A stretch of DNA of 64,000 bases from an uncultured Pirellula sp. GTDB lineage: Bacteria > Planctomycetota > Planctomycetia > Pirellulales > Pirellulaceae. The position numbers and the translations under genes were made by a program. The notes beneath the pieces are model-generated. The model was not told where the DNA came from. It was given only the letters and a program-made list of their open reading frames with translations, and did no database searches. Position 1 is the first letter of the stretch, and each line of letters begins with the position of its first letter. The stretch lies in the NCBI GenBank assembly GCA_903892355.1, contig CAITIE010000073.1, positions 1 through 64,000 of the forward strand. The letters run 5' to 3'. Positions 1 to 64,000 of this stretch are shown here, one piece after another.

Positions 1-160
1 ACTCAAGCCGTTCACGGATCCATTCCCGACGGAACTCGTAGTTTTTCCCGCTTACCGGGTCTTCGCCAGCCAAGAACGCACGACGCACGCAGCGCTGAAC
101 GCAATGGACAATACAAACGTCACTCGGATCAAATAATTCAGCACGCAACGGTCTAGGCAT
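1..160 (-). CDS. REP-associated Y1 (HUH) transposase, 5' part only
   Basis: Reading the minus strand from an ATG at 160 gives 53 codons that run off the left edge of the window. The product begins MPRPLRAELFDP and continues with VHCVQRCVRRAFLAGEDP. I recognise this as the N-terminus of the RAYT-type (Y1_Tnp) transposases that are common in Rhodopirellula-like planctomycetes. Such proteins bind and nick REP-type hairpins through a single tyrosine and an HUH metal site. Both of those motifs would lie beyond the edge, so catalytic integrity cannot be judged. Short inverted repeats lie just upstream (195-222 and 294-387), as expected for an element of this kind. Family identity is from memory of the N-terminal sequence; it is fairly sure but not complete. 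Confidence 0.72.
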   Translation of the reverse strand, partial: MPRPLRAELFDPSDVCIVHCVQRCVRRAFLAGEDPVSGKNYEFRREWIRERLE

Positions 161-194
161 TTGGCTTCTCCTGTGCCCTCAAATGCTACCCAAA

Positions 195-222
195 CCACCC
201 AGATTGTCAAGTAAGTGGGTGG
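195..222. repeat. Short inverted repeat upstream of the transposase
   Basis: CCACCCA at 195-201 is the perfect reverse complement of TGGGTGG at 216-222, with a 14-base loop. It sits 35 bases upstream of the transposase start codon. A small GC-rich foldback in this position is what a REP-like recognition hairpin would look like. It could also be the operator of the transposase gene. Confidence 0.4.
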
Positions 223-293
223 CACTGATTTTTCTGGCGTACTGGAGTGAATTTCTGTCTCCATTGAAACGCACCTGTCGAATCGGGAAAGTT

Positions 294-387
294 ATTAGTG
301 TCGATTTTGTCTTCGATTAGTGTTCCAAAACTCTTTGAATTCAAGCCGCGAAGAGAGGAACACTAATGGGCGCTAATCTCCACTAAT
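294..387. repeat. REP/BIME-like cluster of ATTAGTG modules
   Basis: ATTAGTG occurs at 294-300 and 316-322, and its complement CACTAAT at 361-367 and 381-387. The two inner copies extend to a perfect 11-base inverted repeat, ATTAGTGTTCC (316-326) against GGAACACTAAT (357-367), around a 30-base loop. Two direct copies facing two inverted copies next to a RAYT gene resembles a bacterial interspersed mosaic element. The link to the transposase is an inference from proximity. Confidence 0.5.
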
Positions 388-619
388 GAAATACCACACG
401 TCATCGATCACTGAAAAATCAGAATGGTTGCATTGACCGAGTGTGAGCAGTTGATTCTACGCAATTCAAGAACGCCCGATCGAGCACTTCGGTCCAATGC
501 TTGGTTCGTGCGTTTTCTCGTACTCGTCGCCATTCAGTATAGCGATCCAGCGCATGGGTCCGCAACAAAAGAGACCGTCTCGATCCAAGATTGGCATTGC
601 GGCGGTTCGAACAGCCATC
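388..619. other. Gene-free stretch
   Basis: Open frames of 70-140 codons cross this stretch on both strands, but none has a convincing ribosome binding site or a recognisable product. I see no RNA gene. Together with the repeats on either side it looks like an accessory, repeat-rich intergenic segment between the transposase and the oxidase gene. Confidence 0.4.
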
Positions 620-652
620 GAGTACGAGTACCGTTGCACTGAGTACGAGTAC
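620..652. repeat. Direct repeat GAGTACGAGTAC
   Basis: GAGTACGAGTAC occurs at 620-631 and again at 641-652, separated by 9 bases. Each copy is itself a doublet of GAGTAC. There are too few copies and too little spacing for a CRISPR array. It looks like a small degenerate tandem repeat. Confidence 0.5.
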
Positions 653-685
653 GAGAAAATCCGACCAGAAGCGCGAACGCGATGT

Positions 686-737
686 TGTCACCCGGTAAGA
701 TCACCTGGTAATGTCACGCGGCAATGTCACCGCGTGC
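686..737. repeat. 13-bp tandem repeat overlapping the 3' end of the oxidase gene
   Basis: Four imperfect 13-base units follow each other: TGTCACCCGGTAA (686-698), GATCACCTGGTAA (699-711), TGTCACGCGGCAA (712-724) and TGTCACCGCGTGC (725-737). The last unit contains the stop codon and the final codons of the minus-strand oxidase gene, so the repeat runs across the gene boundary. Confidence 0.65.
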
Positions 738-1866
738 CTTCGAATCGATGGAGCGAGAGAAAGTCGATAGGACAAGGTGAGTTGCGGCCGCTGGATAAGC
801 AGGCTGCGATTTCACCTAGGACCGATGTGAATTTGAATCCGTGTCCTGAAAGCCCAGCAACTACGGTCACGTTGGGGGCATCTGGTAAACAGTCCACGAT
901 GAAATTCTCGTCCGGGGTCATGGTGTAGTAGCACCCTTTCGTCTGGCGGCACTCGAGATTCATCTCAGGCATGTTCTGTTTTAAAAAAATCTCGACCAAA
1001 TTTTGGTCATCGGCGTCCACGGGATGCATGCCGTCGATGGGGCCTTGGACAGCGTCTCCGCCGCTATGCCGGGCAACTTTGGCCCCAACCCCATCTAGTT
1101 CCGGGAAACCATAGAAGTAGCCTTGAGGGGTTTCATAAAAGTAGCAGGGAAACCCATGATCCTTTCGGTAACCTAGCGTCCTACCCTGGTACCAGTAGAG
1201 GTGCTTGCGAACAACTCGCAACGGCAATCGATAGCGAGAAAGCGTTTCGCTCGCCCATGGTCCGGCGGCGATCACAAGCGACCGCGCGTGGTATTCATCC
1301 TTATCAGTGCGAACGACGACCGTCCCATGTCGAGACTGCCAATCGACTACCACCTCATCGGTTTTGAGTTCCGCACCATTCAGTCGCGCATGCTTCAGAT
1401 ACGCGGCGACGCATTCCTCGACGTTGAGGTAACCAGCATCACGCTCCAGGAGTACACTCCACGCAACATCGCCATCGATGCCTGGGAACCGACGACGTGC
1501 TTCGGACATCGACATCATCTCGATATCCAAACCGTGCTGCGCAGCGCTTAACAGCACACCGGGAACCACGATACCGTCACTAGGTCCGATCTCGAGCAAT
1601 CCAGTTCGATGAAAGAGTTTTTGTTCAGCAATGCATTCGAGTTGTCCCCAAAGCTCATATGCTCGAAGCAACAGCGGAACATAACTCGGATGTTCGAAGT
1701 AAGCCTTTCGAATGATCCGCGTTTCGCCGTGGGAACTGCCACGCGCGTGGGGAGGGGTAAACCGATCGATCCCGAGAGTTCGAACATTTTGAGAAGCCAA
1801 CGCGAAGGCTGCCGCACTACCTACGCCACCGAGTCCGATCACAATGGTATCGAACGATGTTCCCAT
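727..1866 (-). CDS. FAD-dependent N-methyl amino acid oxidase (monomeric sarcosine oxidase / N-methyltryptophan oxidase family)
   Basis: The 379-residue product has the length of monomeric sarcosine oxidase. It opens with an FAD-binding Rossmann motif, IGLGGVGSAA (residues 10-19), followed by the family segment ARGSSHGETRIIRKAY. Cys312 lies in GCYYTMTPDENF, where these enzymes attach FAD covalently (Cys315 in Bacillus MSOX). Members oxidatively remove N-methyl groups from amino acids, giving formaldehyde and hydrogen peroxide; the substrate here is unknown. The start at 1866 is supported by GGGAG seven bases upstream. It lies 77 bases downstream of the enolase-superfamily gene on the same strand, so the two probably form an operon. 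The 3' end is embedded in a 13-bp tandem repeat. Confidence 0.85.
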   Translation of the reverse strand: MGTSFDTIVIGLGGVGSAAAFALASQNVRTLGIDRFTPPHARGSSHGETRIIRKAYFEHPSYVPLLLRAYELWGQLECIAEQKLFHRTGLLEIGPSDGIVVPGVLLSAAQHGLDIEMMSMSEARRRFPGIDGDVAWSVLLERDAGYLNVEECVAAYLKHARLNGAELKTDEVVVDWQSRHGTVVVRTDKDEYHARSLVIAAGPWASETLSRYRLPLRVVRKHLYWYQGRTLGYRKDHGFPCYFYETPQGYFYGFPELDGVGAKVARHSGGDAVQGPIDGMHPVDADDQNLVEIFLKQNMPEMNLECRQTKGCYYTMTPDENFIVDCLPDAPNVTVVAGLSGHGFKFTSVLGEIAACLSSGRNSPCPIDFLSLHRFEGTR

Positions 1867-1943
1867 TTCACAACTCCCATACGATGCGAGATTGCGAATC
1901 TATCGCTTGCCAATGGATCTCGCGCCGCGAAGCATGCCGGGGA

Positions 1944-3062
1944 TTACTCGTACACCGCGACGGGTTTCCCAAGGACATCCATTTTCGGTTTTACGCCGAG
2001 ACCTGGCGACAACGAGGCAGCCATTCGACCGTGCACTCGTTGCGGTGCACCATCAGCGATACTCACACTGACATAACTATTGAAGTCGGTGCTAGTGAAC
2101 AACAAATCAGTTGGGGTGCTGTGAGCCAGGTGCGCGATTGCGGCGGTTACAATATCTCCCCCCCAGGTATCCTCGAGGGTCATCGCAATCCCCATCATGA
2201 CGCATAGATCTCTCGCTTGCTTGATTTTCGTCAATCCACCAAACTTACTTATCTTTAAATTCACCACATCCATTGCGAGATCGGACCGGCCTCGCATCAA
2301 CATCTCGACATTGTCGATATTCTCATCGAGCACGAACGGATGACTGGTTTGACGTCGAACCGCCAAACATTCTTCGTAAGTTACACATGGTTGCTCAATG
2401 TAAACGTCGAGATCGCGTACACCTCGCGCGACGCGGACCGCTTCATGCTGGGTCCAACCGGTATTGGCGTCGGCAACCAGCCTGTCCGTCGGTTGCAGGG
2501 CATTTCGCACTGCATGGATCCGGGCGATATCAACATCGGGATCTCCCCCGACTTTCAATTGGAAGCGACGGTACCCTTCATCCCGGTAGCCGCTAACCTT
2601 GGCAGCCATTTCCTCAGGTGATTCTTGGGAGATGGCACGGTACAGATGAAAGTCCTCGCCATACCGGCCACCCATCAGCGTGCAGATCGGCAACCCAGAG
2701 AATTGCCCGAGCAAATCCCAGCAAGCGACATCGATCGGAGATTTGACGTAAGGATGCCCCTTGAGCCGTGCATCCATGAATCGGTTCAAGCGATCGAGTT
2801 CCAGCGGGTTCTCGCCGATCAATTGAGGTCCAAGTTCCGCGAGTCCGGCACGGACCCCTGAGGCATAGGAGGGGAGATACGCGGGCCCCAACGGACATGA
2901 TTCCCCCCAGCCGACCATTCCATCATCGGCTTCCACCGCAACCACGGTCGAATCGAACACGGTCACCGATTTTCCACCACTCCACTTGTAGGTCACTTCA
3001 TGAAGAGGCAGGTCGACTTGATAGACGCGAATCCGTCGTATTTTCATAGGAGTGAGTGTCAT
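1944..3062 (-). CDS. Mandelate racemase/muconate lactonizing enzyme family protein (hydroxyproline dehydratase/epimerase-like)
   Basis: The 372-residue product is an enolase-superfamily enzyme with the usual N-terminal capping domain and C-terminal barrel. Visible catalytic features are Lys170 in FQLKVGG, metal ligands Asp198 (VADANTGW), Glu223 (YIEQPC) and Asp246 (VLDENID), and Lys270/Lys273 in LKISKFGG. Such enzymes abstract a proton alpha to a carboxylate. The single lysine in LKVGG and the overall pattern remind me of cis-3-hydroxyproline dehydratases and 4-hydroxyproline betaine 2-epimerases, but this is a resemblance, not an assignment. The gene is upstream of the N-methyl amino acid oxidase and divergent from the cytochrome/DUF1501 genes. 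Start taken at 3062, where GGAAG directly precedes the ATG; 3047 is an alternative. Confidence 0.8.
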
Positions 3063-3259
3063 CTTCCGCGGGGTTGGTTACAAACACGCCGAACCAGTCG
3101 GCACCATCGTGGAATGCTACCAGAAACCGGAGAGATGTTCACCGGTAGATTTTAATTCGATTGCGTTTATTCCCGAGGCCAGTGTTGTAGTAGAATGAGT
3201 GCTGCTGAAAAGCAGACGCCTTCCAAACTATGTTCCCACCTAGACAATAAAATCTGCCC

Positions 3260-6200
3260 ATGTGGATCGATTCGGCCAGCCCCCGTCGCACTGGAGAAAT
3301 CCCCCTTTCAACATCTCTCTGCCTGTTCGCTTTGCTTCTCGCACCGAACTGGTCGTTGGCAGAAGATCGCATCCAATTCAATCGTGATATTCGCCCGATC
3401 CTTTCGGAAAACTGCTTTCAATGCCACGGTCCCGATGAACGTCAACGCCAAGGTGGTGTGAGGCTCGACAAATTGGAGTTGGCAACGCAACCCGGAGAAT
3501 CCGGTAATCGGGCTATATCGCTCGAAAGTCCCGCTGAGAGCGAGCTCCTGAAACGCATCGCTACCGACACTCCGGATTTGGTAATGCCCCCTCCGGAAAC
3601 GGGCAAAACACTCAAGCCGGAACAAAAAGAACTATTACGGCGTTGGATCGAACAGGGTGCGGAGTACCAAGGGCACTGGGCATTCATGACTCCCGTTCGA
3701 CCCGAGGTTCCGCTGCACGAATTAGAAACAGCGTATCCGAACCCGATCGATCGCTTTTTGCTTGAGAGACTAAAAGCGTCTGGTTTCTCGTTTTCCCCAT
3801 CCGTGGATCGGGAGACACTCCTACGGCGGGTGACCCTCGATCTAACCGGATTACCACCCACTCCCGATGAGATCGACGCATTTCTAAGCGACGATTCCCC
3901 GAATGCTTACGAGCGAGTGGTCGACCGACTGCTCTGTTCACCCCACTATGGCGAGCGGATGGCATTGCAGTGGTTGGACCTGGCACGCTACGCCGACAGC
4001 AACGGATACCAAGTCGACAGTTCGCGGCAGCAATGGCCATGGCGAGACTGGGTGATCGATGCGTTCAACAACAACATGCCTTACGATCAATTCACCATCG
4101 AACAGATCGCAGGTGATTTGTTACCTAAAGCGACGGATTCACAAAGGGTTGCAACAGGATTTAACCGCAACCATCGACTCAACGGCGAAGGTGGGATCAT
4201 CGCCGAAGAATGGCGTGTTGAAACGGTTATCGATCGCGTTGAGACGACCGGGATCACATGGTTGGGCTTAACACTCAATTGCTGCCGATGCCATGACCAT
4301 AAATACGATCCGATCTCGCAACGCGATTTCTATTCCTTCTTTTCCTATTTCAACAACATCGCTGAGAGTGGTACCCTACAAGGTGAATCGCGGAACACCG
4401 AACCAGTCCTTGCCGTTCCAACCCCGGACCAACTTCGCGAACGAGCCGGCTTGGAAAAAGACATGCTCGATGCCCAAGCGAAATTGGCCGAAGCGGAAAA
4501 ATCTCTGCCGGAATTGGTGGCGGCTTGGGAACCGTCGTTCCGCGAAAAAATCGCTACGAACACCAATTCGTGGAACATCCTCAATGCGGATTCCGTATCG
4601 GCTGCCAGCCGTGCAAACCTCACCAAACAAAGCGATGGATCGTACTTGGCTAGCGGCGAAAATCCGAATCACGACGTGTACGAGATCAAGGCTCCATTGT
4701 CTCCCGGCCAATTCACTGGCTTGCTCCTCGAATGCTTCCCCGATGCGAGTTTGCCCCAACAAAGTCTTGGTCGCTATCCCAACGGCAACTTTGTTTTGTC
4801 GCGTGTCGAAGCAGAGATCCGCGCACCGAGTCTCACTGCTCCATTGATCGCCAAATTCAATCACGCCGAAGCCGATTACTCGCAAAATGGGTGGAACATC
4901 CAAGCGACCGTGCAGGGGGACAAATCCAAGGGCTGGGCTGTCGACGGACCAACTCGAAAAGAGATTTGCCGAGCAATGTTTTTGACGGAATCCGGAATCA
5001 CGATTCCAGAAAATGCTACCATCGTCATCCGCTTGGTTCAAGAAACTCTCGGCCAACACAATATCGGTCGGTTCCGGTTGTCATCGACGGGACTTCCGAA
5101 AGGGACCATCGCCATCGGTGGATCCCAAGTCCCAGATTCGTTGCGCACCATTCTCTCCCTTCCAACGTCCGAAAGGAGTGATGCTCAGCGCGCGGAACTC
5201 CATGAGTTTTTTCGAAAGAATGTCGACAGTCCGATTCTCGCCGCGCAAAAACGCCTCCAGGAATCCAAGGATCGAATCGTCGATTCTCGAAAGAATTGGC
5301 CGAATGTCATGGTCATGCAGGAAATCGAAACACCTCGTGATGCGTTCATCTTGATCCGTGGAGAATACGACAAACGCGGTGAAAAAGTATCCGCTGCGAT
5401 TCCCAAAATTTTCCCTCCCATACCCGATGGGGAACCCAATAATCGCCTCGGATTAGCCAAATGGATTGCAAATCGAAACAATCCACTGACAGCCAGAGTG
5501 TGGGTCAATCGAGCGTGGGAGCGTTTCATGGGAAGCGGCATCGTCAAGACGACGGAGAACTTTGGCTCTCAATCCGAGTGGCCCAGTCATCCCTCGCTGC
5601 TGGACTGGCTTGCCGTCGAGTTCATGGAGCCAACTCAGGTTGCGCATGTCGATCAAAAACCGGTCCATGCATGGGACATGAAAGGAATTCAAAAGCTCAT
5701 GGTGATGAGCCGCGCGTATCAGCAATCGACGAGCCGCCGCGGCTTGGAAAAACTTGCCGAACTCGACCCAGACAATCGATGGTTAGGTCGGGGACCACGA
5801 TTCCGATTGCCCGGCGAGGTCCTTCGGGACCAAGCACTATTCGTGAGTGGATTGCTGTCTCCGAAGCTAGGTGGACCTAGTGTGAAACCTTACATGCCTG
5901 AGGGAGTCTGGGACGAGACCAGTGTCTATGGCGACTTGAGAAACTATCGCCACGACACAGGCGACGGACTATATCGGCGAAGTCTCTACACGATTTGGAA
6001 ACGGACGGCAGCGCCGCCGACCATGCTTATCTTCGACGCCCCGAATCGTGAGATTTGCACGGTGAGTCGATCGCGCACCAATACTCCCTTGCAAGCGCTT
6101 TCGTTGATGAATGAAGTCACCTTTGTCGAAGCGGCGAGGAAGCTCGGTGAGAGGATGTTGAAACACGACGATGCCACCCCTGAAGGAAAACTATCGTTTG

Positions 6201-6427
6201 GATTTCGATTGGTAACCGGCCGTAAGCCCACCGTAAAGGAACTCCAGGTTCTGGTATCCGGTTGGCGGGAAGACCTCGCCTACTACCAAGGCCATCCCGA
6301 CGAAGCCAAGCAATTGCAGAGCCATGGAGACTCCAATTCCGAAGTATCCCAAACCGTTGAATTGGTTGCATACATGCTCAGCGGCAATGTCCTGCTAAAC
6401 CTCGATGAATGCATAATGAGAGAGTAG
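3260..6427 (+). CDS. Planctomycete cytochrome C (PSCyt1) - DUF1549 - DUF1553 protein
   Basis: The 1055-residue protein has an N-terminal hydrophobic signal (residues 17-34) and a heme motif CFQCH (52-56) within NRDIRPILSENCFQCHGPD, typical of planctomycete cytochrome domain 1. A DUF1549 region follows (VDRLLCSPHYGERMALQWLD) and a C-terminal DUF1553 region containing TARVWVNRAWERFMGSGIV and SRSRTNTPLQALSLMN. These exported proteins are expanded in Planctomycetes. They are almost always followed by a DUF1501 gene, as here after 25 bases. Their role is unsettled; electron transfer coupled to polymer or sugar breakdown in the periplasm has been suggested. The ribosome binding site is weak, so the precise start is not certain. 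Confidence 0.9.
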   Translation: MWIDSASPRRTGEIPLSTSLCLFALLLAPNWSLAEDRIQFNRDIRPILSENCFQCHGPDERQRQGGVRLDKLELATQPGESGNRAISLESPAESELLKRIATDTPDLVMPPPETGKTLKPEQKELLRRWIEQGAEYQGHWAFMTPVRPEVPLHELETAYPNPIDRFLLERLKASGFSFSPSVDRETLLRRVTLDLTGLPPTPDEIDAFLSDDSPNAYERVVDRLLCSPHYGERMALQWLDLARYADSNGYQVDSSRQQWPWRDWVIDAFNNNMPYDQFTIEQIAGDLLPKATDSQRVATGFNRNHRLNGEGGIIAEEWRVETVIDRVETTGITWLGLTLNCCRCHDHKYDPISQRDFYSFFSYFNNIAESGTLQGESRNTEPVLAVPTPDQLRERAGLEKDMLDAQAKLAEAEKSLPELVAAWEPSFREKIATNTNSWNILNADSVSAASRANLTKQSDGSYLASGENPNHDVYEIKAPLSPGQFTGLLLECFPDASLPQQSLGRYPNGNFVLSRVEAEIRAPSLTAPLIAKFNHAEADYSQNGWNIQATVQGDKSKGWAVDGPTRKEICRAMFLTESGITIPENATIVIRLVQETLGQHNIGRFRLSSTGLPKGTIAIGGSQVPDSLRTILSLPTSERSDAQRAELHEFFRKNVDSPILAAQKRLQESKDRIVDSRKNWPNVMVMQEIETPRDAFILIRGEYDKRGEKVSAAIPKIFPPIPDGEPNNRLGLAKWIANRNNPLTARVWVNRAWERFMGSGIVKTTENFGSQSEWPSHPSLLDWLAVEFMEPTQVAHVDQKPVHAWDMKGIQKLMVMSRAYQQSTSRRGLEKLAELDPDNRWLGRGPRFRLPGEVLRDQALFVSGLLSPKLGGPSVKPYMPEGVWDETSVYGDLRNYRHDTGDGLYRRSLYTIWKRTAAPPTMLIFDAPNREICTVSRSRTNTPLQALSLMNEVTFVEAARKLGERMLKHDDATPEGKLSFGFRLVTGRKPTVKELQVLVSGWREDLAYYQGHPDEAKQLQSHGDSNSEVSQTVELVAYMLSGNVLLNLDECIMRE

Positions 6428-6452
6428 TCCGCCATCGGACGGAGAGTAATCC

Positions 6453-7895
6453 ATGAATCCCATTCCAATGCTTCGCCAACAGTTCCTCAGGGGATTGGGT
6501 GGCACTCTCGGTCTCGCGGCCTTGTCCAAGCTTATCGAACCTAGCGCGCTAGCGACGCCTGTTGCGACGGAGAACGCCCCCCCATCTCCGTTCCAGCATC
6601 ATGCCCCCAAGGCCAAACGGATCATCTACCTGTTCCAATCCGGTGCCCCATCGCAAATGGATCTGTTCGATTGGAAGCCGGCTCTCGCGGAGCGACGCGG
6701 CGAGGATCTTCCCGATTCGATCCGCCAGGGACAACGATTGACGACGATGACCTCGGGGCAATCCAAGTTCCCAGTAGCCCCTACTGCATTCCGATTTTCG
6801 CAGCATGGTAAAGGAGGAATGTGGTTTAGCGAAATCCTCCCACATATGGCCACGCTTGCAGATGATTGGTGCCAGATCCGTTCGATGCACACCGAAGCGA
6901 TCAACCATGACCCAGCAATTACTTTTTGCCAAACAGGTTCCCAGTTGGCTGGACGTCCCAGCATCGGTTCATGGCTCAGCTATGGTTTGGGAAGCGTCAA
7001 TCAAGATCTACCGGCATACGTCGTCCTGACGTCGTTCGGCACCGGAAGGCCCGATGACCAACCTCTGTACGATCGGCTTTGGGGATCCGGTTTTTTACCA
7101 TCGAAGCATCAAGGGGTTAAGTTTCGTAATAAAGGGGATGCGGTCCTCTACCTCTCGAATCCTACGGGCATGTCGCGCGACACGCGCCGCAAAACACTAG
7201 ATCGACTTGCGGAGCTCAATCAGCAGCATTTTACTGCAGTCGAAGACCCCGAAATCCAAACACGAATCAGCCAATACGAGATGGCGTTCCGAATGCAGGT
7301 TAGTGTCCCGGAATTGCTCGACATATCCAACGAACCGCAGCATGTCCTCGACATGTACGGCCCGGATGTGAAAAAGCCTGGTTCGTACGCCGCCAATTGT
7401 TTGCTCGCACGACGGCTCGCCGAAAGGGACGTTCGGTTTGTGCAGCTATTCCACATGGGTTGGGATCTCCATGGGAACTTGCCAAATGCGATTCGATTGC
7501 AGTGCAAGGATACCGACCAACCGACAACCGCATTGATCAACGACCTCAAGCAACGAGGTCTGTTTGAGGACACATTGATCGTTTGGGGAGGTGAGTTTGG
7601 TAGGACCGTGTACTCCCAAGGGGCCCTCACCGCTGACAATTATGGTCGGGATCACCATCCTCGCTGCTTCACGACCTTGTTGACTGGCGCGGGTATTCGA
7701 GGAGGTTTGGTCCACGGAGAAACCGATGACTATTGTTACAATATCACGCAGGATCCGGTGCACGTGCACGACCTCAATGCGACTATTCTTCACTTGATGG
7801 GTATCGACCATACGCGACTGACGTTTCGTTTCCAGGGACGGGATTTCCGTCTAACCGATATCCACGGCGAACTGGTCAAGAATATCCTCGCGTAG
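6453..7895 (+). CDS. DUF1501 domain protein, Tat-type leader
   Basis: The 480-residue product carries an N-terminal leader, [20 protein letters not shown], typical of DUF1501 proteins. The family core is visible in [21 protein letters not shown] and in the C-terminal [15 protein letters not shown]...[21 protein letters not shown]. The fold is related to alkaline phosphatase/sulfatase enzymes, but the biochemical role of the family is not established. It follows the DUF1549/DUF1553 cytochrome gene by 25 bases, the standard planctomycete pairing, and the two products probably act together outside the cytoplasm. A second start at codon 6 is possible. Confidence 0.9.
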
Positions 7896-7985
7896 ATTCA
7901 AGGTGGGTGCGACACATCCTCCACTCATTTGTTAGCTTAGTACGTCCACCACACTCCTCCCCGTACAAGAAATGAGGCTCTACTC

Positions 7986-9284
7986 ATGAGGTTATCGACT
8001 GGAATCACCGTGATCTCGAACGGTCAAATCGTAGATGGAACCGGCAAGGGTCCAATTGCGAACGGGACATGTATCCTTCGAGATGGAAAGATCGCGTACG
8101 TGGGGCCCACGGAATCGGCACCACCACCCCCTCCCGACGCACAGCGGATCGATGCTTGTGGTGGAACCATCATGCCCGGTCTCGTCGAAGCCCATTTCCA
8201 TGCAACCTATTTCAACATCGCGGCGCTGGAAGACCTCGACATCAAGTACCCCGTCGAATACGTATCACTCCTCTCGTCCGTGAATACGCGATTGGCGTTG
8301 GAATGCGGTTACACCGCCGCCCGTTCCGGAGGCTGTTTGTTCAATATCGATGTGTGGCTAAAACGAGCCATTGAAGAAGACCTCATCGCTGGCCCGCGTC
8401 TGTCCGCAAGTGGTCGCGAAATTTGCTCGGCTGGCGGTCTCATGGACTGGAATCCAGAGTTCCGAAAGATCGGCATGGAAGGATTGGTCTTCATCATCAA
8501 CGGTGTGGAAGACGCACGCAAGGCCGTCCGAGCCTTGGTCAAGGACGGTGTGGAGTGGGTGAAAACCTATCCCACGGGCGATGCCGCCTCTCCCGATGCC
8601 AACGACCATCACACCCTTTGCATGACCTTTGAGGAAATGCATGCTGTCGTGGCAACGGCGCACAATCACAAGTTGAAAGTTACCGGGCACTGTCGGGCTA
8701 CCGAAGGAATCAAGAATGCGCTCCGCGCTGGATACGATTGCATCGAACATGGAACCTTCATGGATAATGAAGCACTCGACCTGCTGCTGGAACGGGACGT
8801 ACCCTGCGTACCGGCACTCTACTTTGAAAAAGCAAGTGTTGAACTAGGACCCGAGTTCGGATTGCCTCAATCGGTCATCGATGGGCACCAAGAAACACTC
8901 GATGGCGGCTGTGATAGCGCTTTAAAGATCCTTCGAGCTGGCGGACGATTGGGGATGGGAGGGGATTACGGTTTCGGATGGAATCCTCATGGCGATTACG
9001 CCCGAGAACTGACATTCTTCGTCAAGGACGTCGGATTCACCCCGTTGGAGGTAATCACCTGTGCGACGAAAACAGGCGCTGAAATCATGGGGCGCGGCAA
9101 CGAGTTTGGAACGCTCGAGGTCGGAAAGCTGGGCGATGTACTGATCGTCGATGGAGATGTGCTCGCCGACATTTCTCTTCTCGAGGATCGCTCGAAGTTC
9201 ATCGCGGTACTCCAAGGAGGATTGATCAAGGCTGGACGATTGGCGAAACCATTTCCCACCGTCGTTAAGCAAGAGAAAAAGTAA
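7986..9284 (+). CDS. Metal-dependent amidohydrolase (imidazolonepropionase/prolidase-like)
   Basis: The 432-residue product has the split amidohydrolase layout: a small beta-sandwich (ISNGQIVDGTGKGPI at the N-terminus, GKLGDVLIVDGD near the C-terminus) around a TIM barrel. Candidate metal and catalytic residues are His70 and His72 (EAHFHA), Lys193 (WVKTYPTG, the probable carbamylated lysine), His235 (VTGHCRA), His255 (CIEHGT) and Asp327 (MGGDYGFG). This set fits the binuclear branch that includes Xaa-Pro dipeptidases and related hydrolases. No signal peptide is visible, so it should be cytoplasmic. It lies 90 bases after DUF1501 and just before an alpha/beta hydrolase, probably in one transcript. 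Substrate unknown. Confidence 0.85.
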   Translation: MRLSTGITVISNGQIVDGTGKGPIANGTCILRDGKIAYVGPTESAPPPPPDAQRIDACGGTIMPGLVEAHFHATYFNIAALEDLDIKYPVEYVSLLSSVNTRLALECGYTAARSGGCLFNIDVWLKRAIEEDLIAGPRLSASGREICSAGGLMDWNPEFRKIGMEGLVFIINGVEDARKAVRALVKDGVEWVKTYPTGDAASPDANDHHTLCMTFEEMHAVVATAHNHKLKVTGHCRATEGIKNALRAGYDCIEHGTFMDNEALDLLLERDVPCVPALYFEKASVELGPEFGLPQSVIDGHQETLDGGCDSALKILRAGGRLGMGGDYGFGWNPHGDYARELTFFVKDVGFTPLEVITCATKTGAEIMGRGNEFGTLEVGKLGDVLIVDGDVLADISLLEDRSKFIAVLQGGLIKAGRLAKPFPTVVKQEKK

Positions 9285-9301
9285 CCGAGAAAGATTGAGA
9301 C

Positions 9302-10156
9302 GTGTCGACCTATTTCGATTCACTGACCAAAGGTCATTGGGGCACGGCACCGCGACTCGGTTCCGCAGGAACATGGAGTTCGGGTCCAAAACTTTTGTTG
9401 TTGCACGGTGTCACACGGCAGGGAAAAGACTGGCAAGCGTTGCTGCCGTACTTGGACCCGCAGTGGGAAGTCGTCACCCTCGATTTCCGCGGGCACGGCC
9501 GTTCGGACCGAGCCGATCGCTATTTCGTGGTCGATTACGTTGCCGATGTTGCACGAGTACTCGAATCGGTCAATGCCACCGAGGTCACCATCTTGGGCCA
9601 TTCGCTGGGAGCGATGGTTGCAGCGGCTATTGCCGCTGAAGTCCCAGAGCGAGTCTCCTCGATCGTGCTTGAGGATCCGCCGTTCCATTCGATGGGCCAA
9701 GCGATTCAAGGCACATCGTGGCAAGCACAGTTTCGTGGCATGCTGCGTGTCGCTCAAGCCGGCGGGTCGGTCGATCAGTTCGCTGCCGGTTTAGCGGACA
9801 TCGATATTCCCATGAAGAATGGGACGTCTCGAAAACTCGGCGAGCTTCGTGAACCATCCGCAATTCAATGGAGCGCGACTTGCTTGGAGGCAATCGATCC
9901 TGGAGTTTTGCAGCCGTTGGTAGCGGGCCAATGGCTCGAAGGGTACTGTCCTTCATCGATCGCTAAACAGATTCGATGTCGAACCACACTACTCCAGGCG
10001 GATCCGGATGCCGGTGGCGCTCTCACGGATCGCGACGCGATGGAACTCACCCAACAACTAAGCGCAGTGAATCATTTGCAATTCCCTGGATATGGCCACC
10101 AACTGCATGCCACCATACCCCAAAAAGTTGCGGAAGCCACGAACGCATTGCTATAG
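9302..10156 (+). CDS. Alpha/beta hydrolase
   Basis: The 284-residue product is a classic alpha/beta hydrolase. It has an oxyanion-hole region LLLHGVTRQGKDW, the nucleophile elbow ILGHSLGAM containing the catalytic serine, the DFRGHGRSD segment, a probable acid in TTLLQADPDAGGAL and a C-terminal histidine in GYGHQLHA. The start is GTG at 9302, 17 bases after the amidohydrolase stop, which suggests co-transcription and a shared pathway. Substrate cannot be told from sequence; esters, lactones or C-C bonds are all possible in this family. Confidence 0.85.
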   Translation: MSTYFDSLTKGHWGTAPRLGSAGTWSSGPKLLLLHGVTRQGKDWQALLPYLDPQWEVVTLDFRGHGRSDRADRYFVVDYVADVARVLESVNATEVTILGHSLGAMVAAAIAAEVPERVSSIVLEDPPFHSMGQAIQGTSWQAQFRGMLRVAQAGGSVDQFAAGLADIDIPMKNGTSRKLGELREPSAIQWSATCLEAIDPGVLQPLVAGQWLEGYCPSSIAKQIRCRTTLLQADPDAGGALTDRDAMELTQQLSAVNHLQFPGYGHQLHATIPQKVAEATNALL

Positions 10157-10183
10157 CGTTAAAAGCATCTTCCATCGGCTCGG

Positions 10184-10537
10184 CTAAATGTCACTTTCAT
10201 CTTCCAAATGAAAGTGGTGGAGGAAACGATGAAGCACGGGTGCCATGATAATGGCGACCATCGAAAGAAAGGCCAATCCGCTGTAGAGAGCATAAAAGGT
10301 AGCAAACAGTTTGCCGGCTCTCGTTTCCAAATGCGGCTCCACAGGCCCCATACCTGTTAAGATCATCGCGGCATTTAGTAGCCCATCATCCCAAGCCATT
10401 GGGCCGAAATAGGAATAGCCTGCGGTTCCAAACGCCAAACTCACGACGACAACAGCCAGGGTCGCTCCGAAACTCCTCAACATCCGCCATCCAAAAGCGA
10501 ATCGTGTGATGAACCCTTCACCTCTCTTTTCGAACAT
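10184..10537 (-). CDS. Small two-TM protein with an ion-channel-like pore segment
   Basis: The 117-residue product from the ATG at 10537 (MFEKRGEGFITR) has two membrane segments, around SFGATLAVVVVSLAFGTAGY and YALYSGLAFLSMVAIIMAPV. They are separated by a loop containing NAAMILTGMGPVE and then GKLFATFYALYSG. This order resembles the TM1 - pore helix - filter - TM2 layout of two-TM potassium channels, where the filter is TVGYG and is followed by a GRLF-type segment. Here the filter position reads TGMG. A longer reading frame to 10624 exists, but the extra 29 residues look non-native. Convergent with the alpha/beta hydrolase, 27 bases away. Function is inferred only from layout. A 9-base inverted repeat at 10192-10216 falls within the last codons. 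Confidence 0.65.
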   Translation of the reverse strand: MFEKRGEGFITRFAFGWRMLRSFGATLAVVVVSLAFGTAGYSYFGPMAWDDGLLNAAMILTGMGPVEPHLETRAGKLFATFYALYSGLAFLSMVAIIMAPVLHRFLHHFHLEDESDI

Positions 10538-10627
10538 GACTACCTCGCGACCGATGCTGTTTCTGGAAAGTACCGAATTCAAATTCGGCGATACGGGCCT
10601 AGGAAATGAACTGCCGTCCAGCACGTT

Positions 10628-11803
10628 CTAGGAGACTGCCCGGGCGTACTGCGGAGGGAGCATCGACTGCGGTTCGGACGCCTTCAATGCGACCGCGGCA
10701 TGGTATGGCCAATACGGGTCGCGCAGCAACTCGCGAGCGAGCATCACGAGATCCGCATCTCCGTTGGCAACAACCTTTTCGGCTTGGTGGGGATCCGTGA
10801 TCAGCCAGCCTACCGCCGTGGGCATTCCTGTCGCTTCACGAATCCGGTGGGAAATCGGAACCATGAATCCCGGGCCCCATGGAATCGGAGAAATATCGGG
10901 GATCACAAAACCATGGCTGATGTCGACGAGGTCTAAACCGTCGGTTCGGAAATGGTTGATGAGTTCGATCGATTCTTCGACAGTGACACCTCCTTCCACC
11001 CAATCGGTAACAGAAAGCCTCGCCGTGAGAGGAAACCGTTCCGGCCAAACGCTGCGCACTCGTTGGAGGGTCTCACGAAGAAAACGAGTACGGTTCTCAA
11101 ACGAACCACCGAATCGATCATGACGATGGTTGGAAATCGGTGAATAAAACTCGTGCGCGAGGTAGCCGTGCGCGAAATGGAGTTCTAGCCACTCGAAACC
11201 GGCGGCGAGGGCTCGCTTCGCACCGGTGACGAAGGCATCTTGAATGCGATGGATATCATCGATACTCATCTCCGTGGGAACCTTGTCCAGATTTCCACCG
11301 TGAGCGATGGCTGATGGAGCGATCGTCGGCCAACCTCCTGCATGGTCTGGGATGTGGCTATCCCCTTCCCAAGGTCGTTGAGCGCTACCCTTGCGTCCCG
11401 CATGGGCCAATTGAATACCAGGTACCGCGCCGAATTGCTTGATAAACCGATTGATCCTGGCGAACGCATCAACGTGCCCATCGTGGTAGATACCGCTGCA
11501 CGAGGGGCTAATCCTCCCCTCTGCGGAGACCGCGGTCGCTTCGACGACAACTAAACCGGCCCCGCCAACGGCGCGAGACCCGAGATGAACCAAGTGCCAG
11601 TCATTGACATAGCCATCCTCACACGAGTACTGGCACATCGGTGCAACGGCGATTCGGTTTTTGAGTTCGATATCTTTCAATCGAAATGGCTCGAATAATT
11701 TCAGCACAGAAATTTCTCTCATGGAGGTGGGATACAAGCGATCGACGATCCGGTTTCTGGTCAACCAACCCTGAAGTTCGTTGAGAATACGAGGGAATTC
11801 CAT
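10628..11803 (-). CDS. NADH:flavin oxidoreductase, Old Yellow Enzyme family (YqjM-like)
   Basis: The product is an FMN-dependent ene-reductase-type barrel. It shows LFEPFRLKDIELKNRIAVAP and MCQYSCEDG near the N-terminus (the cysteine position of YqjM), GIQLAHAGRKGS, the substrate-binding pair in ELHFAHGYLAHEF, and GADLVMLARELLRDP-like phosphate binding near the end. YqjM-type enzymes reduce activated C=C bonds with NAD(P)H. From the ATG at 11803 the product is 391 residues. The family core starts near the ATG at 11722, so the first 27 residues may be an extension or a mis-start. It stands alone on the minus strand, divergent from the LpxH-like gene. Confidence 0.88.
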   Translation of the reverse strand: MEFPRILNELQGWLTRNRIVDRLYPTSMREISVLKLFEPFRLKDIELKNRIAVAPMCQYSCEDGYVNDWHLVHLGSRAVGGAGLVVVEATAVSAEGRISPSCSGIYHDGHVDAFARINRFIKQFGAVPGIQLAHAGRKGSAQRPWEGDSHIPDHAGGWPTIAPSAIAHGGNLDKVPTEMSIDDIHRIQDAFVTGAKRALAAGFEWLELHFAHGYLAHEFYSPISNHRHDRFGGSFENRTRFLRETLQRVRSVWPERFPLTARLSVTDWVEGGVTVEESIELINHFRTDGLDLVDISHGFVIPDISPIPWGPGFMVPISHRIREATGMPTAVGWLITDPHQAEKVVANGDADLVMLARELLRDPYWPYHAAVALKASEPQSMLPPQYARAVS

Positions 11804-11957
11804 TCTCCTCAAGGTACCCAAGAGCGATCGGCGGTTATGCGAGTGGGAGCTGACGAGGTAGAATGAGAGTTGCGTAGCCAGATTTGAGCTGCTTGTGGAT
11901 TACACCTGGTAAAGGGTCGGACAGAGTCCGCGTTTCCTTGGGACGTGCGGTCGATCG

Positions 11958-12722
11958 ATGAAACAACGAAAAACCCACTTTGTGTCGGATCTCCATTTAT
12001 TCGCGAACCGGAGCTCCGCCCCTAGAATCCATGACGCGATCGAGCATGCGCTCCGTTGTTCGGATACGTTCGTTCTAGGTGGGGATATATTTGACTTCCG
12101 GTGGAGTCGCTATCGAAGCCATGAAGAAACCATCGAGCAAAGCCTTCATTGGCTCAAAGGCTTAGTCGCCATCAATCCCGAATGCCGGATCCATTATTTG
12201 CTCGGCAACCATGATGCAAACCCTGGATTCATCAGTGCGCTGAAGGCACTGACCAGCGACTATCCTCAATTGGTGCACCACCCTCATATCCTGCGTCTTG
12301 GAAACACCACCTTCCTCCATGGCGATATCATCGACGCCAAAATCCCGTTCAGCGTCGATTTCCATGAATTGCTCGACGAACGCCGCGCTGCAGAAGAATT
12401 AAGGTCCCGGCCTCCTGGATTCCAGCATTCCCTTTATGACGTCGCGGTCCGAACACGCGTGCATCGGCTTGTCGCGAACCTTGCCAACAGCAACACCAAG
12501 GTTCTGGGACGTGTGTCCCAATACCTATCCTGGGCGGGTCATGGTCCAGAGAGCGGAACTCGGAACGTGTACTTTGGGCATACGCATCGTTCGATGGAGA
12601 GAGTCTCCTATGAGGGGATGCGATTCTCGAATCCCGGTGCTGCCATCCAGGGAATAGACTTCCGTATTATCGAAGTCGATCTCGACGAAGACCGGGCTAG
12701 CCCTGAAAGGCCATCGGCATGA
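11958..12722 (+). CDS. UDP-2,3-diacylglucosamine diphosphatase-like metallophosphoesterase (LpxH-type)
   Basis: The 254-residue product has the full calcineurin-like motif series in order: Asp11-x-His13 (FVSDLHLF), GGDIFDF (Asp43), GNHD (84-86), a histidine in FLHGDIID, and GHTH near the C-terminus. Together these bind two metal ions. The first motifs and size fit LpxH-related enzymes that cleave UDP-diacylglucosamine in lipid A synthesis, although other UDP-sugar or nucleotide phosphoesterases share the pattern. It overlaps the downstream cardiolipin synthase start by four bases (ATGA), so the two are translationally coupled. A joint role in envelope lipid metabolism is a reasonable inference. 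Confidence 0.8.
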   Translation: MKQRKTHFVSDLHLFANRSSAPRIHDAIEHALRCSDTFVLGGDIFDFRWSRYRSHEETIEQSLHWLKGLVAINPECRIHYLLGNHDANPGFISALKALTSDYPQLVHHPHILRLGNTTFLHGDIIDAKIPFSVDFHELLDERRAAEELRSRPPGFQHSLYDVAVRTRVHRLVANLANSNTKVLGRVSQYLSWAGHGPESGTRNVYFGHTHRSMERVSYEGMRFSNPGAAIQGIDFRIIEVDLDEDRASPERPSA

Positions 12723-14173
12723 GGTATATCGAATGGGTAACGATGATCAGTGTACTGATTCACTTTGCCATCCAATTTTCTCTGTGCATGCGGGTGATGC
12801 TGAAACCGCATCGCGACCCAGCTTCGCGTATTGCTTGGCTCGTATTCATCATCGCGGTGCCATTGTTCGGAATCGTAGCGTACATCCTCCTCGGCGATAT
12901 CAGCATCGGTCGCAACCGAATTGCTCGGATGGATCGCGTCGTAAAAGGACTTCCCAGATGCCAAGATATCCCCGGCATGCGTGTGAAGGACATCCAACCC
13001 AAATTGAAAACACCCTGGGATCACTTGTTTCAAGTCGGCCAATCGATCAACGGTTTTGAACCCATCGGGGGGAACCATGGAACATTGCTGCCTGACTCGT
13101 ACGCTACCATCGACGCTATGGTCGCAGACATCGATGCAGCCACCCACCATGTGCACTTCATCGTTTATATCTGGCTTTTAGACAAGAATGGGCGCAAGGT
13201 TCTCGATGCCATCGCGCGCGCTGCTAAGCGCGGGGTTGTTTGCCGGGTTATGGCAGACGGCCTAGGTTCTCGCATCTTGATTCAATCCGACGAGTGGCAG
13301 AAACTCCAACAGTCAGGCACAAAAACGGCGGTCGCACTCCCTATTGCCCAAACGATTTTTGCTCCGCTATTCACTCGAGTCGACTTGAGAAATCATCGCA
13401 AGATTCTCGTGATCGACAACCGAATTACTTACTGCGGAAGTCAAAACTGTGCAGACCCAGAGTTTCGAATCAAGGCGAAATATGCACCTTGGGTCGATGC
13501 CATGATTCGCTTTGAAGGCCCAATCGCTCGTCAAAATCAAATCCTCTTTGCAGCCGACTGGATGGCGCACGTCGACGAGGACATCACCGATGTAATCATG
13601 GAACCAGTTGCGCATTTCTCACATGGTTTTGTCGCTCAAGCGATCGGGACGGGGCCAACGTACCGGTACTCCGCGATGCCGGAGATGTTTGAATCGTTGA
13701 TGTATAGCGCACGAAAAGAACTTCTTATTACAACTCCATACTATGTCCCAGACGAACCGATGCAGGCAGCGCTATGCGCCAGCGGCCGACGTGGCGTGGA
13801 GACAGCATTGATTCTCCCTGCGAAAAACGACTCGTGGTTCGTCGCCGCTGCGAGTCACAGTTACTATGCGGATCTGCTCGCTTCTGGGGTCCGAATCTTC
13901 GAATATGTCGGTGGCTTGTTGCACACCAAATCGCTAACGATCGATGGGGAGATCTCGTTGATCGGCTCCGCAAACCTAGATCGTCGTAGTTTTGAACTCA
14001 ACTATGAAAACAACATACTCTTTCACGATATCTCGCTGACGTCTCAGTTGCGGGAGCGTCAACTATCCTACCGTTGGCAAGCCCATGAAATCACCCAGGA
14101 AGCAGTGGCCGAGTGGCCCGTCGTGCGGAGATTGCTGAACAACACGGTTGCGATGATGGGACCAGCATTGTGA
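12719..14173 (+). CDS. cls: Cardiolipin synthase (phospholipase D family)
   Basis: The 484-residue product has two N-terminal membrane segments (about residues 8-25 and 38-58). Two HKD catalytic motifs follow: HRKILVIDN with ITYCGSQN, and HTKSLTIDG with SLIGSANLDRRSF. This is the standard architecture and length of bacterial cardiolipin synthases of the ClsA type, which join two phosphatidylglycerol molecules at the inner membrane. The start ATG overlaps the stop of the LpxH-like gene. The gene ends seven bases from the convergent short-chain dehydrogenase gene. The family assignment is secure. Whether cardiolipin or another phosphatidyl transfer is the true reaction is inferred. Confidence 0.9.
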   Translation: MRYIEWVTMISVLIHFAIQFSLCMRVMLKPHRDPASRIAWLVFIIAVPLFGIVAYILLGDISIGRNRIARMDRVVKGLPRCQDIPGMRVKDIQPKLKTPWDHLFQVGQSINGFEPIGGNHGTLLPDSYATIDAMVADIDAATHHVHFIVYIWLLDKNGRKVLDAIARAAKRGVVCRVMADGLGSRILIQSDEWQKLQQSGTKTAVALPIAQTIFAPLFTRVDLRNHRKILVIDNRITYCGSQNCADPEFRIKAKYAPWVDAMIRFEGPIARQNQILFAADWMAHVDEDITDVIMEPVAHFSHGFVAQAIGTGPTYRYSAMPEMFESLMYSARKELLITTPYYVPDEPMQAALCASGRRGVETALILPAKNDSWFVAAASHSYYADLLASGVRIFEYVGGLLHTKSLTIDGEISLIGSANLDRRSFELNYENNILFHDISLTSQLRERQLSYRWQAHEITQEAVAEWPVVRRLLNNTVAMMGPAL

Positions 14174-14180
14174 TGCTTCA

Positions 14181-15026
14181 TCACCAATGCATGACATAAC
14201 CACCATCCACATTGATCGTTTGACCTGTCACTTGGGCAGCCCGATCCGATGAGAGAAAGACGATCATCGCAGCAACATCCTCGGACGTCTGCCATCGTTT
14301 CAAAGGAACTACAGAGTCGATTTTTGACTGTGCCCATTGTTCGTAGGAAATACGTTCTGCGTGGGGTACTGTTTCGCACCACGACTCCCAAACATTTCGG
14401 CTGAGATTGGTTTGTACCATTCCGGGGCATACCGTGTTCACTCGCACAGCGTAGGGTGCGAGGTCCTTGGCAAGGCACTGCGAAAAATTGATCGTAGCAG
14501 CCTTGCTCGCGCTATACGGGGGATCCGTCTGCGAGCCTATTTGTCCTGCGACCGAACCCACGAAAACCATGGTGCCTGTTTTCGCAGCCATCATTCTGGG
14601 CGCGATGGCGTGCGCCACATACACCATTCCCATCACATTGACATGCATTGGGAGAACCCAATCCTCGGGCTTGAGGTTGGTGAATGGGAATCCAAATCGC
14701 CGCGAACCGACTGCCGCGCAGTGCACCAAATGCTCCACGGCGTCCCAACGCTCATGCAATGATTTTCCAGCCTGTTGGACTTGTCGCTCGTCGGCGACAT
14801 CAACGGTTTCTCCCCGAATGTCTACCTTCCAACCTGTGTTCGCTGATTCGGTATTTGCTACTTGCGTGCCTGCGCGTAACCTTGCCGCAACCTCGAGCAC
14901 CTCTTCGTTCCGATCCCACAAAACAACATGGCAACCTTCGGCGATCAGCATTTTTGCAGTCGCTAAACCGATCCCTGATGCAGCACCGGTTACCAGGCAG
15001 CGTTTCCCCTTCAAACGAAGATCCAT
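14181..15026 (-). CDS. Short-chain dehydrogenase/reductase (SDR)
   Basis: The 281-residue product has the classical SDR cofactor motif TGAASGIG near residue 13, an active-site serine in FVGSVAGQ, and the YSASKAA catalytic Tyr-Lys motif, ending in the typical INVDGGYVMHW. The start at 15026 is chosen over an upstream ATG at 15071 because GGAGG lies eight bases before it and because SDRs start close to the Rossmann fold. An insertion of about 20 residues around TQVANTESANTGWKV is unusual for the family. It follows another SDR on the same strand after 105 bases; the pair may act in one pathway. Substrate unknown. Confidence 0.87.
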   Translation of the reverse strand: MDLRLKGKRCLVTGAASGIGLATAKMLIAEGCHVVLWDRNEEVLEVAARLRAGTQVANTESANTGWKVDIRGETVDVADERQVQQAGKSLHERWDAVEHLVHCAAVGSRRFGFPFTNLKPEDWVLPMHVNVMGMVYVAHAIAPRMMAAKTGTMVFVGSVAGQIGSQTDPPYSASKAATINFSQCLAKDLAPYAVRVNTVCPGMVQTNLSRNVWESWCETVPHAERISYEQWAQSKIDSVVPLKRWQTSEDVAAMIVFLSSDRAAQVTGQTINVDGGYVMHW

Positions 15027-15131
15027 GATCCAACCCTCCGATTCTTTCTCGAAATCCCAAACCATTTCCAAGGGTACTCTCGCAACGGAAAAGCATTCTC
15101 GAGGAATTGCGAGGGTTTCCGTTGCGATGAA

Positions 15132-15902
15132 TCAATGCGCAATGAATCCACCGTCCATCGACAGGATGGATCCGGTGAAGAATGTCGCGAAGTCGCTAGC
15201 GAGGTAAGTGTAGAAACAGGCTACCTCTTGCGCGGACGCGATCCTTCCGATTGGATGATTATCCCTCAACATTTTCAGGAACGCCTCGGGGTTACCCGAT
15301 TGCTCTGCAGACCACTGAACAATCGGAGTATCGACAGTGCCCAGAGCCACTGCATTCACTCGAATGCCATACGGTGCGTACTCGATGGCCATTTGCCGCG
15401 TCATTTGATGGAGAGCGCCCTTCGACGGTCCGTAGGCTCCTTGCTTGAGTATTCCAACGTGCCCAGAGATAGAACCTGTATTCAGAATCACGCCGGAGCG
15501 ACGCTGCATCATCATCGGCAATATCACTTTAGCCGACCAATACAGTGCCTTGACATTGGTATCCATGACATGGTCCCACTCGACTTCGGTATGTTCGTGA
15601 ATCGGTTTCACAACACTAACGCCAGCGTTGTTGACCAACACATCCACACCCCCGAATTTTCTGGCGGCGAGTTCGGCATATTTGTCGTGTGTCGATCGCT
15701 CTTTCACATCTCCGCGAAGAAATTGGACGCGATCCGGAGAGGATTCCAATAGATTTTTGAGAGAACCTGGCAGCTCGGGAGTGTAATCGACTGCGATCAA
15801 ATGCTCTATTCCAGACTCCACGAATTGGTGCACGGTTGCCAGTCCGACGCCGGAAGCCGCCCCCGTGACAACTGCGGTTTTGCCGCTCAATGAGATCTGC
15901 AT
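15132..15902 (-). CDS. Short-chain dehydrogenase/reductase (SDR)
   Basis: This 256-residue classical SDR has TGAASGVG near the N-terminus, the NNAG motif in LVNNAGVSV, a serine in NTGSISGHVG, YGPSKGA as the catalytic Tyr-Lys motif, and LSMDGGFIAH at the end. The start at 15902 has GAGGG about nine bases upstream. NAD(P)H-dependent oxidation or reduction of a hydroxyl/keto group is expected. It is the first of two SDR genes in tandem. The two products are clearly diverged, so this is not a recent duplication. Substrate unknown. Confidence 0.88.
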   Translation of the reverse strand: MQISLSGKTAVVTGAASGVGLATVHQFVESGIEHLIAVDYTPELPGSLKNLLESSPDRVQFLRGDVKERSTHDKYAELAARKFGGVDVLVNNAGVSVVKPIHEHTEVEWDHVMDTNVKALYWSAKVILPMMMQRRSGVILNTGSISGHVGILKQGAYGPSKGALHQMTRQMAIEYAPYGIRVNAVALGTVDTPIVQWSAEQSGNPEAFLKMLRDNHPIGRIASAQEVACFYTYLASDFATFFTGSILSMDGGFIAH

Positions 15903-15983
15903 CGATTCATTCCCTCAGTTAGTGTTTGGAAAGAACACAGCATCGAGGGATAGTCGGGAAAGTTCAAGTAGCCGTTCGTACAA

Positions 15984-17147
15984 TTATGCGTTCGAGGAAA
16001 CGGCATCAGGCAGTCGGATATCCGTCGTTCCTGGTCGCACCCAACGGGGATACTCGCGAGACGGATCGATGCATCCTCCATCGGCGTAGATACCTCTCGA
16101 GTCCTGCAGTCGATACATCTGTTCCATGATACGAGCCAATTCGTCAGGGTTTTGCTCCGTAGCCCGCATGTGCGATTGGACTTTGGCTTCGTCCATTCGC
16201 AAATCACCATCGTCACCACGGTACGTGGAGTGCCTCCAGTGGTACATCTCGAGGCACTTCAATTCGAGCGTAAAGGCTTTGTTCCTTTTCCAGAAATCGG
16301 TAAACAAGCCGCTCCCCAGATAGAATACCCATGAGCCTTCAAAGCCGAGTGCATCGGCGGAATCGGCATCTGGATTTCGGAACCAAACGCGATCACCGGG
16401 AACATAATACTTAGCCGGCAACGGGGATTGCCGAGAACCGTATTCCTTCATGAACACCTCGTGGAACTCACCTGAGCGAATCGCTCGCAGTTCGGCTTGT
16501 TGCTGCAGTTGCTCAAAAAGCGTTTGATTGCAACGACGGACTTCCTCTGCCAATCCGAGGGCGATGACATACTCTGTCGCCCGATAACAAGAAAACGAAT
16601 ACACCGTTCCGGCCTCGCCTGGTTGGGTTGCCAACCGAAGGGCGTCGATCACCGATTTACCCGCCCGGACCACAAAGCCTCGCGCTTCATCATATTCCCA
16701 ATGATCCTCGGGTCGCTCTGCACCATAGGCATCGAACGACAAGAACGTTTTGCTGGCTGCGTGAACGATGTTCTTGCGAACCATTACCGCCGATTCAAAT
16801 TCCTCAAGCGATGGAAACTCGAAAGTGATGGGGCTCGCCAGCATCGCGACCAAGATCTCACGCTCGAGCGGATCGCCCTTGGACAACGCCTCCTTTGAAA
16901 GCCTATCCGCTAATCCAACCGTATCCCACTCGGGAGTCCATTCGTTGAACCGTTCTTGGACCAACTCAAACTGCACCCAAGGTCGATTGTTCGTTGTTCC
17001 CAAATGGAGTTGGACTGACTGCGACAATTCACGTATCGACAACCATTCCAAAAAGCGGTCCACAACCAAATCTAACGAGCGCAGGTCTTGCCCCCAGATG
17101 GCAACACCCCCGCCCCGATTCGCGGAGCTTGAGGCCATGTAATTCAT
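15984..17147 (-). CDS. Protein-glutamine gamma-glutamyltransferase-like protein (Tgl fold)
   Basis: The 387-residue product resembles the small Bacillus spore-coat transglutaminase Tgl (about 245 residues) as I remember that sequence. Shared blocks are VRKNIVHAASKTF (123-135), VYSFSCYRATEY (182-193) and GDRVWFRNPDADS (251-263). Cys187 aligns with the catalytic Cys116 of Tgl through YSFSC against YAFEC. The glutamate just before that cysteine is Ser186 here, and the residue matching Glu187 of Tgl appears to be Ser272, so catalysis may differ. N- and C-terminal extensions flank the core. The start at 17147 is supported by AGGA upstream; a longer frame to 17288 adds an arginine-rich stretch that looks non-coding. 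No signal peptide. It is divergent from the PAC2 gene. Confidence 0.6.
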   Translation of the reverse strand: MNYMASSSANRGGGVAIWGQDLRSLDLVVDRFLEWLSIRELSQSVQLHLGTTNNRPWVQFELVQERFNEWTPEWDTVGLADRLSKEALSKGDPLEREILVAMLASPITFEFPSLEEFESAVMVRKNIVHAASKTFLSFDAYGAERPEDHWEYDEARGFVVRAGKSVIDALRLATQPGEAGTVYSFSCYRATEYVIALGLAEEVRRCNQTLFEQLQQQAELRAIRSGEFHEVFMKEYGSRQSPLPAKYYVPGDRVWFRNPDADSADALGFEGSWVFYLGSGLFTDFWKRNKAFTLELKCLEMYHWRHSTYRGDDGDLRMDEAKVQSHMRATEQNPDELARIMEQMYRLQDSRGIYADGGCIDPSREYPRWVRPGTTDIRLPDAVSSNA

Positions 17148-17517
17148 AGTAGATCGATTCCTAAGGCGGGACCCGTCCTGTCCTAAGCAAGACGAGCGTT
17201 CCGTGCGTGTGAGGGGAGGCTCTCCGACAGCGATCAACCGCCCTGAGAGGTACGACATGGAATAGGTGCGGCAGAACCGCCACTCCAAGATAACGGATTC
17301 AATGGGCGCTTGCTAGTTTTTTACAGGAGCTTTTCCCCCCCCTGTCGAACGACTTCTTTGCGGCACTTCGGTTTATGGTTCGACGCATTACGGTGGTGGC
17401 ATTACGGAAGTGGCTTTACGGTGTTGGCTTTATGGTACGTCGTTTGCTGGTATCCAGTCCAACACCGAAGCAGGAACAAATTCGGCAGGATGGCTTTTCT
17501 CTGAAGGATGGCGGAAC
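17148..17517. other. Divergent intergenic region with tandem repeats
   Basis: This 370-base region separates the Tgl-like gene from the PAC2 gene and should hold promoters for both. I cannot point to convincing -35/-10 boxes. Its right half carries a 14-bp tandem repeat (17370-17440). AAGGA precedes the PAC2 start at 17518. Confidence 0.4.
17370..17440. repeat. 14-bp tandem repeat in a divergent promoter region
   Basis: Four consecutive 14-base units are readable: GCATTACGGTGGTG (17385), GCATTACGGAAGTG (17399), GCTTTACGGTGTTG (17413) and GCTTTATGGTACGT (17427). A degenerate 15-base fifth copy, GGTTTATGGTTCGAC, starts at 17370. The core is TTACGG/TTATGG. The repeat lies about 80 bases before the PAC2 start codon. 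It could be a regulatory array or simple minisatellite drift. Confidence 0.65.
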
Positions 17518-18714
17518 ATGACAAACGAACTTCAACTTAACAACCCATGGTTTGTTGCCGTCTGGCCCGGAATGGGGAACGTCGCGGTCAGCGCCGGTTT
17601 TTACTTGATTTCCAAACTCGAAATGCACTTGCACGCAGAGGTGCGGGCCGAGGGTCTGTTTGACGTCGAGCATGTCGAAGTCATCGACGGAATAATCCAA
17701 ACTGCCGTTATGCCGAGAAATCGCTACTTCATTTACCGGGCTCCCAACGGCAAACGCGATGGCGTCGTTTTCATCGGCGAAGCTCAACCGGCCCAGGGCA
17801 AGTACCATTTCTGCAGTCAAATTGCAGCGCATGCGAAAGAACTAGGAGTGAGTGAAATTACAACCTTTGCAGCGATGGCGACATCCATGCGTCCTGAACA
17901 CGATTCGCGTGTCTTCGTGGCTGCCACCGATGCGTCGACGCTTGACAATTTCATCCAACTAGAAACTGCAGTTCTCAAGGAAGGAAGCATCGGTGGACTC
18001 AACGGTGTTCTGCTCGGTGCCGCCGCCGACGCTCAACTCCACGGGGCTTGCATCCTCGGCGAAATACCGAGCATATTTTCGCAGTTCCCCTTCCCCAAAG
18101 CCTCTTTAAGTGTCCTACGTGTGTTCTCGCAATCGATCGGACTCAAACTCGACCTTAAGGAACTCGAGGAACAAGCAGATGCCATGGGGGATCAATTGAG
18201 CAAATGGCTGCGAAGGCTCGAACGCTCCATGCGTCAACAAGCATCCGATATCAACGACGATCATGCAGTTTCCGACGGAACGGATTCCGAAGACTCAGGC
18301 GATATCATCCGTGAAGATTCCATCGTTGACGATGCGACCCCTGAAAATAACGAGCACGAGGATGCAAACTCCCCCGAACATGACTTCGTTCAAGGCCTCG
18401 GAGGGAGCGTTCGTGCAAATCATGGAATATCCGAAGACGACGCCCTCAGGATCGAATCCTTGTTCGATGCTGCGACATTCGATCGTTCCAAAGCCTACGA
18501 ACTCAAGCGGGAACTGGACCGATTGCATGTATTTGCCGAGTACGAAGATCGGTTCCTCGATTTGTTCCGGCAACCTACTTCTTTGGAAATTACAAGCGTC
18601 GCAGCTCCCGAAGAAGATGCTGTTGAGTCAAAGAATATTGATTCGAAGAATGCAGGCCTCGAGGGGAATCAGCAAAAGCCTAAGGATATCCCACCACTGG
18701 ATTCGGCAGCTTAA
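17518..18714 (+). CDS. PAC2 family protein with a long acidic C-terminal extension
   Basis: The product begins MTNELQLNNPWFVAVWPGMGNVAVSAGFYL, the typical opening of PAC2 (proteasome assembly chaperone 2-like) proteins. Further family segments are YRAPNGKRDGVVFIGEAQP, VSEITTFAAMATSM and GGLNGVLLGAAA. The ATG at 17518 is chosen because AAGGA precedes it; an upstream in-frame ATG at 17410 lies inside the tandem repeat. Of 398 residues only about the first 250 are PAC2. The rest is acidic, with a predicted helical patch around RIESLFDAATFDRSKAYELK and a Lys/Pro tail. Bacterial PAC2 proteins are of uncertain function; some occur in proteasome-bearing lineages. No proteasome gene is in this window. 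Confidence 0.8.
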   Translation: MTNELQLNNPWFVAVWPGMGNVAVSAGFYLISKLEMHLHAEVRAEGLFDVEHVEVIDGIIQTAVMPRNRYFIYRAPNGKRDGVVFIGEAQPAQGKYHFCSQIAAHAKELGVSEITTFAAMATSMRPEHDSRVFVAATDASTLDNFIQLETAVLKEGSIGGLNGVLLGAAADAQLHGACILGEIPSIFSQFPFPKASLSVLRVFSQSIGLKLDLKELEEQADAMGDQLSKWLRRLERSMRQQASDINDDHAVSDGTDSEDSGDIIREDSIVDDATPENNEHEDANSPEHDFVQGLGGSVRANHGISEDDALRIESLFDAATFDRSKAYELKRELDRLHVFAEYEDRFLDLFRQPTSLEITSVAAPEEDAVESKNIDSKNAGLEGNQQKPKDIPPLDSAA

Positions 18715-18907
18715 CTGGATAACGATATGCAAATCTGCCATGCGGGTATTCGGTGAAACCATTAGCCCACGCTTTTAAAAACGTAGGCTTTGACGAGCTC
18801 AATGCAAGGTTTTCATTTTCGAGTACAATGAGGGGGTTGTACACCCTCCCGCCACTGGCCCACTCCCCGCCGGCCGTTTCGATTACTCTCGCGATGTAAA
18901 CCTATCG

Positions 18908-21361
18908 ATGGATCGGTTGAATTTTTCCAGCGTCCGTTCGCTTTGCGTCTCGATACTCTCAGCAGTGGCTATCCTTGCTGGTACCACCAAAGCGATTCCA
19001 GCAAACGAGCCCCCGGATTTCCGCCCGGTTGGCGTCCCGTACCTTGAAAAGTACTGTTCCAAGTGCCACGGTGCAGAGAAGCCCGAGGCCGAAATTGCAC
19101 TCACGGTTTTTACCGATGCCGAATCGTTGATCAAGCAGCGGAAGATCTGGACGAATGTGACCAAGCAACTTCAGTCGGGCAGCATGCCACCGGACGACAA
19201 TCCGCGACCATCAACCGCCGAGACGGAAGCTTTTCTCGAATTGGTTCGTACGATCTTCGATCACGCCGACAAAAATGCGAAACCCGACCCTGGTCGCGTG
19301 ACCATGCGACGACTTAATCGGGTGGAATACCGAAACACCATTCGCGACCTTGTCGGAGTGGATTTTGATCCGACCGCGGACTTTCCATCGGATGATATCG
19401 GGTATGGATTCGACAATATCGGTGATGTTCTAAGCCTCCCACCCGTGCTGATGGAACGCTACTTGGATGCGGCGGATAGCATCATGAATCGAGCCATCAC
19501 ACCGGATGCTCCAGCTGTCACTAAACGGCATCTGGGATCTCAATACACCGAACCAGCATCTGCCGATGTCGCGAGCAAACTGATGGAAAATTCCTATCGG
19601 CGACTCGATACCGCTGGGAAGGATGGGCTTGAACAAGGCCCCATCCACACCCTCTACCAATGGGATTCGGAGGGGGATTATGTCTTTCGAACGAAAGCCT
19701 ATGGCCAATCAAGCGACGGCCAACCCGTAAAGATAGCCATCCTGCTTCATGGGAAAGGGTTGGTGGATCCGTCCACGGATGCGGAACTAGACGCGATCTC
19801 TGGAAATGTTCTGCGCCCAGCAAAGATCTTGAAGGTGGTGGAAGTGAAAGGGACGAGCCCGGACCAAGCCGAAGTCATCGAGGTCATGCTACCCGCCGTT
19901 TCGAATCGCGAACGCGTTCTCGTCGGACAAATGAAGCCTGCGGATGCTCAACAAAGCAATAAGGCCTTCGTGGAGTTTTTGGCGCTCGATGGGCCGCTGG
20001 ACACTCGACCCAAAAGCCAGCGGAAATTGCTCCAGTCCGCTGTTGGAAAATCTCAAGCGGAACAGACCGAAGAAGTTCTGAGTCGTTTTATACGGCGAGC
20101 CTATCGGCGAAAAATCGAGTCTGAAGAACTCCGCCGAACATGCCAATTTGTCCAATCGCGAATCGACCAGGGAGACAAGTGGGAGGCGGCTATCCAGCTA
20201 GCGATGCAAGCGATCCTCTGTTCTCCGAAATTCCTTTTTCGCGTGGAATTGGAAGAACAGGGACCAACCGATAGCGTTCCATTAGAAATAGAAGCCTTGC
20301 CGGCGTTCCACTTGGCATCGCGTTTGTCCTACTTTCTCTGGAGCTCCATGCCGGACGATACACTTCTGGATCTTGCCGAATCCGGGAAGCTCGCTGGAGA
20401 ACTCGATGCGCAAGTCTCCAGAATGCTCGAGGATCCTCGGGCCCGATCGCTCGTCCAAAACTTCGTGACGCAATGGCTGCAAATCCAGCGATTGGATTCG
20501 CTCGCGCCCGACAATAAACTGTTCCCGACTTTTAGTCCGACGCTGCGACGCTCCATGCTTCAAGAAACCGAACTCTTTGCGGATGCAATCCTCCGTGAAA
20601 ACCGAAGCATTCTCGACCTGATCGATGCGGAGTTCACGTTTCTCAACGAACCCTTGGCCAAGCACTATGGGATTGCGGACACTGCTGGCAACTGGATCGG
20701 TCAAGCACCGACCAAACCTGATGGCAAGCCGATTCAGGGGGAAAGTTTCCAGCGTGTTGCCTTGCAAGACCGCAGCCGGGGAGGGTTGCTAACCCAAGCG
20801 AGCATTCTCACGGTAACCTCGAATCCAACGCGGACTTCGCCAGTGAAACGCGGGCGATGGATCCTTGAGCAGATCTTGGGTGCGCCGCCACCGCCCCCAC
20901 CTCCGAACGTACCGGAACTTCCCAATCAAGCCGAAGATGTATCGGCGGCGTCACTGAGAAAACGAATGGAAGTCCATCGCCAGAACCCGGCCTGCGCGAA
21001 TTGCCATGCGAAAATGGATCCGATTGGATTCGCCTTGGAAAACTTCGATGCGATCGGTGCATATCGCATGAAAGACGGGCCGTTCGAAATCGATGCCTCA
21101 GGAGAATTTGCCGACGGCACCCGCTTTGCTGGACCAAGCGACTTGAAATCGATCATCGCTGCCAAAAAGGAAGATTTCGTTCGGTGCCTTACGGAAAAAA
21201 TGCTGACCTACGCCATCGGGCGCGGTGTCGAGTACTACGATCGGCCAACGGTTGAAAAAATTGTCGAATCGCTTCCGAACGAAGGTTATAGGATGAGGTC
21301 TCTCGTTGCCGAAATCGTGAAAAGCGATGCGTTCCAACAGAGGCGACGGCTGCAGCCATGA
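18908..21361 (+). CDS. Planctomycete cytochrome protein with DUF1587/1592/1588/1595/1585 modules
   Basis: The 817-residue exported protein has a signal sequence (residues 9-32). An N-terminal heme motif CSKCH (50-54) lies within YLEKYCSKCHGAEKPE. The DUF1587 motif RRLNRVEYRNTIRDLVGVDF follows, then FRVELE and SRLSYFLWSSMPDDTLL (DUF1592), the DUF1588 motif PACANCHAKMDPIGFALENF with a second CxxCH, and a C-terminal DUF1585 block (LTEKMLTYAIGRGVEYYD). A run of prolines and ILGAPPPPPPPNVPEL-type residues precedes the second heme motif, as usual for the family. The downstream DUF1552 gene is its standard partner. A periplasmic redox role is likely; substrate unknown. The stop codon lies within the first copy of a 16-bp direct repeat. 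Confidence 0.9.
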   Translation: MDRLNFSSVRSLCVSILSAVAILAGTTKAIPANEPPDFRPVGVPYLEKYCSKCHGAEKPEAEIALTVFTDAESLIKQRKIWTNVTKQLQSGSMPPDDNPRPSTAETEAFLELVRTIFDHADKNAKPDPGRVTMRRLNRVEYRNTIRDLVGVDFDPTADFPSDDIGYGFDNIGDVLSLPPVLMERYLDAADSIMNRAITPDAPAVTKRHLGSQYTEPASADVASKLMENSYRRLDTAGKDGLEQGPIHTLYQWDSEGDYVFRTKAYGQSSDGQPVKIAILLHGKGLVDPSTDAELDAISGNVLRPAKILKVVEVKGTSPDQAEVIEVMLPAVSNRERVLVGQMKPADAQQSNKAFVEFLALDGPLDTRPKSQRKLLQSAVGKSQAEQTEEVLSRFIRRAYRRKIESEELRRTCQFVQSRIDQGDKWEAAIQLAMQAILCSPKFLFRVELEEQGPTDSVPLEIEALPAFHLASRLSYFLWSSMPDDTLLDLAESGKLAGELDAQVSRMLEDPRARSLVQNFVTQWLQIQRLDSLAPDNKLFPTFSPTLRRSMLQETELFADAILRENRSILDLIDAEFTFLNEPLAKHYGIADTAGNWIGQAPTKPDGKPIQGESFQRVALQDRSRGGLLTQASILTVTSNPTRTSPVKRGRWILEQILGAPPPPPPPNVPELPNQAEDVSAASLRKRMEVHRQNPACANCHAKMDPIGFALENFDAIGAYRMKDGPFEIDASGEFADGTRFAGPSDLKSIIAAKKEDFVRCLTEKMLTYAIGRGVEYYDRPTVEKIVESLPNEGYRMRSLVAEIVKSDAFQQRRRLQP

Positions 21362-21389
21362 AACCGCCGACCCATGAAACCGCCGACCC
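21358..21389. repeat. 16-bp direct repeat across a stop codon
   Basis: ATGAAACCGCCGACCC occurs twice without a gap (21358-21373 and 21374-21389). The stop codon TGA of the cytochrome gene (21359-21361) is inside the first copy. Each copy also starts with ATG, but the frames are short and carry no product. Confidence 0.7.
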
Positions 21390-21459
21390 GTATCCTTGCA
21401 AACATTTATAGTATCCTGCCGCGCAAGTAGTCACTCCTTTTAGGGCAAAAGACGAAACT

Positions 21460-22815
21460 ATGAAACGAAATCTCAATATAAAGAGTACTCCGGTGGAACG
21501 GCGCACCGTGCTTCGAGGATTAGGAGTTTCGTTGGCACTACCCTGGTTGGAGGCCATGGGCCCCATGCACGCATGGGCATCGGACAATCCATCGCCCTCG
21601 ACGGCTCCGAATCGAGCAGCCTTCCTTTATGTACCTAATGGCAAAAACATGGCGGATTGGACACCAAAAACGGAAGGTGCCGATTTCGAACTCACGCCGA
21701 TCCTAGAACCGCTCAAGGATCACAAGAAGCAACTGCTGCTCCTTTCCGGATTGACCGCAGATGGCGCGAGAGCTTACGCGGACGGCGGAGGAGATCACGC
21801 CAGGGCTCTCTCCGCATTCCTTACAGGTGCGAGACCGCTTAAGACCGATGGCATCGACATTCGCAACGGTGTGAGTGTCGACCAAGTCGCAGCGGCCCGA
21901 GTCGGGGATCAGACACGCCTGCCATCGCTGGAGATTGGAACCGAGCATGGTGCAATGGCGGGCAACTGCGACTCAGGATACAGCTGTGTCTACTCGTCCA
22001 CCATGTCCTGGCGATCCGCCACACAACCACTCCCCAAGGAAGTGAATCCCAAGGTTGTTTTTGAACGTCTATTCGCCTCCAGCAACGACCCATCCAAACT
22101 GAAAAGAGATGCCAATCGAAAGAGCATTCTCGATTTTGTCCGGGACGATTCCAAGTCGATGGAGAACCGACTCGCGATCAACGACCGTCGCAAACTCGAT
22201 GAGTACTTTGCCTCTATTCGGGATATCGAGCAACGGATCGAACGCTCGGAAAAACTCCCACCCATCAAAACGCCCGACTACCCTACTCCGTCCGGAATCC
22301 CCGCTGTCTATGAAGAGCATATAAGGCTTATGTACGACTTGATGGTGTTGGCCTATCAAGCCGATGTGACACGCGTGATCACTTTTGTTTTGGCCAACGA
22401 AGGTAGCAATAAAGCGTATCCATTCATCGATGTCCCCGAAGGCCATCACGATCTTTCGCATCATGGAGGGGACGCAACCAAACAAGCTAAATTGAGGCAA
22501 ATCAACCTTTTCCACACACGGCAACTGGCGTATTTTCTGGATCGCCTCAGCAAAATCCCAGAGGGAGATGGAACCCTTTTGGACCACGCAATGATCGCCT
22601 ATGGCAGTGGGATCCATGACGGTAATGCACACAATCACGACGATCTTCCGGTCCTGATTGCTGGTGGTGGTTGCGGGACACTCCAGACGGGTCGGCATCT
22701 CACCTATCCGAAGGAAACGCCGATCAGCAATCTTTGGCTCTCCATGCTCGATCGAATGGATGTTTCGCTCGAGAAACTGGGTGACAGCCAAGGCGTGCTT
22801 CCGGGATTGCTTTAG
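21460..22815 (+). CDS. DUF1552 domain protein, Tat-type leader
   Basis: The 451-residue product begins with a twin-arginine-like leader, ERRTVLRGLGVSLALPWLEA, followed by RAAFLYVPNGKNMADWTP, which is characteristic of DUF1552. Other family segments are AVDVAAARVGDQTRLPSLEIG-like text around residue 150 and YGSGIHDGNAHNHDDLPVLI near the end. The fold is related to DUF1501/sulfatase-like proteins. It follows the DUF1592-type cytochrome gene on the same strand, the normal planctomycete pairing, and is likely exported folded with its partner. The biochemical role of the family is not known to me. Confidence 0.9.
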   Translation: MKRNLNIKSTPVERRTVLRGLGVSLALPWLEAMGPMHAWASDNPSPSTAPNRAAFLYVPNGKNMADWTPKTEGADFELTPILEPLKDHKKQLLLLSGLTADGARAYADGGGDHARALSAFLTGARPLKTDGIDIRNGVSVDQVAAARVGDQTRLPSLEIGTEHGAMAGNCDSGYSCVYSSTMSWRSATQPLPKEVNPKVVFERLFASSNDPSKLKRDANRKSILDFVRDDSKSMENRLAINDRRKLDEYFASIRDIEQRIERSEKLPPIKTPDYPTPSGIPAVYEEHIRLMYDLMVLAYQADVTRVITFVLANEGSNKAYPFIDVPEGHHDLSHHGGDATKQAKLRQINLFHTRQLAYFLDRLSKIPEGDGTLLDHAMIAYGSGIHDGNAHNHDDLPVLIAGGGCGTLQTGRHLTYPKETPISNLWLSMLDRMDVSLEKLGDSQGVLPGLL

Positions 22816-22989
22816 CAGCGTCCACCGATGCCAGTCGATACAACCCGAACAAACTCGCTGATCGATAGGGTCCCTCTGAAATATTTCAAAACGGTGGATG
22901 GATTACTGAGATGCCTCGTTGCGTATCGGTAATACTCGAGGGCCAAAGGGCATCGTCTGCATCGAACCTCGTTATGCCTAGTCCATCCT

Positions 22990-23973
22990 ATGCCAGCTCA
23001 AAAGACTCAACGTATCCTGGTAACCGGCGGGGCAGGATTTCTCGGATCGCACATCTGCGAGCGACTGGTCGACGAAGGGCACGACGTGATCTGCCTCGAT
23101 AATTTCTTCACGGCGCAAAAGACCAACGTTACCCACCTCATCGGAAAACCCAATTTTGATTTGATCCGCCACGATGTGACCCTTCCGATTTTTTTGGAAG
23201 TTGACCAGATCTACCACATGGCTTGCCCAGCAGCGCCTGGGCATTATCAATTCAATCCGATCAAGACAATCAAAACCTCGGTTTTGGGTTCGATCAATAT
23301 GCTCGGAATGGCCAAGCGATGCGGCGCCAGAATCTTGCTAGCGAGCACCAGCGAAATCTACGGAGATCCACATGTCCACCCCCAACCGGAAAGCTATTGG
23401 GGCAATGTGAATCCGATCGGTATCCGATCGTGCTACGACGAAGGGAAACGTGTCGCAGAAACGCTGTTCATGGATTACCACCGGAAAAACCGGGTCGACA
23501 TACGAATCGTCCGCATCTTCAACACCTACGGCCCACGGATGCACCCCTACGACGGCCGAGTGGTCTCGAATTTTATCCGGCAAGCCATCACGGGCCAGCC
23601 GATTACGATTTTTGGCGAAGGGGAGCAAACACGGTCGTTCTGCTACCGAGATGATCTCGTCGAGGGGATTGTCCGAATGATGAATAACACCGACAATTTC
23701 ATCGGTCCCGTGAATATTGGAAACCCCGTCGAGTTCACCATTGCGCAACTGGCGCAACAAGTCATCGAGTTAACAGGTAGCAAGTCGTCGATTGAGAAAC
23801 GACCACTTCCATCGGATGATCCAACACGCCGTCAACCTGACATTGCGCTCGCGAAGAAACATTTGAGTTGGGAGCCAAAGACCCAACTGCGAGATGGATT
23901 GACCAAGACGATCGGGTGGTTTAACACGATACAACTTGAGAATTACCGTCCGCCAACACCAAATTACGTTTGA
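22990..23973 (+). CDS. UDP-glucuronate decarboxylase (UDP-xylose synthase)
   Basis: The 327-residue product is an extended SDR with the NAD motif GGAGFLGS near residue 13. The family signature [17 protein letters not shown] is followed by the catalytic serine in [10 protein letters not shown] and by [13 protein letters not shown] with the Tyr and Lys of the active site. These segments are those of UDP-glucuronate decarboxylases, which turn UDP-glucuronate into UDP-xylose for glycan synthesis. Length is normal for the cytoplasmic enzyme. Its stop codon overlaps the start of the dihydropteroate synthase gene by one base (TGATG). The two pathways are unrelated, so the coupling seems to be a matter of gene packing. 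Confidence 0.9.
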
Positions 23974-24881
23974 TGCCCACCCCACCGTTGCCAGATCCGT
24001 CGCACACTTCGTTGGCCCCCGCTACAGGCGATTGGCTCTCTGCGCGAGCGACTGCTTGGCAACTGTCTCGCGATCGATTGGAGCTGGGACCGATACCATT
24101 GGTGATGGGTATCCTAAACGTCACCCCGGATAGCTTCTCGGATGGTGGACGGTTTTACACTGTCCAGAACGCGGTCGACCGCGCCTTGGAGATGGAGGAT
24201 GCGGGCGCGGCCATTTTGGATATCGGAGGGGAAAGCACCCGTCCGTACAGCCAAGGCATCGACGACGGCGAGGAATTGCGGCGAGTCGTCCCCGTTCTGG
24301 AAAAGCTTCAGGGGCGATTGTCGGCACCTATCTCAATCGACACAACGAAAGCTTCCGTCGCGCGCGCCGCAATGGGACTCGGCGCTCAAATCATCAATGA
24401 TGTGTCGGGACTCGAAGCCGATCCGGAAATGCTCTCCGTGGCTGTGACGACACGTGCAGGTGTGTGTGCGATGCACCGTCAAGGTACACCGCAGACCATG
24501 CAGGATAATCCCACCTACGACCATTGTGTTCTCGAGATCTTGGAGTACCTGCGGCGACGCGATCGGGAATTGATAGAGCACGGCATCTCTGCTGAACGCA
24601 TTTGCTTAGACCCAGGTGTCGGCTTCGGAAAAACCCACGAGCACAACCTGGAACTGGTTCGGTCTGCCTCCGTTTTTCATTACCTGCGTCGTCCGATCTT
24701 GATCGGCCACTCGCGAAAAGGTTTTATTGCGAAATTACTCGGAAGCAAAGACATCGACCGCACTTTCGGCACCGTCGGTGTTTCATTGGCTCTCGCCTCT
24801 CACCGAGTTCAGATACTCCGGGTCCACGATGTGGCAGCCCACGTTCAAGCGTTAAATCTATTCCACGCGAGCGGCGGCTAA
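23973..24881 (+). CDS. folP: Dihydropteroate synthase
   Basis: The product carries the full series of dihydropteroate synthase motifs in order: MGILNVTPDSFSDGG, DIGGESTRP, SIDTTKASVA, INDVSG, CAMHRQG, LDPGVGFGKTHEHN and IGHSRKGFI. It condenses dihydropterin pyrophosphate with p-aminobenzoate in folate synthesis. The ATG at 23973 overlaps the upstream TGA; a TTG one codon earlier is less likely. About 40 N-terminal residues before the first motif are longer than in most bacterial enzymes. The 3' end overlaps the convergent membrane protein gene by 24 bases. Confidence 0.93.
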   Translation: MPTPPLPDPSHTSLAPATGDWLSARATAWQLSRDRLELGPIPLVMGILNVTPDSFSDGGRFYTVQNAVDRALEMEDAGAAILDIGGESTRPYSQGIDDGEELRRVVPVLEKLQGRLSAPISIDTTKASVARAAMGLGAQIINDVSGLEADPEMLSVAVTTRAGVCAMHRQGTPQTMQDNPTYDHCVLEILEYLRRRDRELIEHGISAERICLDPGVGFGKTHEHNLELVRSASVFHYLRRPILIGHSRKGFIAKLLGSKDIDRTFGTVGVSLALASHRVQILRVHDVAAHVQALNLFHASGG

Positions 24882-26492
24882 CTCTGGATCGCTCCCCGAA
24901 AAAAGTTCGCGATATTGGCTCAGGTATTCCCTCTTCGCGAACAGCGTAAAGGCTGAATCGGCATGGATCGCAGTCCACATTCGCCCATGGGATTTGCCTT
25001 GGAGTTTCTCAAGTACCGGCGCGCTGTTTTGCACCAGAATCATGTCCACAGGATACTCCTCCAGCAACTCCGACCATCCCTCTTTGCCTAGAAAAAACCG
25101 ATCGTGCTTTGGCAGCACGTCGTCGCGATACGCCACTTCATAGCGCCCATCGAGGCTCACACGAATGGCCGGGTGCGACCTCCAGGAAACATAACCACCC
25201 GCAACAAACGGCGTCAGCAAATTCCCTTGAAGCTGCTTGGCATTCATGAAGTTGCATGCAGCAACCGGGTAGACCATAACACCATCTGGATCATGATCGG
25301 GAAGGGTGGTCAGCCAGATTCTCTGAGATACCGTATAGGCAGCGAAAACAATCATCGCAGACATGCAGCTCACCATCGCAATCGGCCTGCGGTTTTGAAG
25401 GCAAGCCACAATCGACCGTCCTAGGGGTGTTGCGGTCAACCAGCCAGGCATCCATGCGATCCACAATACCGCGTAAAGCGATCCATGCCGAAGATGTTTG
25501 CATGCCATGTATGCAGCAAGGCAAAGAAAGAACCACCCATGGAGTCGATTCCAGCGTCGATTCTTCGCTACATAACCGATCAACAGCAACGAACCGATGA
25601 ATGCGATCATCGTCACGACGGGATCGTAGGTCATCCACAATGGTTGCCATTCCAGCATCGTATGGCGTTGCATCGTAATGGCACGCCATAGATAGATGGG
25701 GTAATTCCACCCCCATGGATTCAGCCCCGCGCCTAGAACGGCAAACATAGGAATCAACGCATGGTGCCACATTCGCGACCACTGAGCTAACCAGACCTCA
25801 GAATGAACAACGCGACCGAGGCGTAGGTTGCCACATGCATCGAACAAAAGTCCGTAAGCCCAACGGATTCCGATGTGGTAGAGGATCAATGCCAACCCAA
25901 CCACAAATCCGGCATGAATATTAAGCCACACCACATAGAGCAAAAACCATGCAAACACCCAACGCCGGCTCCCTTTCCAATCACTCTGCATCAAAAGCAA
26001 TTGCGCAGCTAACAGGACCAAGGTGAACAGTTGCGCTCGCAAATTACCAAACCCAACCCAGAGCATAGGAAAGACGGCTGGAGCAAACACGGCGATGAGA
26101 TACGGATGGGCTCCCTCATTCCTAGCGATTCGATAAAGCAACACCGCCAGGGTCGCGATCAAAACGATCCGAAGCACGGCCATGCCATGCAGACCAAACG
26201 GACTCAACTCCGCTGTCCAAAACAGGATGAGCCCTGTCCCCCACTCGTGATGCACGGCTGGCGATACGGTGTGCGTAAATGCGAACACATCGTCGACAGG
26301 AAACGAACCTGCAGTGCACCATACGCGAGCCAAGGCCATTTCGTGAAACGCGTCATGGGTCGCATCGCCCAGCCGCGACACGTAGGCATAAAACGCGCAC
26401 AACGCAGCTAGTAGCAATCCAAGGGCTAGCCCCCAATCGCGGTTTCGACTGATGAGTAGCGAATTTCTCGGTCGCATTACCTGCAGATCCAT
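24858..26492 (-). CDS. Polytopic membrane protein, possibly GT-C type glycosyltransferase
   Basis: The 544-residue product has roughly ten or more hydrophobic membrane segments across its first 420 residues, then a soluble C-terminal domain (from about ATPLGRS and AACNFMNAKQLQGNLLTPF). The first loop after TM1 contains DATHDAFHEMALARVW and AVHHEWGTGLI, placed where GT-C enzymes keep acidic catalytic residues. Family membership is not certain. The C-terminal segment RVSLDGRYEVAY resembles conserved text in planctomycete hypothetical membrane proteins. It is convergent with folP with a 24-base overlap. Transfer of a lipid-linked sugar to an envelope target is an inference from topology only. 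Confidence 0.65.
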   Translation of the reverse strand: MDLQVMRPRNSLLISRNRDWGLALGLLLAALCAFYAYVSRLGDATHDAFHEMALARVWCTAGSFPVDDVFAFTHTVSPAVHHEWGTGLILFWTAELSPFGLHGMAVLRIVLIATLAVLLYRIARNEGAHPYLIAVFAPAVFPMLWVGFGNLRAQLFTLVLLAAQLLLMQSDWKGSRRWVFAWFLLYVVWLNIHAGFVVGLALILYHIGIRWAYGLLFDACGNLRLGRVVHSEVWLAQWSRMWHHALIPMFAVLGAGLNPWGWNYPIYLWRAITMQRHTMLEWQPLWMTYDPVVTMIAFIGSLLLIGYVAKNRRWNRLHGWFFLCLAAYMACKHLRHGSLYAVLWIAWMPGWLTATPLGRSIVACLQNRRPIAMVSCMSAMIVFAAYTVSQRIWLTTLPDHDPDGVMVYPVAACNFMNAKQLQGNLLTPFVAGGYVSWRSHPAIRVSLDGRYEVAYRDDVLPKHDRFFLGKEGWSELLEEYPVDMILVQNSAPVLEKLQGKSHGRMWTAIHADSAFTLFAKREYLSQYRELFSGSDPELAAARVE

Positions 26493-26521
26493 CCGTTATG
26501 GGAAACAACATCCCAGCATCC

Positions 26522-26581
26522 GCGCCGGTCGCTCGGCGCCGGTCGCCCGTACGACGGCACCCGTACGACAGCACCCGTACC
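26522..26581. repeat. Tandem repeat with 14-bp period
   Basis: GCGCCGGTCGC occurs at 26522 and 26536. CCCGTACGACGGCA (26546), CCCGTACGACAGCA (26560) and CCCGTACC (26574) follow. Spacing is 14 bases inside each group, so two related minisatellites are joined. They lie just upstream of the minus-strand membrane gene start (26492), in its 5' leader or promoter region. Confidence 0.6.
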
Positions 26582-26815
26582 TTCCGGTTTCGACCAACAA
26601 AACCATGGAAAACCGAATTTTGCAGGAATGTGGGATTAGCCATGCCATTTGCTAGCAGATCGCCATCTTTTTTGCGGATTTTGAAAGGATTCACTCAAGA
26701 TTGGACTGGAGAAAGGAGCAATCGGTTTTCTAGACTCCGGCCGCAAGTCGGACGATTTGGATGGATTCGCAGGAGGTGAATCCACCCGTCGTCCCAACAG
26801 GAGATACAGCTCGGC
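26582..26815. other. Intergenic stretch before the protease gene
   Basis: About 230 bases between the tandem repeat and the next plus-strand gene. No convincing gene is seen. It must hold the divergent promoters for the membrane protein and the protease-like gene, but I see no clear boxes. Confidence 0.3.
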
Positions 26816-28033
26816 ATGGATGCACGAACATTGGGTTTGGCGTTGGCTCTATTCGCGACATTGGTTGCACCTGGATTTTCACAACAAGTCCTAGGCCGCC
26901 GGTTCGTAAGCGAGACCCCGAATTTTCGAATCTTCGCACAGTCCCCTGAACTCGCGACCGAGGTCGGCCAAATGGCCGAGGAGTACCGCCGTCATCTGGC
27001 GATGCATTGGCTTGGTCGAGAACTATCTCCGTGGATGGAAAAAGTCCCAGTGATGGTTCAGTCCTCACCGAATCTGCCTGCGAGCGGTGAAACGAAGTAC
27101 ACACTAGCAGCCGGTTCCATTCGCAATATTCAGATGTTCCTAAGCGGAACACGCGAACGCATATTGGACAGCGTTTTGCCGCATGAATTGACACATACCG
27201 TTTTAGCCACTCATTTCGCACCGAGTGGAAAGCCCGTACCGAGATGGGCCGACGAGGGAGCATGTACGACCGTTGAACATGCGAGTGAACGCAGCAAGCA
27301 CGATATGATGCTCGTGCGATTTCTGAGTGAACGTCGCTGCTTTCCGTTCAAGACTCTCTTCGCGCTGCGAGAATACCCAAGCGACATCATGCCGTTGTAC
27401 GCTCAAGGTTACAGCTTATGTGCGTTTCTTATCGCCCAAGGTGGCCCGCGGCAGTTTGTGCAATTCCTCGAGCGGGGAATGCAGGATGAGGATTGGGCCT
27501 CAGCGGTCGCCAATAATTACGGCTACCCGAAACTTGGAAAACTGCAACTCGCATGGAACGATTGGGTGAGTGACGGTGGAGGCAATGTGACCTCGTACAC
27601 CGCGGTTTCCTTGGGCTATACTTCATCCACGGCAACGCTCGCGTCAGCAACATTGAATACGAATAGATCGGTTGCATCGAATGACTCTGCGGCCTTGAAT
27701 ACAGTCGCTGCACCATTGATCGCGGTTGCACCTAGTCCATTCCCATCCAAAGAAGCCTCCCCGTTTATTCCTAGAAAGTCGGGTTATTACCAACAGCAGT
27801 TCCAGCTTTATGGATCGTCCACAGAAGGGACATCCATGGCGGCCGGCGATTCGAAGACATCGTCGATTCCTGCATTGGTTGCAGCATCCAACGGAGTTGA
27901 TAGATCGCTGGGATCTCAACTCACAAGCAATCCGGTAAATGCGCTACCAGCCCCATCCACCCCTGGCTCGATTCCAGTCCAAGTCGGGTTGCCAGCTCCG
28001 TTTCAAACGATCGGTGGAACTGTGATGCGATAA
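26816..28033 (+). CDS. Exported gluzincin-like metalloprotease
   Basis: The 405-residue product has a short signal peptide (about residues 5-21, ending PGFSQQ). The zinc motif HELTH is at 123-127, and a downstream glutamate Glu147 in PRWADEG gives HExxH-x19-E, the layout of peptidase-MA/DUF1570-like gluzincins. The catalytic domain ends near residue 255 (LAWNDWVSDGG). The remaining 150 residues are low-complexity Ser/Thr/Ala/Pro sequence, probably an unstructured tail or cell-surface linker. A clear terminator follows at 28073. Its substrate is unknown. The next gene encodes a secretin, but the terminator and a 390-base gap argue for separate transcription. Confidence 0.7.
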   Translation: MDARTLGLALALFATLVAPGFSQQVLGRRFVSETPNFRIFAQSPELATEVGQMAEEYRRHLAMHWLGRELSPWMEKVPVMVQSSPNLPASGETKYTLAAGSIRNIQMFLSGTRERILDSVLPHELTHTVLATHFAPSGKPVPRWADEGACTTVEHASERSKHDMMLVRFLSERRCFPFKTLFALREYPSDIMPLYAQGYSLCAFLIAQGGPRQFVQFLERGMQDEDWASAVANNYGYPKLGKLQLAWNDWVSDGGGNVTSYTAVSLGYTSSTATLASATLNTNRSVASNDSAALNTVAAPLIAVAPSPFPSKEASPFIPRKSGYYQQQFQLYGSSTEGTSMAAGDSKTSSIPALVAASNGVDRSLGSQLTSNPVNALPAPSTPGSIPVQVGLPAPFQTIGGTVMR

Positions 28034-28072
28034 CGGTCGCAGATTCAACGTCGCAGATGTCAAAACGTTTTC

Positions 28073-28101
28073 AAGGCCGGCGAGTATCGCTGGCCTTTTT
28101 T
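28073..28101 (+). terminator. Rho-independent terminator after the protease gene
   Basis: AAGGCC-G-GCGA (28073-28083) pairs with TCGC-T-GGCCTT (28087-28097) around a 3-base loop; the G and T positions form a G-U pair in RNA. A run of T to 28101 follows. It lies 40 bases past the stop codon. Confidence 0.85.
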
Positions 28102-28423
28102 GTTGGATCGACAACTTCAATCAGCACGACAGTGACTGCATCCCAATGAAAAAGAGACCATCTTGGGGATCTTGGAAATCTAGGGAACCGATCCGTCTTC
28201 TCCCATTTTGACATTTGGAAAAATTCTTTCCATCACCGCGAAAGTGGCCTTGACCGCATCCTTCGCGGCCGACTATTCCCAACTCCACGTATTCGGGAAA
28301 CCGCAATTTCGGGGGAGTCCCTGCCCAATGCATGAAGCGTTCGGCAGTCGATGGAGTCCGTTGCTGAGGTTTCTCGAGACGACGAGCGTTTAGTCATCAT
28401 CTGAGCGATAAAGGAGTGTCGCG
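28102..28423. other. Intergenic region upstream of the secretin
   Basis: About 320 bases without a supported gene. Short open frames on both strands have no convincing start signals. The only clear element is AAGGAG at 28411-28416, the ribosome binding site of the secretin, which decides its TTG start. Confidence 0.4.
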
Positions 28424-31400
28424 TTGAAATACCTAAATCCCTTAAGGACGTTTCGGCTAATGACCGCAGCCTGTGCGGTGACTGCGCCCGTCGTTGTGCC
28501 AGCAGGCCTCGTGGTAGCCGTTGCTAGCACCGCGGCGATTGCGCAGCAGCCTGCGAACGACAAAACCAATCCCCCGAGTACGTTGCCACCGTTGCCACCG
28601 AGTGCATTGCCTGCGGCGCCAGCAGCTACCGCAGGTGCACCGGCAGCAGCCGATACGACAAAGAGCCGAGCCGCAGCTGCGCTGTCACGAGCACCGGGGC
28701 TTTTGCCACCGGGCCCTGCCAGCGCGAGTGGAGCAGCAACACCTGCTCCTGCAACTCAGCCAGCGGTTGCTCCGAATCCAACACGCGATCAAGCAGCAAG
28801 CTTAGCAGCCGCTGCAAAGCTCGCGTTGCAAAAAGGCGATTTTGCAGCAGCCAAGTCGCTGGTGGATCAAGCCAACGCGCTCAAAGTACCAGACAACCAA
28901 TTCGGCCCGGGGCAACTCAAGCCTTGGGACGTTACCATGGACATCGAGAGAGCCATCCGGCTGCGTGGGAACACTGGTGTTACTACTGCTGCTGCAGTGA
29001 CTCCCGCGACAACCACCAATGGGACCAACGGAAACCTATCGGACCGGAACGCCGCCGTTCAGCCTGGGGTTTTCCAACCTGGTACCGACATGTCCAAAGT
29101 CGCACCAGCAAGCAGCAACTTGACTCTCGGTGCTGCCGCTCCGCAAGATTCGACCGCCAACGAGTGGTACGAAAAAGGACTTGAGGCAATGTCGCTGGGT
29201 GACCGCGACAACGCCCTTCAGTATTTCAGCAATGCATGGAAGAAGAAGGACGACCTCGATCCAGCGATTCGCGCGCAACTCAAGGACAAGCTGACTTACC
29301 TTCAATCGCGTTCGACGCCAGAACCTGTCTCTGCGATCCCCAACGAGAACCGCGAAGCTATCCAGAAGAAACAAAGGCTGTTCGCAGAGGTATCCGGCGA
29401 AATCGCCGATGCGGAGCGACTCGTCAACGAGAAGCCTTACGAATCACTCGACCGTCTGAAGGCGCTCCGTGCTCGCGTTTCCCAAGCGGACGTCGATGGT
29501 GCTTATCGCAAGCAAATGCTCGCGATGGTAGATCGCGTTGTTTCGAACGTCGAAGGATGGATGGAACAAAATCGCGCATCGATCGAACTCGATCAACGCA
29601 ACCGACAGATTGAAGATCGGATCAGTTTGGAAGCTGCAAATTCTGCCAAAGAAGATGCTCAGATCCAAACCTTGGTCGACGAGTATAACGAGTTGATGGA
29701 GAACGCCCGCTATGCGGAAGCGGAAATCATTGCTCGCAAGGTTGAAGAGATCAAACCGAACTCCGAAATCGCAGCGGTGATGCGAGGCCGTTCGGTCATC
29801 CAACGACGCGTTGAAGAGCAACGAGAAATCCAACAGATGAAAGAGGAGTCCCTCCTCAACATCTTCTCGGACACCGAGCGATCCTCAGCGACCTACCTTC
29901 GCGATAATCAGCCGATGCAATTCCCTCCTGTCAAGGAATGGACGGACCTTCGTCGAATTCGAGACAAGTACGGTGATGAGTCCCTCAAGCTGCCACCTTC
30001 GGAACGTCGTATCCTCGAGATGCTTGAGGAGCCGTTCTCGGCCAGCTTTGACAAACGTCCTCTTGCGGATGCTCTCAAGACGATCCAAGAGATGACTGGT
30101 TTGATCATCTTGGTCGATGAACCATCGATCGCCGAGGAAGGACTCCGCTCCGATCAACCAATCACTCTGGATTTGCGAGGAAACCAAATCAAGCTCAAGA
30201 ATGTTCTTAAAAACATCCTCGAGCCTCTGAACCTGACCTACGTCATCAAAGATGAAGTGGTCAAAATTCAGAGTCGTCGCTTCATGCAGCAACAAATGTA
30301 TAGCAAGCCCTACAGCGTGAAGGACTTGGTGATCCCTGTTCCAAACTTCGTGTCGGATTACAACACCGGCATGGCTGGAGCACTTCAAGCGGCTTACCAA
30401 GCACAAACCAATTATGTGGCTGTCAACCTGAACGAACAGGATGGGATGTCCCTGCGGAATAGCCGCTTGGCCAGCATCGATCCAAACTCCAATGTGCTCG
30501 CACAGTTCGCATCGTCCCAACCCATGGGTGGTGGTTCCATGTCACCTGGAATGGCTATGATGAATGGCGGTTCTAGCGTGATGCCGAACTCGAGCAACTC
30601 GCTCGGTGGTGCGTCGATGGCGAACTTCACCGAATTGATGCGTCTGATCGAGACAACGATCACGCCGGATCAATGGACCAATGCGGGGGGAACATCGACG
30701 ATGAACCCGTTCCGTCAAAACCTCAGCTTGATCGTGAACGCTCCTCAGGAAACCCACGAGCAAATCGCGGACTTGCTGAAGAGCCTGCGAGCCCTCCAGA
30801 ACCTTCAGGTGACCATCGAAGTCCGATTTATCCAATTGCAGGATACGTTCTTCGAGAAGATGGGTGTGGACTTCGATATGCAAATCGACGACCACGTCCG
30901 AACCTTACCGCGTGAAGACTCCGGTCCGAGCGTTGTCGTCGGTCTCAATGGGCCAACTGGAACCATCCCATCGCTCACCACCGACTTCGATATCCAGATC
31001 CGCAACGGTAGCTTCGGCGTAAACCCACCGTTTGGTAACCCAGACTTGGCCGCTGGAACTCAAGTCGGTCTCGCGATCCTTAGCGACTTGGAACTCTTCT
31101 TCTTCTTGCAGGCCGCCCAAGGCAACAGCCGACAAAACGTCCTCCAAGCTCCGAAGATCACCATGTTCGATGGACAAATGGGGACCATCAACGATCAAGC
31201 TTTCAGGCCGTTCGTTATCGGTTTTAATCCTGTCGTCGGAGACTTTGCTGTTGCACAGCAACCTGTCATTGTGGTTCTGAGCGAAGGCACCCAGATGAAC
31301 GTGCAGTCGGTTGTCTCTCAGGACAAGCGATTCGTACGACTGACTCTGATGCCACAGTTCACTCGCTTAGAAGCTACCGATCGTGAATTCACGTTCCAAG

Positions 31401-31771
31401 GGCGAAAGAGCACGAAGACAGGTACGAGTATCCTCGATGGTAACGGCAGGCCGACGGCAAGCCGAAACAATGAGGAAGAGTTCATCGAAGGCACCACCGT
31501 TCAGCAACCAACGCTCGGAACCACGTCGGTCAGCACGACCGTCAGCGTTCCAGACGGTGGAACGATCCTGATGGGTGGTATCAAACGACTCCGTGAAGGT
31601 CGAACCGAACGGGGCACACCGATGCTCTCGAAGATTCCGTACATCAACCGACTCTTCAAGAACAATGCGATCGGTCGCGAAACTAGCACGCTGATGTTTA
31701 CCGTAAGCCCGCGGATCATCATTCCGGCTGAGGAAGAAGAGCAACTGGGTGTCTCCAGCCCACGGCCGTAG
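28424..31771 (+). CDS. Secretin (type II/III secretion or pilus outer-membrane channel, GspD/PilQ-like)
   Basis: The 1115-residue product starts at TTG, with AAGGAG seven bases before it. An N-terminal signal (about residues 12-40, ending AIAQQ) is followed by an Ala/Pro-rich stretch and helical TPR-like segments (GLEAMSLGDRDNALQYFSNA). An STN/N0-like domain follows near residue 545 (ADALKTIQEMTGLIILVDEP). The secretin domain is C-terminal, with VTIEVRFIQLQDTFFEKMGV, VPDGGTILMGGI and IPYINRLFKNNAIGRETSTL. Secretins form outer-membrane gates. No other secretion or pilus gene lies in this window, so this is an orphan. A Met/Gly/Ser-rich insert lies between the two halves. A strong terminator follows. 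Confidence 0.88.
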   Translation: MKYLNPLRTFRLMTAACAVTAPVVVPAGLVVAVASTAAIAQQPANDKTNPPSTLPPLPPSALPAAPAATAGAPAAADTTKSRAAAALSRAPGLLPPGPASASGAATPAPATQPAVAPNPTRDQAASLAAAAKLALQKGDFAAAKSLVDQANALKVPDNQFGPGQLKPWDVTMDIERAIRLRGNTGVTTAAAVTPATTTNGTNGNLSDRNAAVQPGVFQPGTDMSKVAPASSNLTLGAAAPQDSTANEWYEKGLEAMSLGDRDNALQYFSNAWKKKDDLDPAIRAQLKDKLTYLQSRSTPEPVSAIPNENREAIQKKQRLFAEVSGEIADAERLVNEKPYESLDRLKALRARVSQADVDGAYRKQMLAMVDRVVSNVEGWMEQNRASIELDQRNRQIEDRISLEAANSAKEDAQIQTLVDEYNELMENARYAEAEIIARKVEEIKPNSEIAAVMRGRSVIQRRVEEQREIQQMKEESLLNIFSDTERSSATYLRDNQPMQFPPVKEWTDLRRIRDKYGDESLKLPPSERRILEMLEEPFSASFDKRPLADALKTIQEMTGLIILVDEPSIAEEGLRSDQPITLDLRGNQIKLKNVLKNILEPLNLTYVIKDEVVKIQSRRFMQQQMYSKPYSVKDLVIPVPNFVSDYNTGMAGALQAAYQAQTNYVAVNLNEQDGMSLRNSRLASIDPNSNVLAQFASSQPMGGGSMSPGMAMMNGGSSVMPNSSNSLGGASMANFTELMRLIETTITPDQWTNAGGTSTMNPFRQNLSLIVNAPQETHEQIADLLKSLRALQNLQVTIEVRFIQLQDTFFEKMGVDFDMQIDDHVRTLPREDSGPSVVVGLNGPTGTIPSLTTDFDIQIRNGSFGVNPPFGNPDLAAGTQVGLAILSDLELFFFLQAAQGNSRQNVLQAPKITMFDGQMGTINDQAFRPFVIGFNPVVGDFAVAQQPVIVVLSEGTQMNVQSVVSQDKRFVRLTLMPQFTRLEATDREFTFQGRKSTKTGTSILDGNGRPTASRNNEEEFIEGTTVQQPTLGTTSVSTTVSVPDGGTILMGGIKRLREGRTERGTPMLSKIPYINRLFKNNAIGRETSTLMFTVSPRIIIPAEEEEQLGVSSPRP

Positions 31772-31805
31772 TTGCCGACGTCTGGTATTCTGAAACGTGA
31801 AACTT

Positions 31806-31840
31806 AAGAGCCCCGGAATATATCCGGGGCTCTTTTTTTT
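31806..31840 (+). terminator. Strong rho-independent terminator after the secretin
   Basis: AAGAGCCCCGGA (31806-31817) pairs perfectly with TCCGGGGCTCTT (31823-31834) around ATATA, followed by a T run to 31840. It lies 35 bases past the stop codon. Confidence 0.95.
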
Positions 31841-32346
31841 CCAGGAGGCGATCAAGTCCACCAATCCACCGTTTCCCAACTGGCCCCTGGGAGAATAAAA
31901 ATTCAAAAAATTCGGGTTCCCCCCGAACCATTCCGTTTTTCCAGTCTCTTAATGCTCAATCGACGCTCATCGAATTTACGATGATCTGCGAGGGATCGGT
32001 TGTTTTCACCCATCGCGTAGGGTAGGATCCAGTGGCGGCCCCATACCGCTGTAGGACTTTCTCTAACAGCCTTTTGCGAAAACCGCCAAGCTTCGTTTTT
32101 TACTTGTTTCATCTCATGCTGCGCTAAGCGGTGCAGGGAGGATGCCATGCGTTTACTGAATTGTGCTCAACGATGTGCCAACGTTTTTGCTGCGATGCAA
32201 ATCCGCGCTGTCGTGACACTTATCAACGCGATGCATCTCCTCCGCCACCTTCTCGATGCGCACCCCAGTACGTCGAGCAAGCGAACGAGGAACAAATCGT
32301 CCTCGCGTTGCTCAAGTTCCCAAGAATGGAGCATAAGCACCACTGA
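31841..32346. other. Long gene-poor stretch before the sigma factor
   Basis: Between the secretin terminator and the sigma factor gene there are about 820 bases without a recognised gene. Open frames of 60-120 codons occur on both strands. Only one (32147-32425) has a good ribosome binding site. No RNA gene is recognised. Confidence 0.35.
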
Positions 32347-32425
32347 GGTTTTCTGGCCGAATACCAGAAAACCAGCTTATGCGACAGTCAATCGAGGCAA
32401 CTCGATTCGACAGCAAGGTCAGTAG
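32147..32425 (+). CDS. Possible small basic protein, uncertain
   Basis: A 92-codon frame begins MRLLNCAQRCANVFAAMQIR, with GGGAGG ending about five bases before its ATG. This is the only open frame in the gap before the sigma factor with a good start signal. The first 40 residues could form a hydrophobic or amphipathic helix. The remainder is Ser/Arg/Lys-rich and low in complexity. It resembles nothing I know, and the hairpin at 32347-32373 falls within it. It may well be spurious. Confidence 0.2.
   Translation: MRLLNCAQRCANVFAAMQIRAVVTLINAMHLLRHLLDAHPSTSSKRTRNKSSSRCSSSQEWSISTTEVFWPNTRKPAYATVNRGNSIRQQGQ
32347..32373. repeat. Perfect 10-bp inverted repeat
   Basis: GGTTTTCTGG (32347-32356) and CCAGAAAACC (32364-32373) are perfect complements around a 7-base loop. 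No T run follows on either strand, so it does not look like a terminator. It lies about 290 bases upstream of the sigma factor start and could be a protein-binding site or RNA stem. Confidence 0.5.
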
Positions 32426-32661
32426 ACCAGAAACCTTGGAACAGATGCCGTCAAACTCAATCGTTTGATTGCTCAAAACGTACTTCCCCAGCTTGATGCT
32501 CAGTTCAGGCCTACCCGTTTTTGTATTCGAAACGGGCAGAGACCACTCCAAACTGAGAATCCAGCACCTTTGGATCACCATCCAACAGACGCCACGTTGT
32601 TGTCTTCCATAGACAACGGCGAGGTATCTCACCATGGCAGGTCCCAAATGGAGCATGAGAT

Positions 32662-33249
32662 ATGTCCGCAGCAGCACTAAATGCCGATTCCGATCAGTAC
32701 CAATTGCACGATGTAATCCGGGCTGCCCAACAGGGTGACCGAACCGCCATGGATGAACTCTGCATACGGTTCGAACGCCAAGTCCTCGCCATCGCTTTCA
32801 AACGATTGGGAAATTGGGACGAAGCGCAGGAATTGAGCCAAGACGTTTTCGTCCAGGCCTTTCGGCGCCTTGATCAATTGCAGACGCCCGAAGCCTTTCC
32901 AGGCTGGATTCGCCAAATCGTCGTTCGAATGGCGATCAATCGGGCGACTCGGCGACGACGACTGGCCAACATCGATCAGGAAATCCTCGAAGCGACTGTT
33001 GTCAGTCACTCCGATCCTTCGATGGCCGCAATGACTGATGAGACAAAGCAGCAAGTCCATCAGGGGCTGAGAAGCTTGCGTGACCTCGATCGTCAAACCT
33101 TGGTCGCGTTCTACTTCGAGGAGCAATCCCTGCTAGAGATGAGCAAGAACTTTGATGCTCCTGTTGGAACCATCAAACGCCGATTGCACACCGCAAGAAA
33201 GCGACTTGCTCAAGCCTGTAGCGGGCTGGTTGGTCCGGATGCCATTTGA
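32662..33249 (+). CDS. ECF-family RNA polymerase sigma factor
   Basis: The 195-residue product has sigma region 2 (AIAFKRLGNWDEAQELSQDVFVQAFRRL) and region 4 (LVAFYFEEQSLLEMSKNFDA and GTIKRRLHTARKRLAQA), with the spacing and length of extracytoplasmic-function sigma factors. It should direct RNA polymerase to a specific promoter set. GGAG lies about nine bases before the ATG. No anti-sigma factor gene is adjacent: downstream is a convergent gene for an exported planctomycete protein. Its trigger and regulon cannot be told from this window. Confidence 0.92.
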   Translation: MSAAALNADSDQYQLHDVIRAAQQGDRTAMDELCIRFERQVLAIAFKRLGNWDEAQELSQDVFVQAFRRLDQLQTPEAFPGWIRQIVVRMAINRATRRRRLANIDQEILEATVVSHSDPSMAAMTDETKQQVHQGLRSLRDLDRQTLVAFYFEEQSLLEMSKNFDAPVGTIKRRLHTARKRLAQACSGLVGPDAI

Positions 33250-33261
33250 AATGCTGCAGCC

Positions 33262-34059
33262 CTAGGGTTGCAGCAGCAAAACCCCAGTCCCGGTGGATAA
33301 TGCTTGCAATCCGCAAGCCCCCGGGTCGTAGGGGGCTCGCTGACGAAGCGCAGGAGCGGTGCTACCTGGCCGATAATTTCCCGCGCTCGAAATCTCTTTG
33401 CAGGGTGGATGCAAGTAAGTTAGGTAAGGGGTGAAGAAAAGCCCCGAATAGAAGCGTCCGCCTGATAGCAGCGGTTGCAATGGTGGGCATCGCTCATGGC
33501 CGTGCTGCTCGAGCATGATGTCTTCGTAGTACGTTGGGAAATGGCAGTACACGGGAGCAACCCACTCCTTCGATGAGAGGAACCATCCTCCTTCGCGATC
33601 CGGCCCATAGGGCAATGGAATCGGGTCTGGCAATCGCCCCTCAATCGCGTCTTGTGGCGTAACCCCAGTGCCGATCCCTGAAAGGGATGTATTGGGCATC
33701 ACCAACGGTTTCACGCGAAGTGGCTCCAAATTCCGCACATTTTGGGAGGGCACCCCACTCGCATTCGGCTGCGCTGGGGCGGAGCTTTCCGCATTGGGAA
33801 CCTGTGCTGGGACAGGTGCAACGCCCCCAACCTCAGGTGTTGCGACTTCGGTAACAGGCGGTACAGCACCGCCCACCACCGGTTCCTGGTTCGAAGCGAA
33901 TCGATGCAAGCCACCTGGGCTCAAACCTTGTGCTGCTCGCACCACTCGCACGGGATCTTCCGCGTGCACTGCAGTCACTCCGAACTGCATCCCCACTGCG
34001 AGACCAGCAACCCAACGCGTTTTCATCGATTTTGCCATCCTAGCCAACCTGAGTGACAT
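33262..34059 (-). CDS. Planctomycete-specific exported protein
   Basis: The 265-residue product has a signal peptide (about residues 12-33, ending VHAED). A Pro/Val/Ala-rich linker follows up to about residue 130. The compact C-terminal domain contains VAPVYCHFPTYYEDIMLEQHGHERC and then FTPYLTYLHPPCKEISSAGNYRPGS; I write these from separate short blocks. I recognise this cysteine/aromatic-rich domain from families of hypothetical exported proteins in Rhodopirellula-like genomes. No function is known to me. It is convergent with the sigma factor gene, 12 bases apart. Its leader contains a stem-loop at 34091-34129. Confidence 0.65.
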   Translation of the reverse strand: MSLRLARMAKSMKTRWVAGLAVGMQFGVTAVHAEDPVRVVRAAQGLSPGGLHRFASNQEPVVGGAVPPVTEVATPEVGGVAPVPAQVPNAESSAPAQPNASGVPSQNVRNLEPLRVKPLVMPNTSLSGIGTGVTPQDAIEGRLPDPIPLPYGPDREGGWFLSSKEWVAPVYCHFPTYYEDIMLEQHGHERCPPLQPLLSGGRFYSGLFFTPYLTYLHPPCKEISSAGNYRPGSTAPALRQRAPYDPGACGLQALSTGTGVLLLQP

Positions 34060-34090
34060 CCTGCCACCTCGTTCATGTGTATCAAAAAGC

Positions 34091-34129
34091 CGGCCGTAGG
34101 GGTTGCCAATGCAAAAGCGTTGGCGGCCG
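34091..34129 (-). promoter_or_regulatory. Stem-loop in the leader of the exported-protein gene
   Basis: GCCAATGC (34105-34112) and GCGTTGGC (34117-34124) form a stem with one T-G pair around AAAA. CGGCCG occurs at 34091-34096 and again at 34124-34129 as a possible outer stem. It lies 30-70 bases upstream of the ATG at 34059, in the expected 5' untranslated region. A regulatory role is speculative. Confidence 0.35.
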
Positions 34130-34373
34130 ACTCTTTAGGGTTCTCGGCATAACCCGAACTATCCCATCAGAAGGTGCAATCGAAATGCCGCGGAAGCTAG
34201 CGAACGTCGTCGGGTAACTGCTCCAAACGTCAAGCTTTATCAGGTCGCAGCATCGCGTATCGTTTCAGAAAGTGAAGCCCATGTAGTTGCTGAAGCGAAG
34301 CCCTAGGCAAACCGAAAGCAGGAAAAGTGCGTCCGATAGCAGTGCCCGCACGAACGATTCGAGGATTGCTGTT

Positions 34374-34405
34374 AAATGAAAAAAGCGTAGTCAAGACTAC
34401 GCTTC
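34374..34405 (-). terminator. Rho-independent terminator of the GYF_2 gene
   Basis: AAGCGTAGT (34384-34392) and ACTACGCTT (34397-34405) form a 9-10 bp stem. Read on the minus strand, it is followed by TTTTTTCATTT. It lies 16 bases past the stop of the small minus-strand gene. Confidence 0.88.
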
Positions 34406-34421
34406 TTAAAAGAATGCACTC

Positions 34422-34652
34422 TCAAGCAGCTCCATTCGCCGTTGGGTGCGTTTTCTTCCAGTATTGGTATGCAGCACGAATATCCTTCAGATGCATCCAA
34501 TGCCCGTGAGTTTTTGTAGTGCTCGAAACCATTGTCTCGGGTGCTATCTCGCCTTTCTCGATCTTCTTCAAGAAGTCCGATTCAGCGATTGGCCCGACAG
34601 TTTTCGATGAACCCCAAAACCCCTTCTTCATAAAATACCAGTCAGCTGACAT
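34422..34652 (-). CDS. Small stand-alone GYF_2-like domain protein
   Basis: The 76-residue product reads WYFMKKG near the N-terminus, then GPIAESDFLKKIEKGEI, PETMVSS and GHWMHLKDI. This is the pattern of GYF_2 (DUF4339) domains, which usually appear at the end of larger membrane proteins and are thought to bind proline-rich or other peptides. Here it is the whole protein, with no membrane segment. An excellent AGGAGGAG ribosome binding site precedes the ATG at 34652, and a strong terminator follows, so this is a real and probably well-expressed single gene. Partner unknown. Confidence 0.75.
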   Translation of the reverse strand: MSADWYFMKKGFWGSSKTVGPIAESDFLKKIEKGEIAPETMVSSTTKTHGHWMHLKDIRAAYQYWKKTHPTANGAA

Positions 34653-35102
34653 GCGTCACTCCTCCTAGGCAAACAACAAAAAATACGATGATTGCAATTG
34701 GTTTTAGGAGTAACCGACTGTGGGCGTCTCGATTAACTAACACCTCACTATAGAAAAGGTTTCGGCATTCTTTCTAGTGCTAAAAAAGGATAATTCCAAG
34801 CGATTTCCCCGGAAGTTTGTCGCAGACCGATCCGCCCCCACTCTAGCGGGTGCCAACTTGGCTTCTTCTGAGCCCGCCTAACGGGCCACACAGATGGAAC
34901 TCTATGCGATTTGGATAGCATTTGCAGAGTGTCACCTGAAGTGGCTTGAATCGCTCAGTGCGGTCCGTAAGAATTGGTGGCAGTCGCCTGGAAACCAGTC
35001 AGCCAGCATTTTGCCAATTTTGTCGAAGTGACATATTGGCGAGGCGTCGTTTTCCACTCGAAATCCTTTCGATCTTCACGCCAACCGGAGACCATCGTTC
35101 TC
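34653..35102. other. Divergent intergenic region
   Basis: About 450 bases between the GYF_2 gene and the repeat-protein gene, without a supported gene. A small GC stem, GCCCG (34872-34876) and CGGGC (34882-34886), is the only structure noticed. Promoters for both flanking genes should lie here, but none is clearly readable. Confidence 0.35.
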
Positions 35103-35669
35103 ATGCTTTCCCGAGCCCCCTTCGCACTACTCGTCGCGTTCACTCTTCTCGGAGTAGAACAGTCGCTCGGCCAATCACCGTCCAAGCAATCACCGTCCAA
35201 GCAATCACCCGCTCAACAGTCGAGCTCGAAGCCGCCTTCGGACTTCCCCATCCAGCAGTGGCATTCTTCCATTTCAAGTGGAGCGAACCGTTCGGACTTT
35301 AGGGACTCAAGTGGCCGAAGTACTGGCTCCTCGGTTCGGCAAGGGGATCGCATTACCTTTCGCGACGCTAGCGGACGGGTCACTGGAAATGCAACGGTCT
35401 CTGGAAACCGAGTCACCTATCGTGATGCGAGCGGCCGGTCTATTGGCTCATCAACGATTTCCAATCCATCATCCTCATCCCCCTCCACCACGTTCCGATC
35501 CTCCTCGGGATCAACCCTGGGTTCTGCTCAATCATCGAACAACAGCCTCCGATTTCGCGATTCTTCCGGGCGATCTACCGGTAGCGCGACGCGAAGTGGC
35601 GATCGCATCTCGATCCGGGATAGCAGCGGCCGATCCACAGGATCGGTGACGACGAAGAAAAAACCCTAA
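35103..35669 (+). CDS. Exported protein built of 20-residue repeats
   Basis: From the ATG at 35103 the 188-residue product has a signal peptide (MLSRAPFALLVAFTLLG, cleavage near LGQS) and a Ser/Gln/Lys/Pro linker (QSPSK repeats). Six repeat units follow, starting at residues 66, 86, 106, 131, 151 and 171. Apart from a five-residue insertion after the third, each is exactly 20 residues with the pattern [FYI]RD[SA]SGR[SV][TI]GS, then about four variable residues, then G[DN]R[IV][TS]. The regular period and alternating hydrophobic positions suggest a beta-solenoid or beta-hairpin stack. The chain ends in TTKKKP. Function unknown. An upstream in-frame ATG at 34974 would put 43 residues before the signal and is less likely. 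Confidence 0.7.
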   Translation: MLSRAPFALLVAFTLLGVEQSLGQSPSKQSPSKQSPAQQSSSKPPSDFPIQQWHSSISSGANRSDFRDSSGRSTGSSVRQGDRITFRDASGRVTGNATVSGNRVTYRDASGRSIGSSTISNPSSSSPSTTFRSSSGSTLGSAQSSNNSLRFRDSSGRSTGSATRSGDRISIRDSSGRSTGSVTTKKKP

Positions 35670-35728
35670 TCGCAACTTGAAGAGCGACTGCCTCGGGGCG
35701 ATTTCGTTAGAGTGCGGAGACGGATTCG

Positions 35729-35776
35729 CTCAAGGCGGAGATCGATCAAGGCGGGGATCGATCAAGGTGGAGATAC
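35729..35776. repeat. 16-bp tandem repeat across a stop codon
   Basis: Three 16-base units follow each other: CTCAAGGCGGAGATCG (35729), ATCAAGGCGGGGATCG (35745) and ATCAAGGTGGAGATAC (35761). The stop codon of the minus-strand cytochrome-WD40 gene (35762-35764) and its last codons are inside the third unit. Confidence 0.7.
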
Positions 35777-37363
35777 AGTGGCTCGATTCTGTATTCGATA
35801 GATGGCATTGCTCTCCGGCGCCCAAACGACAATATCGCCCGACGCGAAGCCGGCAACGATCACATCTCGACCCACTCCCGAGACTGTGATCGAGGTTGGT
35901 GCGTCATCGATCCGATGCGAAGCCAATTCGAATGCGTCGAGATTCTCGATCGAATAGTTTGTCTTCTTCTTTTCCTTCCCGTCCTCCCCCTTCGATTCGG
36001 TAACTTCTTCTTTGCGAAGCTTGAACCTGCGCAGCGCACCTGGCGATGGAACCACCACGACTTCCTGAGTCGCAGCAAGTTTGTCAGTCCCTTGCCGAAA
36101 TCCATTTCGCGATGCTCTCGCATTCGAAGCACTCAGGCCAGGAAAAAGCCGAATGGTTCCAGTCTCGTCCAAGGTGATCACACCATTCTTCAGCGAATGG
36201 ATTGAAGCTACCGCGCGTTCATGATCCGTGTAGCTGGTGAGGACTTGTCCATTTCGAGCGTCGTAACTCTTCGCAGTTCGATCACGTGAGGCCGTCAAAA
36301 GGGTAAGTCCATCCTCGGACCAATCCACAGATGTGATCGCAGCTGCATGGGCAGCCTCCTTCCAAACGATATTGTTGGAATTGATTTCCACGACCAAGAC
36401 TACGCCGTCATGATTGCCGATACAAAGTCGTGTCCCGTCGGGGCTGACAGAAATATCCAGCGGGATATCCCGGCAGGTCCAGTGCACGACTCGCCGAGAA
36501 TTTGCCGCATCATGAACATTGGGGGAAACGCTCGCCAAGGACCACCGAACACTCTCCACCCAACCGATTTTGCCGGGTTCACCCGAGGCAATCACCAACG
36601 ACGAGGCCCATGGGTTCCATTCCAGATCAGCTACGAATCTACCTCGAGTGGGGATCCTACCTCGCAGTTGTCCATCAAAGCCCCACACCAACACTTCGTA
36701 GTAGCCGGAAGCAAACACTACATGGAGGTCATCCGCCACCGCCACTGCGTTCACTGGATGGGCTTTTGGGTATTCGAGCCTGCGAGGAGATTCAGGCGGC
36801 TGGACCGTTAAAAAACTCTCCAAAGGCGCGTCCACAGCTCCGTCGACAATCGTTCCGGTAACGAGCCATTCACGAATCGACTCGATTTCCTCCCAGTCGA
36901 GTGGCTCCGCATCTTTGGGCATGCGTTCTTGCTGATCGGACGACACGATTCGACGAAACATTTCTCCGAGAGGCCACTCGGGATTCGCAGCTTTCACATC
37001 GATGGGCTGCCGCTGGCTTTCCCCCGGCTTGAGCATGGCCAGAGGTGTGGCCATGGAGTACAGCCCATCATTTTGGGTATCGTTGTGGCAACCCAAACAA
37101 CGGTCTGCAAAAATCCCTGCGATACGGCCTAATCTCGGCCGAAGCGATGCAGGCGGTTCGACCAACAAAGCAAAGTCTTGAGGTTCCAAATCACCGCGGT
37201 CCCCTTGCCCGTGCACCATCGAGTGGTCCAAGCATATCGCAATGATGCACGAAGCCAGAAAAACGAGGGTTTGGGGCAACGACCGTACAGCGCGACCTAG
37301 GCCGCAGCCACTGTATTGAGTTCCCCAAAAACCGGTTCCTGGTGCGTATAGTTGTAAACACAT
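35762..37363 (-). CDS. Planctomycete cytochrome C - WD40 fusion protein
   Basis: From the ATG at 37363 (GGAG close upstream, no overlap with the previous gene) the 533-residue product has a hydrophobic signal (about residues 29-46). A heme motif CLGCH (89-93) lies within IFADRCLGCHNDTQ, and the cytochrome domain ends near LDWEEIESIREWLVTG. The rest is WD40-like: RGRFVADLEWNPWASSL, VSPDGTRLCIGNHDGVVLV, AITSVDWSEDGLTLLTASRD and SYTDHERAVASIHSL. Cytochrome-WD40 fusions are a planctomycete speciality, probably periplasmic redox proteins with a propeller for binding. The last beta-strands carry a Lys/Glu-rich insert (KGEDGKEKKKTNYS). It follows the YheT-type hydrolase on the same strand after 14 bases. 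Confidence 0.85.
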   Translation of the reverse strand: MCLQLYAPGTGFWGTQYSGCGLGRAVRSLPQTLVFLASCIIAICLDHSMVHGQGDRGDLEPQDFALLVEPPASLRPRLGRIAGIFADRCLGCHNDTQNDGLYSMATPLAMLKPGESQRQPIDVKAANPEWPLGEMFRRIVSSDQQERMPKDAEPLDWEEIESIREWLVTGTIVDGAVDAPLESFLTVQPPESPRRLEYPKAHPVNAVAVADDLHVVFASGYYEVLVWGFDGQLRGRIPTRGRFVADLEWNPWASSLVIASGEPGKIGWVESVRWSLASVSPNVHDAANSRRVVHWTCRDIPLDISVSPDGTRLCIGNHDGVVLVVEINSNNIVWKEAAHAAAITSVDWSEDGLTLLTASRDRTAKSYDARNGQVLTSYTDHERAVASIHSLKNGVITLDETGTIRLFPGLSASNARASRNGFRQGTDKLAATQEVVVVPSPGALRRFKLRKEEVTESKGEDGKEKKKTNYSIENLDAFELASHRIDDAPTSITVSGVGRDVIVAGFASGDIVVWAPESNAIYRIQNRATVSPP

Positions 37364-37377
37364 AGCTCCGTCAGATC

Positions 37378-38445
37378 TTACCAAGGCTTTTCGTCCATCA
37401 ATGTTTCGGCGATCCAATAATCCGCCCAACGCTGCCACGCCCCCTTGCGGTGACTCGAGTGATTCCGGGACTTCTGCAAGTACCCCACATGGCCTCCGAA
37501 ATTGGTCGTGATGACTTGAATGGACGGCGAGTAGCGACGGTTTTCAAATAATTGAATAGGGACGATAGGATCATGCGTGTCAACGAGCAGCAAGGTAGGA
37601 ACCTTGATACGATCCAAGACGTCTTGGGACGAACCCGCGCGGTAATAATCTTCGGCGTTTGCAAACCCGGCCAGTTTCGAAGTTACCGTCTCATCGAACT
37701 TGCGAATGCTCGAGTAATCCGCGGACTTCAAAACCTCTCGCCACGATTCCCATCGATTGCCTCGTTCTCGCGCCTGCCGCTTCAAAGCCTTGATGAAATA
37801 ACTCGAATACAAACGATTCATGCCCCGTTCGATATTCTTGCAACATTCCGCCAAATCGATTGGCGGTGCGACCGCCATCGCTCGCTCCACGGTGCAGTGA
37901 AGAGGAAATCGGTGGGGATCTTTCTCAGACTCTCCGAGCAGCTTGAGGAGAATGTTCGCGCCGAGGGAGACTCCGGCAATCCTCCATTTCCTGATCTGTA
38001 ATTGGTCGCTTAAGTGATTGAGGCACATTCGGATTTGATCGTAGCATGCTCCGTGCGGAGGCAAGCGAGTTGTTTCAAAGGACCGACCTGCTCCGGGAAG
38101 ATCGACCCGGAATACACGCCCACCCAACTGCAATACTGTCTGTGCGATGTTGGTCATGTACGTCCCAGAATGGGACGAACCGAGCCCGTGAAGAAGCAAT
38201 ATAGCCGTGTCGGAAGTAGAGTCCTTCGGACAATTTTCATGAACCAGCATATGCCCATCGGAACCGATCGGGATCTGATGTACGATAGGCGTCGGAAGCG
38301 TTGCAATAGGTCGATAGAATCCGGTGATTACGGTCTGAATATGCCCGCTTCTTAGGAACCAAGGCGGGGAGTAGTCGGAACCGGGCCATGTTCGTCCTCG
38401 AACGCCCATTCCACCTGTATGTTCGTCAGAGGTTGCGTTGGACAT
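37378..38445 (-). CDS. Alpha/beta hydrolase, YheT/ABHD1-3-like
   Basis: The 355-residue product shows the YheT/EMB8 family pattern: PPWFLRSGHIQTVITGF near the N-terminus, LLLHGLGSSHSGTYM, the nucleophile elbow AGVSLGANILLK, the acid in LLVDTHDPIVP and the histidine in NFGGHVGYLQ. Members are esterases or lipases of uncertain substrate, often membrane-associated. The start at 38445 avoids overlap with the divergent kinase gene; another ATG at 38409 is possible, and a longer frame to 38544 is unlikely. The cytochrome-WD40 gene follows 14 bases downstream. Confidence 0.83.
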   Translation of the reverse strand: MSNATSDEHTGGMGVRGRTWPGSDYSPPWFLRSGHIQTVITGFYRPIATLPTPIVHQIPIGSDGHMLVHENCPKDSTSDTAILLLHGLGSSHSGTYMTNIAQTVLQLGGRVFRVDLPGAGRSFETTRLPPHGACYDQIRMCLNHLSDQLQIRKWRIAGVSLGANILLKLLGESEKDPHRFPLHCTVERAMAVAPPIDLAECCKNIERGMNRLYSSYFIKALKRQARERGNRWESWREVLKSADYSSIRKFDETVTSKLAGFANAEDYYRAGSSQDVLDRIKVPTLLLVDTHDPIVPIQLFENRRYSPSIQVITTNFGGHVGYLQKSRNHSSHRKGAWQRWADYWIAETLMDEKPW

Positions 38446-38485
38446 CGCGTGCCGTGTTTGAAACTCGTTGTCGGAAAATTCAATA

Positions 38486-39424
38486 ATGAGCGTTTTATGC
38501 GTTGGAACGTTGGCGTTCGATACGGTCGAGACACCCACGGACAAAAGAGAACGTGTTCTCGGTGGCAGCGCCAGCTACTTTTCCTATGCAGCTAGTTTTT
38601 TCACCCCCGTTCGCGTTGTCGGACGCGTGGGTCACGACTGGCCGGATGATTTTACTCGACGATTGACTCAGCGCGGAATTGATTTCCAAGGCGTAGCGAA
38701 AGATCTTTCGCACAAATCCTATTTTTGGCACGGTCGATACCGAAACGATTTCCAGGATCGAGAGACCGTCGCCATCGAACTCAATGGCTTTGAGGATTAC
38801 AAACCCACCGTACCCGCTGCGTTCAGCGACTCGGAAATCGTTTTCCTCGCCGCTTCGGCACCCCATGTCCAATTGCAGACTATTTCGCAATGCCCAAATC
38901 GCAAATTGGTATTCGCCGACACCGTCGACATGTGGATAGAGACGACGCGACCTGAACTTCTAAAGGTTCTCTCACAAATCGATGGACTTCTGATCAACGA
39001 CATCGAGGCTAGGCAATTGACCGGTGAACATCAAACCGTGAGAGCGGCAAAAGCAATCCGTAGGTTCGGTCCAGACTGGGTCGTACTCAAAAAAGGTGAA
39101 AACGGTTGTTTGGCGGTAGGGCCGGACAATGTGATGATCTCTCTACCCGGCTATCCCACCGACTCATTGCGTGACCCGACAGGAGCGGGCGATAGTTTCG
39201 CCGGAGGAATGATTGGGTTTCTCTGCCAATCGTTTTGCACAAGAGACTCCGCATGGACCCCTTCTGATTTTCACCCTGCCCTCCTTCACCGCGCCCTCCT
39301 ACACGGAACTGCTGTTGCGAGTTTTACGCTGAGCGATTTCAGTCTAAACGCACTCGAAACGCTTGAGAAAGCGGATATCGAACGACGTGTCACCGAGATC
39401 CTCGCGATGCTTTCCGGCACATGA
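38486..39424 (+). CDS. PfkB-family carbohydrate or nucleoside kinase
   Basis: The 312-residue product is a ribokinase-like protein. The N-terminus reads MSVLCVGTLAFDTVETP, followed by the glycine-rich GGSASYFSYAASFF. The C-terminal PfkB signature is DPTGAGDSFAGGMIGF with the catalytic aspartate. GWVVLKKGENG-like text (WVVLKKGENGCLAVG) provides the ATP-binding strand. Such enzymes phosphorylate sugars, adenosine or related substrates. The ATG at 38486 is preferred to an upstream TTG. It stands just upstream of the sugar-acid pair (FAH protein and dehydrogenase), which hints at a sugar or sugar-acid substrate. Confidence 0.85.
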   Translation: MSVLCVGTLAFDTVETPTDKRERVLGGSASYFSYAASFFTPVRVVGRVGHDWPDDFTRRLTQRGIDFQGVAKDLSHKSYFWHGRYRNDFQDRETVAIELNGFEDYKPTVPAAFSDSEIVFLAASAPHVQLQTISQCPNRKLVFADTVDMWIETTRPELLKVLSQIDGLLINDIEARQLTGEHQTVRAAKAIRRFGPDWVVLKKGENGCLAVGPDNVMISLPGYPTDSLRDPTGAGDSFAGGMIGFLCQSFCTRDSAWTPSDFHPALLHRALLHGTAVASFTLSDFSLNALETLEKADIERRVTEILAMLSGT

Positions 39425-39533
39425 CCTAGTCAGTCCAGTGCATTCCATACATAATCGATGGCTTGTTGTTGAGATAGGGCGAGCAAGCCTCTAAAAACGA
39501 CATCGACCGAAGACTCTCCAAAAAGGCCGTATT

Positions 39534-40388
39534 ATGCCTCTCGCACGTATCCTGACCCAACGCGGTATCGCCGCCGCCCGAGTCCACGCAAACCACGTGA
39601 CACCCCTTGATCTCAAGCCCGCAGGGGTTCACTCCCTTTCGGAACTACTTTCGCATCCGGATCTAGTGGAACTCTCAATGAGCCTCCCTGCGTCGGGTGA
39701 ACCGATTGAGCATTCCCAAGTCAATTGGTTGCCACCGATCGATGATCAAGAAGTATGGGCTGCAGGCGTTACGTATAAACGCTCTCAAAAGGCTCGGATG
39801 GAAGAGAGCGAAGCGGCGGCGAGTTGCTACGATCGCGTTTATACCGCTCCACGACCTGAGATTTTTTTCAAGGCAACCCCTAGCCGATGCAGTGGACATC
39901 TCGGCTTGCTCCGAATCCGAGAGGACGCGACATGGAACGTTCCCGAACCTGAGCTTGCACTCGTGATTTCCCGTCGGGGCCAGATCGTAGGATACACCGT
40001 CGGAAACGACATGAGCAGCCGCGACATCGAAGGGGACAACCCACTCTATCTTCCGCAAGCCAAGGTCTACAACCAATGTTGTGGGCTGGGTCCCTGGATC
40101 GCACTCGCACACGAGATGCCTCCCCGCGAATCTATCGAAATCAGTCTAACGATCTCTCGAAACGATGCCGCTGCCTTCGAAGGAAAAACCTCTGTTTCCC
40201 AAATGGCTCGTCAGCTTGAGGACCTTGTCCAGTGGCTGATGCGGGATAACGACATGCCTCACGGTGCGTTTTTGCTCACCGGCACCGGCGTTGTTCCCGA
40301 TAGCAATTTCACACTCCACCGAGGTGATATCGTCGATATCAGTATCTCGGGAATTGGCACACTTACCAACACGATCGTCCAAGGTTAA
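39534..40388 (+). CDS. Fumarylacetoacetate hydrolase-family protein, probable 2-keto-3-deoxy sugar-acid dehydratase
   Basis: The 284-residue product has the FAH-family core: [31 protein letters not shown] and the metal site [20 protein letters not shown]-type text, then [21 protein letters not shown] and LLTGTGVVP. In bacteria this branch includes 2-keto-3-deoxy-arabinonate/xylonate dehydratases, which yield 2,5-dioxopentanoate. It is followed after seven bases by a 2,5-dioxovalerate dehydrogenase, so the neighbour uses exactly that product. The assignment as dehydratase rests mainly on this context; hydrolase activity on a diketone is the alternative. Confidence 0.8.
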
Positions 40389-40395
40389 ACCTATC

Positions 40396-41997
40396 ATGAA
40401 CACTTCCAACGAATCCCCACGCCCAGTCCTAATCGGCGGTGAATGGGTAGTCGCTAGTTCTGCAAAGTCCTTTCGTGCGACGAACCCCAGCACGGGTGAA
40501 CCTATACCTTCCTTATTCCCTGTGAGCGACTGGAGCGATTGCAACAAAGCGTTGGCATCTGCAGCTTCCGCGTTCCGCGAATCACGGAATCTACCTGGCT
40601 CGAGAATTGCAGATTTCCTCGACGACTACGCCAAAAGGATCGAAGGGGAGAAAGACGCCCTGGTCGCATTGGCTCACGAGGAATCTGCGTTACCCAAGTC
40701 CCCTCGCCTAGCCGATGTAGAACTTCCGAGAACCATCAATCAACTCAGGCTCGCCGCTGAAGCCGCACGCAATGAATCGTGGCGAACGGCTACCATCGAC
40801 CGCAAGGCCAATATTCGGTCTTGCTATCGTGCTCTCGGCCCGATCGCTGTATTCGGGCCGAACAATTTCCCATTTGCCTTCAACAGCATCGCCGGAGGGG
40901 ATTTTGCCGCCGCGATTGCCGCTGGCAATCCGGTGATTGCCAAAGCCAATTCGTCCCATCCTGGCACCACCGAACATTTCGGAAAACTCGCTGCCGCGGC
41001 CTTACGGGCGACCGGAATGCCCGAGGGACTGGTGCAATTGATTTACCGCACCTCGCACGAGGATGGAGAGCGATTGGTGGCCGATCCGCGTTTGGCAGCG
41101 GTCGGATATACCGGAGCTCGAACAGCTGGGCTTCAGCTCAAGGCCGTGGCGGATCGCGTCGGCAAGCCTTTTTACGCGGAGCTATCGAGTGTCAATCCCG
41201 TTGTGTTCTTGCCAGGCGCCCTTCGTGAGCGAGGTGTCAAGCTAGCAGAGGAGTTCGTCGGTAGCGGTTTGATGGGCGCTGGTCAATTTTGTACCAATCC
41301 AGGATTGCTGCTTTTCATCCGAAGCGATGAAACGGAACAATTCGTTCAAACGGTAGTCGACAAATACACCTCAACCGCTGCGGGCACATTGCTATCTCCC
41401 AACGTAGAGTCGTCACTCGTCAAAAGCATCCAAGTACTCACCAACGCAGGAGCTCAACTCCTGACAGGAGGAACCAAAATCAATGGCCCACGCTGCGCTG
41501 TCGCCAACACCGTACTGCGTGTCACCGGAACACAGATGCTGACCGATCCCCACACCTTTCAGACGGAAGCTTTCGGCAATGCCGTCCTCATCGCTGTCTG
41601 CGATTCGCATCAACAAATCGTCTCGATCATCGAAGCCCTCGAGGGGAACCTCACGGGAACGATCTACAGCGATACTCAAGGACACGACGATCACGATTAC
41701 ATCAAGATTGCAGATGCTTTGGAGCAACGTGTTGGGCGAGTATTGAACGACAAAATGCCCACCGGTGTCGCAGTAAGTCCCGCCATGAATCATGGTGGAC
41801 CATATCCCGCAACCAGCCACCCTGGATTTACGGCGGTCGGGATTCCAGCCAGCCTGCTTCGCTTCGCAAAATTGACGTGTTACGACGCAGTCCGCGAGTC
41901 GCGATTGCCAGAGATACTGAGGAATGAAAACCCAACAGGTTTCACCTGGAGATCCATTGATGGGAAATGGACCACAGGTACCATCGAATCTGCTTAG
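40396..41997 (+). CDS. 2,5-dioxovalerate (alpha-ketoglutaric semialdehyde) dehydrogenase
   Basis: The 533-residue aldehyde dehydrogenase has the features of the NADP-dependent ketoglutaric semialdehyde branch: FGPNNFPFAFNSIAGGDFA, GNPVIAKANSSHPGTT, VGYTGARTAGLQLK, YAELSSVNPVVFLPGAL, and the catalytic cysteine in GAGQFCTNPGLLL. It oxidises 2,5-dioxopentanoate to 2-oxoglutarate, feeding the TCA cycle. The start at 40396 lies seven bases after the FAH-family stop; a longer frame inside that gene is not credible. The pair forms the last two steps of Weimberg-type pentose oxidation. The same enzyme also ends hydroxyproline breakdown, relevant to the dehydratase at 1944. Confidence 0.9.
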   Translation: MNTSNESPRPVLIGGEWVVASSAKSFRATNPSTGEPIPSLFPVSDWSDCNKALASAASAFRESRNLPGSRIADFLDDYAKRIEGEKDALVALAHEESALPKSPRLADVELPRTINQLRLAAEAARNESWRTATIDRKANIRSCYRALGPIAVFGPNNFPFAFNSIAGGDFAAAIAAGNPVIAKANSSHPGTTEHFGKLAAAALRATGMPEGLVQLIYRTSHEDGERLVADPRLAAVGYTGARTAGLQLKAVADRVGKPFYAELSSVNPVVFLPGALRERGVKLAEEFVGSGLMGAGQFCTNPGLLLFIRSDETEQFVQTVVDKYTSTAAGTLLSPNVESSLVKSIQVLTNAGAQLLTGGTKINGPRCAVANTVLRVTGTQMLTDPHTFQTEAFGNAVLIAVCDSHQQIVSIIEALEGNLTGTIYSDTQGHDDHDYIKIADALEQRVGRVLNDKMPTGVAVSPAMNHGGPYPATSHPGFTAVGIPASLLRFAKLTCYDAVRESRLPEILRNENPTGFTWRSIDGKWTTGTIESA

Positions 41998-42042
41998 TAG
42001 ACAGCATGCGACGACGTTCGTGAGAGCGAGAACATGGCGATC

Positions 42043-42705
42043 CTAATCGACCATGTCCGCCTTCCGATACAACTCGATTTCATACGGACCTAAAAACAGC
42101 AGCAGCAGCGATTGGTCTGCTGCGTAGTTTCTAAACACATCCTTGAGGAAGTAGTCCTCGCCTGGCCATGGATACGCAAAGACAACTGCAAAGTCGTCAA
42201 TTCCCAAGTCATGCTCTGAATAGGCGTTGGGAACTTGGTGGAACAGCGACGCGTGGTTCGCTTGTCGTTTGGCCAATCGCTCACTTCCCGTTGGAAGAAA
42301 ATTCCCGTGCCAAATCTCAGCGTCGATGCGCTCACTGCGCAGCCATTTCCTAGCTTCGTCGACCAAGAACTCTTCGGCTTCGATTCCGATGGCATCCCAC
42401 CCGAGCATCGACGCCATCGCAGTAACCACCCCGAATCCACAGCCCCATTCGCAAAACAGTTTTCCAGGCGCGAGCCGATTCGTCTCTAACGCCTCAAGAG
42501 CCCTCCAAACATCTCGAAAATCGCAAGCTACATACTGCTCAATAGGGCGACGGTACCAAGAATCCCAGTACTTTTGGAGCAAGGCGTCGGCCCGTCCCAA
42601 AAATGCCAGCATGTCGGGAGGAACCTCCCGTTCCGGATCCCAGGGTAACGAAACCGACACGAGCTGTGGCTCACCGTCGGGCCGCTTGAACGATCGTTTT
42701 GCCAT
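42043..42705 (-). CDS. Class I SAM-dependent methyltransferase-like protein
   Basis: The 220-residue product has the SAM-binding motif I in [18 protein letters not shown], followed by the acidic end of strand 2 in [14 protein letters not shown]. The later strands read [17 protein letters not shown] and [15 protein letters not shown]. The first 70 residues form a separate helical segment ([15 protein letters not shown]). The GCGFG form of motif I and the fold fit small-molecule or protein methyltransferases; the substrate is unknown. It is divergent from the Tat-exported isomerase-like gene. No membrane segment or signal is seen. Confidence 0.7.
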
Positions 42706-42817
42706 TGGGTTTTTCCTCTTCTATCCCTTAGATTGCTTGCTGATCGGTCATTATCAAAATAAAATCGGGCTGATCCCCTTTGTGCCTTCCTCGTCCTTCA
42801 ATCCAACCAGCCTATTT

Positions 42818-43720
42818 ATGCAGTCCTCATTCAGCCGTCGTAATTTCATCGCAACCTCACTCGCATCCACAGCAGCAATCGCTTGTGCAAACTCCTCGCC
42901 TCTCGCCTTCGCGCAGGCAAAGGCGGAACCATTCAAAATATCGCTGGCTCAATGGTCACTCCACAAGCCCCTTTTCAGCAAGGAGATCGACAATCTCGAT
43001 TTTGCAAAAATCGCTAAAGAACGATTCGGCATCGAAGCTGTCGAGTATGTGAATCAGTTTTTCAAGGACAAGGCCAAAGACGAAAAGTACTTGGCCGAAA
43101 TGAAGAAGCGGACCACGGATCATGGCGTTGCTAATGTTTTGATCATGGTGGACGGCGAGGGGGGCCTCGGCAACAGCGACGCCGCCAAACGAACCGCTGC
43201 TGTTGAGAACCATTATAAGTGGGTCGATGCAGCCAAGTTCTTGGGCTGCCACTCCATTCGAGTCAATGCTGAAACTGACAAACCCTACGAAGAGGGTTCT
43301 AAGCTCGCTGCGGATGGCCTGCGGCGACTCTCAGAATACGCAAAGCCACTGGGGATCAATGTGATCGTCGAAAATCATGGTGGTCTTAGTTCCAATGGAA
43401 AATGGCTTGCAGAAACCATTCGAGCCACCGGCATGGAGAATTGTGGCACGCTTCCCGATTTCGGTAACTTCTACGATTACGATCGCTATCAAGGCGTCAC
43501 CGACTTGATGCCTTTAGCCAAAGCCGTCTCCGCGAAGAGCTATGACTTTGATGCCCAAGGCAACGAAACAAAAATTGACTTTGCCAAAATGATGAAGATC
43601 GTTTTGGCAGCAGGTTATCATGGTTGGGTTGGGATCGAGTATGAAGGATCCAAGCTCAGTCCTGACGATGGCATCAAAGCGACCAAAGCATTGCTGGAGA
43701 AAATACAAGCCGCCAGCTAA
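42818..43720 (+). CDS. Tat-exported sugar phosphate isomerase/epimerase-like protein (AP endonuclease 2 fold)
   Basis: The 300-residue product from the ATG at 42818 has a textbook twin-arginine signal, [17 protein letters not shown], followed by a xylose isomerase-like TIM barrel: [65 protein letters not shown] and [14 protein letters not shown]. The Glu, His and Asp residues in these blocks are the usual metal ligands. Planctomycetes have many such exported barrel proteins of unknown substrate. A long in-frame extension to 42227 crosses the divergent methyltransferase gene and is spurious. A good terminator follows. Confidence 0.87.
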
Positions 43721-43742
43721 TTGCCCATCAAGTACATCGATC

Positions 43743-43777
43743 AAAAAGCCGGCGGTGCATAACACCCCGGCTTTTTT
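43743..43777. terminator. Rho-independent terminator, possibly bidirectional
   Basis: AAAAAGCCGGCGGTG (43743-43757) pairs with CACCCCGGCTTTTTT (43763-43777) around five bases, with one C-C mismatch. The T run serves the plus-strand isomerase-like gene; the A run on the other side would serve the minus-strand AsmA-like gene ending at 43824. Confidence 0.9.
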
Positions 43778-43823
43778 CGTGAGCATTTCCATCCGTACTT
43801 ACTGCACCAACCAGCACGAGTGT

Positions 43824-46800
43824 TTACTGGCCACCAGGCGGCACGGCTGGCAAACCACCCACAGGAGGCGTTGCTGGAGCTCCGCCGAATGGTCCACCTG
43901 CCCCGAACCCTGGGATCGGCAGGTTAGGAAGTGGTAGTTGTTGTAGATTCTGCTGCACTCCTTGCTGCATTTGTTGCACGCCTTGCTGGAGCGGTCCAAG
44001 CTGATTCGACAATGGGCCGAGTAGTTTATTCAGGCCTCGGTCGATTTGTTTCTGAGCCACTCCTTGCAACGCCGATGTCGCCAAATTCTGGCCGATGTTG
44101 ACCAAACCCGCTAAATCCAACTGTGGCCGCTGAATCGTGCCGCGAATAGGTACTTGGATCTGCTGGCCGGCTAACGATTGCAACGCTGGCGTCTTGTCCA
44201 CCCAGTCCTTTTGAACTGGTACGCTGGCGATCAGTTCCAGAGAACCATCCACCCCCACGGACCCAGAGGTTGTAATGATCACATCGCCTGCTTGAATCTG
44301 CATATCGCGGTGAGCTACTCGGCCTTGTTCAACCGCAAATCCGATGTTTTGTTCCGGCAATTGCAACCAACTGGTTGGCTGACCTCCACCGTCTGCTGCA
44401 CCGGCTCCACGGCGTAGATTGCGAATCTGTTGCACCAACCCGAGCAGTTGGTCAGCCAAAGGTCCTGGCCCAACATTGGCGCCATGAACGTGCAGTTTGC
44501 CAACCAATGTCTGCCGCTCCCAAGCCGTTGGCATTATCTCAGCGCGATCGATATCGAGACTCAGATTCCCTTGAACGCTCGTGACATCGGCCAATAATGG
44601 CGCGACGTACTTGAGCCAGCCTTGACACATTTGTCGCGTGATTGCAACATTCTCGATGACTCGCTCGGGCGCTTGGCGAATGACCATAGGAGTCGCCGCG
44701 AGATCGCCATCCAAATTCCATCGCAGCGTCCCTTGAGATACAGGGAAAGATGCTTGCGATGCGAATTTTCCGTTTTCGATGGTAATGGGTATATCGGTTC
44801 CACCAATCTCAATCCCGACGACGTTTGCACGATCCCACCCAATGCTCGATCGTGCTTGCAAGGAATCCGCCCATTGATTGGACTTGCTCGATTTCCAAGA
44901 AACCTCCAACGGTTGTGTTCGCTGACCTTCGATCGCAACCATTCCACCCGTGTACGGTCTCAGTCGTTGTGCAACACTCGCTGCGTCGTACGCCACCTCG
45001 CCTTTAGAATCGAACTCCACGCCAGTTTTTTCATTCTTGATATTTGCTTGACCGCCATAAGCCAACCATTCAGTTTGCAACATCAGCTGAGGCAGGCTCA
45101 CATTACCATCTGCCATGTTGTACTCGCCGTCGACGCTAAGTCGAACTTGAGGTTCGTCCCAGAGAACGGTGTCAGCGACAACCGCGCCACCTCCAGTACT
45201 GACCAGTTGCGTGGTGGGGCGTGCAGGTGCTCCTTGAGTCGCGCGAATATTCTTCCCGTCCGAAACCAATTTCCAAACGACGCGCTGCGGATCAAGCGTC
45301 CAATTCATTTGTCCGGTAATATCTCCGGTAACAGTGACTGGCGCGGAGGCGGGGGAGACACCGGGTAATACTGGCGATGAAGGCTCCGATTGGACCGACG
45401 CGATCAACCGACTTGGATCGATTCGAAACGCAGCTTGCCCAGTCCTACCCATGGTTTGATTGGGTGTTGCCGCATCCTGAGCTTGGAGCGCGAAAGATTC
45501 AGATTGCACGAGCAAGTTGTCCACTTGAAGTTTTGCCAAGTCCTGCGTATCGATTCGTCCCGTAAAACGCCCGATCATTCGGGATTCCTGAAGCGTGGTT
45601 CCTGCGCTGGTCAATCGGAACGGTTCGGTGGTCCATTCGACCTGACTGATCTCCAAATGCTTGGTGTCGATCGCACCTCTGGCATCGAGTACGCATCGTC
45701 CAGCCAATTGCACACCGGGATCGATGCCCGCGAAAAGTTGACCTCGCCGTTGCCAACGGGACAATTCCCCGCTGAACTTCACTTGGAGACCCGCCGCCGG
45801 AGCAATACCGAGTTTTGGATCATAAGATGCCAATGACAGTGGTTCCAAGATCTGAACGACCAAGGATTCTTCGTTGGACTTCAAAGAAGCCTGACCGCGA
45901 TCCACTTGTAAAACAGAAGCCCCATCCAGCCGCGCGATCACTGCAAACTCGCCGTCCCAAGCCGGTTCGTCGAGATTGCCGTTCTTGTGAACAATTCGAA
46001 CTGGGGTGGTTCGCATGGAACCGTTGGCTGCCAGTCGGTTCCCTTCATCCAGTGTCCATGCAACCGATGCTTGCGCTGAGCCACCCAAGCTTTCGAGTGG
46101 CAATACAAACCACTGCGAAAGCCTTTGCTCCATCTTGTCCAAATCCAACTGAGCCGTGATTCGACCATCGCGCAAATCGCCGGAACCATCAACATTGCAA
46201 AACTCGGAAGTACACCCAACCTTGAAACTGGGCGTTCCATTCGCATTTCCAATAACATCCACGGATGCTTGGAGCGCTTGATCCCAACGTATCATCTTTC
46301 CTTGCACATTGGCCTGCAAGCTACCCAACTGAAGCTGATATTTGCTGGCCGGTGGCTCCGCAGAAGGAGCGGTTAAGCCATTGGAGTTGTTTTCAACTCG
46401 GGGACTCCTACGCTGCATTGCATTCAATGACGCAACCCCAGACACGAGTTCTACTTGATCCTGCATCTTCAGCAGATCAGGGGCGACGCGACTAAGCTGT
46501 GGCAAATCCAATGTTCCTTGAATGTCCAGATCCGAGTCCGCGATCCACGGCTGGGTGATGTTGGGAAGTACGATCGGCCACGCCAAATCCGCTTTAGCAA
46601 TGATCGTCCCGACATCGCAATCCAATTTGGCACCACGGGTGCTCATCCGGTTCGGCGACATGCTCAAGTCCCCGCTCAGCTTGATCTGTTGCATTCGAGC
46701 TCCTCGTTCGCCGAGCAAGGTCGGAGCGGAGACTTGCAATTGATCGAGTTGTGCCGTTTGCACAATCGCCAAAACAGAGTTAGCACCTGGAAACTCAACC

Positions 46801-47684
46801 TCGGCTTGAACCGTCGCGTGCCCATCCACCCGCTCGATAGGCAAATCGGGAAGCCTGCGTTTAACGAGGCTGATCCATTGGAGCGGCATCCCTTGCGTAA
46901 TGATGCTCATTCGCAACGCGGCGAGACCTGAAAGCATCGGAGCATTGGGGTTTTGGGTCACAGGCTGCGTTCTCACAGTGAACTGGCCACCTAGCGGAGA
47001 CTGACCCGGCAACGTGGCTGTTTGAACCAAGACTCCTACCAAGGTCATCGGTGGAATGCTCTGCTCTGCGGTCGGTAGGGGAATGTCAGCCTCGGTGATC
47101 TTCATTTCCCAAGCGGTTTGCTCGACGCTGTCCCGAGCATGAACAATCGCATCTGCAATCCGAATTCGTCCCACGTAGGATGGACCAGGAGAATGGCTAG
47201 TCGTCGGCTTTTCGGACGCGGCAGGCACCGCCAACAGAGGCTTAATCGCCTCCTCGATATTCGTTGTCCCAGGCTGCACATCCAGCAATACCTGAGTATC
47301 ACGTATCGTGATCGTTCCCAGATTCCGAGGACTTACAATCAGAGAGAGCAAATTCAGCTCCGTGTCCACGGAGCCAACTTGGACCAGTTCCGCACCTCGG
47401 TCGTCGATCAACTTCAGTCCGCGGATTTTCAGAGGACGAAGCCATCCCCCTTCCATCGACGCCAAATCGATCCGCATGGGAGAAATCCCGGCGTTTCGAT
47501 TGATCAAACCGACGACGAGGTCGCGGTTTTGAAGAGCCATGGGGACTGCCACAATGGGAACCACGACCAATAACAGCAGCATCGCAACTAGGACATACCT
47601 TCGTCGGATTCGATCCCTCAACCGCTTCGAACGCGGACGTTCGAAACCAGTGTCTGAAACTCGATGGTCTTCCATGAATCGCAT
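43824..47684 (-). CDS. Very large AsmA-like envelope protein
   Basis: From the ATG near 47684 (MRFMEDHRVSDTG) the product is about 1286 residues. A basic stretch (RSKRLRDRIRRRY) is followed by one membrane segment (VLVAMLLLLVVVPIVAVPMA). The remainder is a long beta-rich region with AsmA/DUF748-like character: SMEGGWLRPLKIRGLKLID, VDTELNLLSLIVSPR, GTIQRPQLDLAGLV. The C-terminus is Gln/Pro/Gly-rich (QQGVQQMQQGVQQNLQQ). AsmA-like proteins span the periplasm and are linked to phospholipid transport to the outer membrane. The frame continues upstream to a TTG at 48281, but that part lies antisense to the Cys-rich gene and is rejected. Divergent from that gene by about 210 bases. Confidence 0.75.
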   Translation of the reverse strand: MRFMEDHRVSDTGFERPRSKRLRDRIRRRYVLVAMLLLLVVVPIVAVPMALQNRDLVVGLINRNAGISPMRIDLASMEGGWLRPLKIRGLKLIDDRGAELVQVGSVDTELNLLSLIVSPRNLGTITIRDTQVLLDVQPGTTNIEEAIKPLLAVPAASEKPTTSHSPGPSYVGRIRIADAIVHARDSVEQTAWEMKITEADIPLPTAEQSIPPMTLVGVLVQTATLPGQSPLGGQFTVRTQPVTQNPNAPMLSGLAALRMSIITQGMPLQWISLVKRRLPDLPIERVDGHATVQAEVEFPGANSVLAIVQTAQLDQLQVSAPTLLGERGARMQQIKLSGDLSMSPNRMSTRGAKLDCDVGTIIAKADLAWPIVLPNITQPWIADSDLDIQGTLDLPQLSRVAPDLLKMQDQVELVSGVASLNAMQRRSPRVENNSNGLTAPSAEPPASKYQLQLGSLQANVQGKMIRWDQALQASVDVIGNANGTPSFKVGCTSEFCNVDGSGDLRDGRITAQLDLDKMEQRLSQWFVLPLESLGGSAQASVAWTLDEGNRLAANGSMRTTPVRIVHKNGNLDEPAWDGEFAVIARLDGASVLQVDRGQASLKSNEESLVVQILEPLSLASYDPKLGIAPAAGLQVKFSGELSRWQRRGQLFAGIDPGVQLAGRCVLDARGAIDTKHLEISQVEWTTEPFRLTSAGTTLQESRMIGRFTGRIDTQDLAKLQVDNLLVQSESFALQAQDAATPNQTMGRTGQAAFRIDPSRLIASVQSEPSSPVLPGVSPASAPVTVTGDITGQMNWTLDPQRVVWKLVSDGKNIRATQGAPARPTTQLVSTGGGAVVADTVLWDEPQVRLSVDGEYNMADGNVSLPQLMLQTEWLAYGGQANIKNEKTGVEFDSKGEVAYDAASVAQRLRPYTGGMVAIEGQRTQPLEVSWKSSKSNQWADSLQARSSIGWDRANVVGIEIGGTDIPITIENGKFASQASFPVSQGTLRWNLDGDLAATPMVIRQAPERVIENVAITRQMCQGWLKYVAPLLADVTSVQGNLSLDIDRAEIMPTAWERQTLVGKLHVHGANVGPGPLADQLLGLVQQIRNLRRGAGAADGGGQPTSWLQLPEQNIGFAVEQGRVAHRDMQIQAGDVIITTSGSVGVDGSLELIASVPVQKDWVDKTPALQSLAGQQIQVPIRGTIQRPQLDLAGLVNIGQNLATSALQGVAQKQIDRGLNKLLGPLSNQLGPLQQGVQQMQQGVQQNLQQLPLPNLPIPGFGAGGPFGGAPATPPVGGLPAVPPGGQ

Positions 47685-47895
47685 TACCTCAGTCAAAATG
47701 ACATCATTACTCGTACCAGCCAGACGGTTCGCACGCCGGGAGTGTAGTAAAATCGACAGAACCGGGTCGAGATCATAAATATCACTCTTTGTTCGAGCGG
47801 AACAAATTGCTATCCTCGCCCTCGAGCGATGTGCAATTTGAGTCCGCCATCGCACAAGGGTTTCTTCCATCAGTTGTGTAGTCGGAGATGCGAGC

Positions 47896-49365
47896 ATGGA
47901 TGCAGCGTCATTTGTTGAAATCACCCGAATCCTAGGTCTGGCAGCAGCACTCTTCGGTGGATCCTTCTTAGGGGGATCCTTCTCAGGGGGATCTGCGATA
48001 GCCGATGAATCCGATAGCTGTCCTTTGAAGTGCAAGTCACCCTGTCCTTTGAAGTGCACGTCAATATGCGACAGTTGCAAACAAGACGGCGACAGTTGCA
48101 AACAAGACGGCGACAGTTGCAAAGAAGAGGGAAACACAACCTCCGGGCCGGATGCTAACTCGGTGACAACGAGAAAGAATGCTGCTTGCGAAAGCACCGC
48201 CGAGCAAAGCACCGCCGAGCAAAGTACCGCCGAAAAAGGTATCACCGAAAAAAGTATCTCCGAAAAAAGTATCGCCGACAACGGATGTAAGAATTCGTGT
48301 TGCGAAACCCAATGTCCAGAGATTCAGGAGTCGTCGGCTCGAATTATCGCGACAAGCACTCGAGCCAACTGCACCGTCTGTGAGTCGAAGCAAAGCGACT
48401 CAGCTTCGGAATCTTTGCTGGTTAAGAAGTCAACAAAGAATCGCAAGCCGCAAACACTTGCGGTTTGGGTCTCGGACCTTTTGACGAATAAGCCTCAGAT
48501 CAAGGCGCATCTGGCGGTCCATGGCGTCGTACCCGATTTGGAATTGGAGCCAATCGTTAACTGTGGTCATAAGATCTGTGCAGGAAACAAATGCTACGAA
48601 GTCGAAGATGGCAGCGTAGAAGGTAAGGCATGCGATCAACCGGTCGATGAATCCGATGTGGGCAGTGAAGAAGAACCAATTATCATGGTGCCAGCCGCCC
48701 CACCGGTCCCCAACAGCTACCATTTCACAGCAACTACTCCTGAGACTTGGAACGAACCTTCTTCGGAATTATCGGTGGCGGTTCAATCATTGGGTAAATC
48801 CCACGTTTCCGTTCCAGCTTCGCTCCTGCTTTCACTGATGGTGGAACGGGCTGATGCAACCGCACGTTTGGAATTGACCCAGGCGTTGATGGAGGAACGC
48901 GAAGCGCATGCTGAGCAAGTTCGACTTATGGCAGAACAAAACCTGCAGCTTCAAAACCAAATCTCATTGATGGCCACCCGCATGGAATATTCCAATACTG
49001 TTGCGGCCCTGGAGCATCAACGAGCCATCGCGACCCATCATCAAGTCGAATTAGCTCCGCAGCCCCAACAAGCACCCTCACAAAACGCACCCTCACAAAG
49101 CGCACCGTCTCGCGATGCCTCAAAGCTGCAATCGATCCAAGAAGACCTGACGAACATCCGACGGCAAATCGCGTTGCTGAAATGGCATCAACCAGTTCCT
49201 TTCGCGCCGAGCTCCATCGGGGCTGATGCAGCGGACAACGAAAGCTATTCTTGGCGGCAAGCTAGGATTTCTCCATACATCCCTGTGTTTCCGCATGCGA
49301 ATGCCATCCAAGGCTCTGCGGAATGCTCCAGCGATAGAAACAGTGTTGGCACTGAGGTGAAGTAA
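47896..49365 (+). CDS. Exported Cys-rich protein with short peptide repeats
   Basis: The 489-residue product starts at 47896 with GGAG eight bases upstream. It has a signal peptide (ILGLAAALFGGSFLGG, cleavage near AIADE). Two CPLKC units (42-46 and 50-54) are followed by three heptads DSCKQDG/DSCKEEG (59-79) and a run of six pentapeptides of the STAEQ/SISEK type (100-129), then more Cys pairs (CKNSCCETQC). A middle domain has VNCGHKICAGNKCYEVEDG. A coiled-coil region (about 300-360: RADATARLELTQALMEER) is followed by an Ala/Pro/Ser/Gln linker. The cysteines suggest disulphide or metal binding outside the cytoplasm. No family is recognised. It shares a promoter region with the AsmA-like gene. 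Confidence 0.65.
   Translation: MDAASFVEITRILGLAAALFGGSFLGGSFSGGSAIADESDSCPLKCKSPCPLKCTSICDSCKQDGDSCKQDGDSCKEEGNTTSGPDANSVTTRKNAACESTAEQSTAEQSTAEKGITEKSISEKSIADNGCKNSCCETQCPEIQESSARIIATSTRANCTVCESKQSDSASESLLVKKSTKNRKPQTLAVWVSDLLTNKPQIKAHLAVHGVVPDLELEPIVNCGHKICAGNKCYEVEDGSVEGKACDQPVDESDVGSEEEPIIMVPAAPPVPNSYHFTATTPETWNEPSSELSVAVQSLGKSHVSVPASLLLSLMVERADATARLELTQALMEEREAHAEQVRLMAEQNLQLQNQISLMATRMEYSNTVAALEHQRAIATHHQVELAPQPQQAPSQNAPSQSAPSRDASKLQSIQEDLTNIRRQIALLKWHQPVPFAPSSIGADAADNESYSWRQARISPYIPVFPHANAIQGSAECSSDRNSVGTEVK
48070..48132 (+). repeat. 21-bp tandem coding repeat (DSCKQDG heptads)
   Basis: Three 21-base units encode DSCKQDG, DSCKQDG and DSCKEEG (residues 59-79 of the Cys-rich protein). 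The first two are nearly identical at DNA level, which points to recent slippage or duplication. Confidence 0.75.
48193..48282 (+). repeat. 15-bp tandem coding repeat (STAEQ-type pentapeptides)
   Basis: Six 15-base units encode STAEQ, STAEQ, STAEK, GITEK, SISEK and SIADN (residues 100-129 of the Cys-rich protein). The gradient from identical to diverged units fits ongoing expansion from one end. Confidence 0.7.
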
Positions 49366-49443
49366 ACCTCACGTCGAAATCGATGGGGCACTCGGTATAA
49401 TGCTCGGCGACGAAGAGCTCAATTTCGTCCGTGATTTCGCTTC

Positions 49444-50676
49444 ATGCCACACTCCAATGCCGTGCCAATGCCCCTTCCTGTTGTCGATCTGATCCGTCAT
49501 AAGATCCTACTCCTCCAAGGACGTCTCGCGGTTATTGAACCCGAACAAGCCACCTTGATGGAGGCGATGGGGCGAGTGCTAGCGCAACCGATAGTTGCTT
49601 TTAGGGATAGCCCAGCGTTGGATGTGTCCGCCATGGATGGTTATGCGGTGCACCTTGGGGACATTGGTACGGCACCATTACCCGTCATAGCGACCACAAC
49701 AGCTGGGGCAATGCCGATGGCCCTGCAGCCCAAAACCGCTATTCGGATTTTTACGGGCGCCGCGGTACCTCAGGGGGCCGAGGCGGTGGTTCCACGCGAG
49801 CATTGCATCGAATCGGAGCATGAAGTCGTGATCGAAGGTGCTACGAATCGATATTCGATAGGCACCAATATCCGACGCCGAGCAGAAAATGCCTCTCGGG
49901 GTGAGTTGGTACTCGGACCTGGATGCCTCATCGATGGTCCGCGAGCGTCAACGATCGCTACATTCCATGAATCTCGTTCCCTCCAAGTTCGCCGCAAGGT
50001 GAAGGTATCGATCATCAACACGGGAGACGAACTCATCGAAGCGGGTGAGTTGCTCCAGCCCTGGCAAATCCGAGACTCCAATGGCCCATTGTTGCATACA
50101 ATGCTCTCGGCGCACTCTTGGATTACGGTAGAACGTCTCCAAGCAAAAGACGACGCGGAAGAGATTAAGAATCGCATTCGCGAGGCTCTCGACCAATCCG
50201 ATGCGATTCTACTTACAGGTGGCGTTTCCATGGGAGACACCGATCACGTCCCAGGTGCGATCCAAGCTACCGGTTCCGAGATCGTGTTTCACAAACTACC
50301 AATTCGTCCAGGGAAACCTATCCTTGGAGCGGTAGGCCCTCGCGGTCAATTGATCATGGGGCTTCCTGGGAATCCGGTGAGCGTTGCCGTGACCTTTCGG
50401 TGTTTCGCCTACCCTCTGCTTTGCCATGTATCAGGCCAATCCGGATTGAAATTCTCTTTTCCAGCCCAGGTCCATTCCGGCGACGAGAAAACGTTGGACT
50501 TGGTTTGGTTTCGATTGGTCACATTCAAGGAGCCCGGAATAGCCGAGATCCTATCCAACCAAGGCTCCGGAGACCTAGCAGCTCTAGGTCGCAGCCATGG
50601 TTTTGTCGAAATTCCATCCGGAGCAACATCCAATGGCTCCTTCCAATTCTACGATTGGAAGGGGCTCACGCTGTAA
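49444..50676 (+). CDS. moeA: Molybdopterin molybdenumtransferase MoeA
   Basis: The 410-residue product has the MoeA landmarks in order: ALDVSAMDGYAVHLGD, IFTGAAVPQGAEAVV, IGTNIRRRAENAS, VSIINTGDELIEAGE, and the MoCF-domain motif LLTGGVSMGDTDHVP with IRPGKPILGAVG and MGLPGNPVSV. It inserts molybdate into adenylylated molybdopterin in molybdenum cofactor synthesis. Length is normal. A second possible start is at codon 9. No other cofactor gene is near. It is convergent with sppA, 39 bases apart. Confidence 0.95.
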   Translation: MPHSNAVPMPLPVVDLIRHKILLLQGRLAVIEPEQATLMEAMGRVLAQPIVAFRDSPALDVSAMDGYAVHLGDIGTAPLPVIATTTAGAMPMALQPKTAIRIFTGAAVPQGAEAVVPREHCIESEHEVVIEGATNRYSIGTNIRRRAENASRGELVLGPGCLIDGPRASTIATFHESRSLQVRRKVKVSIINTGDELIEAGELLQPWQIRDSNGPLLHTMLSAHSWITVERLQAKDDAEEIKNRIREALDQSDAILLTGGVSMGDTDHVPGAIQATGSEIVFHKLPIRPGKPILGAVGPRGQLIMGLPGNPVSVAVTFRCFAYPLLCHVSGQSGLKFSFPAQVHSGDEKTLDLVWFRLVTFKEPGIAEILSNQGSGDLAALGRSHGFVEIPSGATSNGSFQFYDWKGLTL

Positions 50677-50715
50677 TGCATGGATGTGGCGGGATTCTCA
50701 ACAACGACGCCCCAT

Positions 50716-52764
50716 CTATCGGATCTTGATCTCTTCAGACATTAGGGCCCAAGCTTTCGGCAACCCACTTTCTGGCTTAGCCAACGCACGGAATAATAAC
50801 TTGGTGCCATCCGCCTTGAACCCCTGCCGCGTCATCAATCCCAATAATTGAGACTCCAAACTTCTCAGCAGCGAATCTACAGAATCCGTAGTACCGATCT
50901 GGATATCTCCCATCTCGTCATCGGAACCACCGAGAAACTTGAAGAGATCGAGCCCTGTCGGTGCGTCTGGACGTGAGATTACCTTCGGTTTTTCGATCGA
51001 AAGCTTCTTTGCAACCATGGCAATGGCATCGTCCAATCCTCCGAGATTATCAACCAATCCTCGCTGCTTGGCTTGCTCGCCCGACCAAACGCGACCACCT
51101 GCTAGGGGCTTGATCGCATCAACACTCATGCGGCGAGATTCGCTGGCTAGCTTTAGGAATTGACCATACGTATGATCGATAAAGTTCTGCATCCTAGCGA
51201 TCTCTTCCTCGGTCCACGCGTGATCGATCGAATCCATGGCAGCAGATGAATCCAGATGCACCGTTTCGACACGGACCCCGACTCGGCGAAGGAGTGAACC
51301 GAGAGTCACTTTAAGAGAGAAAACTCCGATGGAGCCTGTGATCGTTCCATGTTCTGCGAGGATCGGTTGACCGATGCAGGTGATCCAATACCCCCCCGAT
51401 GCTGCGACTTCTCCCATCGAAAACACGATGGGCTTCTTCTTTGCGAGCGCATCTAGAGATTGCCGAATCGCTTCGCTCGCCGTCGCGCTTCCACCCGGTG
51501 AATTGATACGAACCACGACGCCCTTCACTTTGTCATCCGCATTGAGTTCCTCGATCAGCTTTACCGTCGGTCCGGAAACAATCGCACCCGGGCTGGGATC
51601 TTTGCCGTCTTGAATGGCACCACTCAAATGAAGCACCGCGATGGATTCATCTTTCAGCTTGGACGGATCTTTCGGTGGGGACATCGCTTTGGACATCAAT
51701 TCAAAAATCGAAACATCGCGTTTGGGCTTTGCTTTGGGCTTACTCCATTCGTATTCATCCCCTAGGTTCGCCATAATGGTCTGTTTCATCGTGCCGTAGG
51801 GAGCGAGCCTATCGACGAGTTTCGCGGACAAAGCCTCTGCTGGCAGTAGCATCCTCTTCTTTTGCAATTCGCGGACAGCACCGACGGTCAACCCTCGACC
51901 TCGCGCGATTCTAGCAACTTGCGCAGCATTGATGGATTCAAGCATCTCGACGTAATGCTGCTTGAGATGCGCAGACATGACGGAATTGGTATAGGGTTCC
52001 ACCGCGCCTTTGAAGTCGCCTGCTCGCACCACAGATGCATGCAAACCTACCAGATCCATTGCATCCCTGTAGAACATGGACTCCATGGTCGATGACGGCA
52101 TGTCGATTCCACCAAAATCCGCCATGATCACTTCGTTGCATGCAGATGCAATCGATAGATGGGTATTGTCCGAATTTTCTAACCACGCGATCAGTTTTTT
52201 ACCACCGCTCCGAAGTCGAGCAATTCGCCGGTCGATTTCATCCAATTGCGCCGGATTCATCGCCATCGATGCATCCGATAGATCGAAGACGACATGCGTC
52301 ACCTTCTCTTCACTTTCTAATTCGCCAAGATAATCGCAGAGCCGATAAAATGATTTTGTCTTACCACCTCCCCCTAAGATCAGCTCGGTTGGATTCAAAC
52401 TACCAGGGGATGGCAAATCTTCGTAGTTACCGCTTAAGGTCAAAACCCGAACATGTTTCTTGTTATCGTTTTTCTCCGCCCGCGACTTTGACTCACTCCG
52501 AGTCGGCTTGGGAGGTGCCACCTCGGATTTTACGTCAGACTTCTTTTCCTCAACCGTTTTCTTCTCTGCTGAACCGTCGTCTTGCGCAGCCGCGTTGGTT
52601 TCAGACACGGTCTCAGAAGTAGTCGTTGCGGCCCCTGCTACCCCGGACGGGTCGGCAGGCTTGTCCTGCGCCCAAGCAGTCCCAAACACGAAGACGCTTA
52701 CCAGGACTGCCGAACCAATCATGGCGAGAGGCATCCTAAAAAGAATGCGGTTCCAGATTCTCAT
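50716..52764 (-). CDS. sppA: Signal peptide peptidase SppA, 67K type
   Basis: From the ATG at 52764 (GGGAG six bases upstream) the 682-residue product has a membrane anchor/signal (MPLAMIGSAVLVSVFVFG). A Lys/Glu/Ser-rich linker and two S49 peptidase repeats follow. The catalytic lysine is probably in RAGDFKGAVEPY of the first half, and the serine is in GEVAASGGYWITC of the second, as in the 67K SppA of E. coli. GSIGVF and GGRVWSGEQAKQRGLVDNLG are conserved blocks. It degrades signal peptides left in the membrane. The 90-residue linker rich in KSDVKSEVAPPKP is an addition to the usual architecture. Confidence 0.92.
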   Translation of the reverse strand: MRIWNRILFRMPLAMIGSAVLVSVFVFGTAWAQDKPADPSGVAGAATTTSETVSETNAAAQDDGSAEKKTVEEKKSDVKSEVAPPKPTRSESKSRAEKNDNKKHVRVLTLSGNYEDLPSPGSLNPTELILGGGGKTKSFYRLCDYLGELESEEKVTHVVFDLSDASMAMNPAQLDEIDRRIARLRSGGKKLIAWLENSDNTHLSIASACNEVIMADFGGIDMPSSTMESMFYRDAMDLVGLHASVVRAGDFKGAVEPYTNSVMSAHLKQHYVEMLESINAAQVARIARGRGLTVGAVRELQKKRMLLPAEALSAKLVDRLAPYGTMKQTIMANLGDEYEWSKPKAKPKRDVSIFELMSKAMSPPKDPSKLKDESIAVLHLSGAIQDGKDPSPGAIVSGPTVKLIEELNADDKVKGVVVRINSPGGSATASEAIRQSLDALAKKKPIVFSMGEVAASGGYWITCIGQPILAEHGTITGSIGVFSLKVTLGSLLRRVGVRVETVHLDSSAAMDSIDHAWTEEEIARMQNFIDHTYGQFLKLASESRRMSVDAIKPLAGGRVWSGEQAKQRGLVDNLGGLDDAIAMVAKKLSIEKPKVISRPDAPTGLDLFKFLGGSDDEMGDIQIGTTDSVDSLLRSLESQLLGLMTRQGFKADGTKLLFRALAKPESGLPKAWALMSEEIKIR

Positions 52765-52967
52765 AAAAAACTCCCGAGCAAAAAGACAAGTTATCCGATG
52801 CTTTATCATACATGGAAGCCCTGCTTGGGAGAATAAATCTCTTTGGAACGAGCGGGGGAGACTCAAGAAATAGACCGTGCAATTCCATTGAGTTTTACTA
52901 GAATCTGTCGGATCAGGATCTGCACGAAACAGTTTCTAGGATTCCCCCCAGCAATCCATACCCTCCC

Positions 52968-53627
52968 ATGATCGTTACCATCGACGGCCCAGCTGGAGCT
53001 GGAAAAAGCTCGGTTGCCAGGAAGCTCGCCAAAGAGTTGGGATATCACTTTCTGGATACGGGAGCCATGTACCGCTGCGTAACGCTAGCTTGCCTGGAGC
53101 GAGGAATACCGCTGGGTGAGCCAGATAAGGTTGCCGATGAAGCTCAACGGCTCAAAATCGAGCTTTTGGACGACGAAGTCTTTCTCGATGGCAAGAACGT
53201 ATCCGAGGAGATTCGCACCCCTCGAGTGACCAAAGCGATCAAACAAGTCGCGGATAATCTGAAAGTTCGCGCCGCTATGGTCCAATCGCAGCGCCAGTGG
53301 ATCCAGGGAAAAGATGCCGTGACGGAAGGGAGAGATCAAGGAACCATTGCCTTTCCGGATGCCCCATGCAAGATTTTTTTAACCGCATCTCCAGCCGAAC
53401 GGGCGCGAAGGCGCGTCCTCCAATTGCTTAACGCAGGCATCGATGCCGACTTTGATGAAATCCTGCGTCTTCAAGAAGAGCGGGACAAGAACGATATGGA
53501 ACGGGAAACCGGCGGTTTACGGCCTGCCCCCAATGCGTTAACCGTCCAAACCGATGGCATGGATGAATCCCAAGTATTGCAGAAATTGCTTGAGATCGTG
53601 CGATCCAGAGTGCAAACTAATCCCTAA
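52968..53627 (+). CDS. cmk: Cytidylate kinase
   Basis: The 219-residue product starts MIVTIDGPAGAGKSS, with the P-loop, followed by FLDTGAMYRCVTLACL, KQVADNLKVRAAMVQSQR, VTEGRDQGTIAFPDA, and KIFLTASPAERARRR, all typical of bacterial CMP/dCMP kinases. It converts CMP to CDP. The usual GRDIGT motif reads GRDQGT here, a small variation next to the substrate-binding arginine. The gene is followed by plsC, a neighbourhood also seen in other bacteria. Confidence 0.94.
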   Translation: MIVTIDGPAGAGKSSVARKLAKELGYHFLDTGAMYRCVTLACLERGIPLGEPDKVADEAQRLKIELLDDEVFLDGKNVSEEIRTPRVTKAIKQVADNLKVRAAMVQSQRQWIQGKDAVTEGRDQGTIAFPDAPCKIFLTASPAERARRRVLQLLNAGIDADFDEILRLQEERDKNDMERETGGLRPAPNALTVQTDGMDESQVLQKLLEIVRSRVQTNP

Positions 53628-53709
53628 AACATCGTGGAGCCTCTAGCAACCACTCGGTTCCTCAAAGACGTTGCATCGAATCCGATAACACTCAGTACTC
53701 CAGTCCGCA

Positions 53710-54426
53710 ATGACGAATGCAAATACCACCGAGGGCCAATCCTCCTCAAGCAAGCTTGCTTCTGAGAGACAGGAATCGAGCGTGTCTAGGGTTTGCCGAA
53801 AAATCTTTTACCGGTCAATGCGGACACTCGCACGTCTTTTCGCCACCACCGCTTGCCGCATGCGCGTCGAAGGACGCCATCTGCTCCCCGACCGCGGTGG
53901 AGCCATGTTGTTATCCACCCATCAATCCGTCATGGATCCAGTATTGGTAGGTCTCTGCTGCAACCGTTTTATCAACTATCTCGCCCGGCACACGCTTTTC
54001 AAGAACCCACTTTTTTCACTGCTAATCCGAGTCTTGGATGCTATTGAAATCGATCGAGAACGGGGTGGACTCGCCGGCTTGAAGGAAATGCTAAAACGTC
54101 TCAAACGAGGTGAAGCGGTCCTCTTATTCCCGGAGGGAACGAGAACAAACAGTGGGCGTATTGGGGAAATCAAACCTGGATTTATTCCCATCGCTCGACG
54201 CTCGGGAGTTCCCTTGGTTCCCATCGCAGTGGTTGGTGCCTACGAATGCATGCCCAAAGGTGCCAAGTGGTTAATTCCACACCCCATCGCTGTCGTCTTT
54301 GGAAAACCCATACTCGAAAATGAGTACAAAGAACTTTCGGACGAGGAGTTGTTGACTCTCCTAAGTAAGTCCCTGCATCAACTCTATGCACGTGGTTGTC
54401 AACTCACCGTGCTATCGAGTCGGTAA
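53710..54426 (+). CDS. plsC: 1-acyl-sn-glycerol-3-phosphate acyltransferase
   Basis: The 238-residue product has the acyltransferase motifs HQSVMD (residues 71-76, the HX4D catalytic site), LLFPEGTRTNSG, IKPGFIPIARRSGVPLVPIA and an N-terminal amphipathic region (RKIFYRSMRTLARLFATT). It acylates lysophosphatidate in phospholipid synthesis at the inner membrane face. The first 25 residues are polar and Ser-rich, so a later start is conceivable, but no better start signal is seen. Lies 82 bases after cmk, likely in the same transcript. Confidence 0.9.
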   Translation: MTNANTTEGQSSSSKLASERQESSVSRVCRKIFYRSMRTLARLFATTACRMRVEGRHLLPDRGGAMLLSTHQSVMDPVLVGLCCNRFINYLARHTLFKNPLFSLLIRVLDAIEIDRERGGLAGLKEMLKRLKRGEAVLLFPEGTRTNSGRIGEIKPGFIPIARRSGVPLVPIAVVGAYECMPKGAKWLIPHPIAVVFGKPILENEYKELSDEELLTLLSKSLHQLYARGCQLTVLSSR

Positions 54427-54533
54427 TTCTCGGCAATCCAGATGGCCTCACGCTCTTTGGTCAGTCGTTGTAATCGTTACAAATGTTCTCTTGAACATTC
54501 GCCCCCTAAAATCGTAATGGTCCGGTTTATCGG

Positions 54534-57245
54534 GTGCATGATCTTTGCAAAGTTCGACCTAACTTCTCTTGGACTCTGGAAACCCCTGTATACGTATACC
54601 TCGTTGGTATCCTCCAGAAACCCGCAAGGAACTCAGTTTTGCTCGAGATCACCCCGACTCCCACTCCACTGCGGAAGAGTGCCCCTTGGGCTCTCGATAT
54701 CGCACTTCCGATCGTCTTGGTCGGACTAGCGATAGCGTGTGGGCTTTACGGAGTTTCAGACAATCTCGTTTATGGCCCTATCGAGCAACGGGCCCATAAT
54801 ATTTCCGACGAGATCGCCAAGCGATTCTCCGAAAAGCCAGTTTTCGAAAACCTACAAAGTTGGCTTGAAAATCCATCGGATCCATCGCTTCGCTGGGTGG
54901 CCATCATTGATCCCTCCGATTCTCGAATCGTCGCTGGAACACACCTGAATTGGGTTGGTTCTGTCATCGAAGAGGTACCGGACAAATCATCGGCAAAACA
55001 ACTATTTAATGCCGTGGCCAATTACACCAAAGCGAAGCCGTACTTCACGAGTGATGGCTTCTATTGCTACACAACTTCACTGGCTGCATCGAGCGACCCC
55101 AAAGCCGCCTACATCGTATCATCCTGCATCGATACCCGCTTAGAGCAGCAACTTTATCATCGAGTCATCACGCTGGGCACGGTATGGATCTTGATTACAA
55201 CTCTACTAGCCTTCGGATTGATCCAATTACGCCTTAGTCGATTACTCCTGCGCCCAGGACATGAACTAGCGAGCTCCATCCGGGACAACCGTGAATCCAC
55301 GAACAGTCGTTCAGGGCTACTCTCGGAACTATTTGCTACTTGGAACACTCACCAAGCCAAAGTTGTCGAGCATCGAAGACTGGTTGAAAAACTGATCGCA
55401 ACTCGTGATCAAATGGAATCGATACAGAACGTTTTCGATCAACACTTCCTGATCTCACGAGTCGACCGGTACGGGTACTTTGAGGATGTCAACGATACCC
55501 TCTGTAGAACCATTGGTTACAGTCAAACGCAATTACTTCGAAAACCCATCTCAAAGCTATTTTCGATACCCAACAACCCCGAAGCCCTCGAGTCCCTGTT
55601 GCAGTTCAATAATCAATCGGGAGTATGGCGAGGAGACATCAGGGTGATGATGGAAAATGGCTCATACCTATGGATGGATACCGCGGTCAGCGTCATCACC
55701 GATGAAAAGACGAAACGGTTCAGCTTGCTCTTTATCCAAGCAGATATCACCGCCAGAAAACAAGCCGAAGAGGCAACCGAGACCACCCAGAACGAACTCA
55801 GACAAGCCAACGAATTAGCAAATGCACTCGCCAAAGAGTCGCAAGCTGCTAGCCAGGCGAAGTCTGAGTTTCTGGCCAATATGAGTCATGAGATCCGCAC
55901 GCCGATGACTTCCATTCTCGGCTACTCCGAATTACTGACCTCAGAACTTGGAAGCGAGATTGGAATCGATATCCAGAAGGACCACTTGAAGACCATCAAA
56001 CGCCACGGTGAACACCTCCTTGCCATCATCAATGACATCCTTGACTTGTCAAAAATCGAAGCCGGAAAGATGCAGTTGGAAGTCATTTCCACATCGCCGA
56101 TTTCGATTGTGAAGGATGCTATTTCATTGATGCATTTCAAAGCTCAAGAAAAAGGTTTACTGCTTGGGTTTTGCAACGAAACGGAGATTCCAAACGCTAT
56201 ACAGACCGACCCAGTCCGCTTACGTCAAATTGCTGTCAACTTGATCGGAAACGCAATCAAATTCACCGATCGAGGTTCTATCAAGGTTTCTCTAAGTTGC
56301 GACCCTATCCGAGAATTGCTAAGTCTTAAGGTAGAAGATACCGGGATCGGCATGACTCAAGAGCAAATTTCAAAGCTTTTCCATCCATTCACTCAGGCTG
56401 ATACGAGCACGACACGTCGATTCGGAGGAACCGGATTGGGACTTCGAATCTGCCAACGGCTCGCCAACATGCTAGGTGGCGACGTCAAAGTAAACAGTCG
56501 TTGGGGTCGAGGAAGCACTTTTGTAGCCACGATCTCCACAGGTCGACTCTACAGCGTCGAGTGGGAAGAATCTGGCAGAATCGATTTCCAAAATCATTCC
56601 GAACCGAGACAACGTGAGAATCTATTGCCGAGTGCTGCTTTGTCAAACGATCCAGACACTGACGCTTTGTCCTGCGACATTGATTCCTTCGAAGCTAGTG
56701 ATGCCTCGAAAACCACCCTGGTACGAATCCCAGATCTCGCAACCCCGAATCCGCCACCTCAAAACATCGAGAAGTCACTAACCGGCGTACGCATACTCCT
56801 CGCCGAAGATGGAACAGACAATGCCAAGCTGATCCGCTTCTTTCTAGAAAAATCCGGAGCCCAAGTCCAAATTCATGACAATGGTCGAACCGCGTTATGT
56901 TGCTTGACATCCGACGGGACTATCGATGGAGACTTGCTGCTCCCACCGGCTTTCGACTTGATCATCACCGACATGCAAATGCCGGAACTAGACGGCTATA
57001 AATTTGCGAGTTTGCTACGGCAAAAGGGTTGGAATCGCCCGGTAATCGCACTAACGGCCCATGCCATGTCCGACGATCGACAAAAATGCTTGGACGCCGG
57101 TTGCGATGACTTCGCCACAAAGCCGATCGATCGCAAAGTACTCACAGAAACGTGCGTTCGCTGGGCTTCGAAAGTCAAGGCCTTCAATCCCGCTCCGACA
57201 TTACCAATGACAACCTTGAATTCGAATCTGACTTCAAACGCTTGA
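54534..57245 (+). CDS. Hybrid sensor histidine kinase (PAS - HisKA - HATPase - receiver)
   Basis: The product has two membrane segments (about residues 52-72 and 211-230) around an extracytoplasmic sensor domain. A PAS domain (about 295-410, [19 protein letters not shown]) follows, then a short coiled linker and the H-box [16 protein letters not shown] with His452. The ATPase boxes are [10 protein letters not shown] and [16 protein letters not shown]. The C-terminal receiver has the phospho-accepting Asp in [13 protein letters not shown] and lysine in DDFATKPID. The start is GTG at 54534 with a poor ribosome binding site; a TTG at 54639 preceded by AAGGA gives an 868-residue version and may be the true start. 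Convergent with the giant Ser/Thr kinase. The signal sensed is unknown. Confidence 0.9.
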
Positions 57246-57284
57246 TTCATTCATGGAATCAAAAATTGCTGGTTTCTTAATTGG

Positions 57285-60200
57285 CTACTGATCTTCCGCC
57301 TCGGTGTACCAACCGATTACTCGTCCATCACTATCGCCACTAAGCAATGTCGTACCGTCGTTGGAGAACTCTAAAGCGGTAACCTTGGCACCGATATGCC
57401 CAGGCAACGAATAAAGTTCACGCGCCTGAGTGTCCCAGCGTCTCGTGGCAAACCACACACTAAGTGTTCCAGAGACATCTCCGACCACGAAAACATTTCC
57501 CTTCGGCGAAACAGAAGCTCGCTCGATCATGGACTGATTCGCCAATGAGAAATCGGACCTTAACAATTGCCGTTTATCTCGATCAACACGGCACCAATCA
57601 ATCCTGCTCTCCCGTCCATCCACTTTCCGAATTAGCATCAACAGCGATGCATCGCCTCTTTCACCATCCATTGATTCGGCAAACCAAATAGCACTCAGAC
57701 CTTGCGCAGTATCGCTTAACGCGCCAGGCTCCACTTCGAGTGGGTAACGCTTCCAACTGCTAGCATCCGCCTCTACTATCTCCGCATTCCCGTGGTCAGC
57801 CCCAAAAAGCCAACCCTCGCCATTGGCAAGCGTAACAGCCCATCGAACGTCGTTTACTTCTAACGTGACTTTCCATTCCAAGTCATCTTGTTTACTAACC
57901 AAGCATGCACACGACCGATGCTCTTTGTCAGTACCAATCAAACAAATCGATTGTCGATTACTTGAGATTCCGATGAACTGAAGCGTTTGGAATCGATGTC
58001 GAATAGGACTCCATGAATAACCTCTTTCTGGATCGAGATACTCAGCTGCGAATAACCCCTGATTATCCATCCTCATTAGGACCATCTTTCCATCTTTGGA
58101 AATAACCGAATCCAAACATTGACCTCGCCCCATTGGTTCATTTGCGAAATTTTCATTTCCAAGATGGGACGCCAACTCGATCACTCCTCTTGAATCAGTG
58201 AGAACGATCGCACCATCGGCGGATTTCTGTACCTTTACGAGTCCACCGACAGACTTAACTGATTCGAATTGCAGAGCCTGTTCTTCGGCATTCAGATAAT
58301 GCCAGTCCCCTGTTTTCTCAAGATACGATACTACCTTAGGTTGTGTGGAATCGTGCTCCCAGTTCAACAGGGACAGTTTACTCTTCCGTTTACTGTCACT
58401 CGATCGCACTGCGAATCGAAGCCTATCTGCAGAATCGATGGCTTTGGATAAATCCATGTCAACATAGCTCCAACGCAATTCCTGCTCAGCCACGGCAAGT
58501 TCAGGAAACTCCCGACTCCAATCGAGCCCTCCAAATCCGGTCCCATCCCAGGTTAACCTAGCAATCCGACCGTGTTCAAAGAGTATGTAAAACCTCCTTC
58601 CATCCGTAGACCAAGCAGCTTGAACGGGCTGAAAACGATTATTAATCGCCAGATCAAAATTGCGAAAGCGTTCCCGATCCCAGGAACCTGGATCCGCGCT
58701 GTCGAGGACACGAACCGAGCCATATTCGTTTACCAATGCATACAATTTCCCCTCAATGGGATGCGCTGAAGCGATTACAGTTCCAAAGCGTTTTTCCTCT
58801 ACACCCAATGTCCAATTTTCGGTCGAAACACCCCACGTGGATTTTCCGTCGCCGCAGATCAACTCCTTGTCATCAGCGATAAACCCAAGCCTGACAGGGC
58901 CATCGGAGGGTATCGAAAGTCGCGCGAGCATCCTACCAGTGGCCATGTCCCATATGCAGACTTCACTTCGGTCTTGTGCTTTATCTAAGTAGAAATTCGA
59001 TTCCAAGGCTCTCCGTGCAGAGGTCGCGACCCAAGAATGTTTCGACGCACACGCCGCATCGACAACTTGTGAGTAAGGCGTGTGCCCAAGGTAGTGGGGC
59101 GTGAATCCGCGACGCAGACCAGGTGACCCTGCATTTTCACCTAGAAGAATTACGCCGTTAATATCAACAACACAAGGCACATTCGCGGGCCCAAATCCGG
59201 TGCTTGAAATCGAGACGGGAGTTTTGAGAAGGGTGGAACCTCTCCTTCGCTCCTGTTCGATCCTATCCCAGCGCATGACAACTCCTTGTCGATCGAACCC
59301 CATGATTCGATCTCCACCCTCCACAAAACAAAAACCTGCGACGTCCGATTGCAAACCGGACAAAAATCGATCGTAAACCAACCTATCGGACTGCCGAAGC
59401 TGCCAAACGTGAATGATTGGATCGTCGCTTCTCGATAATACCGTACCATCGGAATCGCAGAGTACTTGATTGACCGCGCTTTGATGACGTCGCTGCGAAC
59501 GATGCGTCTCGATGATCGCATCGAAATCCTCCTCTTTCAACACTTCAATATTCAAATTTCCCGTTGCCTCGTCGAGGCCCGACCACATCATGGGTACGGG
59601 TAAAACTGCTCCATCGGTACAACCGAGGAGCAGAGTCGTTCCGTTCGGTGACATACACGCAGTCGAAACATTTTTCCCAACCGATGGGGGTAGAGGAATG
59701 GATACAACATTCCCACCATTGAGACTCGCAATAAAGCAAACGCTTCCAGCGGCTGGCAATTGACTAAATCCAAAAACGAAATCCTCAAGCTTTCCTTCGA
59801 GTGGTTGCAAGACTTTCAGATCACCACGTATCGGCAACACCGTAGGCTCTGAGAGCGAATCGCCCTGCACTCGCCATTTCCATAGCCCACTGTTGATTCC
59901 ACCAATGAGCCATACACCATCATTGCTGAATGCAACCGAACTCAGTTTTCTTTTCTCAATCCCAGGTACGGAAGACTGCCGACCAGTTTCCGTTGAGAGC
60001 ATTACCGTCCTCGACATCGATTCTCCTGCAACCCCCGAGGCAATTAGCAGTTTCCCGTCCGGCGACAAAGAAAAATTCTGCATCGGTCCATCGATTAGGA
60101 CTCCCGGTTCATCACTCCAACGCAGTTCCGATTCGGAGGATCGAACAAAACGAAGTCGCCCTTCACTATCCCCAATCGCTACGCGACCAGACGTGCGATC

Positions 60201-62519
60201 AAAAGCAATCCCTGCCAACTTAGAGTCCGAATGGATTCGGGCAAGGTCTTCGTTGTTGTAATATCGAATTCGCTGTATCGCCCAATTATCCAACATCCGT
60301 GCCACTTGAGATCGCTCTAATTCAACAGAACTACTTGATATGCTCGATGCCGAATCGCCCCCATCCGTCACAGGCCAGCCGTTGGGAATCTTTCCGATAT
60401 CTCGAATCATTGCGCTACTACGGGCTGTCTCAAGCCCGATCGCTTGAGAGTTAGACAACGTGACGTTTGATTGGTAGGTTCCCAACAATGCCGCTCTAGC
60501 GTTTCGACGAGCCTCCTTTTCATTTTCCTTGGCTTGCCTCTCAGCTTCTCTCGCGTTCCGTTCCTCAGTGCGAGCCAAGTCCAGGGCTTCTGCTTCCTTC
60601 TTTCTCGCCTCTTCCGTCTCTTGAAGGGCCTTAACCGCGATGCGTTCGGATGCTTGTGCCTGGGTCTTTGCGTCGGTTTCTTGTTCTTTAGCAGCCCTTT
60701 CCTTTTCGGCCGCTTGACGCGCGATCGCAGCCTGCATGCTTGCATAATAGGTTGCAACAGAGAGGGCAACAGTTGCAAATAGTATCACCCCTGTTAGCAA
60801 TCGACGCGTAAAACGGAGACGGGATTCACGAAGAAGCAAGGTTTCCTTGCGAACCCGTGCGATTTCTCGATACGAGGCATGTTCTGAATTGTCCGGATCT
60901 AAAACCTGCAAACAAAGATCAAAATCGCCACAGTCAAGGGCTGATTTCCCATAGGCTAGTTTCGCCTTCCCAAGCCCGAGTACCGCAGACTGATTTTCCG
61001 GCCAAAGTTCGATGGCTTCCTGCATCGAGAAACAGGATCTTGCAAAACCCTCGTAATCATTTGTTTTCTCGGCGAGCTCCAATGCTTCCTCGGCACGACG
61101 CGTTAAAGAAATGCTTTCGGAATGCCTTAGTACCTCTCGAATCGCATCCTGGAACTTCGTTACCGATTCATATCTGTCTTCGACCTCAGTCGATAATGCC
61201 TTGCGGGCAATGTCAACCAATGGATCCTCAACACTGCTTGGAACAATCTGATTGTTCATCGCCTGCAACAAGCACTCTCTTACGTTTTTCCCTCCGTGAG
61301 GTGGATGCCCCGTGATGATCTCATAAAGTATTCCGCCGAGAATGTAGATATCGCTCCCTTTTCCAATCTTTGGGACGATGTGACGTGCCATTTCCGGCGA
61401 CATGTAGGCAGGCGTGCCACTCATGCTAAAGCTATTTTGGGCTGGCAACTGGATCGCCAATCCCCAATCCATGACGAGGACTTCGCCGAAGGCACCGATC
61501 ATGACATTTTCCGGTTTCAAATCTCGGTGGATCACATTCCGCGAATGCGCAAACGCCACGGCATCGCACACCTTCATGAAGATCTCGATATTCTCGTCCC
61601 TGGTCCTGCTGCCAATTGCGTCTTGCCATGGCTTCCCATCCACCATCTTCATCGAGTAGAAGAGAGTCCCATCGTCTTGAGTTCCTATCTCGTGGATCGG
61701 AACGATGTTTGGATGGTCTAGATCCCCAGTGATGCGAGCTTCGTAATAAAACTTCTTCTTCGCATCAAAATTGACTTCCACCCCAGACTTGATCGCCTTG
61801 ATAGCAACCTTGCGATCTAACGCCTTTTGGATTGCCGCGTATACTACCCCCATCCCACCTTCACCTAGTTTTTTCACAATGGTGTAGTCGGGTGTTGATC
61901 CCATAACTCGATCGTCACTTCGGGACAAAGAACGCCGACTGATCGTCTTTAAAATGCTTTCTTCCGGCGACTCCACCTCCGGATCGACATGAGTCTTTGC
62001 GTTTTTCCCACGTTGAACTGTGGGTGTCGCCGGTGCATTTTCGTCCAATCCTATCGTCTTGTCTTTTGCATTCAAATGAATTGTCGCAGTGACAGGAATC
62101 GCAACGGAATCCATCGAAAATGCACCCGTCGCTAACGTCGATCCACCTTGAGAATCGATGGTCGCAGTCATCGCATCCAGTTCGAGATCCCTGGTACCCT
62201 CCTTAGGGAGATCTATCGTCATCACCGTAACATCGGTAATTCCTTTCCCAGAGGGCGACTGCACTTCTTTGGGGATATCCAACGACGCATTGCTCTCCAT
62301 ATCAATGGTTCCGTTCACGCCCCCAAGCGTTTTTGAAGAATCGCCGACAATGTCCAGAGAGGCGGGTAAATCAATGGTGGCCGTCCCAGAAAAGGCATCG
62401 ATGGTCTTTCCAAGATCGTTTCCAGGTGCCGGTTTTGAAAGCGCTCCGCCACAATGCGGACAGACTCGCTCCGGCTGCATCGATTCGATTTGCTTGTTAC
62501 AGTGGGCGCACTGAATCAT
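57285..62519 (-). CDS. Giant membrane Ser/Thr protein kinase with WD40-type repeats
   Basis: The 1744-residue product starts with a CxxC-x12-CxxC zinc ribbon (Cys4, 7, 20, 23). A low-complexity region (30-180) repeats the tripeptide TID. The kinase domain spans 212-465: glycine loop GEGGMG (219-224), Lys241, HRDLKPEN (331-338), DWG (351-353) and GTPAYMSPE. A helical region leads to a membrane segment (574-592) and a coiled coil (595-680). The remainder, about 1000 residues, is a WD40-like propeller array, predicted outside the cytoplasm (SLSPDGKLLIASG, ALEFSNDGTTLLSGDSDG). This is a typical planctomycete kinase plan. Its ATG overlaps the stop of the upstream gene by four bases. Confidence 0.9.
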   Translation of the reverse strand: MIQCAHCNKQIESMQPERVCPHCGGALSKPAPGNDLGKTIDAFSGTATIDLPASLDIVGDSSKTLGGVNGTIDMESNASLDIPKEVQSPSGKGITDVTVMTIDLPKEGTRDLELDAMTATIDSQGGSTLATGAFSMDSVAIPVTATIHLNAKDKTIGLDENAPATPTVQRGKNAKTHVDPEVESPEESILKTISRRSLSRSDDRVMGSTPDYTIVKKLGEGGMGVVYAAIQKALDRKVAIKAIKSGVEVNFDAKKKFYYEARITGDLDHPNIVPIHEIGTQDDGTLFYSMKMVDGKPWQDAIGSRTRDENIEIFMKVCDAVAFAHSRNVIHRDLKPENVMIGAFGEVLVMDWGLAIQLPAQNSFSMSGTPAYMSPEMARHIVPKIGKGSDIYILGGILYEIITGHPPHGGKNVRECLLQAMNNQIVPSSVEDPLVDIARKALSTEVEDRYESVTKFQDAIREVLRHSESISLTRRAEEALELAEKTNDYEGFARSCFSMQEAIELWPENQSAVLGLGKAKLAYGKSALDCGDFDLCLQVLDPDNSEHASYREIARVRKETLLLRESRLRFTRRLLTGVILFATVALSVATYYASMQAAIARQAAEKERAAKEQETDAKTQAQASERIAVKALQETEEARKKEAEALDLARTEERNAREAERQAKENEKEARRNARAALLGTYQSNVTLSNSQAIGLETARSSAMIRDIGKIPNGWPVTDGGDSASSISSSSVELERSQVARMLDNWAIQRIRYYNNEDLARIHSDSKLAGIAFDRTSGRVAIGDSEGRLRFVRSSESELRWSDEPGVLIDGPMQNFSLSPDGKLLIASGVAGESMSRTVMLSTETGRQSSVPGIEKRKLSSVAFSNDGVWLIGGINSGLWKWRVQGDSLSEPTVLPIRGDLKVLQPLEGKLEDFVFGFSQLPAAGSVCFIASLNGGNVVSIPLPPSVGKNVSTACMSPNGTTLLLGCTDGAVLPVPMMWSGLDEATGNLNIEVLKEEDFDAIIETHRSQRRHQSAVNQVLCDSDGTVLSRSDDPIIHVWQLRQSDRLVYDRFLSGLQSDVAGFCFVEGGDRIMGFDRQGVVMRWDRIEQERRRGSTLLKTPVSISSTGFGPANVPCVVDINGVILLGENAGSPGLRRGFTPHYLGHTPYSQVVDAACASKHSWVATSARRALESNFYLDKAQDRSEVCIWDMATGRMLARLSIPSDGPVRLGFIADDKELICGDGKSTWGVSTENWTLGVEEKRFGTVIASAHPIEGKLYALVNEYGSVRVLDSADPGSWDRERFRNFDLAINNRFQPVQAAWSTDGRRFYILFEHGRIARLTWDGTGFGGLDWSREFPELAVAEQELRWSYVDMDLSKAIDSADRLRFAVRSSDSKRKSKLSLLNWEHDSTQPKVVSYLEKTGDWHYLNAEEQALQFESVKSVGGLVKVQKSADGAIVLTDSRGVIELASHLGNENFANEPMGRGQCLDSVISKDGKMVLMRMDNQGLFAAEYLDPERGYSWSPIRHRFQTLQFIGISSNRQSICLIGTDKEHRSCACLVSKQDDLEWKVTLEVNDVRWAVTLANGEGWLFGADHGNAEIVEADASSWKRYPLEVEPGALSDTAQGLSAIWFAESMDGERGDASLLMLIRKVDGRESRIDWCRVDRDKRQLLRSDFSLANQSMIERASVSPKGNVFVVGDVSGTLSVWFATRRWDTQARELYSLPGHIGAKVTALEFSNDGTTLLSGDSDGRVIGWYTEAEDQ

Positions 62520-64000
62520 GGCTTGCGTTGTCCCTCAATCCCTGTGTTTTTCGAACTGGTCTCCTCGCCTACGACACCTTCCTCCGTGGAAATAATCGGC
62601 AACTCTTCGTTTTTGGAATCGAAATCCCTAACGGAGAAAACTTTGAGCACCCTGAATCCTACGGCTGGGTCCAACGTAATGATCGCATAGGCTCCTGCTG
62701 GTTTGTTTGGATTATTTCGATACTCGTCCACCCATCGATCGATATCACTCGCCGATGGAATCATTACTCCTTTCGTATCCTTTGTTTCGAGTTCGAGTTC
62801 ACCGTGAAGCAAGTCTGTTCGTACACTCGGTATTTTGCCGGCTCGTCGCAAAATCTCTTGCATCTCTGCTGACTTAAGCATGACTACTTGTACTTCACCG
62901 CGATCCGGAAGCTCGGTGGAGTCGGGTTGACCGTCTTGGTTCCTGTCTTCGAACCCAACCCGAATCACAATTACTTCCACCGCGTTTTCAGTAACATTAC
63001 GTATCTCCACATCTCCAGTGGTGCTTGGATACGTTGTCTCAATGACAGGAAATGCTCGAACTGGTGCAACGAGAATCGTCGGCGTTACGACAATTTCGCT
63101 AGGCATCGGCAAACTGATCTTTCGACCTGGGGCATAGACGTCCAACACGAAATCCGACTGAGGGGTCAAATCGATAAACCGCGCCGACGCATCTTGTGCC
63201 CCCCCATTCTCAAACATGAAAATCTCACTGGAACGACGGAATACGGCTGTTGTTGGTAGGGTCTGAAACGACGCTAAAAATGAATCACTGAATGGTACTG
63301 CTCGCTCTACTACGGCCGCATCCGACTTTGCAATGTGGGCAGGAATAGTACCGTTCCACAGAGTGGCGGAATTTCCTGACCGAAGCGAACCGTAGAGCTC
63401 CGAATAATTATCAAAAAGTTGTGATTTACCATCCGCATACTGAATCAAGATTTGAAATCCGTACTCACCCTTTATTCCAACCTGGGTAGCAACACGCTGA
63501 AGCACGTTTTGTGTCCCACTATCAGATGCAACATCGGCTGCGTAGAGAATATCTCGGGTTGAAAAGAAACCTGCAGTTGGCCCTCTTCCACCATCAAACG
63601 CCAGTGCAGTTAGTTCAGGCTGTAGCACATGTCGCAGGGTGGAAGGATCTAAATTGGATGCAACAATTTCTACGGATGCCCCGGGATTCATCGATAGTTC
63701 GGCGCCAGAGATCAAGACGATTTTACCGGGCGATTGACCGAAATAAACCTGGGAAACACTTCCAGAAATAGCAAGAGAATTACCTGGCAACGTCTCCAAC
63801 AAGATATTTACTGTATCCCCAAACGCGTTTACATGGCCGATATCCACCGATCCAGCGTTGCGGAAAAACACGCCATAATCACGCCCAATGGATTCTATGT
63901 ATGAAGCGCGGGAATACAAATCCGATACAGTTTCGCCACTGATGAGCCGATTCGATGCTGAGATGCCTGGAGGCAAATTGCTACCTAGTATTCCCAAGTA
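62516..64000 (-). CDS. C-terminal part of a large, probably extracellular protein (5' end beyond the window)
   Basis: The open frame continues to the right edge without a stop, so the first visible ATG at 63997 need not be the start. The visible 494 residues are rich in Val, Ser, Gly and Asp, with beta-type text such as GNSLAISGSVSQVYFGQSPG, SDFVLDVYAPGRKISLP and VEIRNVTENAVEVIVIRVG. A calcium-type loop DRNQDGQPDSTELPD resembles dockerin or thrombospondin type-3 segments. This suggests a large surface protein, but no family is recognised. The stop overlaps the Ser/Thr kinase start (ATGA), so the two are translationally coupled. Confidence 0.65.
   Translation of the reverse strand, partial: YLGILGSNLPPGISASNRLISGETVSDLYSRASYIESIGRDYGVFFRNAGSVDIGHVNAFGDTVNILLETLPGNSLAISGSVSQVYFGQSPGKIVLISGAELSMNPGASVEIVASNLDPSTLRHVLQPELTALAFDGGRGPTAGFFSTRDILYAADVASDSGTQNVLQRVATQVGIKGEYGFQILIQYADGKSQLFDNYSELYGSLRSGNSATLWNGTIPAHIAKSDAAVVERAVPFSDSFLASFQTLPTTAVFRRSSEIFMFENGGAQDASARFIDLTPQSDFVLDVYAPGRKISLPMPSEIVVTPTILVAPVRAFPVIETTYPSTTGDVEIRNVTENAVEVIVIRVGFEDRNQDGQPDSTELPDRGEVQVVMLKSAEMQEILRRAGKIPSVRTDLLHGELELETKDTKGVMIPSASDIDRWVDEYRNNPNKPAGAYAIITLDPAVGFRVLKVFSVRDFDSKNEELPIISTEEGVVGEETSSKNTGIEGQRKP

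Follow-up and report, generated by a model that had tools for sequence, protein, structure and literature searches.

Our analysis has shown that an open reading frame on the reverse strand of the window, the whole 64,000-nucleotide stretch of planctomycete DNA that was analysed, is a real gene whose product carries the fold of Bacillus subtilis transglutaminase Tgl (the TGL fold; Table 1). The protein retains an invariant cysteine and has lost the partner residues of Tgl. Its subfamily spans Pirellula-group planctomycetes and betaproteobacteria and is no lone planctomycete oddity; the gene co-occurs with that of cyanophycin synthetase (CphA) and clusters with it in some lineages. Since the gene is nearly confined to makers of cyanophycin, a polymer for nitrogen storage, its product probably acts on cyanophycin and not on the cell envelope. 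The best reading is a cysteine-dependent hydrolase or transferase, predicted to act on cyanophycin. More tentatively, we propose a cytosolic enzyme of TGL/NlpC-P60 fold with a predicted Cys-dependent acyl-transfer activity that would serve cyanophycin metabolism. Such an enzyme would give a role in nitrogen storage to a fold that has been characterised from the cross-linking of spore coats.

Table 1. Features of the TGL-like gene and its neighbours in the window (A2, alignment of 61 rows; Bs, B. subtilis Tgl)
Feature	Position	Strand	Basis or remark
Gene encoding P0001, the TGL-fold protein (387 aa; start codon ATG at 17147)	15984..17147	-	ORF translation
Alpha/beta region at the N-terminus (residues 1-88), not covered by the Pfam TGL match	16884..17147	-	Pfam and model
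TGL core, PF20085 match (residues 89-282, profile 17-198 of 245)	16302..16883	-	Pfam
Ser186 and Cys187 codons, aligned with Bs Glu115 and Bs Cys116	16587..16592	-	Each 61/61 rows in A2
Codons of Glu270-Gly271-Ser272, Ser272 at Bs Glu187	16332..16340	-	Glu270 and Ser272 each 61/61 in A2
C-terminal part (residues 283-387)	15987..16301	-	Invariant His303-Trp304; C359, D361, R364 and E365 nearly invariant
Two short-chain-dehydrogenase-looking genes, downstream of the P0001 gene, 81-bp gap	14181..15902	-	By eye; same strand as P0001
PAC2-family gene (PF09754), upstream of and divergent from the P0001 gene	17410..18714	+	E 2.2e-36

The window protein matched the Pfam TGL family (PF20085) with an E-value of 2.7e-32 (112.4 bits; gathering cut-off 23.7), and no other Pfam family was found at E<=1. 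The sole NCBIfam match at that threshold was PRK03187, at 40.1 bits, which lies below its equivalog cut-off of 307. Among the sequences of solved Tgl enzymes, 7c9j was matched at E 4.4e-7 by the single sequence and at 2.6e-10 by the family profile; the corresponding values for B. subtilis Tgl (4p8i) were 0.48 and 2.2e-4. An AlphaFold model built with 60 relatives had a mean pLDDT of 89.4 and a pTM of 0.91, with residues 1-10 below a pLDDT of 50. For this model, Foldseek returned just 4p8i (3.3e-7) and 7c9j (1.5e-6) at E<=0.001, and VIA-align superposed it on 4p8i over 233 residues (Z 17.0, rmsd 3.6) and on 7c9j with Z 14.3. The next row was an amidase at Z 6.5; other amidases and the NlpC/P60 peptidases, which share the same catalytic core fold class, were weak matches at or below this value. 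VIA-align matches of the N-terminal region (homing endonucleases and designed proteins, Z about 4) were uninformative. The profile search and model superposition therefore bear out the Tgl fold that had been proposed from the letters alone in the sequence-only reading, and the protein is, as also stated there, longer than B. subtilis Tgl (387 against 245 residues). No export signal was evident by eye, and the start codon is also kept in a relative at 94% identity (L010).

Scanning 84,980 species genomes with a profile, by way of two short patterns, yielded 178 loci that encode relatives, of which the best 80 were kept; alignment A2 consists of the window protein and 60 of these 80. Both the search alignments and MAFFT placed B. 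subtilis Cys116, Glu115 and Glu187 at Cys187, Ser186 and Ser272, respectively. Each of these positions was the same in 61/61 rows, which upholds the earlier suggestions that Cys187 stands at the catalytic cysteine of Tgl and that serines replace both Tgl glutamates. The unvarying columns of A2 were F138, R145, S184, S186, C187, Y188, R189, E192, F228, W255, E270, S272, W273, H303 and W304. A more distant protein outside A2 (L003) differs at positions 188 (W) and 273 (F) and retains C187, S186, E270 and S272, and the cysteine was also kept in all eight clade-2 proteins (see below) compared by MAFFT. Further differences from B. subtilis Tgl are Trp255 for Tyr171 and Trp273 for Asn188. As for His200, there is no histidine in the F-x-[DN]-[FL]-W stretch of the subfamily, the exact partner column being alignment-dependent; this stretch stands opposite Y-Y-G-H of a canonical-looking Tgl (L002). 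The place of the catalytic histidine of NlpC/P60 enzymes presumably corresponds to Ser272.

According to PMC6490927, the E115A and H200A mutants of B. subtilis Tgl are inactive and E187A has about 60% activity. A clade that lacks the residues Tgl needs, yet has its own set fixed, suggests an altered enzyme more than a decaying one. Glu270, two residues ahead of Ser272, is kept in clades 1 and 2 and may be a candidate for the missing carboxylate. This is a guess from the alignment, since a toxin-like protein (L008) has Glu at that place besides the normal Glu. An active site that lacks both Tgl glutamates and the Tgl histidine and is nevertheless invariant would reveal a new way to run the TGL fold.

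The nearest named relatives of the window protein are Pirellula-group planctomycetes. Among the best 80 of the 178 loci, 14 were in Pirellula-type planctomycete MAGs (two being pieces in one genome) and two in MAGs named Schlesneria. The other 64 were nearly all betaproteobacterial or plain proteobacterial by title, with 48-59% identity; one titled Selenomonadales (L100) encodes a protein identical to that of a Propionivibrio locus (L098). With most of these 80 relatives in betaproteobacteria, the view of the protein as a planctomycete peculiarity is not supported. Of 241 genomes from the window's family (Pirellulaceae), 14 carry clade 1, all within the window's genus (14/27), a count that leaves out two genomes with cytochrome-like ORFs by eye (G562, G572) and one with an RHS-like ORF (G481). 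PF20085 matches of any kind were present in 8/392 sampled genomes of the window's phylum, some of them toxin-end-like by eye. Tgl is known from spore coats, and planctomycetes do not sporulate; the family as a whole thus reaches beyond spore formers.

In the phylum of Polaromonas CF318 the subfamily was found in 4/398 genomes (G624, G672 and G685 are also among the 200 described next). Among 200 genomes from this strain's order, which we take to be Burkholderiales, clade 1 was present in 17, clade 2 in eight and both in two, giving 23 carriers. Clade 2 (L116-L123), the sister of clade 1, comprises secreted-looking proteins, mostly of about 420-450 aa, from eight genomes of this order, all eight CphA-positive. 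Their N-termini are hydrophobic and export-signal-like in most of the eight by eye, and their motifs are Y-[SAN]-[IF]-G-C-Y-T and G-Y-E-G-S. The gene of one of them (L123) is broken between two reading frames. The eight clade-2 regions had no common neighbour: apart from the gene, just a few ORFs recurred in pairs of loci. In a phylogenetic tree, 46 betaproteobacterial rows clustered (91/60), with planctomycete rows around them when clade 2 was the root. This tree would fit a transfer of the betaproteobacterial gene from planctomycetes, a direction on which we do not rely because the root branch is very long. The TGL-like gene was also considered as a mobile gene, and this was rejected: 72,556 plasmid and 50,697 phage records gave no match at E<=1e-5.

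CphA scored over its cut-off in 72 of the 200 order genomes. It was present in 22 of the 23 carriers of clade 1 or 2, as against 50/177 other genomes (Fisher's test, p 2.7e-10; the test ignores descent, to which the count on the CphA tree below is a partial answer). Adding the non-carriers with large CphA matches below the cut-off (G640, G659, G765, G803) gave 22/23 against 54/177 (p 1.1e-9). By clade, CphA was found in 16/17 clade-1 genomes and in 6/6 with clade 2 only. The single exception, G783, is a genome whose TGL gene is divided between two contigs. A CphA call required the curated cut-off, or a large partial match named as such; near-E-value matches to TIGR02068 occurred in all genomes, controls included, and were not taken as CphA. 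With just four candidates scored in each genome, CphA could have escaped notice in some carriers and non-carriers alike, and one distant clade-1 carrier (G373) was left out of the tests. Among 50 carriers from the best 80 loci, which overlap the 200-genome sample by three (G709, G751, G825), 44 were over the CphA cut-off, four had split or partial CphA (G830, G842, G855, G858) and two had none (G837, G859).

A FastTree phylogeny was made of 60 CphA proteins (21 carriers and 39 non-carriers) from 60 of the 72 CphA-positive genomes, the carrier G751 being left out. On this tree the carrier label required 14 changes, 13 of them forced by starred branches. Shuffled labels required about 17.5 on average, and 21-22 of 500 shuffles were as low as observed. 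The label is therefore just slightly clustered and does not represent a single inherited block: the TGL-like gene was gained or lost many times, nearly always inside CphA-bearing genomes. It is also dispensable, since 50 of the 72 CphA-positive genomes lack it. In the window's genus a strong CphA match was present in 27/27 genomes (24 over the cut-off), and the 14 clade-1 carriers have CphA whole or in pieces. The window's family had CphA over the cut-off in 33/241 genomes, 24 of them in this genus. Since the family's carriers all fall in one genus, shared descent could account for the link there. The genome of the window encodes a complete CphA, primer-site motif included, on another contig (C38) and has a shorter CphA-like gene on contig C59; no second TGL gene and no acyltransferase were found in these two regions.

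Physical linkage to CphA was seen in 8/80 loci within the fetched flanks of at most 8 kb (L055, L067, L075, L083, L086, L087, L090, L092). In L055 the genes CphA', CphA and TGL follow one another in that order on the same strand, the last with a 4-bp overlap, and in L090 the order is CphA'-CphA-acyltransferase-TGL, likewise on a single strand. L067, L083, L087 and L092 have DUF1854 and ABC genes between CphA and the TGL-like gene. The neighbours in L086 are, by NCBIfam, CphA, CphA', the CphA-associated ABC transporter (NF052233) and the CphA-associated DUF1854 protein (NF052234). The names of these last two families reflect their place beside CphA; their genes occur at most of 60 CphA loci with or without the TGL-like gene, whereas the TGL-like gene is less common and, for the most part, lies at other places in the genome. 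It was found in none of the CphA regions of 21 carriers from the 200-genome sample and in none of six planctomycete regions that surround CphA or CphA-like genes. In G751, the 22nd CphA-positive carrier, it lies side by side with CphA. Many of the 80 loci had no visible common neighbour.

In the 60 CphA regions (L134-L193), the primer-site motif Cx19HxxEH was present in 55/55 CphA' proteins, the shorter partner, and in 0/61 other CphA ORFs. Within CphA/CphA' pairs the motif is thus confined to the shorter partner, so that the two synthetases have divided tasks. Passages of PMC9262961 describe Cx19HxxEH as an endo-cyanophycinase motif. A role of the TGL-like protein as primer maker for CphA was considered and is not needed, as CphA' has the motif in 20/20 carrier and 35/35 non-carrier loci and the CphA of the window's genome already has its own.

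A membrane acyltransferase gene directly adjoins the TGL-like gene in 23/80 loci, one of them cut by a contig end, and lies 1.1 kb away in one more (L080); this count leaves out L052, with a weak match 5.4 kb away. The gene was of the Acyl_transf_3 type in the six members scanned and was found on either side of the TGL-like gene, in planctomycetes and betaproteobacteria alike. None of this type was found within the window. The same type also stands beside CphA in two loci without a TGL-like gene (L186, L189). With its links to both the TGL-like gene and CphA (L029-L032, L042-L045, L090, L186, L189), the Acyl_transf_3-type gene is possibly an unrecognised cyanophycin accessory gene.

The amide bonds attacked by TGL and NlpC/P60 enzymes belong to Glu and Gln and are of the side-chain or isopeptide type. 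In cyanophycin, each Asp side chain bears an Arg, as described in PMC10206079. Since this Asp-Arg bond resembles the bonds that the two groups attack, a TGL-fold enzyme that acts there through Cys187 would account most simply for the fold, the cysteine and the genome context together. We infer the substrate, the bond, the catalytic base and the direction of the reaction as follows. Cys187, which lies where a helix begins, would attack an amide carbonyl of cyanophycin, either at the beta-aspartyl-arginine isopeptide bond or in the backbone. The resulting thioester would then be released to water, if the enzyme is a hydrolase, or to an amine, if it is a transferase. The invariant Ser186 and Ser272 would stand in for Glu115 and Glu187 of Tgl, with Glu270 as the putative carboxylate.

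It is very unlikely that the protein is a true protein-crosslinking transglutaminase of the planctomycete envelope, similar to Bacillus Tgl. Family, fold and cysteine are those of Tgl, but the equivalents of Glu115, Glu187 and His200 are absent, and the first and last of these are residues without which Tgl is inactive (E115A, H200A; passages of PMC6490927). Moreover, the gene tracks CphA and not the planctomycetes, and the window protein lacks an evident export signal. The envelope cross-linker offered by the sequence-only reading is thus disfavoured, and its other option, that the Tgl fold would serve another activity, gains support. The earlier observation was confirmed and its interpretation partly supported. 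The loss of the catalytic partners and of His200 would also fit a non-catalytic protein that binds cyanophycin or belongs to its granule, built on a dead TGL fold, and RipD is a known non-catalytic NlpC/P60 protein (title of entry 4jxb). We regard this as unlikely, however, since Cys187 and its neighbours Ser184, Ser186, Tyr188, Arg189 and Glu192 are each kept in 61/61 rows, and the cysteine in the eight clade-2 proteins as well. The link to CphA might also reflect shared ecology or lineage only, with another substrate, perhaps handled together with the neighbouring membrane acyltransferase. That acyltransferase is a commoner neighbour (23/80 loci and one at 1.1 kb) than CphA, and many loci have no common neighbour. 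Nevertheless, the 13 or more changes that the CphA tree demands and the CphA clustering in several lineages make this explanation quite improbable, and the acyltransferase type itself occurs beside CphA in L090 and in the carrier-free L186 and L189.

Cyanophycin breakdown in betaproteobacteria nearly devoid of recognisable cyanophycinase is an open question, part of which our results touch. Passages of Sharon and Schmeing (PMC10206079) report a recognisable cyanophycinase in 2.8% of 903 betaproteobacterial genomes with CphA1 and propose unknown isozymes. Cyanophycinase CphB (TIGR02069) resembles the window protein in the proposed substrate only, with no sequence match to it at E<=1. In our sample, TIGR02069 scored over its cut-off in 10/72 CphA-positive genomes and was lacking in 20/22 TGL-like carriers and 42/50 non-carriers; the gene does not track the absence of cyanophycinase. 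The planctomycete carriers G476, G490 and G491 have a cyanophycinase over the cut-off, and the match in the window's genome falls just below it (123.0 against 126.6 bits). The proposed isozymes and the 20 carriers with CphA and no TIGR02069 match over the cut-off speak for the TGL-like protein being the missing cyanophycinase of betaproteobacteria in general. Because 42/62 such genomes lack the gene as well, we rejected this as a general claim and hold it highly improbable; the gene would be one of several solutions at most. It could, nevertheless, fill the degradation gap in the 20/62 genomes that have it. It is conceivable, if doubtful, that the TGL fold has given rise to a new, structurally unrelated Cys-dependent class of cyanophycin-cleaving or -modifying enzymes. 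In this class the carboxylate would have shifted by two residues (from the Glu187 place to Glu270), cytosolic and secreted-looking clades would exist, and a degradation step would be provided in about one third (20/62) of the CphA-bearing genomes of the order without known cyanophycinase. No link between the TGL fold and cyanophycin was found in the full-text literature, which is weak evidence as most subscription papers lie outside its coverage, and a paper that names PF20085 mentions the family just as protein cross-linking.

Other PF20085 proteins were seen in the window's phylum. In two planctomycetotal genomes (L004, L023), TGL or TGL-like domains end RHS-looking proteins, and in a third (L008) such a C-terminal domain lies behind an eCIS-looking N-terminus; by eye, all three are likely ends of polymorphic toxins. 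This appearance is less clear in L005. The Glu187 equivalent is present in L004, L005 and L008. A paper that mentions transglutaminase and planctomycetes concerns polymorphic toxins. L002, the canonical-looking Tgl mentioned above, contains YAFEC and GEN together with a His in the His200 stretch, and its Tgl part is preceded by what by eye is a peptidoglycan-binding-like region. Finally, in one Pirellula subgroup (L033, L034, L036, L038, L039, L041) the TGL-like gene lies directly 3' of a recA-looking gene (by eye) on the same strand.
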